DNA from: Candidatus Thermoplasmatota archaeon
GTDB taxonomy: Archaea > Thermoplasmatota > SW-10-69-26 > JACQPN01 > JAJPHT01
Length of the DNA: 64,000 nt
Direction of reading: 5' to 3'
Assembly: GCA_035540375.1 (NCBI GenBank)
Contig: DATLGO010000102.1
Location: forward strand, 1 to 64,000
Shown: positions 1 to 64,000 of the stretch, in pieces
How the letters are laid out: each line of letters opens with the position of its first letter
How positions within the stretch are numbered: the stretch's first letter is position 1
Translations under genes and position numbers: made by a program
Notes under the pieces: model-generated
Database searches by the model: none
What the model was told of the DNA's origin: nothing
The model's input: the letters and a program-made list of their open reading frames with translations, nothing else

Positions 1-91
1 GTCCCGGCACCCGAAACCCGGGCCCGGACCCCGGCTCCCGGTCCCGACACCCGGCACCCGAAACCCGGGCCCGAGACCCGAGGCTCGGCGC
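1..91. repeat. C-rich array of GGG-type tracts (array 1 of 4)
   Basis: Runs of CCC recur every 6-7 bases with short spacers, so the minus strand reads G3-N3/4-G3 many times over. The array lies immediately 3' of the lipoprotein gene on the minus strand and is cut by the window start. Similar arrays lie near 36.1, 42.6 and 62.4 kb. On the G-rich strand the pattern fits the usual sequence rule for G-quadruplexes; that is inference from pattern only. Confidence 0.7.
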
Positions 92-93
92 GC

Positions 94-552
94 TCAGTCG
101 CATTCCTGCTTGTAGTTCGTGGAGACGGGCCGCTCGGTGTCGAGGGGGATGCCCTGCGCCACGAGCGCGCCGCGGAGGGCGGCGAGGGTGGCGGCGGCGG
201 CTTCGGTCTGGGTCTCGACCTCGGGCGTGTACTGCGGGAGGAGGCCGCGCACGCGGTTGACCTGGATCGCGGTCGCGTCGCCGTCCGCGATGGGTCCGAC
301 GATGGCTTCGTGGTCGCGCGCGGTCGCGTTCCACGAGGGCCCGAAGGTCACGAGGTACGAGAAGCCCGTCCAGTTCGCGGCGAGGTCCGTCGCGTTGAAG
401 GCGCGCTCGGCGGCGGCGCGGTCGAAGTCCCACGCGTCCTCGACGTTCGCGCGCACCATCACGTCGGTGCAATCCGCCGCGGGCGGCGAAGCGCAGCCCG
501 CGAGGAGGAGGACGGGGACGAGAAGAATCAGGAACCGGGGAGCGTCGCGCAC
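94..552 (-). CDS. putative lipoprotein of unknown function
   Basis: I do not recognise a family. The translation from a GTG start begins with a short basic stretch, a hydrophobic core and a lipobox (LLLAGC), so it is probably exported and lipid-anchored on cysteine. The mature part is about 130 residues and ends in a cysteine-containing tail (QECD). A longer ATG start at 633 would overlap the next transporter gene by 38 bp and put about 27 Arg/Ser-rich residues before the signal peptide, so the GTG at 552 is preferred. It lies 43 bp downstream of the transporter stop and may be co-transcribed with it. Confidence 0.6.
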   Translation of the reverse strand: MRDAPRFLILLVPVLLLAGCASPPAADCTDVMVRANVEDAWDFDRAAAERAFNATDLAANWTGFSYLVTFGPSWNATARDHEAIVGPIADGDATAIQVNRVRGLLPQYTPEVETQTEAAAATLAALRGALVAQGIPLDTERPVSTNYKQECD

Positions 553-595
553 GCTCCGTCGAGGCCGCCCCGGCGTCTTGGGGTTTTCGCTCCGG

Positions 596-1894
596 TCACG
601 CGAGCGCGAGGACGACCGCGAGCGCGGCCGCAAGGGTGACGAGCGTCACGGGAAGGCCGAACGCGAGGAAGCGCAGCGCGTCCACGTCCTCGCCGCGGCC
701 GCGCGCGGCTTCCGCCACGATGAGGTTCGCGGCGGCGCCGACGAGCGTCGCGTTGCCGGCGAGCGTTGAGGCCGTCGCGAGGACGAGCCACGGGAGGTCG
801 CCCCCCTGCGCCGCGGCGGTGGGGGCGAGGAGGAGCACGGCGGGGACGTTCGAGACGAGGTTCGAGAGGACGGCCGTCACGACGGCGAGGCCGGGGACGG
901 TGTCGGGCCGCATCGCGGCGAGCGCGCCCTCGAAGCCCGCAAGGAGGCCCGCGTCGCGGAAGCCCGCCATGAGGACGAAGAGCCCGATGAAGAGGGCGAG
1001 GATGCCCCAGTCGACGCGCGCGAGGAGACGCGCGGGCGGGACGCGGGCCCCGGCCCACGCGGCGACGAGGAGCAGGAGGCCGCCCGCGAGCGCGACGTCG
1101 CCGAGCGTGAACCCCGCGGGCGCGACGACGAAGCCCGCGAGGACGAGCGCGAGGACGCCGAGCGCGAGCGCGAGGAGCGGTCGATCGAGCGGCTCGAAGG
1201 CGGGCTCGACCCGCCGGACGGGCCGCGCGAGGACGCGGCGGAACCAGACGAGCGCGACGAGCGCGGCGAGGACGAGGGCGACGAGCGCGGCGGGCGCAAG
1301 GACGGCGACGAAGCGCGCGAAGGACATCCCGCTTGCGAGGGCGATCGCGGCGTTCTGCGGATTGCCGACGGGCGTCGCGAGGCTGCCGATGTTCGCGGCG
1401 ACGGCCTCGGCCGCGAGGAACGGGAAGCACGGGAGGTCCATCGCGCGGCAGGCGCGCACGAGGACCGGGGTGAGGAGGAGGACGACCGCGTCGTTGAGCG
1501 CGAGCGCGGAGAGGCCCGCCGCAAGCGCCATGGTCGCGAGGAGGAAGCCGCGCGCGGTGCGCACGCGGCGCACGATCGCGGCGGCGGTCCAGCCGAAGAA
1601 ACCCGCGACCTCGAGGCCCGCCACGAGCGCCATCATGCCGAAGAGGAGCGCGAGCGTGGGTCGGTCGACGGCCGCGACGGCGGCCCCGGGCGCGACGGCG
1701 CCCGCCAGGAGCATGAGCCCGGCGCCCGCGACCGCGAGGCCGGGGCGCGCGAAGAGGAAGGTCACGCGCGCGACGCGGGCCGGACCGAAGGCGCGCTCGG
1801 CCGCCCGGCGACCGAGGCGCGGGAGGGACGGGAACGTGAGGGCCGCGAGCGTCCCGCCGAAGACGACGAGGGCGAGGATCGGCGTCCACGTCAC
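596..1894 (-). CDS. SLC13/ArsB/NhaD-type membrane ion transporter
   Basis: This is a polytopic membrane protein of about 432 residues, the usual size for the ion transporter superfamily that includes ArsB, NhaD and SLC13 permeases. Two halves each carry the typical re-entrant signature: NDAVVLLLTPVLV followed by NIGSLATPVGNPQN in the first half, and LSNLVSNVPAVLLLAP followed by NATLVGAAANLIV in the second. The substrate (arsenite, sodium or a dicarboxylate) cannot be told from sequence alone. I chose the GTG at 1894 because it is about 51 nt from a TATA-like box at 1945 and avoids overlap with the divergent gene; an ATG at 2023 would overlap it. Confidence 0.8.
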   Translation of the reverse strand: MTWTPILALVVFGGTLAALTFPSLPRLGRRAAERAFGPARVARVTFLFARPGLAVAGAGLMLLAGAVAPGAAVAAVDRPTLALLFGMMALVAGLEVAGFFGWTAAAIVRRVRTARGFLLATMALAAGLSALALNDAVVLLLTPVLVRACRAMDLPCFPFLAAEAVAANIGSLATPVGNPQNAAIALASGMSFARFVAVLAPAALVALVLAALVALVWFRRVLARPVRRVEPAFEPLDRPLLALALGVLALVLAGFVVAPAGFTLGDVALAGGLLLLVAAWAGARVPPARLLARVDWGILALFIGLFVLMAGFRDAGLLAGFEGALAAMRPDTVPGLAVVTAVLSNLVSNVPAVLLLAPTAAAQGGDLPWLVLATASTLAGNATLVGAAANLIVAEAARGRGEDVDALRFLAFGLPVTLVTLAAALAVVLALA

Positions 1895-1944
1895 GCGGGC
1901 CCGAAACGACGGCCGCCTCAAGAGCCTGCGCCCGGCTCGAAACC

Positions 1945-1952
1945 CATATATG
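1945..1952. promoter_or_regulatory. palindromic TATA-like box between divergent genes
   Basis: CATATATG is a perfect palindrome in an otherwise GC-rich spacer. It sits 31 nt before the ATG at 1983 on the plus strand and about 51 nt before the GTG at 1894 on the minus strand, so it could serve both directions. Confidence 0.6.
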
Positions 1953-1982
1953 GCCCGTGCCGCTCTCGTGGCCCTGATCCCC

Positions 1983-2171
1983 ATGAGCCACCAAGCCTGG
2001 TCCGTCCTGAGCGGCCTCCTCATCCTGCTGGGCGTCGCCTTCTACCTGTGGGTCGGGCTCGTCCACGGCTCGTGGACCGACATCGGCTCGTACACCATCG
2101 CGGTGACGCTCATCGGCTTCGGCGCCGTCGGCCTCTGGACGGCCCGTGCCCCGCCGGCCGGGACCCGATGA
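1983..2171 (+). CDS. small two-helix membrane protein
   Basis: A 62-residue protein with two hydrophobic segments (about residues 7-26 and 35-53) and a short polar link. I recognise no family. The ATG lies 31 nt after the TATA-like box, so the transcript is probably almost leaderless. Its stop overlaps the start of the PrsW-like gene (ATGA), which points to translational coupling and a shared operon. Confidence 0.6.
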   Translation: MSHQAWSVLSGLLILLGVAFYLWVGLVHGSWTDIGSYTIAVTLIGFGAVGLWTARAPPAGTR

Positions 2172-2863
2172 CGCTCGAGCCCGTCTACCTCGCAGGGCTT
2201 CTCCTCGCGGCCTTCCTGCCCGCGATCCTCTGGACGATCACCATCCGCCAGGTCGAGGGCCGTCGGCGCGAGCCGTGGAGCAGGGTCGCCCGCGCGTTCG
2301 TGTCGGGGGGCCTCCTCGGCGTCGGCGCCGCGCTTGTCCTCCTCCAAGGCGCCTTGTGGTTCGCGCGCCCCATGCCCGCGGCCGAGAGCCTCCTCTTCGT
2401 GACCGTCGTCGCCGCGCCCCTCGTCGAGGAGGCCACGAAACCGCTCGGCCTCCTCCTCTTCCGCGACGCCGATCCCGAGCCCGAGAACGGCTACATCTAC
2501 GGCGCCGCCGCGGGCCTCGGATTCTCGGCCGTGGAGAACGTGCTCGTCGAGGGCGCGGTCCTCGCGACGGGCTCCTTAGGCGCCTTCGTCGCGACCGTCG
2601 CGCTCCGTTCCGTCGCGACCGCGCTCCTCCACGCCTCCGCGACGAGCCTCGTCGGCCGCGCGATCTGGGCGTGGCGCTACGAGAAGGCCCCGGCGATCCT
2701 CATCGTGCCGTGGTATGCCGCCGCGGTCCTCGCCCACGGCGTATTCAACGCCCTCGCCGTGGCCTCGACCCTCGCCTCGCTCGCGCTCGCGATCGCGCTC
2801 GCCGCGGGCGCCTGGGTCCTCGTGAGGCGCGCGGTGAAACGCCTCGACGCCGCCGCGGCCTGA
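2168..2863 (+). CDS. PrsW-family intramembrane metalloprotease-like protein
   Basis: This is a 231-residue polytopic membrane protein with the PrsW hallmarks: an EEATK motif at the start of one helix, a GFSAVEN motif in the next, and further histidines in later helices (LLHAS, LAHGVFN). PrsW proteins are membrane proteases in the CAAX-protease/bacteriocin-processing (CPBP) superfamily; bacterial PrsW cleaves an anti-sigma factor. Archaeal members have no known target. The start overlaps the stop of the preceding 62-residue membrane protein by 4 bp. The next gene, rfcL, begins 43 bp downstream on the same strand. Confidence 0.82.
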   Translation: MTLEPVYLAGLLLAAFLPAILWTITIRQVEGRRREPWSRVARAFVSGGLLGVGAALVLLQGALWFARPMPAAESLLFVTVVAAPLVEEATKPLGLLLFRDADPEPENGYIYGAAAGLGFSAVENVLVEGAVLATGSLGAFVATVALRSVATALLHASATSLVGRAIWAWRYEKAPAILIVPWYAAAVLAHGVFNALAVASTLASLALAIALAAGAWVLVRRAVKRLDAAAA

Positions 2864-2905
2864 GGGGCCCCAAAGGGCTATGGGCGGCGAGGCGGTTCGC
2901 GCCGC

Positions 2906-4477
2906 GTGGCCGCCGCGACCGCCGCGCTCGACTGGGCCGAGAAGCACCGGCCCCGCCGCCTCGCCGACATCGTCGGCAACAAGTCGGCCCTCGAGGAGCT
3001 CAACGCGTGGGCGGACGCGTGGGCCTCCGGCACGCCGCCCGCCGAGCGGGGCGTCATCCTCGCCGGCGAGCCCGGCGTCGGGAAGACGACGGCCGCCCAC
3101 GCGCTTGCCGCCGAGCGCGGATGGAGCGTCGTGGAGCTCAATGCCTCCGACCAGCGCAACGAGGAGGTCATCCGACGCATCGCGACCTCCGGCGCGGTGA
3201 ACGCAAGCATCCTTTCGACGGGCGACGCGAAGCAGGGACGCCAGCTCGTGCTCCTCGACGAGGCCGACAACCTGTTCGGCCGCGAGGACCGCGGCGGCAT
3301 GAAGGCCATCCTCGACACGCTGCGCGTCACGAAGCAGCCGATCGTCCTCATCGCGAACGATCTCTACGAACTCACGCGGAAGGCGGGCGCGCTCAAGACG
3401 CTCGCGCGCACGATCAAGTTCACCCGCGTGTACCGGCCCTCGATCCCGGCCGCGCTCAAGCGGATCGCCGATGCCGAGAACGTCGCGGTCGAGCCCGAGG
3501 CGCTGAAGCTCATCGCCGAGCGCTCGGGCGGCGACATGCGGAGCGCGGTGAACGATCTCCAGGCGCTCGCGATGGGGCGCACCAGGCTCCTCGTCGCGGA
3601 CGTCGAGGCCCTCGGCCGCCGGGACACGACGGGCGACGTCTGGGGCCTCCTCGGCAAGGTGTTCCTCGGCCGCAACCTCGACGAGGCGCGCAAGACGCTT
3701 TGGACGCTCGACGAGACGCCCGAGTCCGTTTCGCTCTGGATCGACGAAAACATCCCCGTTCTCTACCTCGACCCGGCGGACCGGCTCGACGCGTTCGCGA
3801 TCCTCGCGCGCGCGGACATCTTCCTCGGCCGCGTGTCGCGCCGGCAGCACTATGGCCTCTGGTCCTACGCGGGCGAGCTCATGACCGCCGGCGTCGCCGT
3901 CGCCAAGGTCGCGAAACCCGCCTCGGCGCGCTTCCAGTTCCCCGGCTGGCTTCGCAAGCAGTCTGCCTCGAAAGGCATGCGCGAGCTGCGCAAGCGCGTC
4001 GCGGGGAAGGTCGCGATGGGCGTGCACACGTCGCCCCGGCAGGCGCGCGAGAGCATGTTCCCGTTCCTGCGCGCCCTCATGGAGAAGGACGACGAATTCG
4101 CCGGATGGGTCGCGGCCGAGTTCGAGCTCGAGAAGGACGAGATCGCGTTCCTGCTCGAAGCCCGGGAAACGACGGCGCGCGTGAAGGCCATCCACGAGGC
4201 CGCCTCGAAGCGGCTCGAGGCGAAACCGCGGGAAACGGCCCGCGCCTTCGCGGGCTACGAATCCGACGAAGCGGAGGATGCGGGGGACGAGGAGGACGAG
4301 GCGATCGCGCCCGTCGCCACCGACGAGGACGACGAGGAGGAGGTCCCCGCGAAGACCGCGAAGACCCCCGCGAAGGCCGCCTCGAAGGAGAAGCCCGACG
4401 CCGCTTCGAAGGAGACGCCGAAGAAGGCCGACGCGAAGGACGACGCGAAGCGGCAGCGGAACCTCTTCGATTTCTGA
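2906..4477 (+). CDS. rfcL: replication factor C large subunit
   Basis: RfcL is the large subunit of the archaeal clamp loader, which opens PCNA and loads it on primed DNA. The protein is 523 residues. The AAA+ core shows Walker A GEPGVGKT (54-61), Walker B LLDEAD (116-121) and sensor regions, followed by the helical collar domain. An acidic and then Lys/Ala-rich flexible tail starts at about residue 450. The last residues, QRNLFDF, form a PCNA-interacting (PIP) box, as expected for this subunit. The start is GTG. The small subunit gene is not in this window. Confidence 0.96.
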   Translation: MAAATAALDWAEKHRPRRLADIVGNKSALEELNAWADAWASGTPPAERGVILAGEPGVGKTTAAHALAAERGWSVVELNASDQRNEEVIRRIATSGAVNASILSTGDAKQGRQLVLLDEADNLFGREDRGGMKAILDTLRVTKQPIVLIANDLYELTRKAGALKTLARTIKFTRVYRPSIPAALKRIADAENVAVEPEALKLIAERSGGDMRSAVNDLQALAMGRTRLLVADVEALGRRDTTGDVWGLLGKVFLGRNLDEARKTLWTLDETPESVSLWIDENIPVLYLDPADRLDAFAILARADIFLGRVSRRQHYGLWSYAGELMTAGVAVAKVAKPASARFQFPGWLRKQSASKGMRELRKRVAGKVAMGVHTSPRQARESMFPFLRALMEKDDEFAGWVAAEFELEKDEIAFLLEARETTARVKAIHEAASKRLEAKPRETARAFAGYESDEAEDAGDEEDEAIAPVATDEDDEEEVPAKTAKTPAKAASKEKPDAASKETPKKADAKDDAKRQRNLFDF

Positions 4478-4480
4478 GGC

Positions 4481-5596
4481 TCAGCGGCGCAGGATGAGCG
4501 TGAGGACGTCCTTGTCCGCGAGCGCGTGGTCGATGCCGACGGATTGGTTCTCGAACTTCGCGCTCGGGCCCGAGACGAGCGCGTAGCGGAACTTGCCGCG
4601 GAACTCGCGGTGGAGCTTGTCGCACACGTCTCCGACCGTGGACCCGCTCTTGATGACGAGCGGCTCCTCCATGTCGGCCTCGCCGCCCTGCGGCTTCATG
4701 AAGACGCGGATGAACTTCAGCTCCTCGTAGATCTTGTCCTTCAAGGCCTCGAGGTTGAACTCCTTCGCGGCCGCGATCGGCACCACGGGCCACTGGCGCT
4801 CGTTGAACATGCGGATGGACTGCTTGACGTAGTCCGGGTCCTGCGTGTCGACCTTGTTGAGCGCGACGAGGGCGGGGATGTAGACGCGGTTTCCGGCGAG
4901 GACGTCGACGAGGTCGTCCTGCGTCGCGTCCTGGCGGATCACGACGTCCGCGTTCACGATGCCGTACTCCTTCACCATGTCCTTGACGACCTCTTCGTCG
5001 AGCCCCTTCGATTGGGGGACGGTGAAGTTCACGTTGATGCCGCCGCGCTGGCGCGACACGTAGAGCTTGATGTCGGCCGGCGCGCGGTTGAGGCGGATGC
5101 CGGCCTGGTAGAGCTCGTCCACGATGACGAAGATCTGCTCGGGGTTGAACGCGTCGGCGACGAGGAGGATGAGATCCGAGGATCGCGCGACCGCGATGAC
5201 CTCCCGCCCGCGCCCCTTGCCGCCGGAGGCGCCCCGGATGAGCCCCGGAAGATCGAGGATCTGGATCTCGGCGTGCTTGTAGGTGAGCATCCCGGGAATG
5301 CACGTGAGGGTCGTGAACTCGTACGCCGCGACCTCGCTCTCCGTCCCCGTGAGCTTGTTGAGGAGCGTCGACTTGCCGACGCTCGGGAAGCCGACGAGCG
5401 CGACCGAGGCGTTGCCGCTCTTCTTCACGGCGTAGGCGGGCCCGCCGCCGCCCCCGCCCGAGGCCCGCTTCTCCTTCTCCTCCTTGAGCTTCGCGAGCTT
5501 CGCCTTGAGCTTCCCGATGTGGTGCGACGTCGCCTTGTTGTAGAGGGTCTTCTTCAGCTCCTCCTCGATGGAAAGGATCTGCTCGTCGACACCCAC
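4481..5596 (-). CDS. DRG-family (Obg-like) GTP-binding protein
   Basis: This is a 371-residue developmentally regulated GTP-binding protein, an Obg-superfamily GTPase of archaea and eukaryotes linked to ribosomes and translation. A charged N-terminal helical region with a glycine run at 47-52 precedes the G domain. G1 is GFPSVGKST (69-77), G3 is DLPG, G4 is NKVD and G5 is an IAA/SAK-like segment. A TGS domain closes the protein. The GTG start lies 25 nt downstream of a TATA-like box, which suits a leaderless mRNA. It is convergent with rfcL with only 3 bp between the stops. Confidence 0.94.
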   Translation of the reverse strand: MGVDEQILSIEEELKKTLYNKATSHHIGKLKAKLAKLKEEKEKRASGGGGGGPAYAVKKSGNASVALVGFPSVGKSTLLNKLTGTESEVAAYEFTTLTCIPGMLTYKHAEIQILDLPGLIRGASGGKGRGREVIAVARSSDLILLVADAFNPEQIFVIVDELYQAGIRLNRAPADIKLYVSRQRGGINVNFTVPQSKGLDEEVVKDMVKEYGIVNADVVIRQDATQDDLVDVLAGNRVYIPALVALNKVDTQDPDYVKQSIRMFNERQWPVVPIAAAKEFNLEALKDKIYEELKFIRVFMKPQGGEADMEEPLVIKSGSTVGDVCDKLHREFRGKFRYALVSGPSAKFENQSVGIDHALADKDVLTLILRR

Positions 5597-5620
5597 GGAG
5601 GCCTTGTAGCCCGGGGTCCG

Positions 5621-5627
5621 TTAAAAA
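5621..5627 (-). promoter_or_regulatory. TATA-like box for the DRG GTPase
   Basis: On the minus strand this reads CTTTTTAA in a GC-rich setting. It is 25 nt upstream of the GTG at 5596, so the start codon is probably at or next to the transcription start. Confidence 0.6.
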
Positions 5628-5941
5628 GCTTACAGAGGTCGGCGCGCGCGGTCCGCCGCGGCTCCCGCGAGGCCGCGCGACCGCCCGTCGCCGCGCTCGG
5701 CGGCCTGCGAGGTCGCCCCTTCCGCCTCGCTTTTCGCCGCGGCCTTTCCGACGCCGCGTGGCCGCAGGCCGCTCCGGAGGCGACCCGGGCGGCCCGGAGC
5801 CGTCGCGGCGACGACGCGGATGCCGCGATGCCCGCCCGACCGCCGAGGTTCTTCCGGCGACCGTCGGAGAAACCCTTAGCGTGCGCATGGGGGCCGTCGG
5901 TCCACGCGGCTGGGTCCGCGTCGCACGGGGGAAAACGCAGA
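5628..5941. other. intergenic spacer between divergent genes
   Basis: About 310 bp with no convincing gene or RNA. A CCCTTA stretch near 5870-5877 could be a weak promoter element for the regulator that starts at 5942. Open frames through here are GC-driven and have Arg/Ala/Pro-rich translations. Confidence 0.4.
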
Positions 5942-6616
5942 GTGAAGAACAAGGAAGAAGCGCTGCAGCTCGACACCCGGCGCGCCATCTACGATTACAT
6001 CAAGACAACGCCGGGCGCCCACCTCCGGAAGGTCCACCGCGCCGTGGGCCTTCCCTTCGGCCAGGTCCTCTACCACCTGAACTACATGGAGCGCAACGAG
6101 CTCATCGTCGTGAAGAAGGACGGCAAGTTCAACCGCTATTTCGTGAAGCACCTCATCGGCCGCAAGGAGAAGGACATCATCAGCGTGCTCCGGCACGACG
6201 TCCCGCGCCGCGTCTCGATCCTCCTGCTCTTCCAGCCTCGCCTCACGCACAAGGAGATCCTGCAATACGTCGAGATCTCGCCCTCCACGCTCTCGTTCCA
6301 CCTGAGCAAGATGGTGGAGGTGGGCGTCGTGGGCCGCGAGAACCGCGGCCGCGAATCGTATTACTGGCTCACCGACGAGAAGCTCACCGCGAAGGTGCTC
6401 ATCATGCACCGCGAGAGCTTCAACTCGGACGTCGTCGACCGCTTCGCGGACGTCTGGCTCACCATGAACTACCGCGAGCCGACGACGCGCGAGGAGGCCG
6501 CGAAGACCGACGAGTACATCGCGAAGAAGGTCCCGGACGGCGCGAACCTCGCGCTCGCGGTGCTCCACGGCGGCACGGAGGCCTCGGCTTCCCCCACGAG
6601 GACGCCGGTGGCCTGA
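5942..6616 (+). CDS. tandem winged-helix transcriptional regulator
   Basis: A 224-residue soluble protein with two winged helix-turn-helix domains in tandem (about residues 8-75 and 85-150) and a helical C-terminus. The first wing is recognisable in QVLYHLNYMERNELI, the second in STLSFHLSKMVEVGVV. This architecture is common among archaeal regulators, but no ligand or target can be inferred. The same tandem arrangement occurs at the cytoplasmic end of the membrane-anchored regulator at 29868-31199. The GTG start (MKNKEE) is preferred because upstream in-frame sequence has the composition of non-coding GC-rich DNA. Confidence 0.82.
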   Translation: MKNKEEALQLDTRRAIYDYIKTTPGAHLRKVHRAVGLPFGQVLYHLNYMERNELIVVKKDGKFNRYFVKHLIGRKEKDIISVLRHDVPRRVSILLLFQPRLTHKEILQYVEISPSTLSFHLSKMVEVGVVGRENRGRESYYWLTDEKLTAKVLIMHRESFNSDVVDRFADVWLTMNYREPTTREEAAKTDEYIAKKVPDGANLALAVLHGGTEASASPTRTPVA

Positions 6617-7081
6617 TCAGCGGGGCGCGACCTCGAGGAGAAGCTCCACCTCGACGGGCGCGTCCAGGGGGAGCACGTTGACGCCGACCGCGGCGCGGGC
6701 GTGTCGACCCTGCTCGCCGAAGACCTCGAGGAGCAGGTCGCTCGCGCCGTTCGCGACCTTCGGCTGGTCCGTGAACGTGTCCACCGACGCGACGAACACG
6801 CCGACGCGGACCACCCGCGTCACGCGGTCGAGCGAACCGATCGCCTCGCGCGCCACAGCGAGCGCGTTCAGGACGCACTGGCGGGCGCACTCCTGGCCCT
6901 GCTCGATCGTGACCTCCGCGCCGAGCTTCCCCGTGCGAAGGAGCTTGCCGTGCTGGAAGGGGATCTGTCCCGCCACGTAGAGGTGCGGACCGCTCAGGAC
7001 CGACGGCACGTAGGCGGCGACGGGCTTGGGCGCTTCGGGGAGGGCGATCCCCAGGACCTTGAGGCGGTTTTCAGCGGGCAT
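6617..7081 (-). CDS. ridA: RidA/YjgF/UK114-family protein
   Basis: RidA proteins hydrolyse reactive enamine/imine intermediates released by PLP enzymes; a threonine deaminase (ilvA) lies at 26.2-27.4 kb. The 154-residue translation shows the family ends: GLYVAGQIP-like near the middle (HLYVAGQIPFQHGK), a VGVFVASVDTFTD stretch and RAAVGVNVLPLDAPVEVEL at the C-terminus. About 20 extra N-terminal residues precede the usual start. The ATG lies 7 bp after the stop of the upstream endonuclease-like gene, so the two are probably co-transcribed. It is convergent with the regulator at 5942, whose stop is directly adjacent. Confidence 0.88.
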   Translation of the reverse strand: MPAENRLKVLGIALPEAPKPVAAYVPSVLSGPHLYVAGQIPFQHGKLLRTGKLGAEVTIEQGQECARQCVLNALAVAREAIGSLDRVTRVVRVGVFVASVDTFTDQPKVANGASDLLLEVFGEQGRHARAAVGVNVLPLDAPVEVELLLEVAPR

Positions 7082-7088
7082 GCGCGCG

Positions 7089-7523
7089 TCAACGCCCACG
7101 CCGGTCAAATACCCTTTTCCAAGGCTCGAGGACCTCGACGGGCTTCGCCTCGGCGACGTGGAAGGCGATCCAGCCCACGCGGCCCTCGAGGACCGCCTTC
7201 CGGATCGCGAGCTGATCGGTCGACAGACGCGACGACGCGGCCTTGATCTCCACGAAGTACACCGCGTCGTCCTCGAACTGCACCCCATCGATGGGCTTGC
7301 CGATGAAGCGGAAGTTCTGCGGATCGAAGGGCCAGCCCGCCATCCACGGCGCGAACTGCTCGCTCAGGTTCCCGTAGCGCGTCGCTTGCGACCGACGATC
7401 GGTCTCGAGGCGATCGGCGCGCGCGACCGCGGCGCGCGTCCGCGCGACGAGGATCCACGCGAGAAGCCATCCCGCGACGACCGCGGCGACGAGGAGGTAC
7501 ACGACGACGTCCGGAATCTCCAC
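7089..7523 (-). CDS. membrane-anchored protein related to archaeal Holliday junction resolvases
   Basis: The 144-residue product has one N-terminal membrane helix (about residues 7-26), a short charged coil and then a compact domain with GKPIDGVQFEDDAVYFVEIKAASSRLS. The D-(x)n-E-x-K spacing is a PD-(D/E)XK nuclease signature, and the layout matches the family described as predicted secreted endonucleases distantly related to archaeal Holliday junction resolvases. Substrate and topology are unproven. The start is GTG. The RidA gene follows 7 bp downstream. Confidence 0.75.
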   Translation of the reverse strand: MEIPDVVVYLLVAAVVAGWLLAWILVARTRAAVARADRLETDRRSQATRYGNLSEQFAPWMAGWPFDPQNFRFIGKPIDGVQFEDDAVYFVEIKAASSRLSTDQLAIRKAVLEGRVGWIAFHVAEAKPVEVLEPWKRVFDRRGR

Positions 7524-7589
7524 GATGCGTCAAGCACTCGAAAGGCCTTGAAGGGAACCTTCACGGTCCCGGCCGGGTCTCGACCGCCC

Positions 7590-8009
7590 GTGCCCCGCGC
7601 CGCCGCCTCCGTCGCCCCCGCGCGTCTCGAGCGGTGGAGCCGCCTTGCGGCCATCGTTCTCGGCGCCGTCCTCGCGCTGAGCCTCGGTCTCGCGCTCGCG
7701 GAACAGCCGTGGCCGTGGACGACGTGGGTGCTCTTCGCGCTCCTCGCCGACCTCGCGCTCGTGGCCGGGATCCTCGCGCGCGGGGCCGACGCGAGGCCGC
7801 GCCGCCGCGCGCTCGGGGCCGCCGTCCTCGTCGCCGCGACGCTCGCGGGCGCGTGGTTCTTCGCCTTCGCGCTCTCGGGCGGCGAGGACCGGGCCGTGGT
7901 CGGCGGTGCGCTCGGCGTGGTCGCGACCGCCGCGCTCACGGCCACGGGCCTCCTCGCGATCCTCGATCCGGTCGAGCGCCCGCTCGTTCCGCTAGGGCGC
8001 CGCGGATGA
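7590..8009 (+). CDS. four-helix membrane protein of unknown function
   Basis: A 139-residue protein with four hydrophobic segments (about residues 15-35, 45-62, 72-93 and 103-122) joined by short Arg-rich loops. I recognise no family. It starts at a GTG 66 bp from the divergent endonuclease-like gene. Its last 18 bp overlap the 3' end of the convergent glycosylase gene. There is no visible Shine-Dalgarno sequence. Confidence 0.55.
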   Translation: MPRAAASVAPARLERWSRLAAIVLGAVLALSLGLALAEQPWPWTTWVLFALLADLALVAGILARGADARPRRRALGAAVLVAATLAGAWFFAFALSGGEDRAVVGGALGVVATAALTATGLLAILDPVERPLVPLGRRG

Positions 8010-8873
8010 GGCGAGGCGGGAGGCTCCCGGGGCGCGACGCCCGTGGGCGCCCTCGACGCGCGCCGCGTGGAAGAGGAACTGCTGCGCGAGGCCCGCGTCC
8101 GAGCCCCACCGCGCAAGGGCGAAGGCCTTGAGGTCCCGCGGCGCCTCGCCGGCCTCGAAGAAGCGGTCCGCGACGGCGCGCGCGATCCACCGGTCGACCG
8201 GGAACGCCTCGCCATGCCCGAGCCCGAAGAGCGCGACGCAGTCCGCGACCTTGGGACCCACGCCCGGAAGCGCGAGAAGGGCTTCGCGCGCCTCCCCGCA
8301 GGACGCCTCCCGAAGCGCCTCGAGGTCGCAGTCGCCGCGGGCGACGGCGCGGGCCGTCGCGCGCACGTAGGGCGCGCGGTACCCGAAACCGAGCGAGACG
8401 AGCCGGCGCTCCCCGAGCCGCGCGACCGCATCGGCGTCCGGGAACGCGTGGTAGGGGACCTCGCCGTCGTCGCGTGGCTCGCCCGCGGCCTCGGCGAGGC
8501 GCGCGAGGATCCCTTCGATGCGCGGCACGTGGTTGTTCGCGCTCGTGACGAAGGCCACGAGCGTCTCCCACGGCTCCTGCCGCAGCACGCGGAGGCCCGC
8601 GTGCCGCGCGACCACCGGCGCAAGGACGGGGTCTTGCGAGAGCCGCTCGAGCGCGGCCGGGTACGATCCGTCGAGGCCCAGGTAGCGCGCGAGACGCGCC
8701 CGGCCGCGGCGTCGCGCGCTCGTCCACGCGAGGCCGCCGGGCGCGGTCGCGAGCGTCCAGAGGTCGCCCTCGACGACGCCCGCGAACGCATCGCCGATCG
8801 CGCGGAAGCGGAAGGACTGCCCGCCGAGGAGCGTGGGCGCGAGGAGGACGGGTTCGTCGGTCGCGACGTGCAC
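7992..8873 (-). CDS. 8-oxoguanine DNA glycosylase/AP lyase, OGG1 type
   Basis: This base-excision repair enzyme removes 8-oxoguanine opposite cytosine and nicks the strand. The 293-residue protein has an N-terminal OGG-N-like beta domain (starting around LLGGQSFRFRAIGD) and a helix-hairpin-helix/GPD core. The core reads LPGVGPKVADCVALFGLG followed by FPVDRW; the lysine in GPKVAD corresponds to the Schiff-base lysine of OGG1 and the aspartate in PVDRW to the catalytic Asp. It also shows the NNHVPRI motif typical of OGG1. The C-terminal tail is unstructured and Ala/Arg-rich. The start is GTG. Confidence 0.93.
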   Translation of the reverse strand: MHVATDEPVLLAPTLLGGQSFRFRAIGDAFAGVVEGDLWTLATAPGGLAWTSARRRGRARLARYLGLDGSYPAALERLSQDPVLAPVVARHAGLRVLRQEPWETLVAFVTSANNHVPRIEGILARLAEAAGEPRDDGEVPYHAFPDADAVARLGERRLVSLGFGYRAPYVRATARAVARGDCDLEALREASCGEAREALLALPGVGPKVADCVALFGLGHGEAFPVDRWIARAVADRFFEAGEAPRDLKAFALARWGSDAGLAQQFLFHAARVEGAHGRRAPGASRLASSAAP

Positions 8874-8959
8874 GCGGGGGCGATGGGCGCGCCGCGCCCA
8901 TCAATCCCTCGCCCGCCGCGCAAGGAAATGTCTTTCTCGGGCGCCCGCCTTCCGCGCGC

Positions 8960-9502
8960 GTGAGCCTCCGGAGCTTCGTGGCGGTGGAGGTGGGGCCGCG
9001 CCCCGCCCTCGCCCGCCTGAGGGACGAAGCGGCGGCCCTCGACCGCGACCTCAAGGCCGTCGCGCCCGAGAACCTCCACGTGACGCTCCGGTTCCTCGGG
9101 GACGTCGACGCGAGCGAGGTCTTGGCGATCCTCGAGGCGCTGCGCGAGGCGTGCGCCGGCGTCGCGCCCTTCACGATGCGGCTTCGCGGCGTGGGCGCGT
9201 TCCCGAGCCCGGCCCGGGCCCGCGTCCTCTGGGCGGGCCTCGAAGGGGCAGACCCGCTCGCGCGCGTCGCCGACGGGCTCTCGCGTCGCCTCGGCGCCCC
9301 GGACAAGCCTTTCGCGGCGCACGTGACGCTCGCCCGCGCGAAGACGCCGAAGGGCGCCGCGAAGGTGCCCGCGTTCGTCGCGCGCCACCGCGACTGGCAA
9401 GGCGACGAAGTCCCCGTCGAGCGCATCGTCCTCATGCGTTCCGAGCTCGCCCGCGAAGGTCCAACCTACACGCCGCTCGGCGCGGCCGCGCTGGAGGCGT
9501 GA
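8960..9502 (+). CDS. thpR: RNA 2',3'-cyclic phosphodiesterase (2H family)
   Basis: A 180-residue LigT/ThpR protein. The two catalytic HxTx motifs are visible: HVTLRFLG near residue 40 and HVTLAR near residue 120. Family members hydrolyse 2',3'-cyclic phosphates at RNA ends. The gene starts with GTG, 86 bp from the divergent glycosylase gene, and ends one base before the PAP2-CCA gene. ThpR next to the CCA-adding enzyme is a recurring archaeal arrangement and suggests a shared role in tRNA 3'-end handling. Confidence 0.93.
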   Translation: MSLRSFVAVEVGPRPALARLRDEAAALDRDLKAVAPENLHVTLRFLGDVDASEVLAILEALREACAGVAPFTMRLRGVGAFPSPARARVLWAGLEGADPLARVADGLSRRLGAPDKPFAAHVTLARAKTPKGAAKVPAFVARHRDWQGDEVPVERIVLMRSELAREGPTYTPLGAAALEA

Positions 9503-9503
9503 C

Positions 9504-11618
9504 GTGGCGCTCGACGTCGGGACGGCGCTCGTCCTCGTGAACCTCGTGCTGCTTGCGGGCGGCCTCGTCCTATTCCTGCCGGCGCGCGGCTACCCGACGA
9601 CGCCGCGCGACGCGCGCCGGCTCCTCTCGAAGTACGGCCGATACCTCCTCGTCGCGCTCTTCGTCCTCGCGCTCCACCTCACCCTCGTCGCGCTCGACGA
9701 GCCTTTCCGCTCCGCGCTCGGGCTGACGGACCTCGCGCCCGCGATCGAGCGGTTCGAGAACGGATTCGTCCTCTCGCTCTCCCAGTACTGGTCCCCTCTC
9801 GGCAACCTCTTCTTCAGCTTCGTCTACATCGTGCTCCATCCGTTCATGATCGCGTTCGGCGCGATCCTCTTCGTCGTGAGCGACGAGGAGCGCGCCGCGA
9901 AGGCCGTCCTGCTCTCGTACCCGCTCGCCTACGGCCTCGCGCTCCCGTTCTATCTCTTCTGGCCGGCAACCAACGTCTACCAGTTCTACGGCATCCCCAC
10001 GCCGCTTTTCGACCTCTTCCCCGAATTCTCGTCCATCTACTACCAGGCGACGACGCCCGACAACACCTTCCCAAGCCTGCACGTCGCGATGGCGGTCCTC
10101 ATCGCGAACGCGACGCGCTATTCGCGAAACCGGCCGTTCCGCGTGTTCGCGTGGCTCTACGCGGCGAGCGTCGTCGCGGGGACGATGTACCTCGCGATCC
10201 ACTGGGCGACCGACGTCGCGGGCGGCCTCGTGCTCGCGGTCGTCGTCGCGGGGCTCACGGGACGGGTCCTCTCGCTCGAGCGCGTGGCCCTCCAGCGCCT
10301 GAGGCCCGATCCGGAGGAGGCCCACGCGATCGCCGCCGACGGCGAGGCGATCGTGGAGCACGTGACCTCCGTCGCGCGCGACCTCGGCCTCGACGCGCGA
10401 CCGATGCTCGTCGGGAGCGTCGCGAAGGACACGTATCTCAAGGACAAGGTGGACTTCGACGTCTTCGTGCTCTTCCCGCCCTCGACCCCACGGGAGACGC
10501 TCGAGAAGAGCGGCCTCGCGCTCGGTCATCGCGCGCTTCCGGACGGGATCGAGAAGTACGCCGAGCACCCCTACGTCCACGGAACGTGGCGCGGCCGCCA
10601 CGCGGACGTCGTCCCGTGCTTCGCCGTGGACGACCCTTCGAAGCGTCTTTCCGCAGTGGACCGCACGCCGTTCCACACGCGCTTCGTGCTCGAGCGCATG
10701 GAGCGCGAGCAGCGCGACCAGGTGCGCCTCCTCAAGCAGTTCTGCCGCGCGGTGGGCGTCTACGGCGCCGAGGCCCGCGTGCGCGGGTTCTCGGGCTACC
10801 TCTGCGAGCTGCTCGTCCTCAAGTACCACACGTTCCAGGGCGTCGCGAAGGCGGCCTCGTCGTGGCGGCCCGGCACGTTCCTCACGCTCGAGACGCTCGA
10901 GGGAAATCCGCGCTTCCCTGACCCGCTCGTGTTCCTCGACCCCGTGGACCTCAAGCGCAACGCCGCGAGCGCCGTGAGCGACGAGACGCTCGAGCTCTTC
11001 GCCGAGGCTTGCCGCGCGTACCTCGACCGTCCGGGCCTGACGCACTTCTTCCCGAAACGCCTCGTGCCCCTCACGCCCGACGCCCTCGCGCTCGAGGTGC
11101 GCCGACGGCGCGCGACGCTCGTGCTCGTGACCTTCGAGCGCCCGCCCGACGTGCTGGAGGACCACCTCCACGACCAGCTCCGCAAGGCCGCGAACGCGCT
11201 CTCCGCCCTGCTCGCGCGGCACGATTTCCAAGTCCGCCGCGCGACGACCGACCTCGGCCTCGACGCCCGCGTCCTCGTCGAGGTGCCGCAGGGTCGCCTG
11301 CCCGAATCGGTCGAGCACGTGGGCCCGCCGCTGACCGCGGGCGTCCACGCGTCGCGCTTCCGCGAGACGTGGGGCGACCACCCCGACGCCCTGAGCGCGG
11401 TGTACGAGCAGGACGGGCGCCTGAAGGTGCTGCGTCGCCGCGAGTATCGCGACGCCGCCGACCTCCTCAGGGCGAAGATGCGCGAGGTGGACCTCGGCAA
11501 GCACCTCACGCCGCTTGCGCCGCGCGCGAAGGTGGAGGCCGGGCCGAAGGTCGTGCGCGAGGACACGGCGGCGCTCGTCACGCGGCACGTCACGCGCCTC
11601 AAGCCGTGGGAGCGCTGA
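9504..11618 (+). CDS. cca: fusion of a PAP2-type membrane phosphatase domain and an archaeal CCA-adding enzyme
   Basis: The 704-residue frame is continuous. Residues 1 to about 255 form a polytopic PAP2/Aur1-like domain with PSLHVAMA and the later YLAIHWATDVAGG motif (PSxH and HxxxD active-site elements). From about residue 262 follows a full-length (about 440 residue) class I archaeal CCA tRNA nucleotidyltransferase, with VGSVAKDTYLKDKVDFDVFVLF holding the GS motif and the DxD metal-binding pair. CCA enzymes finish tRNA 3' ends and are normally soluble. No stop lies between the parts, but an in-frame GTG at 10284 sits exactly at the usual CCA start, so separate translation is possible. thpR ends 1 bp upstream. 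Confidence 0.88.
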   Translation: MALDVGTALVLVNLVLLAGGLVLFLPARGYPTTPRDARRLLSKYGRYLLVALFVLALHLTLVALDEPFRSALGLTDLAPAIERFENGFVLSLSQYWSPLGNLFFSFVYIVLHPFMIAFGAILFVVSDEERAAKAVLLSYPLAYGLALPFYLFWPATNVYQFYGIPTPLFDLFPEFSSIYYQATTPDNTFPSLHVAMAVLIANATRYSRNRPFRVFAWLYAASVVAGTMYLAIHWATDVAGGLVLAVVVAGLTGRVLSLERVALQRLRPDPEEAHAIAADGEAIVEHVTSVARDLGLDARPMLVGSVAKDTYLKDKVDFDVFVLFPPSTPRETLEKSGLALGHRALPDGIEKYAEHPYVHGTWRGRHADVVPCFAVDDPSKRLSAVDRTPFHTRFVLERMEREQRDQVRLLKQFCRAVGVYGAEARVRGFSGYLCELLVLKYHTFQGVAKAASSWRPGTFLTLETLEGNPRFPDPLVFLDPVDLKRNAASAVSDETLELFAEACRAYLDRPGLTHFFPKRLVPLTPDALALEVRRRRATLVLVTFERPPDVLEDHLHDQLRKAANALSALLARHDFQVRRATTDLGLDARVLVEVPQGRLPESVEHVGPPLTAGVHASRFRETWGDHPDALSAVYEQDGRLKVLRRREYRDAADLLRAKMREVDLGKHLTPLAPRAKVEAGPKVVREDTAALVTRHVTRLKPWER

Positions 11619-11844
11619 CGGCGCCGCCGGGAGGCGCCCGGGAGCGGCCTTTCCGGGTCAACGTGTCCCGCAAGCGTCCCGCGCGGGCGCGGCCGCGGTC
11701 GCCAGGGGAGGGGGATAAGCCTCGCGGTTTTCCCGATTGGGCGACGGGCCGGAGTCCCGTTCCCCGAAGGGACATCTCACCCACGGTGCATCTTCACCTT
11801 GCGGGCAAGTCGGCCCGCGGGTCAAATCGGGAGAGGCACAAACC

Positions 11845-12111
11845 ATGATGATCGACGAATGGCAGGCGCGCAAGAAGCAGGAAATGCTGAACGACGACAA
11901 GGAGATCAAGGTCAAGATCCCCTTGGACTACCACATCAAGCTCCACACGGTCAAGGTCATCAAGGGTCAGAACATCAGCGAGACCGTGAAGGCCGCGCTG
12001 GCCCACTACTTCCAGGAGATGCGCATGGCCGACGCGGCGATCCCCGCCGCGCCCACAGTCATGGTCACGACGGACGCGCCCGCGACGCGCGAGCGCGACC
12101 TCGTCCTCTGA
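11845..12111 (+). CDS. small protein with ribbon-helix-helix-like core
   Basis: An 88-residue protein. The segment IKVKIPLDYHIKLHTVKVIKGQNISETVKAALAHYF, split here as IKVKIPLDYHIKLHTVKV and IKGQNISETVKAALAHYF, has the strand-helix-helix pattern of MetJ/Arc/CopG DNA-binding proteins, so a regulator role is plausible but inferred. The N-terminal helix is charged. The ATG at 11845 follows a GGGAGAGG purine run by about 6-7 nt, which resembles a Shine-Dalgarno site. The 226 bp spacer upstream contains no other gene. Confidence 0.65.
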   Translation: MMIDEWQARKKQEMLNDDKEIKVKIPLDYHIKLHTVKVIKGQNISETVKAALAHYFQEMRMADAAIPAAPTVMVTTDAPATRERDLVL

Positions 12112-12155
12112 GCGCGTACGATGCGCTCCGGCCCCTTCGCTGAGGGCGGAGGGGC

Positions 12156-12470
12156 TCAGATCGGGATGCCCATCGCCGCGAGCATGACCTTGCCGTCGTC
12201 CGTCGCGCGTTCCGGGCTCCACGGGGGATCGTAGGTCAGGTTGACCTGCACGTCCTTGACGCCCTCGAGCGTGAGGACGGTCCCCTTCACAACCTCCATG
12301 ATCGCGGGGCCCACGGGGCAGCCCATGGCGGTGAGCGTCATGTCCACCTGGACGACGCCGTTCTCGTGCGGTTCCACGCGGTAGACGAGGCCGAGGTCCA
12401 CGATGTTGATCGGGATCTCGGGATCGTAGACGCCCTTGAGCGCGTTGATGATCTCGTCCCGGGAAGCCAT
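12156..12470 (-). CDS. MIP18/DUF59-family iron-sulfur assembly protein
   Basis: This 104-residue protein belongs to the MIP18 (DUF59, SufT/PaaD-like) family, which helps deliver or assemble Fe-S clusters. The hallmarks are YDPEIPINIVDLGLVY at residues 15-30, a central MTLTAMGCPVGP with the conserved cysteine, and LTYDPPWSPERATDDGK near the C-terminus. The ATG is 23 nt downstream of a TATA-like box. It is convergent with the ribbon-helix-helix-like gene; an imperfect GC-rich hairpin between the stops (about 12125-12155) may terminate one or both. Confidence 0.93.
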   Translation of the reverse strand: MASRDEIINALKGVYDPEIPINIVDLGLVYRVEPHENGVVQVDMTLTAMGCPVGPAIMEVVKGTVLTLEGVKDVQVNLTYDPPWSPERATDDGKVMLAAMGIPI

Positions 12471-12492
12471 CAGGCTCCCTGAGTCGAGCCTC

Positions 12493-12500
12493 GCTTAAGA
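12493..12500 (-). promoter_or_regulatory. TATA-like box for the MIP18-family gene
   Basis: On the minus strand it reads TCTTAAGC in a GC-rich spacer, 23 nt upstream of the ATG at 12470. The spacing fits leaderless initiation. Confidence 0.6.
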
Positions 12501-12520
12501 CCCTTTTGGACGCCCGAGGG

Positions 12521-13366
12521 CTATTCGTCGCCCCGGGCCACCGGACGCAGGGGATTCCTTATCCACTCGCTCCAGGACCCCGGGTAGAGCGCGGCGCCCG
12601 GAAGCCCCGCGTGCTCCATCGCGAGGATGTCGTGGGGCGCGGTGACGCCGGAACCGCAGTAGACCGCGGCCTCGCGCGCGGGGAGGCCGGCGAGCACCTT
12701 CTCGTACTTGGCCCGGAGCGCGACCCGGGAAAGGAATCGTCCGTCCTCGCCGAGATTGCCTCCCGTCGGCATGTTGACCGCGCCGCGGATGTGGCCGCCC
12801 ACGGGATCGATCGGCTCCGTGTCGCCGCGGTAGCGCTCGGGGGCCCGCGCGTCGAAGAGCCGCCGGGGCGCGCGCGTCGTCATGTCCCACGTCGTGACCG
12901 TCGGCATGTGCAGCGGCCGCCCCTCGAAGCGGCGCGGCGCGCGGCGCGGCGCTTCGGTCGAGAGCGGATGGCCCGCCGCGACCCACGCGGGAAGCCCGCC
13001 GTCGAGGACCGCGACCGCGCGGTGGCCGAAGTCGCGGAAGAGCCACCAGGCGCGCGCCGCCCAGATCCCTCCCTTGTCGTCGTACGCGACGACCTGCGTC
13101 GCCGCGTCGACGCCCCATCGCGACGCCGTCGCGCGGAAGGCGTCCGCGTCCGGGAGCGGGTGACGGCCCGTCGTCCGGCCGACGGGGCCCGAAAGGTCGC
13201 GGTCGACGTGCGCGTGGAACGCGCCCGGGATGTGGCCCGCGGCGTGCATCGCCTCGCCGGCCTTCGGATCCGTGAGGATGTGTCGGCAGTCGAGAACGAC
13301 GAGGTCGTCGTCGCCGAGCCTTTGCGCGAGCCCGTCCACGTCCACGAGCGTGCTCCAGGACTCCAC
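12521..13366 (-). CDS. thiosulfate/3-mercaptopyruvate sulfurtransferase (two rhodanese domains)
   Basis: A 281-residue tandem-rhodanese protein, the standard length. The N-terminal, inactive-type domain contains VVLDCRHIL and GHIPGAFHAHVD; the C-terminal domain carries the active-site loop CGSGVTA, where CGSGxTA is typical of mercaptopyruvate/thiosulfate sulfurtransferases. It transfers sulfane sulfur to acceptors. The GTG start at 13366 gives MESWSTLVDVDGLAQRL; an open frame extends further upstream but runs antiparallel through the neighbouring gene. It lies 38 bp downstream of the GyrI-like gene and may share its transcript. Confidence 0.92.
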   Translation of the reverse strand: MESWSTLVDVDGLAQRLGDDDLVVLDCRHILTDPKAGEAMHAAGHIPGAFHAHVDRDLSGPVGRTTGRHPLPDADAFRATASRWGVDAATQVVAYDDKGGIWAARAWWLFRDFGHRAVAVLDGGLPAWVAAGHPLSTEAPRRAPRRFEGRPLHMPTVTTWDMTTRAPRRLFDARAPERYRGDTEPIDPVGGHIRGAVNMPTGGNLGEDGRFLSRVALRAKYEKVLAGLPAREAAVYCGSGVTAPHDILAMEHAGLPGAALYPGSWSEWIRNPLRPVARGDE

Positions 13367-13404
13367 GCGCGCCGAGCGCGCGGGCGGAAGAAAACGCTTC
13401 CGGC

Positions 13405-13923
13405 CTACCGCGCGAAGCCCACGAACACGTCCCGCGTCTCCGCGAGCGTCACGGGGTCGCTCACGTGGAAGCGCTCGACGAGGTGGCCGCGCGCGGGCGT
13501 CCCGCGCTCCTCGGCCCACGCGAGGAGGAACGCGAGCGCCTGCGGGAAGCTCGCGAGGTCGCCTTCGTAGCGCAGCGCCACGCCCGGCGTCGCCGGGAGA
13601 TCGAGCGGTTCGAGGCCGTCGGGGAGCCGCGCGTCGGGCGCGACCGGGTAGCCGAGGTCGGCCTCCCAGAGCGCCTCCGCGCGGGCGCTCCTCGGAAGGT
13701 CGTAGTAGACGCCCGTTGCGGGACCCGTCGCGGCGACCTCCGCGGACTCGAGCGCGAAGAGCACCTCGTCGAGCGTCTGGATGCGCGTCCACGGGACGTA
13801 GGGCCCGACGACGCGGCGCCGCGCGAGGCGGACGGGGTCGAGACGCGTCTCCGAGGGACCCTGGACGACGCGGAAGGCGCCGAGGGGCGAGCGGGCGCGG
13901 CGGGGCGGCGTCGCGGGGGTCAC
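13405..13923 (-). CDS. GyrI-like/SOUL-type effector-binding domain protein
   Basis: A 172-residue stand-alone small-molecule-binding domain of the GyrI-like (AraC effector-binding) class. Recognisable pieces are a YVPWTRIQTLDEVLFAL helix, GVYYDLP and VALRYEGDLASFPQALAFLLAWAEERG, with the expected arrangement of two repeats. It carries no DNA-binding domain. The GTG start is 23 nt downstream of a TATA-like box. Its ligand is unknown. Confidence 0.72.
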   Translation of the reverse strand: MTPATPPRRARSPLGAFRVVQGPSETRLDPVRLARRRVVGPYVPWTRIQTLDEVLFALESAEVAATGPATGVYYDLPRSARAEALWEADLGYPVAPDARLPDGLEPLDLPATPGVALRYEGDLASFPQALAFLLAWAEERGTPARGHLVERFHVSDPVTLAETRDVFVGFAR

Positions 13924-13945
13924 GCGCGCCGAACCCGGTCGAGCG

Positions 13946-13953
13946 TCATAAAC
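13946..13953 (-). promoter_or_regulatory. TATA-like box for the GyrI-like gene
   Basis: On the minus strand it reads GTTTATGA, 23 nt upstream of the GTG at 13923. A second, separate box for the divergent plsC-like gene is 18 bp away. Confidence 0.6.
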
Positions 13954-13971
13954 CCGCCCCCCTGGGCGAAC

Positions 13972-13978
13972 GGTTTAT
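13972..13978 (+). promoter_or_regulatory. TATA-like box for the acyltransferase gene
   Basis: GGTTTATG on the plus strand, ending about 27 nt upstream of the ATG at 14005, consistent with a leaderless transcript. Confidence 0.6.
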
Positions 13979-14004
13979 GCCGGGCTTCCCCGATCGCTCG
14001 GGCC

Positions 14005-14697
14005 ATGAGGCCGGCGCGCGAGGGCGAGGACCCCGTCCGTCTCTATCGCGCGATCTATCGCGCCGCGCGGCGGCCGAACGCGGCCGTGACCCGCCTCCGG
14101 GTGGACGGGCTCCACCACATCCCCGAGGAGGGTGGTCTCATCGTCGCGTCGAACCACCTCAGCTGGTGGGACCCGGTCATCCTCGGCACCGTCCTTCCGC
14201 GGCCCATCCATTTCCTCGCGAAGAAGGAGGTCTTCCGCGGGCCGTTCACGAACTGGTTCTTCTCGAGCGCGGGCGCGATCCCGGTCGACCGCCAGAAGGG
14301 CGGCAACATCGAGGCCCTCGCGGCCGCCGTCCGCGTCATCGAAACGGGCGGCGTCGTCGGCATCTTCCCGGAGGGCACGCGCGCCGCGCCGGGTCGCACG
14401 CTGCCGCCGCGCACGGGCGTCGCGCGCCTCGCGCTCGCGACGGGCGCGCCCGTTCTTCCCGTCGCGGTGCTGAGCGACCGGTTCTGGGGTCGGGGTCGCG
14501 CGACGCCCCGTTTCGGCGAAACCGTCTACGTCGCCGTCGGGCCCCCCGTGAGCTTCCCCAGGGACCCCGCGGCCGCGGCCGACGCAAACGTCACGCCGAA
14601 GGTGACGGCGGACATCTTCGACCGCGTGGTCGTCGAGCTCGGGCGCGCGGAAGCGGCCCGCGCCGCGGGCGCCGCGTGGCCGCGGATGAGCTTCTGA
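14005..14697 (+). CDS. 1-acylglycerol-phosphate acyltransferase-like (PlsC family) protein
   Basis: The 230-residue protein has the two PlsC motifs: NHLSWWDP (NHxxxxD) at about residue 50 and FPEGTRA at about residue 125, with a GAIPVDR block between them. PlsC enzymes esterify fatty acyl chains to lysophosphatidate. Archaeal membranes use ether lipids, so the natural substrate here is open; acquisition from bacteria is possible. It is convergent with the membrane protein at 14698, whose stop is directly adjacent. Confidence 0.88.
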   Translation: MRPAREGEDPVRLYRAIYRAARRPNAAVTRLRVDGLHHIPEEGGLIVASNHLSWWDPVILGTVLPRPIHFLAKKEVFRGPFTNWFFSSAGAIPVDRQKGGNIEALAAAVRVIETGGVVGIFPEGTRAAPGRTLPPRTGVARLALATGAPVLPVAVLSDRFWGRGRATPRFGETVYVAVGPPVSFPRDPAAAADANVTPKVTADIFDRVVVELGRAEAARAAGAAWPRMSF

Positions 14698-15549
14698 TCA
14701 CACGGGTACGACGCCCGGCGTCGGCTCGAAGCCGGTCCCGCGCGCGACCCCCGCGAGGCGGCCGTACACGAGCGTCGCGGCGAGGACCCAGAACGGCATC
14801 ATGACCGCGGCGGTGATCACCGTCGCGAAGAACTCCGCGGCCGGGCCCGCCGCGAGCGAGACGATGCCCGCAAGAAGCGCCACGCCCGCATGCGCGACCG
14901 CGAGGGCGAGGAAGACGAGGAAGAGCTTCATGCGGTTCCCCCGCGTGAGATCGAGGCTCCTCCGGATGGACTCCACCGCCCCGAGCCCCTCGAGCGCGAG
15001 CACGGGAAACACGACGGAGAAGGCCACGGCGAGGATGATCCCGGGGACGACGAGGAGCACGAGGCCGAGCGCGACCGCGACGCCCACGAGGAAGAGGGCG
15101 ACGATCGCGTCGCCCGCGCGCCGCATCCCCTGCCCGAGCGCGGTGGCGACCTCCGTGCCGAGATCCGTGGGCGGCACGCCGCGCAGGGCGCGCCAGGCGA
15201 GGACCGCGCCCGCGACGTACGCGACCCCGTTCACGACGACCGAGACGACGAGGATGACCACGCCCCCGGCGAAGTTCGCGATCGCGCGCTCGAGGACGCT
15301 CCCCGGATCCGCCGCGGGCGCGCCCGCGGGGGCGAGGGCGAGCGCGGGAACGCTCGTGAGGAGGGCGGCGAGGGCGAAGAGCGCGGCGAGCGCCACGAGG
15401 TGTCTCCGCTCGACGCCGACGATGCGCTTGATCACCGCTTTCGGCGACAAGGCCGGCGTCGGCCTGTCCACGGGCACGCGGCGGGCGGGCGAACGGTCCC
15501 CGTTCGACGCTTCCTCGTCGGTCACTCCGGAACCTTCGTCGACCGTCAT
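14698..15549 (-). CDS. polytopic membrane protein, GDPD membrane-domain/YciC-like
   Basis: A 283-residue protein with a 45-residue polar N-terminus followed by about six hydrophobic segments. The stretch AVESIRRSLDLTRGNRMKLF, followed by a hydrophobic helix, matches the recurring motif of the membrane domain found with glycerophosphodiester phosphodiesterases and in YciC-like proteins. No catalytic domain is attached. Its role is unknown. Confidence 0.65.
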   Translation of the reverse strand: MTVDEGSGVTDEEASNGDRSPARRVPVDRPTPALSPKAVIKRIVGVERRHLVALAALFALAALLTSVPALALAPAGAPAADPGSVLERAIANFAGGVVILVVSVVVNGVAYVAGAVLAWRALRGVPPTDLGTEVATALGQGMRRAGDAIVALFLVGVAVALGLVLLVVPGIILAVAFSVVFPVLALEGLGAVESIRRSLDLTRGNRMKLFLVFLALAVAHAGVALLAGIVSLAAGPAAEFFATVITAAVMMPFWVLAATLVYGRLAGVARGTGFEPTPGVVPV

Positions 15550-15604
15550 GCAAAACGGTTGCGGCGCCCGGCAGCTTCATCGCCCGCCCGGCCGTTCACC
15601 GGGC

Positions 15605-16009
15605 GTGGAGATCGAGGGCGCGCTCGCGGAAGGCGCCCGTCGCTACAATGCGGGCCGATTCTGGGACGCGCACGAGGCGTGGGAGGAGGCCTGGCTCGCG
15701 CTCAAGGCGGCCGGACGGACGCGCGAGGCCGACGTGCTCCAGGGCTTCATCCTCGTAAGCGCCGCGTTCGAGAATCGCGCGCGGGGTCGGGAACGGGGCT
15801 TCAAGCGGCAGATGGCCGAGGGCCTCGCGCGGATCCGCCGGGGCGAGGCCGAGGCCCGCGCGCTCGGCTTCGACGACGTGACGCGCTTCACGACGGCCCT
15901 CCTCGATCTCTATCTCGACGCGTGCCGCGACGTCCGATGGGAGCGTTGGAGGGCGCGCGAAACGCCCGCGCCCGCGCTCGCGCGCCGAGCCTCCGGAGGA
16001 CCGTCATGA
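15605..16009 (+). CDS. DUF309 protein
   Basis: A 134-residue helical protein with the DUF309 signature: YNAGRFWDAHEAWEEAW near the N-terminus, then LQGFILVSAAF. The HExWE pattern suggests metal binding; no function is established for the family. The start is a GTG at 15605. The next gene overlaps its stop (ATGA), indicating translational coupling. Confidence 0.86.
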   Translation: MEIEGALAEGARRYNAGRFWDAHEAWEEAWLALKAAGRTREADVLQGFILVSAAFENRARGRERGFKRQMAEGLARIRRGEAEARALGFDDVTRFTTALLDLYLDACRDVRWERWRARETPAPALARRASGGPS

Positions 16010-16260
16010 ACCCGCCCCTCGCGACCGTGGAAATCGATCTCAAGGAAGCGCATCTCCTGCTCGGCTTCGCGTCCTCGCGCGCCGCCGAGGTCGACCGCAT
16101 GATCCGCAACCTCGAGGAGGCCGAGGGCATGGACGCGGACCGGTGGCGCATGCTGCGTCACCTCAAGGCCGAGCGCGAGGCCTTCGAGACGCTCGTCGTG
16201 AAGCTCGAGGCGGCCGCGCGCGAGATCAGGAGCGGCGGCGCAGCGCCCGCGCGACCGTGA
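16006..16260 (+). CDS. small helical protein coupled to the DUF309 gene
   Basis: An 84-residue, mostly helical protein without a signal or membrane segment. I recognise no family. A GGAGGA Shine-Dalgarno sequence at 15994-15999 lies 6 nt before the ATG, and the ATG overlaps the DUF309 stop, so the two are very probably translated from one mRNA. The 3' end overlaps the convergent FG-GAP gene by 35 bp. Confidence 0.7.
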   Translation: MNPPLATVEIDLKEAHLLLGFASSRAAEVDRMIRNLEEAEGMDADRWRMLRHLKAEREAFETLVVKLEAAAREIRSGGAAPARP

Positions 16261-18055
16261 ATGCCACGGCCGCGAAGACCGCGGGAGCGAGCGCGGGCAC
16301 CGGACGTTCCGGCAGCGCTTCGTCGGGGCCGCCTGGTTCGCCTCCGCCGGGGCCGCCGGTCCCGTTCGGCGGCGGACGCGTCGCGTTGCCGGCCGTGCCG
16401 TTGGTCGTCCCGTTCGAGGTTTCGTTCGAGACCGGAACGGGCGGCGGGATCTCGAATCCCGGAGCCCCGGGCAGGCTCGGGAAACCCTGGTACTCGAGGG
16501 AAAAGAGCGGCACGTTGCCGTCGTGCACGCGCGCGCCCTTCTGCGTCTTGAAGATCACGAGGGCGCCCTCGCGGCAGCCGATGTTCACCTTCGCGCGCTC
16601 GCAGTGCTCGGAGGGAGCCTTCCTCATGACCGGCACCACGACCTCGACGTGGCCGTCCGCGTCGACGTCCGCCGCGAAGGGACCGCGCGACGCGACCCAA
16701 CCGCCGTCGGGGAAGCCGACCCAGCCTTTCTTCTTCCCGTCCCGCGCGGAGTAGAACGAGAGGCCGTCCCGGCCTTGCTGCTCCTCCGCGAGAACCTCCG
16801 CGACGCCGTCGCCGTCGAGGTCGATGAGCGCGATGGCCTTGTTCGACCACGTCGAATCGACGCTCGTGCGCCAGAGCGTCTCGCCCGTCGTCGCCTCGAG
16901 CGCGAAGAGGTTGGCCTTGCCCGTCCTCTCCCATCGTCCGGGCTTGTGGCCGATGGTGTTCCAATCGAGGAACACGAGATCGAGGTCGCCGTCGCCGTCC
17001 ACGTCGTGCGGGACCGGCGCCATGTAGATGAGCGGGTTCGCCCACTCAGGCTGCTTGTACCACAACACCTTCCCGCGGTGGTCGAGCGCGGCGAGCTGAA
17101 CGTGGGAAGCCGCGCGGTTCTCCGGCGTGATGTCGCTCTCCTCGCTCGAGGAGTAGGGCCCGCCCGCGACGCCCCTTCCGCCCACGACGATCTCCTTCGT
17201 CCCGTCGCCGTCGAGATCCGCGACGAGCGGATGGACCGGGATCGAGCCCGGCCAGTTCGGCAGCCGGTAGCGCCACTTGAGGTCGCCCGTCTTCGCGTCC
17301 TGCACGATGACCTGGCCTCCATCGGTCGCGAACACGACCTCGAGCCTTCCGTCGCCGTCGAGGTCGTCCACGACGGGGCCGCCATTCCCGTCGCCGCGCA
17401 GGCCGCCCCACACGAACTTGCCCGTGGGGTCGAAGGCGTACTGTCCCGGCGTGCCGTCCGTCTGGAGGAACACCCACTGCTTGCCGTTGCCCTCGACGTC
17501 CGCGAGGAACGCGGCGCCGTCCGCGGAGGGCCATCCTCCGTAGGCGCGGCCGTCGTTGTATCGGAAATCGGGTTTCATCCACCGGGGATCGGGAAGGGCC
17601 CGCCAGAGCTCCTTGAACGCGAGCGTCCCGTTCGCGCTCCCCGCGGGATCGACCTCGAACACGGTGATCTCGCCCGCGCTGTTCACGACCACGAGATCCG
17701 CGCGCCCGTTGCCGTTCACGTCCCCGATCGCCACGCCGTTCTCGTCGCGCGCCGCCCAGCTGCGCGGGAGGTTGTTGTAGAGCTCCGCGAGGATGCGGCC
17801 GCTGACGGGATCGATGACGTAGACGCGGTGGTTGTCGCTCTGGGCGATGATCTCCATCCGCCCGTCGCGATTGAGATCGAAGAGGTTCGCCGCGTGCGTG
17901 TCGAACGCCTGGAAAGGAACGTCGGCGCCCGCGCTTCGCGAGTCGATCAGGCGGACGAACGTGAGGAGGGGGCGGTCCCCGTCGTCGACGGCGAGCGTGA
18001 CGACGGCCGGGAGGACGAGGCCGACGGCGACGAGCGCCGCGATGCGGGACACCAT
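16226..18055 (-). CDS. exported FG-GAP/VCBS-repeat beta-propeller protein
   Basis: A 609-residue surface protein. An N-terminal hydrophobic segment (about 5-22) is followed by several FG-GAP-like blades with calcium-binding loops: DLNRDGRMEII, DVNGNGRADLV, DLDGDGRLEVV, DLDGDGTKEIV, DVDGDGDLDLV, DLDGDGVAEVL and DVDADGHVEVV. Together they should form a Ca-dependent beta-propeller of about seven blades. A Pro/Gly/Asn/Thr-rich linker and a C-terminal membrane helix ending in Arg residues follow, suggesting cell-surface anchoring. Confidence 0.87.
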   Translation of the reverse strand: MVSRIAALVAVGLVLPAVVTLAVDDGDRPLLTFVRLIDSRSAGADVPFQAFDTHAANLFDLNRDGRMEIIAQSDNHRVYVIDPVSGRILAELYNNLPRSWAARDENGVAIGDVNGNGRADLVVVNSAGEITVFEVDPAGSANGTLAFKELWRALPDPRWMKPDFRYNDGRAYGGWPSADGAAFLADVEGNGKQWVFLQTDGTPGQYAFDPTGKFVWGGLRGDGNGGPVVDDLDGDGRLEVVFATDGGQVIVQDAKTGDLKWRYRLPNWPGSIPVHPLVADLDGDGTKEIVVGGRGVAGGPYSSSEESDITPENRAASHVQLAALDHRGKVLWYKQPEWANPLIYMAPVPHDVDGDGDLDLVFLDWNTIGHKPGRWERTGKANLFALEATTGETLWRTSVDSTWSNKAIALIDLDGDGVAEVLAEEQQGRDGLSFYSARDGKKKGWVGFPDGGWVASRGPFAADVDADGHVEVVVPVMRKAPSEHCERAKVNIGCREGALVIFKTQKGARVHDGNVPLFSLEYQGFPSLPGAPGFEIPPPVPVSNETSNGTTNGTAGNATRPPPNGTGGPGGGEPGGPDEALPERPVPALAPAVFAAVAFTVARALRRRS

Positions 18056-18109
18056 GGGCCCCGCACGCCGGTGGGGGCTGTTCGGCCCTTGTGGTACATC
18101 CCGCGGTGC

Positions 18110-19513
18110 CTATCGGGCACGGGGACGGGCCCTGAGCGCCACCGCGAGCGCCGCCACGAGCGCGGCCCACGCGAATCCGATGTCCGGCGTCGCGCGCGTC
18201 GGCGACCCGGCGCCCGCGCTCACGTGATCGGCGAGGGACGGGACCGTGAAGGCGTCGAGGATCTTCCCGTCGAGTCCGATCGCCGTCACGTTCACGACGT
18301 CGCCGTCGAACCGCATCGCGACCACGTGGTGCTCCTTCGCCCGCGCGGCCTCCCAGTCGGGCGCCGTCGCGTTGCGGAAGTCGTAGAGGCTGCGGCCGCC
18401 CCCGCCCGTCACGACGTACACGCTCCCGTGGGGGTCGACGCCCTTGCCGGCGACCATCGGCTTCGACCGCTCGTAGAGGTGGTCGTGGGCCTGGATCACG
18501 ATCTCGGGGCGATACTTCTCGAAGAGCGCGCCCCAAGCCTCGACGATCCGGGCCTGCCCCCCGTGGCGGCCGTCGCTCACCATGGGCTTGTGGAAGAAGG
18601 GGATCAGGAACCGAATATCGGGATCCGCGCGCGCGGCCGCGAACTCCCGCTCGATGAACGCGAGCTGCGCGGGGTTCACCTGGTCCGTGCAACCGTAGTG
18701 GTCGCCCGAGCCCCGCGAGATGGATTGGACGCACCACGCCTCCGTGTCGAGGGACACGAAGCGGGCATGGCCATACGTGAACGCGTAGTAGTGGGCCCCG
18801 GGCGCGGACGGCATCACCATGCGCGCGATGTACTCCTTGAGGTCGCGTTCCTCGTCGCCGTCGTGGTTCCCGAGCGCCGACATGTAGGGAACGCGCGAGG
18901 CGAGCGGTTCCACATGGCGCGCCCAGGTCTCCCAGTCCCCGTACGAGAGATCGCCCGGGTGGAGATGGAGCACGGGGTCGGCGTCGAGCGCGGCCTTCAC
19001 GGCGCGCGCGGGGGGCGACGCCGCGTCGGGCTCGCGCGTCGCCGTGCGGCCCACGCCCTGGTCGCCGTACGCCGTCACCACGAACGACGTCGCGTTCAAG
19101 GGCGCCGTGCGGAAGGTCATGGACTTCGTCCAGCCGGTGTTCTCGGATCCGACGCGGTAATGGTACTCGGTCGCGGGTTCAAGCCCGTGGAGGAAGGCGA
19201 CGAAAGCGACCGAGAAAAGGCTCGGCGAGGGGCGCGGCATCGCGTGCGCGCTCAGGCCGTAGGCGGCGGTCGTGCCGTATTCCACGTGCAGGTTCAGGCC
19301 CGACGTGGTCCACTGCCCGGCCCCCGACGTCCGGATGTGCCACATCACCGTCATCGTCCGGGCCGGGTCCGAGCCGTACGCGACGTGGACCCCCTCCGGG
19401 ACGAGCGGGGCGAGCGCGGGCGCCTGGGCGGAGGCTGGGGGAAGCGCGAGGACAAGGACCACAAGCAGGAGCGCGACCGTGCGCATGCGGGAGCCAGGCG
19501 CGAAGGGCTTCAT
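18110..19513 (-). CDS. exported purple acid phosphatase-like metallophosphoesterase
   Basis: The 467-residue protein has a signal peptide, an N-terminal fibronectin III-like domain (about residues 35-135) and a calcineurin-like phosphoesterase domain. The metal ligands appear in order: AYGDQG, GDLSYGDW, GNHD, FFHKP and AHDHLYER. This matches purple acid phosphatases, which hydrolyse phosphate monoesters at the cell surface. A hydrophobic helix with a basic end at the C-terminus suggests membrane anchoring. The gene lies 54 bp upstream of the FG-GAP gene, same strand; one mRNA is possible. Confidence 0.9.
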   Translation of the reverse strand: MKPFAPGSRMRTVALLLVVLVLALPPASAQAPALAPLVPEGVHVAYGSDPARTMTVMWHIRTSGAGQWTTSGLNLHVEYGTTAAYGLSAHAMPRPSPSLFSVAFVAFLHGLEPATEYHYRVGSENTGWTKSMTFRTAPLNATSFVVTAYGDQGVGRTATREPDAASPPARAVKAALDADPVLHLHPGDLSYGDWETWARHVEPLASRVPYMSALGNHDGDEERDLKEYIARMVMPSAPGAHYYAFTYGHARFVSLDTEAWCVQSISRGSGDHYGCTDQVNPAQLAFIEREFAAARADPDIRFLIPFFHKPMVSDGRHGGQARIVEAWGALFEKYRPEIVIQAHDHLYERSKPMVAGKGVDPHGSVYVVTGGGGRSLYDFRNATAPDWEAARAKEHHVVAMRFDGDVVNVTAIGLDGKILDAFTVPSLADHVSAGAGSPTRATPDIGFAWAALVAALAVALRARPRAR

Positions 19514-19631
19514 CTAGCTTTCCGGCGCGCATGGGAATCCGCGAGCGACGCGCGGCGGTTGCTGCGTTCGAAACCGGGGCGCCCGACGCCCGATCCCGAC
19601 CGATTCGGTCGCCTTCGTCGACCCGACGGCT

Positions 19632-20156
19632 TCAGGAAACCCCGGGCCGTTCGCGAAGTCCCTCGAGGATCGCGACCGCGACGGCGGCCGAGCCGAAGGC
19701 CCCCATCGATTCATCCCAGTAGTCCCACGCGATCGTGTGGGTCCCCTCGCCGGCCCGCTCGGCGAGTCGGAAGCCGACGTGCGACGCCGAGAGGTGGGCG
19801 ACGGCCTCCGCGAGGTTTTCGGTGCTTTGCTGGTCCCACCGCGCCTTGTAGGTTTCGCCCGGTTCGATCGTGAAGGTGGCGTGCAGGGCCCCCGGCCGGA
19901 ACACCCGATGTCCGAACGCGTCGCGAACGGTCCACGGATCGGAGGACATGAGCGTGATCGCGCCCGGCCCCTCGTTGCGGACCGTCATGATCACGGGCTC
20001 CGGCCAGCCGTTCGGCCCGATCTGATGGTATCCGTCGCGATCGACCGTGATCGTGATCCGCGCCGGGGCCGCCGGGGTCTCGGTCGCGAGGGCGGAGAGG
20101 GGCACGCCGAGGAGGAGGACGAAGCCGAGCGCGAGGAGGCGGAGCATGGGAAACAA
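19632..20156 (-). CDS. exported protein of unknown function
   Basis: A 174-residue protein with a clear signal peptide (about residues 4-24, cleavage after ALA). The mature part looks like a beta-sandwich domain: ITITVDRDGYH, PVIMTVRNEGPG, GALHATFTIEPGETYKARWDQQ and GTHTIAWDYWD. The fold and sequence resemble domains that contribute to extracellular protease-inhibitor or proteinase families (BsuPI-like), but I would not name one. It is on the same strand as the phosphatase gene, 118 bp upstream. Confidence 0.62.
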   Translation of the reverse strand: MFPMLRLLALGFVLLLGVPLSALATETPAAPARITITVDRDGYHQIGPNGWPEPVIMTVRNEGPGAITLMSSDPWTVRDAFGHRVFRPGALHATFTIEPGETYKARWDQQSTENLAEAVAHLSASHVGFRLAERAGEGTHTIAWDYWDESMGAFGSAAVAVAILEGLRERPGVS

Positions 20157-20302
20157 GGATCGACAGCCAGGCCGCCTTCCATGAAGGCACCGCCCGTGCG
20201 TCGAGCGCGGAGCCGATCGGGGCCGGCCTGAACGCCGAGGACGGATCCGAGCGGGGCCTGTCGCCGGTTCGGATTCGTTGGGGCGCCATCCCGTTCAACG
20301 GA

Positions 20303-20323
20303 ACGATCCGAGGGTACGGGGCC
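20303..20323. repeat. left copy of a 21-bp direct repeat
   Basis: This 21-bp block, centred on GATCCGAGGGTACGGGG, is repeated exactly at 22527-22547. Downstream bases also resemble each other (a CCCCGTTC/CCCCGTCC end). The two copies bracket a 2.2-kb segment containing a single gene of different base composition. Confidence 0.75.
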
Positions 20324-20421
20324 CTGACCCCGTCCAAGTGCTCGGGTGCTCGGCGACGGCGGCCCATCGAATCCGCATGGCGCGCAATCCACGTTCCGTG
20401 AAAAGGGGGCCGAGCGTGAGG

Positions 20422-22047
20422 TCAGCCGGATTCCGAGGGCAGGCGCGCGACGATGACATAAGGGCCGTCCCAAGATCGATCAAGGTAGGCGACGTTGAGT
20501 TGAGCGACACGTTCCAGTCCGATCGGGCGGCGCCAAGTCGCTTCGCCGTGAACCTCGATACATGACTCAGCGCCGTTCCTGTAGCAGACTCTCGCCGAGG
20601 CGCCCTCTGGCAAGCGGATTTCGATTTCGACTTCGCCTTGGGCACGCGAGGCGATCGAGTACCAATCGGAATAGTCCCCCTCCGACATCACGAGTTCAGC
20701 TTCGCATAGGCCCCCTTCCGGCAACGCGACGAGGTATTGGTTCGGAGCCGCATCGCGCCCGGATCCGCAGTCGCTCTGACCGCGAGGTTCGAAGGCCTCG
20801 ACGCGAAGGGCGTAGGCGCCCGACCCAGGGGCAAATCCCCATATGCTCAGCCGCCACGAGTGGGTTGCGGGCGCCTGGACGGGGAAGGATACACGCTCCC
20901 CCGAGGCGACCGTTGCGCAAGACGAGAGGACGCTCACGACATGAGCGCAGAAATAAACCGCCCCCTTGCCGTGGAATTCGAGATCCAGTCGAAGCGCCCT
21001 CGCCTCCGGGAACTCGAAAATGTCCTTCTCGTCCCCGTTGGCGTAATCGAGTTCACCAGCACACTCGACAAGGGATGACGACAAGACAACGGGTTGCCCG
21101 GACGATGCGTCCCGACCTCCGCCGCAATCGTCGTGCGGCTCGACCGAGCGCACGTCGATGCGATAATCCGTGGAACCGCTCGACGATAACGCCTCGACCA
21201 CCAACACGTAAAGGCGAGGCGCGGAAGCCATCCAGTATCGGCGGCCCGAGTCCGAATACTCATTGAAACACTCGACAGCAAACTGGGTCACATAGTCGAA
21301 AAGGCACGCTCGGACCACGGATCCGGGGCCCTTCGACAACGTGATTGTGACGGCTTCGCCCTCGGCGAAGTCGATCGCCAAGACATCGATCGGGTCGAAG
21401 GTATGATGAATTCCCCCGAGGCAGGAAGAAATGGTCGAGATGGGGGTTGCCGACGAGGCGTTTCGCCGGTCGCCGCCCGCATCACGTCCGGTGCCACAAT
21501 CATTCTCCGTGGGTACCATCGTGACCGTCAGCTCGAATCCATATCGTTTCCACGCGTTTTCATCGGTTGCGAGAATCGCCAGGCTCCAGTCCCCCGCCGC
21601 TTCGGCCGTCCACCGGATTCTACTCGACCCGCAACCGACCTTCGAACCGTCGGGCCGGTGGAGGCAGAACGAGGACGACGACGTCAAACCGGCCGTCCTC
21701 TCGACGAGCACGACCTCCCCCTCACGGACCGCCATTCGGTAGTAATCGGCGGAATCGCGAAGACCGAAATCGCCGACGCAGGCCGCAGGCGCCGCGATTC
21801 CGCGAGCCGCCGACTGCGAATCGCCCGCGTCGCCGAGGCCACCGCAATCCGCCTGGACGATGCCGAGGCCCACTGCCCCAATGTCCGGCAACGCAGGTGG
21901 GGCAACGCCCGCGGTGACGCCGGTGCCCGACCCTGAGCCCGGGGCTCCATCCCACGTGACAAGGCCGCGAACGTCGCCCGCTGGAAAGGCAGCGACGGAC
22001 CCTGTGCTGAGAAGGAATATCACCAGGACGGCCACACCGAGGCGCAT
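20422..22047 (-). CDS. exported protein with four Cys-containing PPC-like repeats
   Basis: A 541-residue protein with a signal peptide and four repeats, each opened by a cysteine motif: ADCGGLGDA, NDCGTGRDA, DDCGGGRDA and SDCGSGRDA. Each repeat ends in a beta-rich stretch containing a second cysteine (for example ACVGDFGLRDSADYYRM and LVECAGELDYANGDEKDIFEF), the pattern of bacterial pre-peptidase C-terminal (PPC) domains. No enzyme domain is attached. I chose the ATG at 22047, 24 nt from a TATA-like box; longer starts lack a signal peptide at the N-terminus. Codons are visibly less GC-biased than in the neighbours. Confidence 0.8.
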   Translation of the reverse strand: MRLGVAVLVIFLLSTGSVAAFPAGDVRGLVTWDGAPGSGSGTGVTAGVAPPALPDIGAVGLGIVQADCGGLGDAGDSQSAARGIAAPAACVGDFGLRDSADYYRMAVREGEVVLVERTAGLTSSSSFCLHRPDGSKVGCGSSRIRWTAEAAGDWSLAILATDENAWKRYGFELTVTMVPTENDCGTGRDAGGDRRNASSATPISTISSCLGGIHHTFDPIDVLAIDFAEGEAVTITLSKGPGSVVRACLFDYVTQFAVECFNEYSDSGRRYWMASAPRLYVLVVEALSSSGSTDYRIDVRSVEPHDDCGGGRDASSGQPVVLSSSLVECAGELDYANGDEKDIFEFPEARALRLDLEFHGKGAVYFCAHVVSVLSSCATVASGERVSFPVQAPATHSWRLSIWGFAPGSGAYALRVEAFEPRGQSDCGSGRDAAPNQYLVALPEGGLCEAELVMSEGDYSDWYSIASRAQGEVEIEIRLPEGASARVCYRNGAESCIEVHGEATWRRPIGLERVAQLNVAYLDRSWDGPYVIVARLPSESG

Positions 22048-22070
22048 GGCCTTGGCATGACATGGGAGAT

Positions 22071-22078
22071 TTATCAAA
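22071..22078 (-). promoter_or_regulatory. TATA-like box for the PPC-repeat protein
   Basis: On the minus strand it reads TTTGATAAATC, AT-rich within GC-rich DNA, 24 nt upstream of the ATG at 22047. This spacing supports leaderless initiation there. Confidence 0.6.
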
Positions 22079-22366
22079 GTTACGCTTGACATCTCATAAC
22101 CACGAGCCCATCCCCAAGAGGCGCATTGAGAAATCAACCACGCCACGCGCGAACCCCTCGACACAGGACGTGGCAAGCGTCCCGCGTTTCGACTCCGCCC
22201 GCATGAGTCGGGGGAGGGGGGCTTGCCTCACTCAGATGACGCGCGATATCGCGGCGCCGCGCGGGAGATGCCCGGATGGGCCCCGCATCGCACGCATCGC
22301 TGCTGCAGCGGCGGGGCTTCGCACGCCTCGATCACGCATCGCAGCCGTTGCAGGATCTCACGTTCC
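22079..22366. other. non-coding spacer upstream of the tRNA-derived repeats
   Basis: About 290 bp in which I see no gene or RNA. It holds alternating purine-rich and GC-rich stretches, including a GGGGGAGGGGGG run near 22210. Confidence 0.4.
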
Positions 22367-22624
22367 GGGGCCTCAGCCCCGTTCGGATTTCGCACGAAGG
22401 CGCACCGCCTTCGCGCGCATCCGCGCCGTAACGCGTGCATTTGCACGATCCGAGGGTACGGCCTCAGCCCCGTTCGCACGAAGGCGCACCGCCCACGCGC
22501 ATATCCGGCGCATCGCGTGCAATTGCACGATCCGAGGGTACGGGGCCTCAGCCCCGTTCGGATTCCGCACGAAGGCGCTGCGGCGCCTTCGTGCTCATCC
22601 GAACGGGTCTATCGACTCCGTCGA
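22367..22624. repeat. degenerate repeats derived from the tRNA-Gln 3' end
   Basis: Three imperfect copies (beginning near 22367, 22447 and 22529) share CCTCAGCCCCGTTCG followed by GCACGAAGGCGC. The AGCCCCGTTCGGA part matches the 3' end of the tRNA-Gln gene next door. Two copies are preceded by GATCCGAGGGTACGG, the core of the 21-bp direct repeat. The third copy continues into a perfect 12-bp hairpin, GCACGAAGGCGC with a TGCG loop (22567-22594). A shorter hairpin with stem CTATCGA and loop CTCCG adjoins the tRNA. Confidence 0.75.
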
Positions 22625-22697
22625 TAGCCCCGTTCGGATTCGAACCGAAGTCGCAGGATCCAAAGTCCCGCATGATTGGCCACTACACTACGGGGCT
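22625..22697 (-). tRNA. tRNA-Gln (anticodon TTG)
   Basis: The minus strand folds into a complete cloverleaf: acceptor AGCCCCG/CGGGGCT, D-arm with GTAGTGGCCAATC, anticodon loop CTTTGGA (TTG reads CAA), and T-arm GGTTCGAATC. The discriminator is A. No intron and no encoded CCA are seen. Its 3' end is the source of the repeat fragments that follow it. Confidence 0.96.
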
Positions 22698-22794
22698 CGC
22701 TGGCGTCCCCGGGTAGCGCGGCCGCGTTTTTAACCCCCTCGGTGGGCCTCCCGCGCGAGAACCCCCAAATACCGGCCCCGCCCTCGCGCGGAGC

Positions 22795-24030
22795 ATGGAC
22801 GTCGTCGTGGTCGGAGGCGGAGCCGCCGGCTTCTTCGGCGCCCTGCGCGCCGCCGGGCTCGGGGCCCGCGCGACGCTCCTCGAAGCGGGCGCCGAGCCGC
22901 TCGCGAAGGTCGCGATCTCCGGCGGCGGGCGCTGCAACGTGACGCACGCGCTCCACGACGCGGCCGCGTTCGTCGCGCACTACCCCCGCGGCGCGAAGGA
23001 GCTCCGGAGCGTCCTCGCGCGCTTCGCCGCGAAGGACACGATGGCCTGGTTCGAGGCGCGCGGCGTCGCGCTCAAGGTCGAGGCCGATAGGCGGGTCTTC
23101 CCCGTCTCCGACGACTCCGCCTCGATCGTGGACGCGCTCCTCGCCGAGGCTCGCGCGCTCGACGTCGACGTGCGCGCCCGCGCGCGGCCCGAGGCGGTCG
23201 AGCGCGACGGCGCGCGCTTCCGCATCGCCCTCAAGGGCGGCGGAACGATCGGGGCCGACCGCGTCCTCCTCGCGACGGGCTCCTCGCCCGCGGGGCACGC
23301 TCTCGCCGCGAAGCTCGGGCACACCATCGTCCCGCCCGTTCCTGCGCTCTTCAGCTTCGTCGTGCGCGACCCCCGTCTCGACGGCCTCGCGGGCCTCGCA
23401 GTCCCGCGCGTCCGCGCGACGCTCGCGTGCGATGGCCTCAAGAAGCCGGTCACGAAGGAGGGTCCGCTCCTCGTCACGCACCAGGGCCTCTCCGCGCACG
23501 CGGTGCTGCGCCTCAGCGCGGCCGCCGCACGCGAGCTCGCCGCGACGCGCTACGCGGCCGAGGTCGCGGTCGACTTCGCGCCCGATGCGACGGACGACGC
23601 GCTCCGCCTGGCCGCGGACGCCGCGCGCGCCGCGAATCCGCGCGGCACGATCGGCGCGCACGCGTTCGTCGACACGGTCCCGCGCCGCTTGTGGGACCGC
23701 CTCGTCGCGGCCGCCGGGATCGATCCGGCGACGCGCTGGAGCGAGGTCCCGAAGAAGGGGCTCCACGACCTCGTGGGCCAGCTCAAGCGCGCGCGCTTCG
23801 TCGTCTCGGGCCGCGGCGACTTCCGCGAGGAGATCGTGACCGCGGGCGGCGTCGCGCGGCGCGAGGTGGACTGGACGCGCATGGAATCGCGCCTCGTGCC
23901 AGGCCTCCACTTCGCGGGGGAAATCCTCGACGTGGACGGGCTCACGGGCGGGTTCAACCTGCAGAACGCGTGGAGCACGGGCTGGGTCGCGGGGAGCGCG
24001 ATGGCGGACCCCGTCACCCGTGGACCGTGA
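22795..24030 (+). CDS. FAD-dependent oxidoreductase, HI0933/BaiN-like family
   Basis: A 411-residue flavoprotein. The Rossmann dinucleotide site VVGGGAAGFFGALRAA begins at residue 4, followed by KVAISGGGRCNVTH, the family signature. RRVFPVSDDS, VLLATGSSP and the C-terminal VTAGGVARREVD and GEILDVDGLTGGFNLQNAWSTGWVAGS complete the pattern. Length and motif order are normal. The cellular reaction of most members is unknown. The 3' end overlaps the convergent hicB-like gene by 17 bp. Confidence 0.93.
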   Translation: MDVVVVGGGAAGFFGALRAAGLGARATLLEAGAEPLAKVAISGGGRCNVTHALHDAAAFVAHYPRGAKELRSVLARFAAKDTMAWFEARGVALKVEADRRVFPVSDDSASIVDALLAEARALDVDVRARARPEAVERDGARFRIALKGGGTIGADRVLLATGSSPAGHALAAKLGHTIVPPVPALFSFVVRDPRLDGLAGLAVPRVRATLACDGLKKPVTKEGPLLVTHQGLSAHAVLRLSAAAARELAATRYAAEVAVDFAPDATDDALRLAADAARAANPRGTIGAHAFVDTVPRRLWDRLVAAAGIDPATRWSEVPKKGLHDLVGQLKRARFVVSGRGDFREEIVTAGGVARREVDWTRMESRLVPGLHFAGEILDVDGLTGGFNLQNAWSTGWVAGSAMADPVTRGP

Positions 24031-24247
24031 CCGCGCGGATGTCCGCGCCCGAGAGCGCCGCGGTCTCGCGCGCTTCGCTGCGGCGCTCGTCGAGGATGCG
24101 CGCGAGCGCCTCGCCGAGGTTCTCGAGCACCTCCTTCTCGGTCGCGCCCTCCGCGAGCGCGCCGGGGATCTCGACGCATTCGGCGACGTAGCCGCCGAGG
24201 GGGTGGCCTTCGAGCAGGACCTGGTAGCGCATGGGGATGCGGGGCAT
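24014..24247 (-). CDS. HicB-like protein without a HicA partner
   Basis: A 77-residue protein with the HicB/UPF0150 fold pattern: MRYQVLLEGHPLGGYVAECVE, shown here as MRYQVLLEG and GGYVAECVEIPGALAEGAT, then a helix ENLGEALARILDERR. HicB usually neutralises the HicA toxin, but no hicA is adjacent and there is no C-terminal DNA-binding domain. It is probably a solitary member of the family. Starts at 24232, 24247 or 24274 are all possible. Confidence 0.7.
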   Translation of the reverse strand: MPRIPMRYQVLLEGHPLGGYVAECVEIPGALAEGATEKEVLENLGEALARILDERRSEARETAALSGADIRAVTVHG

Positions 24248-24382
24248 CGACCCCGAGACGCGTCGACCGCTCATGAGCCGCGTCCTGAAGTCGCCGGAGA
24301 GCGGGCCGGGAGCTCGACGGATCTTGCCGGACCCATGCCCGAAGCCACCAAGTTTACGTGAACCTATTCGATCCTTTGGGGC

Positions 24383-26158
24383 ATGATGCTGCGGGAGGCC
24401 CTCCAAGCGACGGTGTCCTTGAACGACGATGCGATGACCATCCGGATCGAGGACACGACGCCCGAGAACGTGGCGCGTTTCCGGGCCCTCGCCGAGGCCG
24501 AACGCGGAAGCCTCGCGGTCGAAGCATGGCGGATCGGCCTCACGGCGATGCAGAGCGCGCTCGCGCAGGCAGAACAGGCGCGCCTCAAGGATGTGGGCGC
24601 GGCGCTCATGCAGGACCTCGAGAGGCAGCTCAAGGCCCACTCCGAGGCTCAGGCCGCCGTCGTCGCGACGACGCTTGCGTCCTACTTCGACCCCAAGGAC
24701 GGCCGCATCATGCAGCGCCTAGACGAGTTCGTGCGCGACGACGGCCGCCTTGCGGCCGTCCTCAAGCAGCACCTCGCGCCGGAGAACAGCGTCCTCGCCT
24801 CGACGCTCGCGCGGAATCTGGGGGAAACGAGCCCGCTCTTCAAGCTCCTGAGCCCCGAGGAGAGCGAGGGCCTCGTCGCGCAACTCGAAGCGAAGCTCGC
24901 CGAGACGCTCGACGCGAGCCGCAAGTCGATCGCAACGGACATGGACCCGCTCGTGAAGGAGTCGCCGATCGCCCGATTCCTCGAGCAGCTCAAGCTCGAG
25001 ATCGAAAAGGCGGAAGGCAACCGCGAGAAGCAGCTGAAGGCGCTCACGAAGGAGCTCGACGCGAACGACGAGGCGTCGGCGCTCTCGAAGCTCATGAAGC
25101 AGACGCGCGATGCGCAGACGCAGCTTGCGGCCGCGATCAACCCTGACAAGCCCGATTCGCCGATGGCGATCATCAAGACGAGCCTCACGGCGCTTCTCGA
25201 GGCGCATGTCGAGGAGCAGAAGGAATTCCAGGAGAAGACGCAGGAGCGACAGCTCAAGTTCGAAAAGGAGGTCCTCGCCGCGATCCAGCGCATCGAGACA
25301 AAGCGCCAGTCGGCCGCGCAGACGACGACCGGCGGCTTCGATTTCGAGGAGGCCGTCTACACGTTCGTCGAGGAATCGACCGCGAACGCGCCCTACGTCG
25401 CGGAGCGCACGGGCGCGACGACGGGCGCAGTGAAGAGTTCGAAGAAGGGAGACCTGGTGGTCCGTTTCACGTCGGAAACCGCCTTCGAGGGCGCCCGGGT
25501 CGTCGTCGAGGCAAAGCGCGATCGGAGCTACAACGTGGCGCGGGCGCTCGAGGAGCTCGAGGCCGCCAAATCCAACCGCGCATGCCAGGTGGGACTCTTC
25601 GTCATGTCCCGACGTCACGCGCCGGCCTCGTTCCCGCGGTTCGCGCGGTACGGCACCGACATCCTCGTCTCATGGGACGAAGAGGATCCGACAACGGACG
25701 CTTACCTCCAGGCGGGTCTTCTCTGCGCGCTCGGGCTCGCCTCGCGCGCGGTCGAGGATGTCACTGACGAGAACGTGGATGCGATCGCGGATATCGGCAG
25801 CCGCCTGGGGACCGAGGTGGAACGGCTCGAGAAGATGCGTGGATGGACCACCAACATCACCCGCGATGCCGAGAAGATCGAGAAGGAGATCGGGGTCGGG
25901 GTCAAGAAGCTCGGAATCGTGATCGAGAACGCGAAGGACACGCTCCGCGCACTCAAGATCCAGGCCCGCGACCACGACGCCGAGGCGAAGCGTCCGATCG
26001 CGCTCGACGACGAGCAGGTCGACGCGGCCTCCGCATCGCTCCGCTCCGGTGCGGTGTCCGCGGAGGAGCCCTCGCGGTCGGTGAGCGTTTCGGGCGGGCC
26101 GATCGCCGTCGCGGCCCAGCCCGTCGACGACGCGAAGCGCAGGCGCCGGGAATCCTGA
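24383..26158 (+). CDS. coiled-coil protein with a putative PD-(D/E)XK nuclease domain
   Basis: A 591-residue cytosolic protein. Residues 60-320 are mostly long charged helices that should form coiled coils. Then comes a compact domain with FDFEEAVYTFVEE, KKGDLVVRF and, 12 residues on, VVVEAKR: the E...D...ExK spacing of PD-(D/E)XK nucleases, as in RmuC and DUF2130-like proteins. A C-terminal helical region (about 440-540) and a variable tail follow. I cannot name the family. A TTTACG element near 24352 lies about 26 nt before the ATG, suggesting leaderless expression. Neighbours are a solitary hicB and ilvA. Confidence 0.72.
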   Translation: MMLREALQATVSLNDDAMTIRIEDTTPENVARFRALAEAERGSLAVEAWRIGLTAMQSALAQAEQARLKDVGAALMQDLERQLKAHSEAQAAVVATTLASYFDPKDGRIMQRLDEFVRDDGRLAAVLKQHLAPENSVLASTLARNLGETSPLFKLLSPEESEGLVAQLEAKLAETLDASRKSIATDMDPLVKESPIARFLEQLKLEIEKAEGNREKQLKALTKELDANDEASALSKLMKQTRDAQTQLAAAINPDKPDSPMAIIKTSLTALLEAHVEEQKEFQEKTQERQLKFEKEVLAAIQRIETKRQSAAQTTTGGFDFEEAVYTFVEESTANAPYVAERTGATTGAVKSSKKGDLVVRFTSETAFEGARVVVEAKRDRSYNVARALEELEAAKSNRACQVGLFVMSRRHAPASFPRFARYGTDILVSWDEEDPTTDAYLQAGLLCALGLASRAVEDVTDENVDAIADIGSRLGTEVERLEKMRGWTTNITRDAEKIEKEIGVGVKKLGIVIENAKDTLRALKIQARDHDAEAKRPIALDDEQVDAASASLRSGAVSAEEPSRSVSVSGGPIAVAAQPVDDAKRRRRES

Positions 26159-26170
26159 GGGAGGACGCTC

Positions 26171-27385
26171 TCAGGGATCCGCGTCCGTCGCGTACCCCTT
26201 GGCCGCGAGCGCCGCGAGGATCTCCTCGACGTGCTCGGGGCCGCGCGTCGCGAGCCGGACGAGGACGCGCGCGCGGCCGACGCCGACGTCGAGGCGCGCG
26301 CGGTCGTGCTCGATCGCCTCGACGTTCGCGCCGAGCGCCGCGAGGACGCCCAGGAGGTCGCGGAGGGCTCCGGGCTTGTCGTCGACGACGGTGGCGAGCG
26401 AGAGCGATCGGCCCGTCCGCACGAGGCCGCGCTGGATGATCGTGTCGAGGAGCGTCACGTCGATGTTGCCGCCCGAGAGGATGACGACCGTCTTGCGGCC
26501 GTCGAGCTTCACGCGGCCCGAGAGGATCGCCGCGAGCCCGACCGCGCCCGCGCCCTCGACGACCGTCTTCGCGCGCTCGAGGAGGAGCAGGATGGCCTTC
26601 GCGGTCTCGTCGTCGCCCACGACCGCGACGTCGTCGACGTGCTTCCGGATGTGGTCGAACGTGAGCGACCCGACCTTGCGCGTCGCGAGGCCGTCCGCGA
26701 TGGTCTGGACGCGGTCGAGCGTCACGATCGCGCCCTTCTTGAGCGACTCGGGGAGGCTCGCCGCGCCCTCGGGCACGACCCCGACGACGCGCACGTCGGG
26801 CCGCTTCGCCTTGATCGCGGCGCCGACGCCGCTTGCGAGACCCCCGCCGCCGATCGGCACGACGACGGTCTCGACGTCGGGCATGTCGTCGAGGATCTCG
26901 AGGCCGAGCGTGCCCTGCCCGGCGATCACCGCGGGGTCGTTGAACGCGTGCACGAACGTCGCGCCCGTCTCCTTCTGGATCTCGAAGGCCTTCTCCTCCG
27001 CTTCCGCGTAATCGACCCCGTGCGGGACGAGCTTCGCGCCGTAGCCGCGCACCGCGGCGGCCTTGCTGATGGGCGCGTTCTTCGGCATGACGATCGTCGC
27101 GGGAATGCCCGCGAGGCGCGCCGCGAGCGCGACGCCCTGGGCGTGGTTGCCGGCGCTCGCCGCGACGACGCCCTTCGCGCGCTCGCCGGGGGAGAGCGTC
27201 GCGATCTTGTTGTACGCGCCGCGGATCTTGAAGGAGCCCGTGCGCTGGAGATTCTCGAGCTTGAGCGCGACCTCCGCGCCCGAGAGGTCGGAGAACGTGG
27301 CGGAGGGCGTGAGCGGCGTGTGGTGGACGACGCCGCGGATCGCGACGCGGGCGCGCTCGACGTCCGCGAGCGTCACGAGGGACAT
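26171..27385 (-). CDS. ilvA: threonine ammonia-lyase with ACT domain
   Basis: This PLP enzyme converts threonine to 2-oxobutanoate and ammonia, the first step toward isoleucine. The 404-residue protein shows the PLP lysine in GSFKIRGA, the substrate/PLP loops SAGNHAQG and GGGGLASG, and SGGNID near the end of the catalytic domain. A C-terminal ACT domain (about 325-404, with DDKPGALRDLLGVLAALGANV) is typical of the allosteric form. The ATG at 27385 lies 23 nt from a TATA-like box; an ATG 24 nt further upstream is less likely. Confidence 0.95.
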   Translation of the reverse strand: MSLVTLADVERARVAIRGVVHHTPLTPSATFSDLSGAEVALKLENLQRTGSFKIRGAYNKIATLSPGERAKGVVAASAGNHAQGVALAARLAGIPATIVMPKNAPISKAAAVRGYGAKLVPHGVDYAEAEEKAFEIQKETGATFVHAFNDPAVIAGQGTLGLEILDDMPDVETVVVPIGGGGLASGVGAAIKAKRPDVRVVGVVPEGAASLPESLKKGAIVTLDRVQTIADGLATRKVGSLTFDHIRKHVDDVAVVGDDETAKAILLLLERAKTVVEGAGAVGLAAILSGRVKLDGRKTVVILSGGNIDVTLLDTIIQRGLVRTGRSLSLATVVDDKPGALRDLLGVLAALGANVEAIEHDRARLDVGVGRARVLVRLATRGPEHVEEILAALAAKGYATDADP

Positions 27386-27407
27386 GCGCCGCCATCCGCC
27401 GTCGCGC

Positions 27408-27415
27408 ACTTAAGC
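27408..27415 (-). promoter_or_regulatory. TATA-like box for ilvA
   Basis: On the minus strand it reads GCTTAAGT, 23 nt upstream of the ATG at 27385. It lies in the short gap after the stop of the upstream exported-protein gene. Confidence 0.6.
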
Positions 27416-27425
27416 GTCGCGGGCT

Positions 27426-28241
27426 TCAGTCGCGGCGCGCGCGACGCCCGCCCAGGCCGACGGCGAGCGCGAGCGCGAGGCCCGCAAGCGCCGCGCCCGG
27501 CATCGGGATCGCGCTCCGGTCGAGCGACGGGTCGCCGAGGTCGAAGTTGGCGACCGCGATGCGCGTCCGGTTGTCGATGAAGGACTCGTACTTCTTGTCG
27601 GCGATCGTGATCACCACCTTCGCGATCGTGAAGTTGTCGTGGAAGGTGAAGGAGTACTTGTAATCGCCATACTCGTTCGTCACGATCGGCTCGGGCGCGG
27701 GCCGGTTCACGCCGTCGGGGAAGAGGATCACGACGCCCATGAGCCGCTGCGGAAGCGGACGCGCGAAGTAGCGCGTGCCGTTCACGTCGTGGCCCGCGAC
27801 GGATTCGATGACGCGACCCGTCACCGTGAAGCGGGCGTGCCAGACGTCGAAGATCTGCGAGCACTGGTTGTCCACGCGGCGCCCGAGCTCCACCTCGAAG
27901 TCGGTGCGGCGCAGGTGGGTGTCGACCTTCTGCGTGATCCTCTGGCCGTCGATCTCGAGCGTGACGGTGCCGCCGCGGCGCACGTCGCGGATCGGGAAGG
28001 TCGCGGTGAAGTCGCCCGCGCACGTGATCGTCGTCGTGAGCGGCTTGACGGTCGCGCCCGCGACGTCGAACGAGATGACCGCCTTCTGGTTCACGGCGGG
28101 GAGCCCCTGCGCGTCGACCACGCGGCCGCTCACGAAATAGAGGTCGTGCCACGCGCCCGACGGCGGGCGCACGATGGTCTGCGCGCTCGCGAGGGGGAGC
28201 GCGACGAGGGCGACGACGAGGAGCGGCAAGAGGAAGCGCAT
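27426..28241 (-). CDS. exported protein with carboxypeptidase-regulatory-like domains and C-terminal anchor
   Basis: A 271-residue protein with a signal peptide (cleavage near ASA), two beta-sandwich segments that look like carboxypeptidase-regulatory/CNA-B domains (VSGRVVDAQGLPAVNQKAVIS and VTGRVIESVAGHDV), and a C-terminal PMPGAALAGLALALAVGL helix with basic RRARRD end. That ending resembles archaeal PGF-CTERM-type sorting tails but is not an exact match. The neighbouring gene on the same strand, 7 bp upstream, has the same domain type, so they probably form an operon. Confidence 0.75.
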   Translation of the reverse strand: MRFLLPLLVVALVALPLASAQTIVRPPSGAWHDLYFVSGRVVDAQGLPAVNQKAVISFDVAGATVKPLTTTITCAGDFTATFPIRDVRRGGTVTLEIDGQRITQKVDTHLRRTDFEVELGRRVDNQCSQIFDVWHARFTVTGRVIESVAGHDVNGTRYFARPLPQRLMGVVILFPDGVNRPAPEPIVTNEYGDYKYSFTFHDNFTIAKVVITIADKKYESFIDNRTRIAVANFDLGDPSLDRSAIPMPGAALAGLALALAVGLGGRRARRD

Positions 28242-28248
28242 GGCGCAC

Positions 28249-29184
28249 CTACTTGTTCGCGCGGCGGCGCGTGGTCGTCTCCCGGGCCTGCGCGAGCGCG
28301 CGCTTCTCGGCCATGCCGCGATAGAGATACCACCCGCCGAAGGCGACCGCGCCGAGGATGAGCAGGGCGCCGCCGACCGTCACGAGGTCGATCCCGCCCC
28401 CGGCGTCCGCAGGCTGGACGAGATTGGCTTCGGTGATGTGGAACGTCGTGTCCGCGGGGCGGGAGACCGTGGCCGCGCCGGGCGACGCGATCTTGACGGA
28501 GCCGCTTTCGAGCGGCTCGGCGAGCTGGAGCACGACGCCATACGCGCCGTAGCCGTTCGTGAATGCGTTGCCGGTCGCGGTCTTTCCGTCATTGTAGGTG
28601 AGCTCGACCGTGACGTTGGCGTCCTTCTGCGCCTCGCCGTTCACGGAGACGCCCTCGAGACCCTGGCGCGGCCAAGGCTTCCAGACGATGCCGGTCACGA
28701 CGTAGCTCGTCTCGAACTTCTCGACCTCGGCCGGGTTCGTGGGGTAGCCCGTTCCGGGGAGCTGGAGGTTGATCTGCGTGCGGCGCTGGTCGAGGTTCGC
28801 GACCTCGGACTTCGAGACGCCCAGGACCTCGACCTTCACTTCGGCCTGCTTGTTCGTCATGGTGTGCATGTGGCTGCACACGAAGTACGTGCCGTCGGCG
28901 CGCGTGAACTGGACGTAATGGTTCTCGCCCGTCTGCTCGTCGACGCGGACCCGGCGACCCGCGACGGCGCCTTCCTGCGGGCAGGGACCTTCCTCGCGGG
29001 ACCCGAACCGCACGAGCGTGAGGTTCACCTGCACGCCGCTCACGGGCTTGCCCTCCGCGTCCACGACGCGGCCGGTGATGACGTACCGGTGGGAGTACAC
29101 GTGATCGGCTTCGACGAGCGGCGCGAAGGCCATCGCGCCGAGAAGGAGAACGGCGAGGACAACGCCGCTCCGGGAGGTCGACAT
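28249..29184 (-). CDS. exported membrane-anchored protein with carboxypeptidase-regulatory-like domains
   Basis: A 311-residue protein with a signal peptide, an extracellular part with VITGRVVDAEGKPVSGVQVNL followed by a cysteine/histidine-containing segment (YFVCSHMHTMT), a second domain (VVTGIVWKPWPRQGLEGVSV) and a C-terminal membrane helix near residues 270-290 with a basic cytoplasmic tail. The ATG lies 23 nt downstream of a TATA-like box. It is the first gene of a two-gene operon of surface proteins. Confidence 0.75.
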   Translation of the reverse strand: MSTSRSGVVLAVLLLGAMAFAPLVEADHVYSHRYVITGRVVDAEGKPVSGVQVNLTLVRFGSREEGPCPQEGAVAGRRVRVDEQTGENHYVQFTRADGTYFVCSHMHTMTNKQAEVKVEVLGVSKSEVANLDQRRTQINLQLPGTGYPTNPAEVEKFETSYVVTGIVWKPWPRQGLEGVSVNGEAQKDANVTVELTYNDGKTATGNAFTNGYGAYGVVLQLAEPLESGSVKIASPGAATVSRPADTTFHITEANLVQPADAGGGIDLVTVGGALLILGAVAFGGWYLYRGMAEKRALAQARETTTRRRANK

Positions 29185-29206
29185 ACCCCCCGAAGCCCCA
29201 TTCTCC

Positions 29207-29214
29207 GTTTATAG
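29207..29214 (-). promoter_or_regulatory. TATA-like box for the surface-protein operon
   Basis: CTATAAAC on the minus strand, 23 nt upstream of the ATG at 29184, the clearest TATA match in this part of the window. Confidence 0.65.
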
Positions 29215-29268
29215 GCCTTTTGGAGTCGGTAGCGCGCTGTCACACGCCCGCGGGACGCCCAAACCCTC

Positions 29269-29787
29269 ATGATCCGCCGAGGGCACGGTCCGCGCAAGGT
29301 GTTGCGCGTGGAGCCCCGGCGATCGCGGTCCATCCTTCCCGTCCTCGCCCTCCTCGTCGCCTTGCCCCTCGCCCTCGCACCGGCGACGGCCCGCGAGCCC
29401 TCGATGGGCGAGGCGCTCGAACCGACGCCGCCCGCCGCCGCGATCGCGCTCGGCGCGGGCCCTCCGCCGACGAAGACCTACACGTGCCGGGGCGACGCCC
29501 CGTTCGACGGCTGCCTCGCGGGGCCTTACCCGCTCAAGAGCCTCGAGATCACGATGCGGCGCTGGGGTTACGTCGGGACCCTCCACGCGATCGCGACGCA
29601 CGCCGAGACCGACCAGGTCCTTGCCCGGTTGAGCTGCACGTCCCACGGCATCTGGGTGTCCGCACCAGGTCCGTCAGAATGCCGGACCTGGCACGCCGAA
29701 CCCTTCCCCGCCGGTCGATATTTCTTTTCCGTGTCCTACGATATGCCGACCGTGGGCTCGTTCGACGTCGCGTTCCGCTACGGTTGA
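29269..29787 (+). CDS. exported protein of unknown function with four cysteines
   Basis: A 172-residue protein with a basic N-terminus and hydrophobic segment (about 22-40), then a mature domain with cysteines in YTCRGDAPFDGCLAG, RLSCTSHG and SECRTWH, which may form two disulfides. I recognise no family. It precedes the membrane-anchored regulator by 80 bp on the same strand. The start could lie further in (for example before RRSRSILPVL). Confidence 0.55.
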   Translation: MIRRGHGPRKVLRVEPRRSRSILPVLALLVALPLALAPATAREPSMGEALEPTPPAAAIALGAGPPPTKTYTCRGDAPFDGCLAGPYPLKSLEITMRRWGYVGTLHAIATHAETDQVLARLSCTSHGIWVSAPGPSECRTWHAEPFPAGRYFFSVSYDMPTVGSFDVAFRYG

Positions 29788-29807
29788 GCGCCCCGTGGTA
29801 CGCAATC

Positions 29808-29815
29808 CTTAATAC
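29808..29815 (+). promoter_or_regulatory. TATA-like box for the membrane-anchored regulator
   Basis: CCTTAATA, about 53 nt before the ATG at 29868. Unlike most genes here, this one should have a leader of about 30 nt that contains a GGAGGA Shine-Dalgarno site (29853-29858). Confidence 0.55.
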
Positions 29816-29867
29816 CCCCCAGAGGAACGGTCCGGTCGTTGCCCTCCCTGCTGGAGGAATGAGACCG

Positions 29868-31199
29868 ATGCGTCACATGCTCCGTTTCCAGGGGCTCAGG
29901 CGCCTGGCGCCTGCGCTCGTCGCCCTGCTCGCCGTCGCCGCGATGCCCGCCGCCGCGGCCGCCGAGTCGCCCCCGATGCCGTCGCTCCGTCTCGTCGAGG
30001 AGTCGGACGGGACCTTGGTTCTCGTCGTGGACTCCAACGGCCTTCTCGGGTCCGAGCCGACCTACGTCGTCGCGCCCGCCCCCGCGGGCCTCGGCGGCGA
30101 GGCCGAGCGCCGCTTCGCGCCCGTCCCCGCCGCGCTGCGCTCGCTCGGCGACCACTTCCCCGCGCTCGACACGCCCGAAGTCGACGCCGCCCTCGGCGCC
30201 GCGATGGACGCCGTTTCCCCCGCCCTCTCGACCCCCGAAGACTCGCCGATCGGGGACGCCGCGCACGCGGCAAGCGACGTCTTCGCGATCGAGCGCCAGG
30301 ACGGCTCCGGGCTCGGATCCGCGCGCTTCGAGGTGACCGTCACCGAAGCGCCGGCCTTCGGAAGCCTCGGCGCGCGAACCGGCGACATCGCCGCGGGCGC
30401 GCTCCTCTCGGCCCCGGCGGCGCTCGCCTCGGACGCGGCCCCGGTGCTCGCGCCTGCGATCCGCTTTGTCGTCCCCGACCGGTCCGACGCCCCCGCGACG
30501 GTCTCGACCCCGAAGGCCTCGTCCTCCACCTCCACCGCGTCCGTCTCGGCGCCCGCGCGATCGGGCGACGACCCCGTGAAGATCGCGGCCGCGACGGCCG
30601 CGACCGGCGTCCTCGGCCTCGCGGCGTGGATCCTCTACCACCGCATCCGCGAGTCCGCGACGCTCGCGAACGCGACGCGCAAGGCGATCTACGACGCGGT
30701 CTCGGCGAACCCGGGCCTCGGTGTCCAGGACCTCGCGCGCGTGGCGTCGGTCTCCTACTCCACCGCGAGCTACCACCTCGACCGCCTCGTCGAGGCGCGC
30801 ATGCTCGTGCTCGCGAACGAGGCCGGCCGCCTCGCTTACTACAAGAACGGCGGCGCGTTCACCGAGTCCGAGCGCAAGGTCCTCCCGCTCCTCAAGAACG
30901 CGGAGGCGATGCGCGTGCTCGAAGCCATCCTCGCCTCGCCGGGCACGTACCGCGCCGCGCTCGCCGAGAGCCTCGGCGTGACCGCGACGACGATCAACTG
31001 GCACCTCAAGCGCCTCGTGGACGCGGGCCTCGTCGTCGAGCGCCGCGAGGGCCGCAGCGCCCGCCTCTTCGCGGACCGCGCCCGCCTCAATGAGGCCTTC
31101 GGGCCCGTGCTCGCGAAGCTCGACGGCGTCGTCGCGGACGGCGCGCCCGCGCTTCCGGAGCTGCGCCGCGCGCTTGCGACGGAACCCGTGGCGGCGTAA
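29868..31199 (+). CDS. membrane-anchored tandem winged-helix regulator
   Basis: The 443-residue protein has four parts: a signal peptide or N-terminal helix, an Ala/Pro-rich extracellular region of about 190 residues, a membrane helix (IAAATAATGVLGLAAWILYH, about 233-252), and two cytoplasmic winged-helix domains. The first wHTH is seen in ARVASVSYSTASYHLDRLVEA, the second in LAESLGVTATTINWHLKRLVDAG. This layout suggests a one-component sensor that links an outside signal to transcription. The second ATG is chosen because GGAGGA is 9 nt upstream; the first ATG (29859) touches it. The tandem domains resemble the soluble regulator at 5942. Confidence 0.83.
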   Translation: MRHMLRFQGLRRLAPALVALLAVAAMPAAAAAESPPMPSLRLVEESDGTLVLVVDSNGLLGSEPTYVVAPAPAGLGGEAERRFAPVPAALRSLGDHFPALDTPEVDAALGAAMDAVSPALSTPEDSPIGDAAHAASDVFAIERQDGSGLGSARFEVTVTEAPAFGSLGARTGDIAAGALLSAPAALASDAAPVLAPAIRFVVPDRSDAPATVSTPKASSSTSTASVSAPARSGDDPVKIAAATAATGVLGLAAWILYHRIRESATLANATRKAIYDAVSANPGLGVQDLARVASVSYSTASYHLDRLVEARMLVLANEAGRLAYYKNGGAFTESERKVLPLLKNAEAMRVLEAILASPGTYRAALAESLGVTATTINWHLKRLVDAGLVVERREGRSARLFADRARLNEAFGPVLAKLDGVVADGAPALPELRRALATEPVAA

Positions 31200-31250
31200 A
31201 AGGCGCCCAACGACCAACCCGAATATGGAAGGCCTATCGATACATTTTTA

Positions 31251-31269
31251 CTCTCTCTCTCTCTCTCTC
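31251..31269 (+). repeat. (CT) dinucleotide tract in a 5' region
   Basis: Nine to ten CT dinucleotides lie between an AT-rich promoter-like stretch (ATACATTTTTA, 31240-31250) and the ATG at 31273. Slippage would change the spacing between promoter and start codon. Confidence 0.85.
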
Positions 31270-31272
31270 CCG

Positions 31273-31752
31273 ATGCACCGAATTGCAGGCTTGGGAATCG
31301 CGGCCGCCGTGCTCGGTCTGGCCCTGGTAGGAACCGTCGAAGCCGAAGCGAAGCCGTTGTCCGCGTGCGCCATTCACGGGACAATCATCGTCGGCTGCGC
31401 CAGCGGGACCGTCTCGGAGGCTGGCTTGGTCTGCACGCCGGACTGCACGTGGCCCTGGACCGTGACCGTCATCGCCCAACCCGGAATGTGCGCGACACTG
31501 ACGATCGGCTATCCAGGTTCGGATTCCGAAGGTTTTGATTCCGAGAACAAGTGGAGCACGTTCACGTGCTGCCCCAACACCGCATCGCAGAGTCTCTGCT
31601 TCGGGACCCAACTCCACGAGGTCCCGACAACCTGTGCGCCGGGCGGCATGCGCGCCCACTTGAAGACGTTCCACATGGTCCTCGGTTCGCAGGCGTCGAC
31701 CTCCGACCTGTTCGGAATTCCTTATACCGACTACTGCCCCCGGGAGGTCTGA
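31273..31752 (+). CDS. exported cysteine-rich protein, paralogue of the next gene
   Basis: A 159-residue protein with a signal peptide (about residues 3-24) and about ten cysteines in the mature part, including a CC pair (TFTCCPNTAS). IVGCASGTVSEAG, WPWTVTVIAQPGMCATLTIGY and CCPN...LCFGT align with ILGCADGTVEDK, WEWSAVLLVTPGSCGSYLVV and CCPD...PCGT of the next gene, so the two are tandem paralogues. I recognise no family. It heads a five-gene operon. Confidence 0.68.
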   Translation: MHRIAGLGIAAAVLGLALVGTVEAEAKPLSACAIHGTIIVGCASGTVSEAGLVCTPDCTWPWTVTVIAQPGMCATLTIGYPGSDSEGFDSENKWSTFTCCPNTASQSLCFGTQLHEVPTTCAPGGMRAHLKTFHMVLGSQASTSDLFGIPYTDYCPREV

Positions 31753-31754
31753 AG

Positions 31755-32276
31755 ATGGTGCGATGGCCAGTGGGCGCGCTCTGCCTCGCGGCAGCCTTCC
31801 TCGGCAGCATGATCCCGGCCGAAGCAGCAACCAGCGAGCACACCACCGCGTGCTCCACACGTTACATCGACGTTCCCCCTGCCCCGCCGCAGTGGATGAT
31901 TCTCGGATGCGCCGACGGCACTGTCGAGGACAAGCCGGTTTCGCCCGGGGGTCCTTGGGAATGGAGTGCCGTCCTCCTCGTCACGCCAGGATCTTGCGGA
32001 AGTTACCTCGTGGTGAGCGGATACACGATGGCAGATCTAGAGGCATGCTGCCCTGACAACGAAGCTGACCCGCAGCCATGCGGTACAACGGCGACCTTTT
32101 GGCTCTCCGGCGATGCGACTTCCGCCCTGATCGAAGCCCGAACATGCTCATGGATGATCGTGTCCGGCTCACACTTCCCCGGGCCCATCGCGGCTCTGAC
32201 GACCGCGTTCGTCGGTCACGAGAACCCACAAACGTGCGTCTCCGAGCTTATCGAAGCAACGCCCGACAACCTCTAA
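31755..32276 (+). CDS. exported cysteine-rich protein, paralogue of the preceding gene
   Basis: A 173-residue protein with a signal peptide ending near AEA, then the same cysteine pattern as the gene before it: an early CSTRY, ILGCADGT, GSCGSY, a CC pair in EACCPDNE, and PCGTT. It starts 3 bp after the upstream stop. The mature part is beta-rich by appearance. Function unknown. Confidence 0.68.
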   Translation: MVRWPVGALCLAAAFLGSMIPAEAATSEHTTACSTRYIDVPPAPPQWMILGCADGTVEDKPVSPGGPWEWSAVLLVTPGSCGSYLVVSGYTMADLEACCPDNEADPQPCGTTATFWLSGDATSALIEARTCSWMIVSGSHFPGPIAALTTAFVGHENPQTCVSELIEATPDNL

Positions 32277-32285
32277 GGTGACCTC

Positions 32286-33119
32286 ATGCGAATCCAAAAG
32301 ACCAAGCTCGTCACGATGGTCGCGCTCGCAGCCCTTGTCGCCCAGCCCATCGCCATCGGCGTCCCGCTCGCGCCCCCGGCCGGGGGAACAGCGGAATGGA
32401 AAACGTGGCGGATCGCCGTCGACGACGCCAAGATCAGCGTCCACGCCCTCGTCGAAGCCGAGGATGATCTTGCGGGGCTCGGCCTCGCCCTCTTCGATCA
32501 CACGGGTCGCGCGCTCGCAAGCGGCGCGGAGTTCCGCGACTTCCGGTCCGCTTCTGCGAACCTCCTCGGAAAGAATGCCATCGCGCCGGGTATCGGCCAC
32601 GAGCGGACGCTCGCCCTCTCGCGCGTTGCGACCTGTGCCCCCTGCTCTGAGACTGGAAACGTCTTCATCGTCGCGGCCTGGACCGCGGGGGCGCAACCTG
32701 AGACCTTGCGCGTGAGCCTCGCGGGAGAGAACCTCACGATTCTCGCCGAGGACCGCGGAGATTCCGTCGTGGCCGCGACGATGGATGAATTCAATGGCGA
32801 CCTGCAGGTCTCCGCCCAGGTGGGCAACGTCGGATTCGCGCACGTGCACGGCGCTCGCCTCGAGGTTGAGGCCCACCGCCGCCTCGTGGGGCATTTCGAT
32901 CGAGCCGCGGCGATCGGACCCGGATCGGCGGCCGAGTACGCGATGACGTACGAGGGTCCGACGCAGACCCGGGCTTGCCCGTGCTCGCTCGTCGAGGATG
33001 ACCTCGGAGGCGGGATACACGCGTTCGGGATCGACGGCACCACGCGGGGCACCGCCGGCGCGGGCATGGCGTGGCTGCTCGTCGCCGACGTGACCCTCCC
33101 GGGAGGCAACCCGCTATGA
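32286..33119 (+). CDS. exported protein of unknown function
   Basis: A 277-residue protein with a signal peptide (about residues 8-25). The mature part appears to consist of two beta-rich segments; the first contains SVHALVEAEDDLAGLGLALFD and CAPCSETGNVF, the second CPCSLVEDDLGGG. The CxxC and CxC pairs could form disulfides or bind metal. I recognise no family. It follows the paralogue pair by 9 bp and overlaps the next gene by 4 bp. Confidence 0.65.
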   Translation: MRIQKTKLVTMVALAALVAQPIAIGVPLAPPAGGTAEWKTWRIAVDDAKISVHALVEAEDDLAGLGLALFDHTGRALASGAEFRDFRSASANLLGKNAIAPGIGHERTLALSRVATCAPCSETGNVFIVAAWTAGAQPETLRVSLAGENLTILAEDRGDSVVAATMDEFNGDLQVSAQVGNVGFAHVHGARLEVEAHRRLVGHFDRAAAIGPGSAAEYAMTYEGPTQTRACPCSLVEDDLGGGIHAFGIDGTTRGTAGAGMAWLLVADVTLPGGNPL

Positions 33120-40672: not shown

Positions 40673-42326
40673 AAGGGGCCACCCGATCGCAATCGCGCAC
40701 CACGTCCGCGACTTCCGAGTCGCCGATGAAGCGGCGAAGCTCCAGAGCGTCCGTGCAGGCGGTGAAGCCGGGCGACCCCGCGGGGAGGAACAGGTAGACC
40801 GCCATCTTGTAGTGGCCCGGCGTGGTATCCGACGTCCATGTCGGACGCAAGGCCTCGATGACGATGGGAGATGACCCGGAATACCAGTTCGCGACGCAGA
40901 CGTCGCCCGGCAGGGGCATGTGGGCGCACTCCGGGTTCGGGAAAGCGTAAGGGACGAACCAGACGCCCGAGACATACCAGACGACGAAAACGCCCGTCGC
41001 GCCCCATTCCGTGTCCGGGATGAACGTGACGTTGAAGGTGTCGAACTCGAGCCCGACCGGATCCGCGTGGACGAACTCGTTCCGGTGGTGGATGTAGTCG
41101 TCCGGCATCGGCCGCGCGCCGCCCTCGTACGGGTCGGGCTGGGGCGCGGCGCCCACGTGGCCGTCGCCGTTCTGGTCCTTCCAGAATCCCGTCCAGACCT
41201 CGAATCCGAGATAACCCGGGGCCATCGTCGGGTCGTCGCCGCGCGCGCCGCCGAGGAGCGGGCCGTTGAAGTCGTAGCGATAGCCCGTGAGGAGCAGGAG
41301 ATCGATCCACGGCGTGTAGCCCTGGGCATAGGCGTCGTAACGGCCGGCCGCCGTGTTGCCGCTGCCCTCGCGCCACTCGGGAAGATAGGGCGCGAAGAGC
41401 TGCCCCTGCGCGGAGGCCGCGGGCTCCGCAACCGGCGTCCCCGTGAGCGGGACCGGGTGCACCTGGCACGCGTTGGGGCACGTCCCGAGGCTCGGGCTCG
41501 CGACGGACGCGACCGCCGGACCCAACGGAGCATACGCGGCCGCGATCGGCCCCGGCGCATGCGCCGCATAGTCGTCGATGTCGACGCGCGACCCGGGCCC
41601 CGGCACGAAGGGGGGGCCCTCGGGACGGTCGGGCGCGAGCCGAGCGTCGGAAACGGTGACGACGCGCAGGGTCTGGAGGAGCGAGCCGTCGAGCACGACG
41701 ACAAGGTCCTGTCCACGATAGAGGCCGCCCCCTTCGTCCACGTAGCGGAAGTCGGGCGCGTTCTCCGTCGGCCTCACCCGATCCGAATATGCGGGTCTCG
41801 GGCCGGGATCGACATAGGCAACGATGACGGCGCCCTCGCGGCCGACCCATTCGTTCTCGGGCGTCGATCCGTTGAACCGGATCTCGCGGTCGCTTTCGTC
41901 GTCGCGGTAGTGGCCGAGGAGGGCGTAGAAGTCCGAGAACCCCGGCGCGATGAGGGGCGCCACGAGCCCGTTCGAGGCGTGCTGCCACGACATCCGCGCC
42001 GTCCCCGCGCCATCGTTGACGACGACATCCCCGCTTTCGACGTCCGCGTCCGGCCAGCGCGCGAGGCCCACGGTCTTCGCGACGGACTCCAGAACGAGGA
42101 CGCCGGTTGCGGGATGATCCGCCCCGGTCGCTTCCTCGGGGCAGGCCGCCGTCGGAGCGGTGACCGCCTCCACGAGGCAGGTCCGTTGTCCGAGGCGCGC
42201 GAGCTCGGCCGCCCCCGCCTCGTCCATCTCGAAGTGCGCCGGGTACCGCGTCCCCGTCTCGACGGTCAGGCAGCCCACAAGAAGCAGCGCCGCGCCGAGA
42301 AGGAGGCTGACGCGAAGCGACGCCAT
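40656..42326 (-). CDS. large lipoprotein, member 1 of a three-gene exported family
   Basis: A 556-residue protein with a lipobox (ALLLVGC), then repeated acidic, aromatic-rich beta segments. The block VWTGFWKDQNGDGHVG has a calcium-loop-like DxNxDGxxG, with PMPDDY following, and the tail has GSPGFTACTDALEL ending DCDRVAPF. The same block order occurs in the proteins at 53762-55459 and, more loosely, 55522-57060. VDIDDYAAHAPGPIAAAYAPLG and CPNACQ also recur. No enzymatic motif is evident. The ATG at 42326 is preceded by a TTG, which is less likely as the start. Confidence 0.75.
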   Translation of the reverse strand: MASLRVSLLLGAALLLVGCLTVETGTRYPAHFEMDEAGAAELARLGQRTCLVEAVTAPTAACPEEATGADHPATGVLVLESVAKTVGLARWPDADVESGDVVVNDGAGTARMSWQHASNGLVAPLIAPGFSDFYALLGHYRDDESDREIRFNGSTPENEWVGREGAVIVAYVDPGPRPAYSDRVRPTENAPDFRYVDEGGGLYRGQDLVVVLDGSLLQTLRVVTVSDARLAPDRPEGPPFVPGPGSRVDIDDYAAHAPGPIAAAYAPLGPAVASVASPSLGTCPNACQVHPVPLTGTPVAEPAASAQGQLFAPYLPEWREGSGNTAAGRYDAYAQGYTPWIDLLLLTGYRYDFNGPLLGGARGDDPTMAPGYLGFEVWTGFWKDQNGDGHVGAAPQPDPYEGGARPMPDDYIHHRNEFVHADPVGLEFDTFNVTFIPDTEWGATGVFVVWYVSGVWFVPYAFPNPECAHMPLPGDVCVANWYSGSSPIVIEALRPTWTSDTTPGHYKMAVYLFLPAGSPGFTACTDALELRRFIGDSEVADVVRDCDRVAPFTTSA

Positions 42327-42600
42327 CAACCGACCCAGATGGCGTGCGCGACGCGCTCGCGTCCGAGCCAGATGGCCTCGACGGGCCTCACCACGACGGA
42401 TTCGGAATACATTTCGGCCTCCCGATACACGCCAAGCATTGTCATGGCATCCCCGTTTTCCCGACCGGGGACGGGGTTTCCAGAGGTAGAGGATCGCTCG
42501 ATGGACCGGTCAAGGGTTCCGTGCGAGTCCCCCGCAAGCCACGATGTCGCACGCGCATCGAAAAACCGGTCCAACCGGGTGGCGGGCGCCGCATGTCGAC
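42327..42600. other. non-coding spacer upstream of the lipoprotein gene
   Basis: About 270 bp without a gene I can support. It holds an AT-richer GAATACATTTC (42404-42414) that could be a promoter element for the lipoprotein gene on the minus strand, about 75 bp from its start. Confidence 0.4.
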
Positions 42601-42744
42601 GGGGCTCCGGGCGCCGGGTGTCGGGACCGGGACCGGGACCGGGCAAGGAACCGGGCGCCGGGGGCCGGAACCGGGCATCGGGAACCGTGCGCCGGGACGA
42701 AACATCAGCACCGGGTCCGGGTGCGGGACTGGGACCGGGAACGG
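42601..42744. repeat. G-rich array of GGG tracts (array 3 of 4)
   Basis: GGG recurs every 6-8 bases with ACC, TCC or four-base spacers over about 145 bp on the plus strand. It ends right at the stop codon of the minus-strand GH57 gene, so the transcript reading out of that gene would be C-rich here and the non-template strand G-rich. Confidence 0.78.
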
Positions 42745-42745
42745 G

Positions 42746-43936
42746 TCACCGCCGCGCGAGGCCGAGCGCCTTCCCCTTGAGGTCCTGGATGGCGTTCATG
42801 TAATTGATGAACGCCTGGTACGGCGAATCGTACGGCGAGAAGTATGTGTGGATGTCCCCGTCCGCCATCCACTTCGTGCAGCAGTAGTAGAGATGATCGC
42901 TCGTCTGCAGGAGACGCCACGCGTGTTTGAGGTCGTCGTTCTTCGACTCGCGCACGACGGGCGCGAGCGCCTGGAGCTCGTTGAAGCACTGGTGCTGCAT
43001 CTCGTTGTGCAGCCACGCGCTCACGTCGCGCTCCGTGTCCGCCCACGAGATCGCGAACGGGACCTCGAGCGTGCCCACGGGCTCGTGGCGCGTCGCGACC
43101 TCGCTCGGGGTTGCGAAGTCGAGGCCGCGCGCGAGCGCCTCCTTCGGGAGATGCTCGAGGAACTGGAAAATGCCGGTTTCGGGCCAGTTGTGCTCGCCGA
43201 AGGTCTCGTAGTCCATGAACAGGTTGATCGAGTGGCCCTCGGTCTTCGCGAGCCAGTCCGCGAACTTCGGCGCCGTGAGCGGCCATTCCGGCCAGCCTTG
43301 GTTCGAGAAGCGGAACGCGACGTCGTCCGAAAGGCGGTACTGCTTGAGCAGCACCTTGAGGTTCGACCCGCCGCGCGCCGGCTTGTAGACGAAGGTCGGC
43401 GAACGCCAGTCCAGGATCTTCTCCGTGCCCTCCGTCACGATGGCCTTGTAGCCGAGCTTCTCGATCGTCGCCGCGATGCGGTTGTCGTAGATGAGCTCCG
43501 TGTTGCGGAAGCTCGTCGGCTTCACGCCGAACTCCTTCTGCATGAGGTCGCGGTGCTCCGCGATCTGCTCGACGTACTCCGTCTGATCGGACCAGAGGCC
43601 GGCGAGGCTGTGGTAATAGGTCTCGTCGAGGAACTCGACGTGGCCCGTGTCGGCGAGGGCCCGGAAGGATTCCAGGACCTCGGGGCGGAATTGACGCGCC
43701 TGCTCGACGAAGGTGCCGGAGAGCGAGTAGGCGATCTTGAACTTCCCGTCGTGCCGCTTCACGAGGTCGAGAAGGAGCCTGTTCGCGGGGAGGTAGCACT
43801 TGTCGGAGACGCGGTCGAAGATGGCGCGGTTCTTCGCGTGGTCCCAGTAGTCGTACCCCTGCGGCATGTTGAAGACGTGCAGGCGGCGCAGGCGCATCGG
43901 CTGGTGGACCTGGAAGTAGAAGCAGACGGACGTCAA
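42746..43936 (-). CDS. glycoside hydrolase family 57 alpha-amylase-like enzyme
   Basis: A 396-residue GH57 protein, the short amylase type. The N-terminal motif VCFYFQVHQPMRL is followed by GYDYWDH, VEFLDETYYHSL, the nucleophile region VTEGTEKIL and the general-acid region FMDYETFGEH; a helical C-terminal part closes it. GH57 enzymes cleave or transfer alpha-1,4/1,6-glucans. The start is a TTG overlapping the upstream stop (TTGA), supported because the HQP motif begins only 8 residues later. It belongs to an alpha-glucan operon with the next two genes. Confidence 0.93.
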   Translation of the reverse strand: MTSVCFYFQVHQPMRLRRLHVFNMPQGYDYWDHAKNRAIFDRVSDKCYLPANRLLLDLVKRHDGKFKIAYSLSGTFVEQARQFRPEVLESFRALADTGHVEFLDETYYHSLAGLWSDQTEYVEQIAEHRDLMQKEFGVKPTSFRNTELIYDNRIAATIEKLGYKAIVTEGTEKILDWRSPTFVYKPARGGSNLKVLLKQYRLSDDVAFRFSNQGWPEWPLTAPKFADWLAKTEGHSINLFMDYETFGEHNWPETGIFQFLEHLPKEALARGLDFATPSEVATRHEPVGTLEVPFAISWADTERDVSAWLHNEMQHQCFNELQALAPVVRESKNDDLKHAWRLLQTSDHLYYCCTKWMADGDIHTYFSPYDSPYQAFINYMNAIQDLKGKALGLARR

Positions 43937-45117
43937 GCGGCGACCTCCTTCGGCGCCGCGCCTGCGGCGCGGCGGTACGTGTCGAGCGTGCGGCGGCCGC
44001 AGGCGGCCCACGTGAATTTGCGGACTTCGAGCGCGCCGTTCCGGCCCAGCTCCTCGCGGAGGGCCTTCGAGTCGAGCACGCGGATGATCTGGTCCGCCAT
44101 CTCGTGCGTGTCCCAGTATTCCGCGCGCAGGACGTGCCTCAGCGCCTCGCCGACGCCGGTCGTCTTGCTCACGATCGTGGGCAGGCCCGAGGTCATGGCC
44201 TCGAGGACCGAGATGCCGAACGGCTCGGACACGGACGGGAGGACGTACACGTCGCACCCCTCGTACATCCGCTGCACCTCGGCGTCGGGGACGAAGCCGG
44301 TGAAGGTCACGCGGTCGACCATGCCGTTCCTCACGGCGTATTCGACGCACTCGGGCAGCATCTCGCCCTTGCCCGCGACGACGAAACGGGCCGACGGGTC
44401 GACGTCGAGCACCTTCCGGGCGGCCTGCATGAAGAAGAGCGGACCCTTCTGGCGCGAGACGCGGCTGAGGTAGAGCACGTTCTTCGAGCCGCGCGCGTAG
44501 TCGCGGTGGACGTGGTTCGCGAACTTCGAGAAGTCGACCCCGTTGTGGACGGCGTCGATCTTCGACGGATCGCCGCCGTAGCGGTCGATGAGCTGCTGGC
44601 GCGTGTACGAGGACACGGCGATGACGCGGTCCGCCTCGCGCGTCGCGCGGCGCTCGGCGTCGATGATCCACTGCTGCGGGAAGAATCCCGCGCTGCGATC
44701 GTGCTCGGTCGAATGGCAGGTCCACACGAAAGGCTTCCCGATCTTGCGCGCAACGGCCTCCGCCGCGTCGGCGGTGATCCAATCGTGCCCGTGGACGAGG
44801 TCGACGCCGCGGCTCGAGAAGGCCTGCTTGACGCGCTGGTTGTACTGCCAGACGGCCGCGTTGAAGGCCTCGTCGTAGCCGCGCCGGCCCACGGGGCCGT
44901 ACGGGGTGAGCCCGCCCTCGGCCTCGACCTCGATGATGTTGAGGTGCCGATGCTGCGCGCCGACGCGCTCGGACCCCTCCGATCCCTCCATGCGCGGCAT
45001 GTAGAAATCGATCTCGACGCCCTGCTTCGCGAGCTCGGTCGTGAGCTCGAGGCAGTGGATGCCGAGCCCCCCGGCCATGAAGGGCGGAAACTCCCACCCG
45101 ATCATCGCGATCTTCAG
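43933..45117 (-). CDS. glycogen synthase-like glycosyltransferase (GT4/GT5 type)
   Basis: A GT-B glycosyltransferase of about 394 residues. The N-terminal IGWEFPPFMAGGLGIHCLEL contains the glycogen-synthase-type acceptor/donor loop; DLVHGHDWIT and VHNGVD are typical, and the EPFGISVLEAMTSGLPTI block holds the E-x7-E nucleotide-sugar motif. It probably builds or elongates alpha-glucan from a nucleotide sugar. I place the start at a CTG (45117) because it gives the family-like beginning MKIAMIGWEFPP and GGAGGG lies 6 nt upstream; the first ATG is at 45105. Confidence 0.9.
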   Translation of the reverse strand: MKIAMIGWEFPPFMAGGLGIHCLELTTELAKQGVEIDFYMPRMEGSEGSERVGAQHRHLNIIEVEAEGGLTPYGPVGRRGYDEAFNAAVWQYNQRVKQAFSSRGVDLVHGHDWITADAAEAVARKIGKPFVWTCHSTEHDRSAGFFPQQWIIDAERRATREADRVIAVSSYTRQQLIDRYGGDPSKIDAVHNGVDFSKFANHVHRDYARGSKNVLYLSRVSRQKGPLFFMQAARKVLDVDPSARFVVAGKGEMLPECVEYAVRNGMVDRVTFTGFVPDAEVQRMYEGCDVYVLPSVSEPFGISVLEAMTSGLPTIVSKTTGVGEALRHVLRAEYWDTHEMADQIIRVLDSKALREELGRNGALEVRKFTWAACGRRTLDTYRRAAGAAPKEVAA

Positions 45118-45210
45118 GCGTAACCCTCCAACAATTCCAAACGGCGTGACAGGCGGGGGAGCGTAATTAAAGTCTGCGGCTACCGGCCGCGCAGGCGACT
45201 CGCGCGACGC

Positions 45211-47082
45211 TCACTCGCCGTCCTCGCTGCCCTCGATGGCCCGGGCGTACTTGTTCACGACGTCGATGAAGGTCGAATGGCTCCACACGAGCGGCGTCAC
45301 GCTCGTGTGCTGCCCGGTGCGCGCGTCGAGCTGCTCCGGCAGCAGGTAGGTCGAGCTTGCCGTGCGGGCGGTCCACTCGATGAGCTCGCGGCATCGTTCC
45401 GGTCGACCGAGCATGAGATGGGCCTCGGCGAGCCAGAGCGTGCAGATGAGCCACGGGTTCTCGTGGCCGTAGTAGTGGTCGTTCTCGTAGCGGCAGAGCC
45501 CGCCCGTGTCCTTGACCCAGAGCCGGTTCTCGAGGGTCCGCACGAGGTCCTCGGCGCGGGGATCGGTCGTCGGGAGGAGCCCGAGCTTGATCGTGAGGAG
45601 CGTCGAGGCGTCGAGCGTGTCCTCCTTCGGATCGAGGCTCTTGTAGAACGCCTTGCGGGCCGGGTTCCACATGTGCTTCAGCGCGCTCTCGCGCATCGAC
45701 TCCGCGCTCAGGCGCCAGCGTCCGAGGCTCTTCCCGAGCTGCTCGCTGATGCGCTCCGCGCGCTCGAGACCGTGGTACACCGCGGCGGTGGAGTACGTGA
45801 AATTCGCCTTCTTCTCCTCCCAGAGATCGAAGCTCGGGAGCGGGAGCCCCATCGAGGGATCGACGAAGCGCTCGAGGAAGTTCGCGCCCTTCTTGATGAG
45901 CGGCCAGAGCCCGAGCAGCTCGTCGAGGTCGCCGTGGCGCTTGAAGTGGTGCCACGCGGCGGAGATGACCGTCGCCGTCTGGTCGATCTGGATGAAGGGC
46001 GGCGGGTGCCACGTCGATCCCACGGATCCGTCGGGGAAGTGGCGGTGCAGGAAGTACCCCTCCTGCTCCTGGCACGCCATCGCGAACTTGAGCCAGCGGT
46101 GGGCGTTGTCGTAGAGGCCGACCTCGTCCATCGCTTTCGAGATGTAGCCGCCGTCGCGCCACCAGTTGTAATTGTACGTGTCGCCGCCGGACTTGAGCGT
46201 GCGCGGGTCGGGCGAGGCGATGATGGAACCGTTTCCGGCGCTGCAGTTGCGCAGCACGAAGACGCTGCGCTCGTACACGCGCTTCGCGTCCTCGCTAAGC
46301 GTGGTCGGGACCCGGAGATTCTTGTTGCGGATCCAATGCGCCCAGAAGTCCGTGGCCTCGCGCGCGAGCCCGTTCACCTCGCGCCCCTTCAGGTACGCGT
46401 AGAACTGGTTGACCTCCTGCCGCGAGTGGCCGAGCATCACCTGGAGGTAGACCGTCGCCTCGCCCGAAGGGGGGATCGTGACGTTCCACTGCGCGACGGA
46501 GTCCGCCGCGCCGTGGCTGATGCGCCCGCCTTCGAGCTTGCCGTCCTCGGCGTCGACGTAGGAACCCTGGAGGCCCTTGAGCGTGTGCTCGCCGCAGGTG
46601 AAGGCGTCGAAATCGGGGACGCCCCGGAGCTGGAAGTAGTAGTTGCGCTTGTAATGGTTGAGGGTCCGGCGCTCGTCGTCCCAGTACGCCGTGTCCTGGT
46701 ACATCGACTCGGCGATGGTGAGCGAGTGGTACGAGAAGACGCGCAGGCGGCGCGTCGTGTCGCGGCCGTTCTTGAGCGCGATGCGCCGGATGATGAGGTC
46801 GTGGTTCGAGTGCACCATGTCGGTGACCTCGACCGTCAGGCCGTCGCCGAGGTGGCGCGTGACCGCGCCGTTCGAGTGGGCGACGGGCTCCTGCTCGACG
46901 CGCCAGCCGTTGCCGGGGGAGCCGAGCCAGGCGAACTCCTCGTTGTCGGCGTCGTACAGACCGAGCTTCGTCTCGCGGACGTGCTGGTACTGGCCGGCAT
47001 AAGGATAGTAGAGCTGGGACCAGTTTCCGGCCTCGTCGACGGCAAGCAGCACGCGCGAGTTTCCGGTGAGGAGCGTGATCAC
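45211..47082 (-). CDS. glycoside hydrolase family 15 glucoamylase-like enzyme
   Basis: A 623-residue archaeal-type GH15 protein: an N-terminal beta-sandwich super-domain (about 1-260) and an (alpha/alpha)6 barrel. Barrel signatures include YNYNWWRDGGYISKAMDEVG with the general-acid-side region, HLHRHFPDGSVGSTWHPP-like FLHRHFPDGSVG, and the C-terminal HENPWLICTLWLAEAHLM and LPEQLDARTG carrying the catalytic-base glutamate. It releases glucose from alpha-glucan ends. The GTG at 47082 is 23 nt from a TATA-like box; an ATG at 47193 would lie upstream of that box. Confidence 0.92.
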   Translation of the reverse strand: MITLLTGNSRVLLAVDEAGNWSQLYYPYAGQYQHVRETKLGLYDADNEEFAWLGSPGNGWRVEQEPVAHSNGAVTRHLGDGLTVEVTDMVHSNHDLIIRRIALKNGRDTTRRLRVFSYHSLTIAESMYQDTAYWDDERRTLNHYKRNYYFQLRGVPDFDAFTCGEHTLKGLQGSYVDAEDGKLEGGRISHGAADSVAQWNVTIPPSGEATVYLQVMLGHSRQEVNQFYAYLKGREVNGLAREATDFWAHWIRNKNLRVPTTLSEDAKRVYERSVFVLRNCSAGNGSIIASPDPRTLKSGGDTYNYNWWRDGGYISKAMDEVGLYDNAHRWLKFAMACQEQEGYFLHRHFPDGSVGSTWHPPPFIQIDQTATVISAAWHHFKRHGDLDELLGLWPLIKKGANFLERFVDPSMGLPLPSFDLWEEKKANFTYSTAAVYHGLERAERISEQLGKSLGRWRLSAESMRESALKHMWNPARKAFYKSLDPKEDTLDASTLLTIKLGLLPTTDPRAEDLVRTLENRLWVKDTGGLCRYENDHYYGHENPWLICTLWLAEAHLMLGRPERCRELIEWTARTASSTYLLPEQLDARTGQHTSVTPLVWSHSTFIDVVNKYARAIEGSEDGE

Positions 47083-47104
47083 GGACGCCAAGACTCCCGA
47101 CCGG

Positions 47105-47112
47105 CTAAATAG
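47105..47112 (-). promoter_or_regulatory. TATA-like box for the GH15 gene
   Basis: ACTATTTAG on the minus strand, 23 nt upstream of the GTG at 47082. It rules against the longer frame starts as the main start. Confidence 0.65.
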
Positions 47113-47217
47113 TCTTCCGGAACGCCCGCCGGACGTGTCACGGAGACGACCCTCGCGCGGCGGTTCGACGGACGAGAGGACAGGCTTTTTCATGATCGAC
47201 GCGCCTCGGGCCCGCGA

Positions 47218-48270
47218 ATGATGGATCTCCCGGCGCTCGCGCGCAAGCTCCGCGAGGCCGACCCCGGCCGTCTGCACGTGGTCGCGCTCCCCGATTTCTT
47301 CGTCGACCATTTCGTCACGCTCCCCCGCCACGCGGACATCATGCCCGAGATCGGGCGCGTGCACGGGCAGGGGGGCGGAAACCTTCCCGGCTTTCCCCAG
47401 CGTCTCTCGACGGGCGGCAACGCCGCGAACACCGCGCTCGCGCTCGCGCGCCTGGGCGTGAAGAGCCACCTCATCACGAGGACCTCGCCCTTCGGCGCGA
47501 CGGTCCTCTCCGAGACGCTCGGGCGCGCGGGCGTCGACCTCGCGCGCGTGAAGCCCACCGGCGATCTCGCGGTCACCACGGCGCTCGAGTTCGACGTGCC
47601 GGGCGCCGCCCGGCGCAACGTCATGCTGAACTGGCCGGGCTCCGTCGCGACATTCGGCGTGGACGACCTCGACCAGAACGACTGGACGCTCATCGAGGCC
47701 TCCGACCTCGTGCTCGTCGCGAACTGGACGCTCACCCGCGAAGGCGGCACCGAACTTGCGCAGGAGGTCTTCCGCGTCGCCCGCAAAGCGGGGACCCGGA
47801 CGGCGATCGACACGGGCGATCCGTCTCCGCGCGCGGCCGAGATCCCGACGCTCGTCGGGGATCTCCTGCGCTCGAAGGACGTGGACGTCCTGGGCGTGAA
47901 CGAGAACGAGCTGCGCCACTTCACGGGCGCCGTCGAAGCCGGGGTCGACGAGGCCCGGGCGTTCGCGGGGACCCTTTCGGGCACGCTCGACTACCATACG
48001 TCGAGCGTCACGGCGAGCTTCGGACGCGCGGGCGAAGCGGTCGTCCCCACGTTCGACGTCCACTGCCGGCGCGTGACGGGCGCGGGGGACGCGTGGAACG
48101 CGGGCAACCTGACGGGACACCTGCTCGGCCTCGCCCCCGCCGAGCGGCTCGTCCTCGCGAACGCGGTCGCGGGGCTCTACGTCTCCGGCATGAGCGGGGA
48201 TCACCCGACGCTCGAGGAGGTGGCCCGCTTCCTGGAAAGCGGCCCCAGGACGTCGGCTATTCCGCCATGA
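47218..48270 (+). CDS. PfkB-family sugar kinase
   Basis: A 350-residue ribokinase-family protein. The substrate lid/sugar-site region FFVDHFVTLP and STGGNAANTALALARLG are visible near the N-terminus; the ATP/anion-hole and catalytic-base motif is TGAGDAWNAG (usually GAGDAF). GVNENELRHFTG is the typical mid-domain block. The sugar substrate is uncertain; lying divergent from the glucan-degrading operon, it may act on released sugars. It overlaps the convergent PRC-barrel gene by 14 bp. Confidence 0.9.
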   Translation: MMDLPALARKLREADPGRLHVVALPDFFVDHFVTLPRHADIMPEIGRVHGQGGGNLPGFPQRLSTGGNAANTALALARLGVKSHLITRTSPFGATVLSETLGRAGVDLARVKPTGDLAVTTALEFDVPGAARRNVMLNWPGSVATFGVDDLDQNDWTLIEASDLVLVANWTLTREGGTELAQEVFRVARKAGTRTAIDTGDPSPRAAEIPTLVGDLLRSKDVDVLGVNENELRHFTGAVEAGVDEARAFAGTLSGTLDYHTSSVTASFGRAGEAVVPTFDVHCRRVTGAGDAWNAGNLTGHLLGLAPAERLVLANAVAGLYVSGMSGDHPTLEEVARFLESGPRTSAIPP

Positions 48271-48475
48271 CCCGGACGGTCACCGTGGTGGGCGAGACCG
48301 ACGAGACGTCCTTGATGTCGACGCGCACGAAGCGCTCCGGAACGGCATCCTCGATGACGAGGAACTTCACCCGCCGCATGTCGTGGAGCCCCACGTCCAC
48401 GACGGCGCCGACCTTGACGCCGCCCACGTTGCGCACTTCCTTTCCCAGCACCATTTCGGGCGACACGGCGTCCAT
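48257..48475 (-). CDS. PRC-barrel domain protein
   Basis: A 72-residue stand-alone PRC-barrel: EMVLGKEVRNVGGVKVGAVVDV, listed as EMVLGKEVRNVGG and KVGAVVDVGLHD, then FLVIEDAVPERFVRVDIKDV. Archaea carry many such small proteins, with roles suggested in RNA or protein interaction. An AAGGGG site lies about 7 nt before the ATG, and a TATA-like GGTTATGC at 48509-48516. Confidence 0.82.
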   Translation of the reverse strand: MDAVSPEMVLGKEVRNVGGVKVGAVVDVGLHDMRRVKFLVIEDAVPERFVRVDIKDVSSVSPTTVTVRVMAE

Positions 48476-48546
48476 GGAGTTCCCCTTCGCTCGCGGGGGA
48501 CTCCGCCCGCATAACCCTGTCGCCAACCGGGCAGGCGGAGCCCCGC

Positions 48547-48828
48547 TCAGGCCCCCCGCTCGTGGAGGCGGGCATCGCGCCCGGTCTGACCGCCCTTGGC
48601 CGCGGCCTTCTCGCGAGGTTCCTCGTGGGGCCGGACGTGGAACGCGACGTCGACCTTGGCCTGGAACTCCGAGATCCCGTCGTTTTCGACCGAACCGCGG
48701 AACTCCTTCACCTCGAACCAGCGCACCTCGTCGAGCGTTTCGGTCGCGCGCGACACGGCCGCCCGCACGGCGTCGCTGAAGCTCGTGTTCGACGTCCCGA
48801 CCACCTCGACCACCTTGTAGACCGTCAT
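48547..48828 (-). CDS. dodecin-like flavin-binding protein
   Basis: Dodecins are small beta-alpha-beta-beta proteins that assemble into dodecamers and store flavins. The 93-residue frame matches: VYKVVEVVGTSNTSFSDAV, RAAVSRATETLDEVRWFEV and FQAKVDVAFHV are the standard elements. Residues after about 72 form an extra charged tail (EEPREKAAAKGG) not usual for the family. It is upstream of the PRC-barrel gene on the same strand. Confidence 0.9.
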   Translation of the reverse strand: MTVYKVVEVVGTSNTSFSDAVRAAVSRATETLDEVRWFEVKEFRGSVENDGISEFQAKVDVAFHVRPHEEPREKAAAKGGQTGRDARLHERGA

Positions 48829-48912
48829 GCCGTCCGCTTGCGACCGCAGGACGGACAAAGGTTCTCGCCGCTTCCCGCGCGGCTTTCAAAACGCTTACAA
48901 GGGGACGGCGAC

Positions 48913-49092
48913 ATGGGCGCCCGGATGCGCCGGATCACGGTCTCCTGCCCCGGATGCCACACCGAGTACAAGCAGGTGCGGGTCGACGAGGCGGAGAACC
49001 TCCTCTTCCACGGCTGCGTCACGTGCCGCGGCCGCCGCCAGACCTACACGTTCCGGGGCGGCCAGGTCGGACGCGCGGGCGAGGACGCCTAG
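48913..49092 (+). CDS. small zinc-ribbon protein
   Basis: A 59-residue protein with two CxxC pairs: SCPGCHTEY and GCVTCRGR, which should bind one zinc ion. The rest is basic and short. The function is unknown. A CTTACAAG element (48892-48899) lies about 14-21 nt upstream of the ATG. A small unannotated zinc protein between dodecin and superoxide dismutase could act as an RNA- or protein-binding adapter. Confidence 0.65.
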   Translation: MGARMRRITVSCPGCHTEYKQVRVDEAENLLFHGCVTCRGRRQTYTFRGGQVGRAGEDA

Positions 49093-49120
49093 GCGCGGGG
49101 GCGGAAGGCCCCCGGCGGCC

Positions 49121-49756
49121 TCACTTCTTGGCCTTCGCGTAGAGCTCGCTGACCTTCTTCCAGTTCACGACGTCCCACCACGCGGTGACGTAGTCCGCGC
49201 GGCGGTTCTGGTACTTCAGGTAGTACGCGTGCTCCCAGACGTCGAGGCCGAGGATCGGCGTGCCCGTCTTCTCGACGACGCCGCCGCCCATGAGCGGGCT
49301 GTCCTGGTTGGGCGTCGAGGTGATCTGGAGCTTGCCGTCGGCGCCCACGATGACCCAGGCCCAGCCCGAGCCGAAGCGGCCCGTCGCGGCGGCGGCGAAG
49401 GACTCCTTGAGCTTCGCGAGGCCGCCGAGGTCGCGGTCGATCGCGGCCTTGAGGTCGGGGGAGGGCTCGCCGCCCTTGCCCTTCGGGGCCATGAGCTCCC
49501 AGAAGAGGCTGTGGTTCGCGTGGCCGCCGCCGTTGTTGCGGACCACGTTGCGGATGTCCGCCGGAACCTTGCTCAGGTCCGCGATGAGGGCCTCGACGCT
49601 CTTGCCGTCGAGGTCGCTCTTGCCCTCGATGGCCTTGTTCAGGTTCGTGACGTACGTGTTGTGGTGCTTTCCATGGTGGATCTGCATCGTCTGCGTGTCG
49701 ATGACGGGCTCGAGCGCGTCGAAGGCGTAGGGAAGGTCGGGGAGCTTGTAGGTCAT
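49121..49756 (-). CDS. sodA: Fe/Mn superoxide dismutase
   Basis: The 211-residue enzyme has all metal ligands: His in MQIHHGKHH, His in [10 protein letters not shown], and Asp/His in [17 protein letters not shown]. The [10 protein letters not shown] context and [11 protein letters not shown] block are those of Mn-type dismutases; metal use cannot be proven from sequence. It converts superoxide to hydrogen peroxide and oxygen. Start ATG gives [17 protein letters not shown], the normal beginning. Confidence 0.96.
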
Positions 49757-49812
49757 GTCGAATCCCGGGCCGCGAAACGCCTCGGTCCATTTCTATCTGA
49801 CGCCACGCGACG

Positions 49813-50415
49813 TCAGCGGGGGGCGACGACGTCGCCGGGCTCGTTCCAGTTGTCGAGATGCCGCTTGCCGCCCGGGATCGCGAGGAGGTCCTGCTCGGGA
49901 AGGAACGCGGCGTTAAGGCCGCGGCAGGCGCCCGCCACCTCGCGCTCGCCGGCCGCGAGGGCCGCCGCAAGGACGGCGCCGGCGCGGCGCGCGTCGAAGA
50001 CGCCGAAAAGCCACGCGACGCCCCCGCGCGACCCGCGCGCGCTCGTCCAGGCGGCGGCATCGCGCCCCTCGAGGGCGCGAAGGAGCGGCCCATACGCGGC
50101 GGGGGCGAGGAAGGGCGCATCGACGGGCGCGATGAGGACGGGTCCCGCGGGCGCGTCCGCGAGGCCCGCGACGAGCCCGGCGACGGGTCCACCGTCGGCG
50201 ACGGCGTCGGCGACGAAGCGCGCGTGGGGAACGAGCGCGCGGTAGCGGGCCTCGCGCGAGGCATCGCCGAGGGCGACGCGGACCTCGGTCGCGCCCGCGC
50301 GGCCGAGGGCCGACGCGACGCGGACGAGGAGCGGCGCGCCGTCCGCGTCGAGCGTGGCCTTGTCGCGGCCCATGCGCCGGCTCGCGCCGCCCGCGAGGAC
50401 GAGTCCCGTCGCCAC
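49813..50415 (-). CDS. mobA: molybdenum cofactor guanylyltransferase-like protein
   Basis: A 200-residue MobA-type nucleotidyltransferase. The signature LAGGASRRMGRDKATLDADG starts at residue 6, APVDAPFLAP is the metal-binding block, and NWNEPGD near the end is the usual NxNTPxD-like motif. It would attach GMP to molybdopterin. The start is GTG. No molybdoenzyme gene is in the window. Confidence 0.88.
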   Translation of the reverse strand: MATGLVLAGGASRRMGRDKATLDADGAPLLVRVASALGRAGATEVRVALGDASREARYRALVPHARFVADAVADGGPVAGLVAGLADAPAGPVLIAPVDAPFLAPAAYGPLLRALEGRDAAAWTSARGSRGGVAWLFGVFDARRAGAVLAAALAAGEREVAGACRGLNAAFLPEQDLLAIPGGKRHLDNWNEPGDVVAPR

Positions 50416-50488
50416 GCGCCCGGGAGGCGTCCCGGGGCGAAAAGGCCTCGCCCGCGGCGTCCGCCGCGCGGGATCAAAATGCGAGCGC

Positions 50489-50496
50489 TTTTATCG
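50489..50496 (+). promoter_or_regulatory. TATA-like box for the Kef-type antiporter
   Basis: CTTTTATC, 26 nt upstream of the ATG at 50522; the spacing suggests a leaderless mRNA. Confidence 0.6.
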
Positions 50497-50521
50497 GCCG
50501 ACCGGCCCTGCTTCGGTTCGG

Positions 50522-52840
50522 ATGGGTGCAGCGATCCTCCAGGATCTCGTCGTGGTCATGGTCGTCGCCGCCGCGACCACGATCGTGTTCTACCGGCTGA
50601 AGCAGCCGGTCGTCCTCGGGTACATCCTCGCGGGATTCGTGATCGGTCCGCTCGCCTCGCCCATGGCCCTCATCTCGGACCGCGCGTCCGTGGACGCCCT
50701 CGCGGAACTGGGCATCATTTTCCTCATGTTCGCGCTGGGGTTGGAGTTCAACCTCAGGAAGCTCAAGAAGGTCGGCCTCCCCGCGATCGTCGCGGCGACG
50801 CTCGAGATCTTCATCATGATCGCCGTCGGCTACCAGATCGGCATGTGGCTCGGCTGGGGCATGATGAACTCCGTCTTCCTCGGCGCGATCCTCAGCATCT
50901 CCTCGACGACCATCATCGTGAAGGTCCTCATGGAGCGCGGCGAGATGAACGAGGAGTTCGCCGAGCTCGCCTTCGGCATCCTCATCGTCGAGGACCTGCT
51001 CGCGATCGTCCTCATCGCCCTCCTTTCCGGCTTCGGCGAGGGGAACCTCGAGATCACGACCCTCGGCTACGTCGGCGGCCGCGTCCTCCTCTTCGTCCTC
51101 ATCACGGCCGCGATCGGCCTCGTCCTCGTGCCGAGGCTCATCGATTGGGTCTCAAGGTTCCAGGTCGAGGAGGTCCTCGTCATCACGGTCGTGGGCCTCG
51201 CCTTCGGCGCGGCGCTCCTCGCCGTCAAGCTCGGCTTCAGCCTCGCGCTCGGCGCCTTCCTCATCGGCGCGATCATCGCCGAATCCCACGCCGTGCGTCG
51301 CGTCGAGCACAAGATCGTGCCCATGCGGGACCTTTTCACGGCCGTTTTCTTCGTGGCCGTGGGCATGCTCATCGATCCCCGCGTCCTCGTCGAATACGCG
51401 GTCCCGATCCTCCTCATCAGCGTCGCGACCATCGTCGGAAAGGTCATCGCGTGCAGCGTGGGCAGCTTCCTTGCGGGCTCCCCGGGCGAGACGAGCCTCA
51501 AGGTCGGCTTCTCGATGGCCCAGATCGGCGAATTCTCGTTCATCATCGCCGCGCTCGGCCTGACGCTCGGCGTGACGGCGCCCTTCCTCTACCCGGTCGC
51601 CGTCGCGGTCTGCGCCCTGACGACGCTCCTCTCGCCGTACCTCATCGCGAGCACGCCGCGCGTCGTCTCCTTCCTCTCGTCCAGGGTGCCCCGCGTCGTG
51701 ACCGACGCCGGGGACGCCTACACGCGCGCCGCCCAGCGGGCCACCACGAGCACGGAGCTCCTTCCGGGCGTCGTGAGCCGTCGCGCCTCGAGGATGCTCG
51801 TCTACAGCGCGTGGTTCATCGGGCTCTTCATCGCGGGCGGGTACGCTTCGCTCTGGCTCGACAAGGGCGTTCCTGACGTCGCGGGCCCCGTGACCTTCGG
51901 CGAGGATGCGCGGCGCGCCGGCGGAATCATCCTCATCGGCCTCCTCGGGCTTCCCATCATCGTCGCGTTCGCGAAGGCGACGGAAGCCCTCGCGCGCGAC
52001 CTCGCGCGGGCGCAGATGTTCAACCCGCGCCGCATCGTGCGCGGCGTCCTCGCAAGCCGATTCCCGCGCATCGCGGCGCGCGCCGCCGCCTTCGTGGGCG
52101 CGGGCCTCCTGCTCGCGCTCTCCGCGTGGCTCGCCTGGGCCGTGCACCCGTTCCCGCTCCCGCGCAACCCCATCGTCCTCGCCGCGAGCCTCGCGGTCGT
52201 CGGCGTCGCGGGCTTCCTCCTCTGGCAGCGCGCCGAGAAGCTCTACGTCTGGACCGAGGAGACGCTCGACACGCTCCTCGGCGGCGACTGGGAGACGCCG
52301 CACGTGCGACGATTGCGCGAGAAGTATCCCTGGGGCGTCGACGTCGAGGACGTGCCCATCCACGCATGGTCGTGGGGCGCCTACACGAGCCTGCGCGACC
52401 TGCACCTGCGCGAGCGGTCGGGCGCGACCGTCCTCGCGATCCAGCGCGGGGCCTCCGCGGTGCCGAACCCGCACCCCGACCTCGCGCTCCTCCCGGGCGA
52501 CCGCGTGATCCTTGTGGGGAAGCGCGAGCAGCTGAACCGCGCCCGCGACCTCCTCCAGGCCCGGGGCGGAGAGCATCGCGAGGGCGCGACGCGCATTCCG
52601 CTCTCGACGCAGGAGATCGCGATCCCCGGATCCTCGCCCGCGATCGGCGCGGCGCTCGGGGACCTCAAGCTGCGCGAGCGCACGGGCGCCCGCGTCGCCT
52701 GGCTGTCCCGCAAGGACGGCAGCCGCGTCGACCCCGCGCCGGACATCCGGCTCGGCACGGGCGACCGCGTCATGTTCGCGGGCGCGCCCGACGCGCTCGC
52801 GCGCGTGCGCGACCTCCTCCGCGTGCGCGAAGGGCCTTGA
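50522..52840 (+). CDS. Kef/CPA2-type monovalent cation:proton antiporter with two TrkA-C domains
   Basis: The 772-residue protein begins with a 12-13 helix Na+/H+-exchanger domain (to about 385) with VVLGYILAGFVIGP and FGILIVEDLLAIV, whose ED pair is typical of CPA2. A second membrane region (about 420-575) with four or five helices follows; this is not part of standard Kef proteins. The C-terminus has two TrkA-C-like repeats, each LRDLHLRERSGATVLAIQR or LGDLKLRERTGARVAWLSR followed by GDRVILVG/GDRVMFAG, that bind ligands gating the antiporter. Confidence 0.9.
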   Translation: MGAAILQDLVVVMVVAAATTIVFYRLKQPVVLGYILAGFVIGPLASPMALISDRASVDALAELGIIFLMFALGLEFNLRKLKKVGLPAIVAATLEIFIMIAVGYQIGMWLGWGMMNSVFLGAILSISSTTIIVKVLMERGEMNEEFAELAFGILIVEDLLAIVLIALLSGFGEGNLEITTLGYVGGRVLLFVLITAAIGLVLVPRLIDWVSRFQVEEVLVITVVGLAFGAALLAVKLGFSLALGAFLIGAIIAESHAVRRVEHKIVPMRDLFTAVFFVAVGMLIDPRVLVEYAVPILLISVATIVGKVIACSVGSFLAGSPGETSLKVGFSMAQIGEFSFIIAALGLTLGVTAPFLYPVAVAVCALTTLLSPYLIASTPRVVSFLSSRVPRVVTDAGDAYTRAAQRATTSTELLPGVVSRRASRMLVYSAWFIGLFIAGGYASLWLDKGVPDVAGPVTFGEDARRAGGIILIGLLGLPIIVAFAKATEALARDLARAQMFNPRRIVRGVLASRFPRIAARAAAFVGAGLLLALSAWLAWAVHPFPLPRNPIVLAASLAVVGVAGFLLWQRAEKLYVWTEETLDTLLGGDWETPHVRRLREKYPWGVDVEDVPIHAWSWGAYTSLRDLHLRERSGATVLAIQRGASAVPNPHPDLALLPGDRVILVGKREQLNRARDLLQARGGEHREGATRIPLSTQEIAIPGSSPAIGAALGDLKLRERTGARVAWLSRKDGSRVDPAPDIRLGTGDRVMFAGAPDALARVRDLLRVREGP

Positions 52841-52892
52841 GCGCGACGCCTGCACCGGAAGGCTCTATACGAAAGACGCCGGCTCCGTCCCC

Positions 52893-53765
52893 ATGCGCCC
52901 CGGACGGGCCCCCGGCACGCTCGCCTTCCTGATCGCGCTCCTCGCCCTTTCCCAGGGCGTCGTCGCGCACGGCGGCCACGACGGCGGCTACCGCCAGGGC
53001 CGCGAAGCGGGCGAGCATTACGTGTTCGTGCAGACGCCCGCCCCCGCGCCCCCGATCCTCACCGCGGAGACGGACCTCCGCTTCCAGGTCACGGTCTACA
53101 ACCGGGACCCGTTCGCGACGTCCGGGACGGGCGTCGAAGCCATCCGGGTCTCGTGGCGCTCGCCCGCAAACGCGACCGCGACGGCCGAAGCGGAACCCGC
53201 CGCGCGCGACACGTGGGTCCTCGACGCGGACTTCCCCGCCCGGGGCCGCTGGCATCTCAACGTCACGCTCCTTCCCCAGAACACGAGCCTCGAGTTCCCC
53301 GTCGACGTTTACGGCGCCGCGCGCTGGATGTTCGACATCGCGCCCGGCCGCGGCGCGGGCCTCGTCGCCGCCGACAACCTGGGCCGCCAGAAGATCGACA
53401 TCCGCGACTGGAGGCAGGGCGGCGCGGCGCCCGAGGTGAAGGACGCTCGCGCGCGCCTCGTGCGCTGGGACCCCGCGACGGGCGAGCGCGCCTTCCACGC
53501 GGAGGTTCCGCTCAAGAGCGACGGCGCGGGACGCCTCGTCCTCGAGACGCGCTTCGGCCGCGAGGGCGTGTACGAGATGACGATCGCGTCCGCGACGCTC
53601 GGCCTCGAGCACGAGGACCGCCCGCCCCTCCACATCGAGGCCGTCTCGCGCGAAGCCGCGCTCGCGTACGGCGTCGACATTCCCGCCTCGAGCACGCCCG
53701 GACCCGGATTCGCGCTTCTCGCGTTTGCGGCGGTCGTGGTCGCTTGCGCGGCACGGCGACGCTAA
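52893..53765 (+). CDS. exported protein with PGF-like C-terminal sorting tail
   Basis: A 290-residue protein with a signal peptide, an N-terminal His/Gly-rich stretch (AHGGHDGGYRQG), beta-rich domains without a recognised family, and a C-terminal PGPGFALLAFAAVVVACAARRR. That ending (PGF, hydrophobic helix, Arg cluster) resembles PGF-CTERM signals handled by archaeosortase. A TATA-like CTCTATACG at 52862 lies about 23 nt upstream of the ATG. The 3' end overlaps the convergent family-member gene by 4 bp. Confidence 0.68.
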   Translation: MRPGRAPGTLAFLIALLALSQGVVAHGGHDGGYRQGREAGEHYVFVQTPAPAPPILTAETDLRFQVTVYNRDPFATSGTGVEAIRVSWRSPANATATAEAEPAARDTWVLDADFPARGRWHLNVTLLPQNTSLEFPVDVYGAARWMFDIAPGRGAGLVAADNLGRQKIDIRDWRQGGAAPEVKDARARLVRWDPATGERAFHAEVPLKSDGAGRLVLETRFGREGVYEMTIASATLGLEHEDRPPLHIEAVSREAALAYGVDIPASSTPGPGFALLAFAAVVVACAARRR

Positions 53766-55459
53766 AGGGGGCGATAGGGCTCGATCGTGTCGCAATCGCG
53801 CAGGGACTCGATAGACTCGAATCCGCCCGCGTGGTGGAGGATCTTCAGCGTCTCGGTGCAGGCGGTGAAGCCGGGCGATCCCTCGGGCATGAACACGGCT
53901 TCGACCGCCGCGTAGCGGCCCGAAGGCGAGTCTCGCCAGAGTTCGACGACGATGGGCGTCGCGCCGGTGGCGTGCCACGGTCGCTCGGTGAGGCAGGCGG
54001 GAAGCCGGATGGCGCCCGGGGGGCATTTGGGCACGCCGGTCGCGCTGAGGACGATGACGCCGGTCCCCCAGTCGGTGATCGGGGTCAACGTGACCTTGAA
54101 CATCCAGGTCGACCCCTGATACGGATTGGGCTCGACCGGGAAGCGACCGAAAAATTCGCCGCGCGAGTTCCAGTAGTCGTCGCCCATGGGCCTCGATCGC
54201 GCGGCGCGCTCGGCGGCGTCGGGGCCGGCGCCTACGTAGCCATCGCCGTCGAGGTCCTTCCAGACGCCCGTCCACGCCTCGAATGAAAGGGTGCCGGGCG
54301 CCATCGTGAAGGAGCCGTCCGCGTTCGCGCCGAGAAGAGGACCGCTGCGGTCGTCCGGAGGACCGCCCCACGGCGCGCTGAGCGGCAGGAGGTCGATCCA
54401 GCCCTCGTAACCCGCGCGATAACCCTCGTTCCACCGGCCCGCGTTCGTGCTCTGGGAATCGACGTCCCACTCGCGCGGATATTCGCTCCAGAGCGCGCGG
54501 TTCGCCTCGGACGCAAACGGCGTTCCCGCGGGCGCGGGGCCTGCGCGACACGCATTGGGGCAGGCGCTGACGCTCGGGCTGCCGAAGCTCTCGAGGGGGG
54601 GGCCGAGGAGGGAGCCGTAGACGGTCGCGACGGGGCCCGGCGCGATCGCGGGATATCGGTCGACGTCGATGAGCGACGACGCGACGGGCGTGAAGGGGAG
54701 ATCCCCTTCAGGGTCCGGCGCGAGGATCGCGTCGGTCACGGTGGTCGAGACGAACGATCGGAAGAGGGAGCCGTCGACGAAGAGGATGCGCGGGTCCGCC
54801 TCCCCGGCCATCCGATAAGCTTGGTCGAGCATCGAGTAGGCGTAGCGGACGTCGGGCGACGTCGTGTGGGGGCGATCCCAACTCAGGTACGCGGGGTGGC
54901 TGCCGGGCTCGACGTAGGTGACAAGGGTCGCGCCCGTCGCCGGCGACCACTCGTTTCCGGGCTGCGGCACCGGCGTCGCGGCGCCGCCCTTCCATCGGAT
55001 CTCGATCGCGGCGTCGGCGTTGGCGTCGCCCCAATGGCCGTGCCACGCGATGAACTGCGCGCGGCCCGGGAGGATCGCGTCGGGGGCGGCGCCGCCCGTG
55101 GCGCGGTGGTGATTCGATCCGCGCATGAGCGCGCCCGCGAGCGCGACCTGGTTGCGTTCGGGATCCCGCGCCATCGCCTGCAGGTCTTCGCCCGGCGCGG
55201 CGGGACCTTCGCCGACCACGGTCGCGTCGAGGACGCGGACGCCCTCGACCGGAATCGGCGCCCCGGTCGCGACCGAGGGACATCGCGCATCGGCCTCGAT
55301 GCCGGCGCCCGACGCGACGCAGTTGAACTGGATCGCCTCCGGCGCCGACTCCCTCGCCTCGAAGGAGACGTCGACGCCGTAATCGGACGCGAAGGCGATC
55401 TGGCCCGCCGCGGATCCGGCGACGAGAAGCAAGACGAGAGCGGACGCGACCCAGCGCAT
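53762..55459 (-). CDS. large exported protein, member 2 of a three-gene family
   Basis: A 565-residue protein with a signal peptide (MRWVASALVLLLVAGSAAG). It shares a series of blocks with the lipoprotein at 40656-42326: YVEPGSHPAYL, VDGSLFRSFVSTTVTDAIL, CPNACR, GYRAGYEGWIDLL, SFEAWTGVWKDLDGDGYVG (calcium-loop-like), PMGDDYWNSRGEF, and the tail GSPGFTACTETLKI ending SLRDCDTIEPY. The ATG at 55459 is chosen to place the signal peptide at the N-terminus; upstream in-frame residues are Arg-rich. Function unknown. Confidence 0.75.
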   Translation of the reverse strand: MRWVASALVLLLVAGSAAGQIAFASDYGVDVSFEARESAPEAIQFNCVASGAGIEADARCPSVATGAPIPVEGVRVLDATVVGEGPAAPGEDLQAMARDPERNQVALAGALMRGSNHHRATGGAAPDAILPGRAQFIAWHGHWGDANADAAIEIRWKGGAATPVPQPGNEWSPATGATLVTYVEPGSHPAYLSWDRPHTTSPDVRYAYSMLDQAYRMAGEADPRILFVDGSLFRSFVSTTVTDAILAPDPEGDLPFTPVASSLIDVDRYPAIAPGPVATVYGSLLGPPLESFGSPSVSACPNACRAGPAPAGTPFASEANRALWSEYPREWDVDSQSTNAGRWNEGYRAGYEGWIDLLPLSAPWGGPPDDRSGPLLGANADGSFTMAPGTLSFEAWTGVWKDLDGDGYVGAGPDAAERAARSRPMGDDYWNSRGEFFGRFPVEPNPYQGSTWMFKVTLTPITDWGTGVIVLSATGVPKCPPGAIRLPACLTERPWHATGATPIVVELWRDSPSGRYAAVEAVFMPEGSPGFTACTETLKILHHAGGFESIESLRDCDTIEPYRPL

Positions 55460-55521
55460 CGCGAATTTCTCCAAGCGGGAGGGAGGCCGGCACCCCATAA
55501 GGGTTCGGCCCCGGCGTCGTC

Positions 55522-57060
55522 TCACTCGATCGGAGGCCCGAGGGGCGCGATCTCATCCCGATCGTACACGTCCTCCGCGAGCGTGATGGCGTCGGCCGCG
55601 AACGAGACCGTGATCGGGACGAGTTCCACCGTGAAGGGAATGCCGACGTTCCCGTGCGGGAAGAAGAGCACGGAGCGCGAGAACCAGAGGCCGAGGCTCG
55701 GGTCGGGCGCGTAGCAGCGCGCCTTGATCTCGATCGCCTGCGTCCCCGTGACGTGCGTCCACGTCTGCGGGCGGAAGAGCGCCGAGTCCGTGACGAGGAC
55801 GCCGGCCTCGCCCCAGCCGCCCGCCGCGAGGGGCCGCGCGACGGCGCGCGCCCACAGGCGCTCGTCGTCCGTGCAGTCGCCTGGGGGATGCCAGCCCTTC
55901 CACTCGCCCGTCGGGTCGCCGTAGTCGTTCGGATCCTGGAGGTTGCCGCCGTCGTACGGGTCCGCCGCGTCGCGCGCGACGCCGATGACGCCGTCCTCGT
56001 TCAGGTCCTTCCAGATGCCCGTGTGGAGCGTGTAGCCCCAGAAGCCCGGGAACGCCGACGCCTCGGCGCCCGCGCCGAACGCGCCGGGGAACGAGGCGAT
56101 GATGGACGGCACGGCCCACGACCCCTTGAGATCCACCCACGCGCGGTATTCGCGCTGGTACGCGTCGAGGCCGATCGCGTGCGCGCTCGACCCGGGCTCG
56201 AGGTACTCGAGCGCGTAGCCCGGCTGGAGCGCGCCGCGCGCGGGACCCGTCGCGGGCGCGAGCGCGTCGGGCGCGCGCACGGTGCGCGCGAGGCCGAGGT
56301 TCGGCGCGGGCATCGCGTTCACGAACGGCGCCGCGGTCGCGGCGTAGAGTTCGCCCACGGGGCCGGACGCGGACGCCGCGTAGCGGTCGACGTCCACCTG
56401 GCATCCGGACCCGGGAACGCAGAGGAAGCGCTCGTCCGGGTGGCCGACGAGGATGCCACCCGCGACCGTCGTGACGACATACGTCTGCAGGAGCGACCCG
56501 TCGAGGTAGAGCCCGTCGAGGTTGCGGCCCGTCGCGAAGGGCGCGCCGTAGCGGTGGATGTACTGCACGTCCGGCTGCACGTCCGTCGGCTGGGCGTGCG
56601 ACTCGAGGTTCGGGTGCGACCCAGGGTCCACGAAGCCGACGATGCGCACGCCCGGAAGCGACCCGACCTTCGAGGCGTCGGTCGGGGACGCGGCGTACTC
56701 GTTCTCCGCGCCGGCGACGCACGCGGCGGGGCAGCCCGTCGCGACGACGTCCACGCGGCCGTTCCCGTTGCGGTCGTGCCACCAGCCGTGCCACGCGGCG
56801 AACGCGCCGAGGCCGGGGAGGATGACGTCCGCCCCGCCCGTGCGCCGCGCGACGTTCGCGTCCTGCGCGGCCGGGAGGAAAACGCTGTCGAGGATGAGCC
56901 GGGGCGCCTCGACGGGAAGGTCGTCGAGGCCGTTCGACTGCCCTTCGGCTGCGCGCGCCGCGCGGGGCTCGCCGACCTCGGGGCGGAGGTCGTTCTGCGA
57001 CGCGAGCGCGACGGGCGCGGCGACGGCGAAGGCGAGGACCAGGGCGAGGATGCGCGACAT
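55522..57060 (-). CDS. large exported protein, divergent member 3 of the three-gene family
   Basis: A 512-residue protein with a signal peptide. It keeps the family's core blocks: DVILPGLGAFAAWHGWWHDRNGNGRVDVV, written as ILPGLGAFAAWHGWW and DRNGNGRVD, then IVGFVDPGSHPN, LDGSLLQTYVVTTVAGGIL, VDVDRYAASASGPVGELYAA and TGIWKDLNEDGVIG. The C-terminus differs and lacks the GSPGFTACT tail. It is directly upstream of member 2 on the same strand, 62 bp apart, and probably co-transcribed. Confidence 0.72.
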   Translation of the reverse strand: MSRILALVLAFAVAAPVALASQNDLRPEVGEPRAARAAEGQSNGLDDLPVEAPRLILDSVFLPAAQDANVARRTGGADVILPGLGAFAAWHGWWHDRNGNGRVDVVATGCPAACVAGAENEYAASPTDASKVGSLPGVRIVGFVDPGSHPNLESHAQPTDVQPDVQYIHRYGAPFATGRNLDGLYLDGSLLQTYVVTTVAGGILVGHPDERFLCVPGSGCQVDVDRYAASASGPVGELYAATAAPFVNAMPAPNLGLARTVRAPDALAPATGPARGALQPGYALEYLEPGSSAHAIGLDAYQREYRAWVDLKGSWAVPSIIASFPGAFGAGAEASAFPGFWGYTLHTGIWKDLNEDGVIGVARDAADPYDGGNLQDPNDYGDPTGEWKGWHPPGDCTDDERLWARAVARPLAAGGWGEAGVLVTDSALFRPQTWTHVTGTQAIEIKARCYAPDPSLGLWFSRSVLFFPHGNVGIPFTVELVPITVSFAADAITLAEDVYDRDEIAPLGPPIE

Positions 57061-57264
57061 GCGGGCCGCCTCCCGGGCGGGGACTGTGCCGGACGAGGCG
57101 GCGGGGGGCGATGAAGGTTGCGGGGGTATTGTGAGGAGAATAGGGGGGAACGAGGGGGGTCTCCACCCAGCCGTCAGGGCCGGAGCCCCAAGAGCGGGGA
57201 CGGTCGCGAGGTAAGGTTCGTCTGTGTGCGAAGACGTCTTTGTCGGTGAGGTCGAGCCACGCCC
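57061..57264. other. non-coding spacer
   Basis: About 200 bp between the member-3 gene and the next lipoprotein gene; G-runs such as GGGGGG near 57105 and 57146 but no gene or clear RNA. Confidence 0.4.
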
Positions 57265-57627
57265 CTACCGCGAGGCGACGGAGTCGTCCGACCGGTCGGA
57301 AGCGACGACGCGGACGCACGCGCCCACGCTCGCCACGTAGGGGCGCAAGGCGGCGAAGGCGCGCACGTCCGCGCAATCCGCCTCGCCGAGGCCGCGGGTC
57401 GAGAACTGGAGCGGGAAGCTCTCCATGACCGCCATCTCGCCGCCGCGCTCCCGCACCCGCGCCGCGAGCTCGGCGACGTCCGCCTGCGTCGCGTTCGCGC
57501 TGAACACGCCCGCGACGCGCGCCTCGAGCGTGTCGGAAGCGGAGCGCGAATCCTCGCGCGAGAGACAGCCCGCAGAGAGCATCAGGAGGGCGAGGATCGC
57601 CGCAAGGACGAGGGGACGCGGACGCAC
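57265..57627 (-). CDS. small lipoprotein of unknown function
   Basis: A 120-residue protein from a GTG start. The hydrophobic N-terminus ends in a lipobox (LLMLSAGC), so it is probably exported and lipid-anchored. The mature domain (about 95 residues) has two cysteines (GEADCADVRA, SVGACVRV) and an alternating helix/strand pattern. I recognise no family. Confidence 0.6.
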   Translation of the reverse strand: MRPRPLVLAAILALLMLSAGCLSREDSRSASDTLEARVAGVFSANATQADVAELAARVRERGGEMAVMESFPLQFSTRGLGEADCADVRAFAALRPYVASVGACVRVVASDRSDDSVASR

Positions 57628-57691
57628 GCGTGAGCGTGGGCGATGGCAGGGGATGAACCTTCGCCGCGGGGCGGGCGCCGGCCCAACGCGC

Positions 57692-58474
57692 CTACGGGAG
57701 GACCGGGTGGAGCTCGTCCGTGAGCGGCGCCTCCGCGAGGAGGGCGATCCCCGCGAGCGGGCCCGCGGGCGTGGGGAGGCTCGTGGGGTCCCGCGGGTTC
57801 GAGCCGCCCGCGACCTCGCGCCCGTCGCCGACGAGGTCGCCGTCCGTGTCGGGGTCGAGCGGGTCCGTCTCCCGCGCAAGGACCTCGTCGCCGTCGAGGA
57901 GGCCGTCGCGGTCCGTGTCGCGCACGAGGGGCTCCGTGCCGCGCGCGAGCTCGTCCTCGTCCGTGAGCCCGTCCGCGTCCGAGTCGTCGCACGCGTCCCC
58001 GCGCCCGTCCTGGTCGAAATCCGCCTGCGAGGGGTTGGCGAGGAAGCGGCAGTTGTCGAACCCGTCCCCGATCCCGTCGCCGTCCGCGTCAGGGAGGTCG
58101 TCCACGAGGCCGTTGCAATCGTTGTCGAGCCCGTCGGCCCATTCGGTGGCGCCAGGATAGACGGCGGGGTTCCTGTCGTCGCAATCCTCGGGAGGAAGGA
58201 CGCCGTCCAAGTCCTCGTCGATGCCCTCGTCCACCCAGCCGTCGCAGTCATTGTCGAGGCCGTCACGCACCTCGACGGCTCCGGGGTGCGTCATGGGGTT
58301 GCGGTCGTCGCAGTCGTCGGGCGTGGTCCACCCGTCGCCGTCGTCGTCGGTTGTCGCGAGGGCGGTCGGGACCGCGAGGGCGAGGGCCGCGAAGAGAGCG
58401 GCGAGCGTCTTGAGGGTCAGAAAATCAGCCTCGCGATGGCATGGCGGCGCGGCACGATAGCCGCTTCGTGTCAC
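57692..58474 (-). CDS. exported protein with thrombospondin type 3-like calcium repeats
   Basis: A 260-residue protein; residues 20-42 form a signal-like hydrophobic segment. The mature part is rich in Asp: MopE-like blocks DDCDDRNPMTHPGAVEVRDG and EDCDDRNPAVYPGATEW with DGLDNDCDGWVDEG, followed by TSP3-type DADGDGIGDGFDNC and DTDRDGLLDGDEV repeats. These bind many calcium ions and stiffen the chain. No catalytic domain or clear anchor is present. The start is GTG; no other start lies nearer the signal segment. Confidence 0.8.
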   Translation of the reverse strand: MTRSGYRAAPPCHREADFLTLKTLAALFAALALAVPTALATTDDDGDGWTTPDDCDDRNPMTHPGAVEVRDGLDNDCDGWVDEGIDEDLDGVLPPEDCDDRNPAVYPGATEWADGLDNDCNGLVDDLPDADGDGIGDGFDNCRFLANPSQADFDQDGRGDACDDSDADGLTDEDELARGTEPLVRDTDRDGLLDGDEVLARETDPLDPDTDGDLVGDGREVAGGSNPRDPTSLPTPAGPLAGIALLAEAPLTDELHPVLP

Positions 58475-58653
58475 CGTCGGGGGAGACGGGGCGAACGTCG
58501 AGGGAAAATCGCGACCTCGAAATCCCCGCGTCGACCGTACCCACTCGGGGCCCCGACGTCCCCGCCTTCGCGACGCGGACCCGCCCGCGGCGCCCGCGGC
58601 CGGGCGCCTCGCGGCTCCGCAACGCTCTTACCGCCCGCCCCCGTCCCGTGGCC

Positions 58654-59793
58654 ATGGCCCACCTCGACCCCGCGACGTGGCTCATGCTCGCGGCGGCCGT
58701 CGCCGCGCTCGCCGTGGCCCCGGGGGTCTACGCCGCGTCGCCGCGCGCGACCGTGAACCGACTGCTCGCGCTCTACCTCGTCCTGGTCGGCGCGAACTTC
58801 GTCGCGAACCGCATCCCCGTCTTCTTCGAAGGCCTGACGCAGCTGACGTACAACGCGACGGTGTACGAACACGCGACGAACTTCGCCGTCCCCTTCGCGT
58901 ACCTCCTCTTCATGGGCGCGGCGCTCGACACGCCGCTCGCGCGCCCGCTGCGCCACCGCGTCGCGCGCCTCCTGCTCCTCGCCGGCATCGCGGCCGCCTT
59001 CGTGGTCGTCGTCGGCTTCCACGAGACCTATTTCGAGATGACCTACTTCCCGGAGATCGGCGAATCGTACCCGATCGCGCCGGCGTGGGCCCACGAAGTC
59101 CAATCCCCCCTCTGGATGGCGGTCGGCGTCTTCGGTCTCCTCGCGTCGCTCCACGCGCGGCACCGCGCCCCGCGCGGGAGCCTCGCGCGACGCCGCGCCA
59201 ACGGATACGCGCTCGCCTTCGGCGTGCAGGACGTGGGCTTCGTCGTCGTCCCGTCCCTGCACGTTCTCGGGGTCCACAACGACCTCGGATGGGGCCTCGC
59301 CCTCCTCCTCTCCGTCGGGCTCCTCGCGCGCGCCCTCCTCCGCGACCAGCTCTTCGACTTCGACCTCAAGCTCAAGTGGACGCTGAAACAGAGCACGACC
59401 GCCGCCATCTTCGTCGGCGTCTTCTTTGTCGTGAGCGAGACCGCGCAGGAGATCTTCCAGGAGAGCGTCGGGCCGTACCTCGGCATCGCGGCGGCCGGCC
59501 TCCTCGTCTTCGCGATGGCGCCACTTCAGCGTTTCACGGAGCGCCTCGCCGACCGCGCGATGCCTTCCGTGCAGCCGACGCCCGCCTACATCGCGTACAA
59601 GAAGCTCGAGGTCTATCGCGCCGCCGCCGAAAGCGCGATGGAAACGGGCGGCGTCGACGCCCGCGAACGCGCGGCACTCGAGCGACTGCGCGACAAACTC
59701 GGCATCGCGCCGCAGGATGCGGCGGCCGTCGATGCGGAGGTGCTGGAGGGAACGCACGCTGCAAGACCTGCCCAGCGCGACCTGCTCGTCTGA
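58654..59793 (+). CDS. polytopic membrane protein related to histidine-kinase membrane regions
   Basis: A 379-residue protein with seven to eight helices followed by a 90-residue cytosolic tail. The pattern of helices with DQLFDFDLKLKWTLKQSTTAAIF before the last helix pair resembles the membrane input region found upstream of some histidine kinases, but there is no kinase domain. The function is unknown. A GTG six bases upstream (58648) is an alternative start. Confidence 0.6.
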   Translation: MAHLDPATWLMLAAAVAALAVAPGVYAASPRATVNRLLALYLVLVGANFVANRIPVFFEGLTQLTYNATVYEHATNFAVPFAYLLFMGAALDTPLARPLRHRVARLLLLAGIAAAFVVVVGFHETYFEMTYFPEIGESYPIAPAWAHEVQSPLWMAVGVFGLLASLHARHRAPRGSLARRRANGYALAFGVQDVGFVVVPSLHVLGVHNDLGWGLALLLSVGLLARALLRDQLFDFDLKLKWTLKQSTTAAIFVGVFFVVSETAQEIFQESVGPYLGIAAAGLLVFAMAPLQRFTERLADRAMPSVQPTPAYIAYKKLEVYRAAAESAMETGGVDARERAALERLRDKLGIAPQDAAAVDAEVLEGTHAARPAQRDLLV

Positions 59794-59815
59794 GCACGCC
59801 CTGGCCGGAGGCGTG

Positions 59816-60090
59816 CGCGGCGGGGGCTCCTCGGGTGTCCTGCCGGAGTCGATCGTGCTTGCCTGACGTCCGGCCGCTCGCGCGCGGCGGGGATCCTCCG
59901 CGCGTCCGGCCGGAGCCGATCGTGCTTGCCTGACGTCCGGCCGCTCCGGCGCGGCGGGGATCCCCTAACCCCGCCGCGCCTGCGCGGGTGAGGCTCCGCT
60001 CCGGGTTGAATGGAGACCTGCCGAAAATCTTGGACTCGGGGTGCGGAGACGAGAGGGGGAAAGCCTTTCCCCCTCTCGTGCTCACCCCCT
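59816..60090. repeat. composite repeat element A
   Basis: It has three parts: about 2.3 tandem copies of a 67-bp unit (CGATCGTGCTTGCCTGACGT in each, 59851 and 59918), the block GGGGATCCCCTAACCCCGC (about 59956-59974) and, after about 75 bp, a hairpin with stem ACGAGAGGGGG (60049-60079) and the flank GTGCTCACCCCC. The same order of parts, with different unit sequence and length, forms element B beyond tRNA-Pro. No coding content is supported. Confidence 0.8.
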
Positions 60091-60095
60091 TTCTA

Positions 60096-60109
60096 TGGGG
60101 CCGTCCAGA
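60096..60109. repeat. copy of the tRNA-Pro 3' end
   Basis: TGGGGCCGTCCAGA, 14 bp identical to the 3' end of the tRNA-Pro gene (60165-60178), 69 bp downstream of it in tRNA direction. It resembles one arm of an attachment site. Confidence 0.6.
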
Positions 60110-60164
60110 CCGCAGCCGGCCTCAGCCGGCGAGGACCAGGACGGGCCCACGAAGCGAAGCGAAG

Positions 60165-60237
60165 TGGGGCCGTCCAGATTTGAACTGGAGTCAACTGCAC
60201 CCCAAGCAGCAAGGATACCAAGCTACCCCACGGCCCC
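60165..60237 (-). tRNA. tRNA-Pro (anticodon GGG)
   Basis: The minus strand forms a full cloverleaf: acceptor GGGGCCG/CGGCCCC, D-arm with GGGTAGCTTGGTATCC, anticodon stem GCTGC/GCAGT with loop TTGGGGT (GGG reads CCC), and T-arm with AGTTCAAATC. The discriminator is A. No intron or encoded CCA. It sits between composite elements A and B. Confidence 0.95.
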
Positions 60238-60355
60238 GTGGAAAACGCTCGGGTGCAGGGCCGTGAAGCGGCGCGCCCACCATAAAGATTTGGGGGCTGG
60301 CGCGATGGGGTCGCGCGTGGGCGGCGCGCGCGTGGATCCATGCACGTGCTTGTCG

Positions 60356-60781
60356 AGCGCCGCGGGATCCCGCGCGCTTACCGGCCGAGAACCGAGGGTG
60401 CGCTGCTGACGTTGGTCTCGCTCCGCGCCGCGGGGATCCGTCGCGCTCATCGGCCGAGAATTGAGGGTGCGCTGCTGACGTTGGGCTCGCTCCGCGCTGC
60501 GGGGATCCTGCGCGCTCATAGGCCGAGAACCGATCTTACACTGCTGACGTTGGGCTCGCTCCGCGCCGCGGGGATCCTGCGCGCTCATCAGCCGAGAAGC
60601 GATCGTGCGCTGCTGACGTTGGGCTCGCTTCGCGCCGCGGGGATCCCCTAACCCCGCGGCGCTGCGCGAGGTCGAAGCTCCGCTGACGTGTGTTTGGAGA
60701 ATGGAAAAGTAGATTGGGTCCGATTGGGCAGAGACGAGAGGGGGGAGGTTTCGTCCTCCCCCCTCTCGTGCTCACCCCCCT
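60356..60781. repeat. composite repeat element B
   Basis: About four tandem copies of a 69-bp unit (each with CTGCTGACGTTGG and GCCGAGAA; copies at 60384, 60453, 60522 and 60591), then GGGGATCCCCTAACCCCGC (from about 60640), about 80 bp of unique DNA, and a 15-bp hairpin (60734-60748/60755-60769) followed by GCTCACCCCCC. The hairpin ends 13 bp after the rpoN stop and probably also terminates the ribosomal-protein operon. The 69-bp unit is divisible by three, so open frames run through it, with repetitive translations I do not call genes. Confidence 0.85.
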
Positions 60782-60973
60782 TCAGGCGTAAGGCGCCGCG
60801 TCGTCGACGATGTCCGACTGGGACACGATCATCCGACGGCAGCAATACCGCGAGACGCCGAGGTCGTCCATGACGCGCTTCGGCTCCTCGCCGCGCGCGA
60901 CGCGTTCCTTGAACGCCTCGTACGCGGAGCCGATGACTTTTCCGCAGCTGAAGCAGCGCACGGGAATCATCAT
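60782..60973 (-). CDS. rpoN: DNA-directed RNA polymerase subunit N
   Basis: The 63-residue RpoN/Rpb10 subunit, standard size. MMIPVRCFSCGKVIG holds the first CxxC, and SRYCCRRM the second zinc cysteine pair. It is the last gene of the eL18-uL13-uS9-RpoN operon, a well-known archaeal arrangement. Starting ATGATG; the operon neighbour uS9 ends 7 bp upstream. Confidence 0.97.
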   Translation of the reverse strand: MMIPVRCFSCGKVIGSAYEAFKERVARGEEPKRVMDDLGVSRYCCRRMIVSQSDIVDDAAPYA

Positions 60974-60980
60974 GGCGCGA

Positions 60981-61379
60981 TCACCTGTACGACTTCTGCT
61001 TCCGCTTGCGCGCGCCCTTGCCGAGCTGGTGCTTGGCTTCCTTGCGGCGCGCGTCGTTGACGAGCAGCGTGCGGTCGTAGGAGACGTAGATGTCCTTGAG
61101 CTCCTCGTCGCCGAAGAACTCCACGATGCCGCGCGCGATCGCGGTCCGGGCGGCTTCCGCCTGGCCCATGATCCCGCCGCCGCGCACGTTCACGTTCACG
61201 TCGACCTTGCCCGCCTTGTCGCCCGCAATGTAGATCGCTTCCTGGATCTTGAGGCGGGCGAGCTCCGGCGAGTAGATCTCGATGGGCGTGTCGTTCACGC
61301 GGACGCGGCCCTCGCCCTTCGTGACGACGGCGCGGGCCACGGCGGTCTTGCGCTTGCCGCTCGTGTTGATGACCTTCAC
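60981..61379 (-). CDS. rps9: 30S ribosomal protein uS9
   Basis: A 132-residue S9. The N-terminal [23 protein letters not shown] is diagnostic, with [19 protein letters not shown] and the basic C-terminal [20 protein letters not shown], which reaches into the P site on the ribosome. The start overlaps the uL13 stop by 4 bp. Confidence 0.97.
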
Positions 61380-61801
61380 AGTTTCACCTCGAAGCCGAGC
61401 TCGCGCGCGACGGTCTCGAGCGTCACGCTGCGGGCGGCCTGCGTTCGGGCGTCCTTCACGGACTCGATCTGGGCGCCCTCGAACTCCGCGGGCGTGCCGA
61501 GGAAGACCTTGAGGCGCTTGTACGCGGCGCGGCCGCGCGGCGTCTGGTAGTTCACCATGCCGCGGACGGTGCGCTTCAGCATGCGGTCCGGCGTGCGCGG
61601 GTAGTACGGGCCCTTGCGGCGCGTACCGACGTCGCGCTTGAAGTTGTACGTGCGCATCACGGACTCCTTGGTGCCCGTGATGAGCGCCTTCTCCGCGTTC
61701 ACGATGATGATCGTGTCGCCGCCGAGGAGACGCTTCGCGACACGGCTCGCGAGGCGGCCGAGCACGAGGTTCTCGGCGCTGATGATGGACTTCGTCGTCA
61801 T
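61376..61801 (-). CDS. rpl13: 50S ribosomal protein uL13
   Basis: A 141-residue L13. The opening [20 protein letters not shown] and [19 protein letters not shown] are the family landmarks. The gene follows eL18 by 4 bp. Length is in line with archaeal homologues. Confidence 0.97.
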
Positions 61802-61805
61802 GTCT

Positions 61806-62168
61806 TCACCCCACGATGCGGACTTTCGTGCCCGACGGGTTGGCCTTCATGAGCTCGTCGTACGTGAGGCACTTCCCGCCGGCGGCCGTGATCTTCGCGC
61901 GCGCCGCTTCCGAGAAGGCGTACGCCGCGACGTCCACGCGCTTGGTCAGCTCTCCGGCCGCAAGGAGCTTCCCGGGCACGAGGGCGGTCTCGCCTTCGCG
62001 CAGGGAGCGGTCAATGCGGCTGAGATTCACTTCGACACGGCGCTTCGTCGGCTTCTCCAGACGCAGCGCGATGTCTCGCCAGATGGGCGCCTCGTGGTCC
62101 CACCCCGCCTTCTTCAGGCGGTGGATGAGGTCCACCAGGACCGGGTTGGTTTTGTATTGAAGAGGCAT
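61806..62168 (-). CDS. rpl18e: 50S ribosomal protein eL18
   Basis: A 120-residue eL18. KTNPVLVDLIHRLKKAG, NLSRIDRSL and VPGKLLAAGELTKRVDVAAY fit the archaeal/eukaryotic family. It is the first gene of the operon. The ATG is about 73 nt downstream of a TATA-like box, so the mRNA has a leader of roughly 45 nt, longer than for most genes here. Confidence 0.96.
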   Translation of the reverse strand: MPLQYKTNPVLVDLIHRLKKAGWDHEAPIWRDIALRLEKPTKRRVEVNLSRIDRSLREGETALVPGKLLAAGELTKRVDVAAYAFSEAARAKITAAGGKCLTYDELMKANPSGTKVRIVG

Positions 62169-62240
62169 CTGACTCCTCCGACATCGCACCCCGAGGCCAC
62201 CTGACGGTGGCTGGGGAACAGCGCCTGAAAGGGCTTGCCC

Positions 62241-62248
62241 TTTATATG
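62241..62248 (-). promoter_or_regulatory. TATA-like box for the ribosomal-protein operon
   Basis: On the minus strand it reads CATATAAA, the best TATA match near this operon. It implies a leader of roughly 45 nt before the eL18 ATG. An inverted repeat (AAAGGGC with GCCCTTT, 62228-62243) adjoins the box. Confidence 0.7.
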
Positions 62249-62322
62249 CGTTTGGGACCGGGGGTCGCGGGGGAAACAGGGGGTCGCGGCGGGCGGAGCG
62301 CACCACCGGAAGGACATCGGAC

Positions 62323-62458
62323 GCCGGGACCGGGTGTCGGGCGCCGGGTCCGGGACCGGGCGCCGGGCACCGGGACCGGGTGCCGGGTGTCGGGACCGGG
62401 TGTCGGGCACCGGGACCGGGTGCCGGGTCCGGGTCCGGGACCGGGACCGGGACCGGAC
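62323..62458. repeat. G-rich array of GGG tracts (array 4 of 4)
   Basis: About twenty GGG tracts on the plus strand with three-base (ACC/TCC) or four-base spacers, between the divergent promoters of the ribosomal-protein operon and the lipoprotein gene at 62532. This is the most regular of the four arrays. Confidence 0.8.
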
Positions 62459-62531
62459 GTTGGCCTGCCGTGCCCGTCCCACCGGTCAAAAAGAAGGGGT
62501 TATGACACGCGACCCCCTCGGGAGGAGTCGC

Positions 62532-63101
62532 ATGGACGCTCGCCGCGCCCTCCTCGCCCTCGCCCTCGTCGGCCTCGTGCCCGGTCTTTCGGGCTGCATC
62601 GGGGACGACCTCATCAACGGCTACGGGACCATCCGGTTCTACCTCACCGTCACGGGCCCCGAGGATTCCGACGTCGAGCGCTTCCAGTTCGTCCAGGTCG
62701 TCCTGACGCAGGCGGCGGCGAAGCCGGCCGACAGCACGCCGATCCACAACTTCGAGTTCAACGCCACCGGCATCGATCTCGTCGACCTCTCGAAGGGCGG
62801 CCGGTTCTTCCTAGGCGAATACCATGGCAAGCCGCGCGCCTTCAACCGCGTGAGCGTGTCCTTCCTCTGCCCGTCCGCCTCGTGTCTCCAGCGCGCGGCG
62901 TGGGACAACGGCACGCGCGCCGAGATCCTCATGGCGCCCAACGGCTTCTACTTCAACCCGGCCGTCGTGAAGATGGAGCCCCTCCGCCTCGTCGAGTACG
63001 AGCTGCAGCTCAAGATCATGGAGAGCCGCGGCGCGTACATCATCGCGACCGATGCCGCGAACTCGGGCGTGAAGAAGACCGAGTTCGGACCCATTTTCTG
63101 A
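62532..63101 (+). CDS. lipoprotein of unknown function
   Basis: A 189-residue protein with a lipobox (LVPGLSGC) at the end of the N-terminal hydrophobic stretch. The mature part is beta-rich: TIRFYLTVTGPEDSDVERF, FVQVVLTQAAAK, EYHGKPRAFNRVSVSF and VEYELQLKIMESRGAY, a pattern similar to DUF4382-type lipoproteins, though I cannot confirm that. A GGAGGAG Shine-Dalgarno site at 62521-62527 precedes the ATG by 4 nt, and a TATA-like GGTTATGA lies near 62499. Confidence 0.68.
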   Translation: MDARRALLALALVGLVPGLSGCIGDDLINGYGTIRFYLTVTGPEDSDVERFQFVQVVLTQAAAKPADSTPIHNFEFNATGIDLVDLSKGGRFFLGEYHGKPRAFNRVSVSFLCPSASCLQRAAWDNGTRAEILMAPNGFYFNPAVVKMEPLRLVEYELQLKIMESRGAYIIATDAANSGVKKTEFGPIF

Positions 63102-63138
63102 GGCTCCGGGGCGCGGCCACGGCCGGACCCTGGTAACC

Positions 63139-63146
63139 TTCTTATA
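63139..63146 (+). promoter_or_regulatory. TATA-like box upstream of the endonuclease IV-like gene
   Basis: TTCTTATA. The box is 26 nt before an ATG at 63172, which opens a 31-codon frame, and 112 nt before the endonuclease start. That would make the short frame leaderless and place it in the endonuclease 5' region. Confidence 0.6.
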
Positions 63147-63171
63147 GGGCCGAGGGAAACAGGGCCTGTCG

Positions 63172-63267
63172 ATGCCCGCCCCCAACCCCTTCGAGGCCTC
63201 CGGAACGTTCATGAGCTGCCGGGCGTTCGAGCGTCCCACCGGGGTCGCCGGGAGCGGATGGGCGTGA
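63172..63267 (+). CDS. possible 31-residue upstream ORF
   Basis: The frame starts exactly 26 nt after the TATA-like box and its TGA (63265-63267) overlaps the GTG at 63264, an alternative start of the endonuclease gene, as GTGA. The peptide has no recognised motif. Position argues for translation; composition alone does not. Confidence 0.35.
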   Translation: MPAPNPFEASGTFMSCRAFERPTGVAGSGWA

Positions 63268-64000
63268 GTTCCTCCAAATCGGGTGGCGCGAAGGGCAAGA
63301 AGGCCGCGAAGGCCCCGAAGCCGAAGCCGAAGGGCATGATCTACCTCGGGCCCGCCGGGGTCCCGCTCTCCTGCAAGGGGCGCACGACGCTCGAGGGCGT
63401 CCAGCACGTCCAGGAGCTCGGCCTCAACGCGATGGAGATCCAGTTCGTCCGCGGCATCCGCATGGACGAAGAGTACGCGCTCGAGGTCGGCGAGCTCGCG
63501 AAGCAGCTCGGCGTGCGCCTGAGCGTGCACGCGCCCTACTACACGAACATCTGCGCGGACGACCCGAAGACCATCGAGAAGTCGATGGACAAGATCGCGA
63601 TGTCAGGCTACTTCGCGGACATCCTCAAGGCCGATACCGTCGTGTGCCACGCCGGCTTCTACACGACGATGGGCAAGGAGGAGACGTACGAGAAGGCCGT
63701 CGAGTCCGCGACGATGCTGCGCGACTACTTCCACGACAACAAGTTCAGCTGCCGCCTCGGCATCGAGGTCATGGGCAAGCAGCAGACCTTCGGCGAGCTC
63801 GACCAGATCGTCTCGCTCTGCCAGGACGTCGAGGGCATCATTCCGGTCCTCGACTTTTCGCACATCCACGCGCGCTCGAACGGCGGCCTCAAGACGAAGG
63901 AGGATTTCGAGAAGGTCTTCGACAAGGTCGAGCCGCTCGGCCTCGACCACCTGCACGCCTACTTCACGGGCGTGAAGTACTCGAACTTCAACGAGCTCAA
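63258..64000 (+). CDS. nfo: endonuclease IV-like (AP endonuclease family 2), 3' end outside the window
   Basis: About 248 residues are seen. A Lys/Pro-rich N-terminal extension (GKKAAKAPKPKPKG) precedes the TIM barrel. Zinc-ligand motifs of the family are in place: LSVHAPYY, VVCHAGFYTT, CRLGIEVMGKQ and VLDFSHIHAR. Family 2 AP endonucleases cut DNA 5' to abasic sites; some archaeal paralogues lack a shown activity. Start is the ATG at 63258; a GTG at 63264 has better Shine-Dalgarno spacing (GGAG, 63251-63254, 9 nt). Confidence 0.88.
   Translation, partial: MGVSSSKSGGAKGKKAAKAPKPKPKGMIYLGPAGVPLSCKGRTTLEGVQHVQELGLNAMEIQFVRGIRMDEEYALEVGELAKQLGVRLSVHAPYYTNICADDPKTIEKSMDKIAMSGYFADILKADTVVCHAGFYTTMGKEETYEKAVESATMLRDYFHDNKFSCRLGIEVMGKQQTFGELDQIVSLCQDVEGIIPVLDFSHIHARSNGGLKTKEDFEKVFDKVEPLGLDHLHAYFTGVKYSNFNEL

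Follow-up and report, generated by a model that had tools for sequence, protein, structure and literature searches.

A tandem hairpin array, probably derived from the 3' end of tRNA-Gln, apparently encloses an atypical archaeal gene

The stretch of DNA analysed here, 64,000 nucleotides from a Candidatus Thermoplasmatota archaeon and called the window below, contains an atypical gene that lies beside an intact tRNA-Gln gene and between two exact copies of a 21-bp repeat. The question that this locus raises is where the repeats come from. A first reading of the sequence had taken them as scars of repeated integrase-mediated integration at the tRNA, with the gene as cargo. The anatomy of the locus, and of the surroundings of other tRNA genes in this genome and in relatives, bears on that history and points, in our reading, to a different one.

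Anatomy of the tRNA-Gln locus

The 21-bp repeat was found exactly, at 20303-20323 and 22527-22547, where the sequence-only reading had placed it, and the copies of the tRNA-Gln 3' end that it had noted between the gene and the tRNA are present as well (16, 15 and 11 nt). On the tRNA strand the 21-mer reads GGCCCCGTACCCTCGGATCGT, and the tRNA-Gln gene ends in ATCCGAACGGGGCT, the reverse complement of which is AGCCCCGTTCGGAT. Set against this reverse complement, the 21-mer is composed of GGCCCCGT-ACCC-TCGGAT, and it is therefore an antisense tRNA-Gln 3' end carrying a 4-nt ACCC insertion. A third copy of its 15-bp core lies at 22447-22461, so that the window has three, where 0.25 would be expected from shuffling. 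When up to two mismatches were allowed, the core matched five times in the 3.13-Mb genome; three of these near-matches lie at the tRNA-Gln locus.

These repeats form part of an array of tandem palindromic units of ~75-90 bp. Outward from the tRNA, a unit begins with the tRNA 3' end in antisense (A3) and closes with that end in sense (S3), and one or two adjacent hairpins lie between them in each of these short non-coding units. The features of the locus are as follows:

22625..22697, minus strand: intact tRNA-Gln (TTG), the source of the copied 3' end (S3, GAATCCGAACGGGGCT); ARAGORN, and Rfam RF00005 at 59.3 bits
22597..22639, minus strand: inverted repeat in which the tRNA 3' end and the first trailer bases pair with A3; 19-bp stem with 1 mismatch, loop included; hairpin scan and repeat search
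22550..22624, minus strand: array unit 1, made up of the trailer, A3, a 12-bp perfect hairpin (22567-22594) and an S3 copy (22550-22565, 16 nt exact)
22466..22549, minus strand: array unit 2, made up of A3 with the 4-nt insertion (contains the 21-bp repeat 22527-22547), small hairpins and a partial S3 (22466-22476, 11 nt)
22375..22465, minus strand: array unit 3, made up of A3 with the insertion of unit 2 (core 22447-22461), a hairpin (22391-22417) and S3 (22375-22389, 15 nt exact)
22348..22374, minus strand: degenerate fourth unit, start only (A3-like); repeat search, 56 nt at 88% to unit 1/2
20422..22047, minus strand: atypical gene; its 541-aa product has a signal-like N-terminus and Cys-containing segments that recur along it
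20354..20435, minus strand: possible degenerate unit, weak, across the stop codon of the gene (CGGAATCC..GGCTGA); alignment score 31 (shuffle maximum 30)
20282..20333, minus strand: degenerate unit with the far 21-bp repeat (20303-20323), made up of ACGGGG, A3, a hairpin remnant and GCGCC; alignment score 55 (shuffle maximum 30)
20244..20276, minus strand: second degenerate unit, made up of S3 (GAATCCGAAC) and A3 (AGGCCCCG..CTCGGATC); alignment score 33 (shuffle maximum 30)

The antisense match of A3 within the inverted repeat at 22597..22639 had p<0.005 against shuffles, and units 2 and 3 form a tandem repeat of 84 bp that TRF reported (22389-22560; 87% matches, score 265). Within the genome the array sequence is unique to its own locus, with only local copies scoring well; the best match outside the array was the degenerate unit at 20282..20333 (46.4 bits). 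Exact S3 copies are restricted to the tRNA side of the gene, and the units beyond the gene are degenerate. Alignment against shuffles revealed no unit between the array and the start of the gene, and the degenerate units on the far side, two of them clear and perhaps a third, suggest that the gene lies within the array. A hairpin array built from the tRNA end, with an atypical gene inside it, is the description that fits the locus best.

That the gene is less GC-rich than its neighbours, as had been noted at the outset, is borne out by a GC content of 63.7% and a GC3 of 72%, compared with a GC3 of 88-97% in the neighbours. Its codon-usage distance, a check that the first reading had proposed, was 0.226 and ranked first among window genes of at least 200 aa, in a gene set that was picked by codon-position GC and took the longer frame, extended to 22176. 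Homologues of the 541-aa protein were weak and distant and occurred in 9 of 60 relatives; searches of Pfam, NCBIfam and PDB gave no match, and a single-sequence structure prediction was too poor for use (pLDDT 38.5). In the nearest genome, which belongs only to the same family, a homologue of the exported gene was not found, a homologue of the flanking gene lacked a tRNA-Gln in its 1.5-kb upstream stretch, and the locus was not syntenic. For the flanking flavoprotein, all homologues that a scan of genome contigs gave were bacterial. Because the composition of the gene looks foreign and the gene lies between tRNA-Gln-derived repeats, it probably entered the array or was overgrown by it: it may have been inserted between units, or it may have separated units that were once contiguous. 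Elsewhere in the window, the gene at 33796-34938 had the second most atypical codon usage among the larger genes (GC3 0.76) and no Pfam match, and a 15-bp perfect hairpin lies at 35577-35610.

Recurrence beside other tRNA genes

An insertion of like kind is found at a second tRNA in the window:

60164..60237, minus strand: tRNA-Pro (GGG); ARAGORN
60096..60150, minus strand: unit at tRNA-Pro, made up of A3 (60139-60150), a hairpin and an S3 copy TCTGGACGGCCCCA (60096-60109, 14 nt exact)

The order sense-antisense-sense is present at both tRNA-Gln and tRNA-Pro. Two related tandem arrays also flank tRNA-Pro, one on each side (59815-59963 and 60357-60646, with 67- and 69-bp units); apart from the tRNA-Gln array, these are the only repeats in the window with a TRF score above 200. 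Next to each is a hairpin around GGGGATCCCCTAACCCC, along with another hairpin that is G-rich (60049-60079 and 60734-60769). The motif AAGGGGGTGAGCACGAGAGGGGG with its hairpin (60049-60095 and 60734-60785) occurs after a protein gene and after the tRNA-Pro copy, and G-rich trailers that resemble this combination follow other tRNAs too (L025, L042 and L047); the combination is possibly a common terminator-like element.

To quantify recurrence, the last 15 nt of each tRNA, with the final base left off, were searched for nearby with up to two mismatches; the 15-nt bait sets a lower limit on copy length, and shorter copies escape it. Among the 42 tRNA genes of the assembly, six had copies of their 3' end within 700 nt downstream and none had such copies upstream, whereas 5'-end copies lay upstream of three and downstream of none. 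The ends of other tRNAs, used as a control in this genome, matched in 0.7% and 0.2% of pairs. Cargo-free units lie 48-181 nt downstream of five other tRNAs in the window's genome, and they also adjoin tRNAs in five further sampled genomes of the phylum. In these relatives, whose sampled tRNAs are the best-scoring ones and not complete sets, downstream 3'-end copies accompanied 3 of 28 tRNAs in G001, 14 of 30 in G002, 3 of 23 in G003, 9 of 28 in G005 and 5 of 30 in G010, compared with 0.7-2.2% for the ends of other tRNAs across genomes; the lower-GC genome G019 had none at 29 tRNAs. Upstream 5'-end copies numbered two in G002, two in G003, four in G005, one in G010 and zero in G001 and G019. 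No tRNA in the genomes sampled had copies of its own 3' end upstream, and 5'-end copies were confined to that side.

Units occur on both sides of tRNAs, and the 50-340 nt between a tRNA and its copy hold hairpins and antisense tRNA sequence, without genes; an antisense copy lay in this interval in 26 of 52 cases at p<=0.01. S3 copies mostly span the last 13-20 nt of the tRNA (peak 17), and copies of the 5' end (S5) mostly span the first 22-25 nt, which places the breakpoints in the T-loop and the D-loop, respectively. Many copies terminate within one base of the mature tRNA end. The copy-bearing isoacceptors were common to genomes no more often than expected by chance (18 observed versus 16 expected, p=0.30). 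The initiator-type tRNA and the gene order suggest that the window's genome is archaeal. All of the genomes are drafts, probably metagenome-assembled, in which tRNA-adjacent repeats could be collapsed or misassembled, but the units differ in sequence, which argues against simple assembly artefacts. A phylum-wide T-arm palindrome pattern that matched 18 of 243 genomes, with 0 control matches, was discarded, as many of its matches resemble convergent tRNA pairs.

These data bear directly on site-specific integration, according to which tyrosine-recombinase elements integrated repeatedly at tRNA-Gln and left degenerate att copies, with the exported-protein gene as the last cargo or, in a variant, with miniature elements mobilised in trans. 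In its favour, S3 starts in the T-loop and S5 ends in the D-loop, which are described archaeal integrase sites (PMC8371274), and breakpoints this precise would also fit tyrosine recombinases, known for cutting near tRNA loops. The atypical gene appears bracketed by units, and it is well established that integrated elements give rise to partial tRNAs, as at Gln-TTG in Pyrococcus yayanosii (PMC9897764). Integrase genes adjoin tRNAs in relatives, for example G002, G003, G005 and G006, and PF00589 (tyrosine recombinase) had matches in five of seven genomes, some of them adjoining tRNAs. In the window's genome, however, which is 97% complete, PF00589 had no match, in agreement with the initial remark that no integrase is left. 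In a search of 36 tRNAs that reached 12 kb downstream, or less near contig ends, no distant exact 3'-end copy was left unexplained by a neighbouring tRNA; the sole distant match, GGGGTTCGAATCCCC at +3989 downstream of tRNA-Arg(CCT), is the neighbouring tRNA-Arg(TCG). The gene-free intervals and the presence of units on both sides of one tRNA also count against integration, and each unit matches its own tRNA, so that every tRNA would need its own element. An integrase or casposase for the units is not at hand, and it is possible that the elements were lost or that their proteins are too divergent for the models. With cargo-free units at other tRNAs and on both sides, and with hairpins and antisense copies for which an att site has no need, we consider it unlikely that the repeats are scars of repeated integration. 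What survives of the first reading is a foreign-looking gene between tRNA-Gln-derived repeats; a cargo gene between integration scars finds little support.

DNA-level or RNA-level origin of the units

Stems of at least 12 bp were enriched downstream of tRNAs (65 versus 12 in shuffled sequence), and the enrichment near tRNAs amounted to 27 versus 9 in the window's genome and 56 versus 2 in G005. If the stems acted in a transcribed RNA under selection, G.U should be favoured on that strand. In stems of 10 bp or longer, the counts of G.T and A.C mismatches were 29 versus 22 downstream and 24 versus 38 upstream of tRNAs, without a strand-specific excess of G.U over A.C, in a test that is diluted by chance stems. 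That the two kinds of mismatch are equally frequent argues against a function of the RNA strand and is expected for pairing at the DNA level.

In G005, the tRNA-Arg (TCG) at L201 carries three tandem units with identical or near-identical arms, the hairpins of which differ yet stay paired. A hairpin module of the same genome, GACGGATCnnnGATCCGTCCTC, gave 44 pattern matches on both strands compared with 1 in the control; because the motif is nearly palindromic, many sites were matched twice, once per strand, and the sites themselves number about half of 44. This module (L276-L305) is found to either side of tRNAs, in mirrored orientation, and further copies of it have no tRNA within 900 nt; G005 is the one genome in which dispersed hairpin modules were demonstrated. 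The lack of wobble bias, the constant arms with varying but paired hairpins and the dispersed, mirrored module together favour a DNA-level process. Four of the sites away from tRNAs (L276, L286, L287 and L288) have long flanks in common and the look of a repeated element, and L201 would be a good locus in which to study hairpin change.

An RNA-level explanation would hold that the units act as structured RNAs in tRNA leaders or trailers, folding against the tRNA ends or competing with them and thereby controlling processing or termination. The units are predicted to fold stably, with arms that are complementary to the tRNA end, which fits this explanation, as do the tandem units whose hairpins differ in sequence and are still paired. 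We nevertheless regard it as very unlikely, given the lack of a G.U excess, the mirrored placement of the G005 module on both sides of tRNAs and away from them, the absence of Rfam matches for the units (at the tRNA-Gln locus, the tRNA itself was the only match) and affected tRNAs that are not common to genomes above chance.

A further explanation takes the units for miniature mobile hairpin elements, similar to GC clusters and to the double-hairpin elements of mitochondria, that insert at tRNA ends with a target duplication of ~15-17 nt (3') or 23 nt (5'). The dispersed module in G005 would be accounted for in this way, as would insertion points in the D-, variable- or T-loops of partial tRNA copies and the tRNA-Pro, which is parted by a 14-bp exact duplication from a stretch resembling those after other genes. 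The hairpins of the window's genome are locus-specific, however, and dispersed copies were not found there; moreover, simple insertion would not give antisense copies of the target, and no transposase or casposase candidate was found, which makes this explanation quite unlikely. A casposase origin was not supported, as the sole Cas1 match of the genome adjoins CRISPR-type genes and repeat-like reading frames. Elsewhere in the genome, at L212 (G000:C75), CRISPR-like repeat frames lie with Cas1-like and other Cas-like genes, which appear type I-E-like by eye from their translations.

The reading that we favour, and consider probable on balance, is that the array consists of tandem palindromic units from the 3' end of the adjacent tRNA-Gln, that it is one case of an architecture seen at many tRNA genes of the sampled genomes and that its origin lies at the DNA level. 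Fast-turnover, DNA-level copying of tRNA ends is the best reading of the anatomy, the recurrence, the sidedness, the clustered breakpoints, the unshared set of affected tRNAs and the lack of RNA-strand wobble bias, and we infer a replication or repair mechanism behind the units. In such a mechanism, a break or polymerase switch in the T-loop (3' side) or the D-loop (5' side) of the tRNA gene, which may fold as single-stranded DNA, would duplicate the tRNA end in inverted form on a micro scale; along the way, modules able to form hairpins would be inserted or homogenised, and the units would then multiply through tandem duplication. We propose that the survival of outward copies alone keeps the tRNA intact. 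A significant antisense partner is missing for about half of the copies, which counts against the inverted-duplication reading, and neither intermediates nor strain-level polymorphism were seen. A bolder version, which we put forward only tentatively and regard as rather doubtful, is that an active DNA-level process in some archaeal lineages, possibly a gene-less minimal hairpin mobile element, repeatedly copies both tRNA ends outward as sense and antisense palindromes with fixed T- and D-loop breakpoints and is able to enclose foreign genes.

Partial tRNA copies beside tRNA genes are routinely taken as integration scars, whereas here they number in the dozens, with fixed breakpoints and mirrored sidedness and without integrases or islands. 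If this holds, tRNA genes would have a separate way of seeding repeats; it would yield false att sites for island finders and may feed raw material to split or permuted tRNAs.

Comparison with known systems

No published description of this architecture was found in a search that covered few subscription journals. None of the known systems that we found combines the whole set, namely copies of a tRNA's own ends, in sense and antisense, on both sides, with fixed loop breakpoints and at many tRNAs. The target-site duplications of casposons are ~14-15 bp long. With casposons and Cas1 integration at tRNA 3' ends (PMC4046053), the likeness lies in the duplication of ~15 nt of the tRNA 3' end, whereas here no casposase was found in the genome, both tRNA ends are affected and the inserts contain antisense tRNA sequence. 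Partial tRNA-gene fragments left by integrated elements as attL and attR (PMC9897764, PMC8371274), and those of the Caldiarchaeum tRNA-Thr (PMC3293823), are also partial copies of a tRNA end beside an intact gene, with breakpoints near tRNA loops. The copies described here differ in being tandem, 48-340 nt away, accompanied by antisense copies and hairpins, present on both sides, usually cargo-free and, at this locus, in a genome without a detectable tyrosine recombinase.

Mitochondrial repetitive or double-hairpin elements, such as the sponge RHE and the Allomyces DHE (PMC2800124), are similarly very short, contain one or two hairpins, occur in tandem and turn over fast, and G005 has dispersed modules as well. 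The units reported here, by contrast, are embedded in sense and antisense copies of tRNA ends, belong to a prokaryote and are locus-specific in the window's genome. Inverted triplication by ODIRA (PMC4689423) and template switching at inverted repeats (PMC8604942) share with the array the order sense-antisense-sense and the homogenised arms of inverted repeats; the palindromes described there are kilobase-scale or single events, whereas those beside archaeal tRNA genes are tens of bases long, recurrent and focused on tRNA ends.

Follow-up and report, generated by a model that had tools for sequence, protein, structure and literature searches.

Elements A and B, two sequences on either side of a tRNA-Pro gene in a 64,000-nucleotide stretch of archaeal DNA (the window), may well be copies of a short, non-coding and non-autonomous palindromic repeat that has multiplied in an uncultured, Thermoplasmatota-like archaeon by inserting at tRNA gene ends. 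The repeat is present in multiple copies with sharp limits, abuts tRNA ends exactly, retains its structure despite sequence change and occurs patchily among related genomes. The full element is about 170-190 bp long, does not code for protein and consists of a long hairpin, an AT-rich linker and a second hairpin.

Anatomy and setting of elements A and B

The window represents contig C102 of a 3.13-Mb archaeal draft genome (G000), which is 97% complete and in which the archaeal SRP RNA was detected by an Rfam search. The closest sequences to the S9 protein of the window are from Thermoplasmatota, with 75% identity to a Centralia_MAG_189 record, followed by 72% to a Methanomassiliicoccales archaeon and 67% to a Thermoplasmata archaeon. 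Both tRNA-Pro(ggg) and the genes rpl13-rps9-rpoN are located on the minus strand; a low-complexity GC-rich array of CCGGGN units lies at 62324-62456, just upstream of the gene preceding rpl13. Element A flanks tRNA-Pro on one side and element B on the other. The minus strand is the better reading strand, with the onset of the element at the 3' end of a tRNA or of rpoN: element B starts at the rpoN stop codon and element A just past the place where the tRNA-Pro 3' end recurs. The hairpin numbers below follow the plus strand, and the long hairpin 2 comes first in the reading direction.

59815-59963, minus strand: 67-bp tandem array of element A, 2.2 copies (TRF)
59949-59979, minus strand: hairpin 1 of element A, 11 of 11 pairs, includes most of the GGGGATCCCCTAACCCCGC block
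59980-60034, minus strand: linker of element A with an AT-rich patch inside, previously described as unique DNA
60035-60095, minus strand: hairpin 2 of element A, outer stem GGGGGUG../..CACCCC and long inner stem ACGAGAGGGGG, fold of -39.1 kcal/mol, z of -6.9 against mononucleotide shuffles
60096-60109, minus strand: repeated tRNA-Pro 3' end of 14 nt, situated between the tRNA gene and element A, identical at 14 of 14 positions, 69 bp away from the genuine end, expectation 0
60137-60151, minus strand: imperfect copy, in inverted orientation, of the tRNA-Pro 3' end, located in the putatively inserted 69-bp cassette, inverted score 10 (below the cut-off used), direct score 14
60164-60237, minus strand: tRNA-Pro(ggg), tRNA call
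60357-60646, minus strand: 69-bp tandem array of element B, 4.2 copies (TRF)
60632-60662, minus strand: hairpin 1 of element B, 11 of 11 pairs
60663-60722, minus strand: linker of element B
60723-60785, minus strand: hairpin 2 of element B, its first bases overlapping the rpoN stop codon (60782-60784)
60782-60973, minus strand: rpoN, encoding the 63-aa RNA polymerase subunit N, next to element B on its upstream side (PF01194, E 1.5e-28)

An earlier, sequence-only reading of this DNA had assigned the same parts in the same order to A and B. We located the arrays, blocks and hairpins as described there, and TRF agrees with the repeat lengths of 67 and 69 bp. Without the arrays, the two elements are identical at 126 of 146 positions. 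The repeat units had been called different in sequence; they are instead diverged homologues, and the best pair shows 55 of 63 identical positions and a score of 62.5, compared with a shuffle maximum of 31.5. The block GGGGATCCCCTAACCCCGC, treated before as a part of its own, is indeed present exactly twice in the 3.13-Mb genome (up to 2 mismatches; control 0), but it belongs to a hairpin of its own (hairpin 1), which is formed by GCGCGGCGGGG-loop-CCCCGCCGCGC in A and by GCGCCGCGGGG-loop-CCCCGCGGCGC in B, with a compensatory pair distinguishing the two copies. The pattern of hairpin plus GTGCTCACCCC is also found twice in the genome (control 0). Chance occurrence of the parts, which the sequence-only reading had named as a possible objection, therefore does not account for the frame shared by A and B. 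The arrays are local amplifications of the far end of the element; in A, the far arm of hairpin 1 plus flank was amplified. Searching Rfam with the element gave no match at the gathering score.

The spacing between rpoN and tRNA-Pro is about 22 and 28 nt in two distant relatives (L033 and L041) and 544 nt here, and element B occupies this gap. On the other side of tRNA-Pro, a stretch of 69 bp leads to element A and terminates in the exact 14-nt copy of the tRNA-Pro 3' end, which is followed immediately by the first base of hairpin 2. In the simplest order of events, element A would have landed first, directly at the 3' end of tRNA-Pro; the 69-bp cassette with the 14-nt copy would have arrived later, displacing element A from the tRNA, and tandem duplications arising from the far arm of hairpin 1 would finally have produced the 67- and 69-bp arrays.

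Copies of the repeat in G000 and other genomes

Elements A and B are members of a dispersed family with three further clear copies in G000, located 3' of tRNA-Glu, tRNA-Thr and tRNA-Val. A DNA search revealed the copy beside tRNA-Glu(ttc) on contig C41, and inspection of the 3' flanks of every one of the 42 tRNAs detected in G000 yielded those after tRNA-Thr(cgt) and tRNA-Val(cac). In addition, one tRNA-Asn(gtt) is trailed by a related two-hairpin sequence and tRNA-Ile(gat) by a decayed one, which we count as one or two degenerate copies. The tRNA cases thus comprise 4 clear and 2 degenerate ones among 42, and element B adjoins rpoN, not a tRNA. The Glu, Thr and Val copies each open with TGGAAGGGGG, immediately behind the tRNA with no intervening base, and the Thr and Val elements are identical at 151 of 175 positions. 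All copies in G000 are in sense orientation at the 3' end of a tRNA or of rpoN. Tandem arrays are absent from the Glu, Thr and Val copies and are for this reason not a defining part of the element. The sequence-only reading had made its proposal of a genuine element, for instance a non-autonomous mobile one, depend on a second genome copy with the same order of parts, and further genome copies do have this order. Five clear copies of two hairpins and a linker, sharp limits and relatives in another family uphold the proposal, except for the tandem repeats.

The limits of the repeat were analyzed by local alignment of the Pro, Glu, Thr and Val loci. Within the element the alignments scored above all 100 shuffles in 6 of 6 pairs. 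The distal flanks remained inside the shuffle range in all 6 pairs and the 5' flanks in 5 of 6, the exception being Glu-Thr (26 compared with 23); the tRNAs themselves slightly exceeded the shuffle maxima in 2 of 6 pairs, Glu-Thr and Glu-Val. The homology ends at the tRNA end on one side and about 190 bp away on the other. As the element is homologous and the flanks and most of the tRNAs are not, the repeat is sharply bounded and did not travel together with its tRNA. A segmental duplication of tRNA plus element was rejected because tRNAs and outer flanks show no homology beyond shuffles in most pairs.

In each of the 8 copies tested, a set that does not include Val and Ile, hairpin 2 folds with z between -3.9 and -9.6 relative to mononucleotide shuffles. 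For hairpin 1, a script counted pairs on manually defined arms (for Val, over 8 pairs only): across six copies, pairing is seen in 62 of 63 cells, 6 of the 11 pairs are double-changed, and sliding one arm lowers the pairing to between 23 of 57 and 30 of 45. Base pairs are thus kept through double changes, as in a structured RNA; upkeep of a DNA palindrome gives the same outcome, and the pairing fits RNA structure, a DNA hairpin or palindrome correction alike.

Using a covariance model built from A, B, Glu, Thr and Val, we searched 97 genomes. The five G000 copies (B, A, Thr, Glu and Val) scored 109-161 bits, three copies in G003, a related genome from another family, scored 32.6-39.7 bits, and beyond these nothing exceeded 22.3 bits. 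Weak matches of at most 22.3 bits in G041, G066, G009, G062 and G083 were not counted; the one in G066 adjoins the end of what we take to be a 16S rRNA. The same applies to two weak matches in G000, one of which is an antisense reading of the Thr copy. The model detected no copy in G002 or in G001, which belongs to the same family as G000, and the tRNA flanks listed for G001 contain no such hairpin. With the family present in G000 and G003 and absent from G001 and G002, its occurrence between relatives is patchy. No matches to the two hairpin patterns were obtained among viral contigs, and none to element B among plasmids.

The G003 copies are shorter, about 55 bp, and comprise the first hairpin only. 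A 26-nt core of hairpin 2 is identical at 26 of 26 positions between the G000 tRNA-Thr copy and two G003 loci, and when up to 3 mismatches are allowed, 2 of 41 genomes contain it (control 0). At tRNA-Ser(cga) and tRNA-Glu(ttc) of G003 an inverted copy lies at the 5' end as called, or one base off it. The third copy is separated from tRNA-Lys(ttt) by about 100 nt and turns its TGG end away from it. Wherever the repeat abuts a tRNA, the TGG end points toward the tRNA, in sense at 3' ends and inverted at 5' ends.

Proposed mobility of the repeat and alternative explanations

We suggest that the repeat moves by insertion and that its mover would recognize the tRNA gene at its acceptor-stem end, which looks similar whichever end of the gene it is approached from. 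Candidate enzymes were searched in G000 and five related genomes. The Y1 transposase (PF01797) was found in 0 of 6 genomes (control positive in 5 of 14) and reverse transcriptase in 0 of 6. Tyrosine recombinase (PF00589) is lacking in G000 and G004 and present in G001, G002, G003 and G005. Cas1 gave a single match in G000, within a CRISPR-cas-like locus, and none in the other five genomes; a stand-alone Cas1, as expected for a casposase outside CRISPR, was not found in G000. The reading frames beside the G000 Cas1 presumably form a type I-E CRISPR-cas set. Locus L271 (contig C75 of G000) carries a CRISPR-like repeat array and, beside it, a cas set that we take to be type I-E-like (4678-6948 and 7103-15286). 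RAYT/Y1, reverse transcriptase, integrase and casposase were thus considered as movers and none of them fits. Since no candidate enzyme was found in G000, insertion at tRNA ends is argued here from anatomy and distribution. The Glu, Thr and Val copies show no target-site duplication, that is, no tRNA-end copy at the far end, and the full-length G000 copies displayed no complementary ends; near-complementary ends are present in the short G003 hairpins. The missing mover and target-site duplication speak against insertion at tRNA ends, as do two placements, namely element B beside rpoN and the G003 Lys copy, which lies off the tRNA with TGG outward.

The consistent sense orientation at 3' ends in G000 also counts against insertion, because hairpins acting as 3'-end signals of tRNA and rpoN transcripts (terminators, stabilizers or structured RNAs freed by tRNA processing), selected and not mobile, would predict the same. 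Double changes that preserve pairing and AT-rich patches with TTTT after hairpin 2 in A, B and Thr agree with such a role. We nevertheless regard it as rather unlikely: only 4 clear and 2 degenerate cases exist among 42 tRNAs, the same-family genome G001 has none, and two of the three G003 copies are antisense at tRNA 5' ends. A terminator or processed RNA therefore fits the copies of G000 and not those of G003, and the repeat-carrying RNA considered in the sequence-only reading meets the same difficulty, as an RNA linked to the tRNA cannot cover copies on the opposite strand.

Local processes or former integrative elements might also have left such palindromes. Template switching during replication at tRNA genes could form and perfect palindromes without transposition, and would cover both the elements and the wider tRNA-end cassettes described below. 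Within 120 nt 3' of tRNAs, the density of perfect hairpins of at least 10 bp is about 10 times that in the remainder of the fetched loci, direct and inverted self-copies of tRNA 3' ends are common, and the palindrome after the G001 tRNA-Asp extends back into the tRNA end. A local process cannot, however, place 86% identical sequences of 175 bp beside different tRNAs on different contigs, nor yield an identical 26-nt core in another family, which makes this explanation quite improbable. We consider it still less probable that the repeats descend, as decayed attachment sites or element ends, from tRNA-targeting integrative elements of the tyrosine-recombinase or casposon type, although the 14-nt copy of the tRNA-Pro end at the A locus would suit them. 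According to two reports, archaeal integrases prefer tRNA 3' ends (PMC8371274), and casposase duplicates 14-15 bp at a site that adjoins tRNA-Pro and overlaps part of it (PMC6614799). G000, in contrast, has no integrase, its sole Cas1 resembles a CRISPR adaptation gene, the tRNA-integrase junctions fetched from G002 and G003 are without such copies, and the element itself has no att-like duplication.

Insertion of a palindromic repeat at tRNA ends can be compared with several known systems. Like REP/REPIN and MITE-type repeats, the family is short, non-coding, palindromic, dispersed and geneless, but it differs in being tied to exact tRNA ends and in its very few copies. A short conserved palindrome is present in several intergenic copies, as in REP/REPIN, and no Y1 (RAYT/IS200-type) transposase was detected in G000 or the five related genomes. 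Discrete repeats with unrelated flanks were observed, as for MITEs; terminal inverted repeats together with a target-site duplication were not. As the enzyme and terminal-repeat tests failed, we do not file the repeat as a MITE or REP member, though it resembles them in operation. Casposons share the tRNA 3' end as target and the 14-nt target copy at the A locus, whereas the full-length hairpin element lacks terminal inverted repeats and a flanking duplication, and a stand-alone Cas1 is missing. The tRNA 3'-end preference is also shared by archaeal tyrosine-recombinase integrative elements, from which the repeat differs by its length below 200 bp, its several different tRNAs, its two 5'-end copies and the lack of a G000 integrase. 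Group IIC introns insert next to stem-loop sites and resemble the present case in insertion beside a hairpin, but reverse transcriptase was absent from 6 of 6 genomes. The literature searched contained no description of such tRNA-end repeats.

Copies of tRNA ends in the order

In this order, tRNA 3' ends are often trailed by inverted and direct copies of themselves. Direct copies within 250 nt downstream (score of at least 11) were found for 7 of 42 tRNAs in G000, 6 of 40 in G001, 10 of 19 in G002 and 5 of 20 in G003, with 0.50-0.59 expected from swapped pairs; the G002 and G003 figures refer to 19 and 20, mostly best-scoring, of 52 and 43 tRNA matches, G001 includes one spurious call with an intron, and one of the G003 cases apparently lies in coding sequence. 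Inverted copies follow 3, 5, 4 and 0 tRNAs in the same four genomes (0.06-0.72 expected). Among 85 tRNAs from 79 loci around rps9 of other archaea, which are not a random sample, we observed 0 direct and 2 inverted copies (0.24 and 0.61 expected). Perfect hairpins of at least 10 bp number 7 in the 4691 bases within 120 nt 3' of G000 tRNAs, compared with 14 in 102983 bases elsewhere in the fetched loci. A similar enrichment was seen in G001-G003, and other archaea had none in 5520 bases.

It is conceivable, if doubtful, that the hairpin family and the tRNA-end cassettes, which combine an inverted and a direct copy of the 3' end of the tRNA itself, are two products of one order-specific system, a novel mobility mechanism that would recognize the tRNA acceptor-stem end from either side and insert or copy palindromic DNA there. 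tRNA genes are classic landing sites of large integrative elements; a palindromic repeat of less than 200 bp that lands exactly at mature tRNA ends, in several tRNAs of a single genome and on either side of the gene, with none of the usual movers present, would indicate a different way of targeting them. A repeat at a tRNA end alters the leader and trailer sequences encountered by tRNA processing enzymes, and the cassettes across the order offer many natural sites for testing tRNA-end targeting.

Several individual loci were recorded in addition. At four loci of G002 and G003 (L258, L259, L260 and L262), integrase reading frames begin less than about 100 bp after tRNA genes, as is typical of integrated elements, and these loci have no tRNA-end copies. 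In the window (22389-22625), an 84-bp tandem repeat comes after tRNA-Gln(ttg), and its units hold direct copies of the tRNA 3' end; an inverted 3'-end copy beside a palindrome also follows the tRNA. Cassettes 3' of tRNA-Gln, tRNA-Lys, tRNA-Phe and tRNA-Thr from two genera (L137, L128, L221 and L217) have a common core of a TTTTCCGTSRACGCTTTT-like sequence, a hairpin and AAAAGGGT, and for Gln, Lys and Phe the outer arms correspond to the 3' end of the respective tRNA. After tRNA-Asp (L200) and tRNA-Arg(gcg) (L203) of G001, palindromes centered on T-runs reach back into the tRNA 3' end and look as if the tRNA end and its trailer had been copied in inverted orientation.
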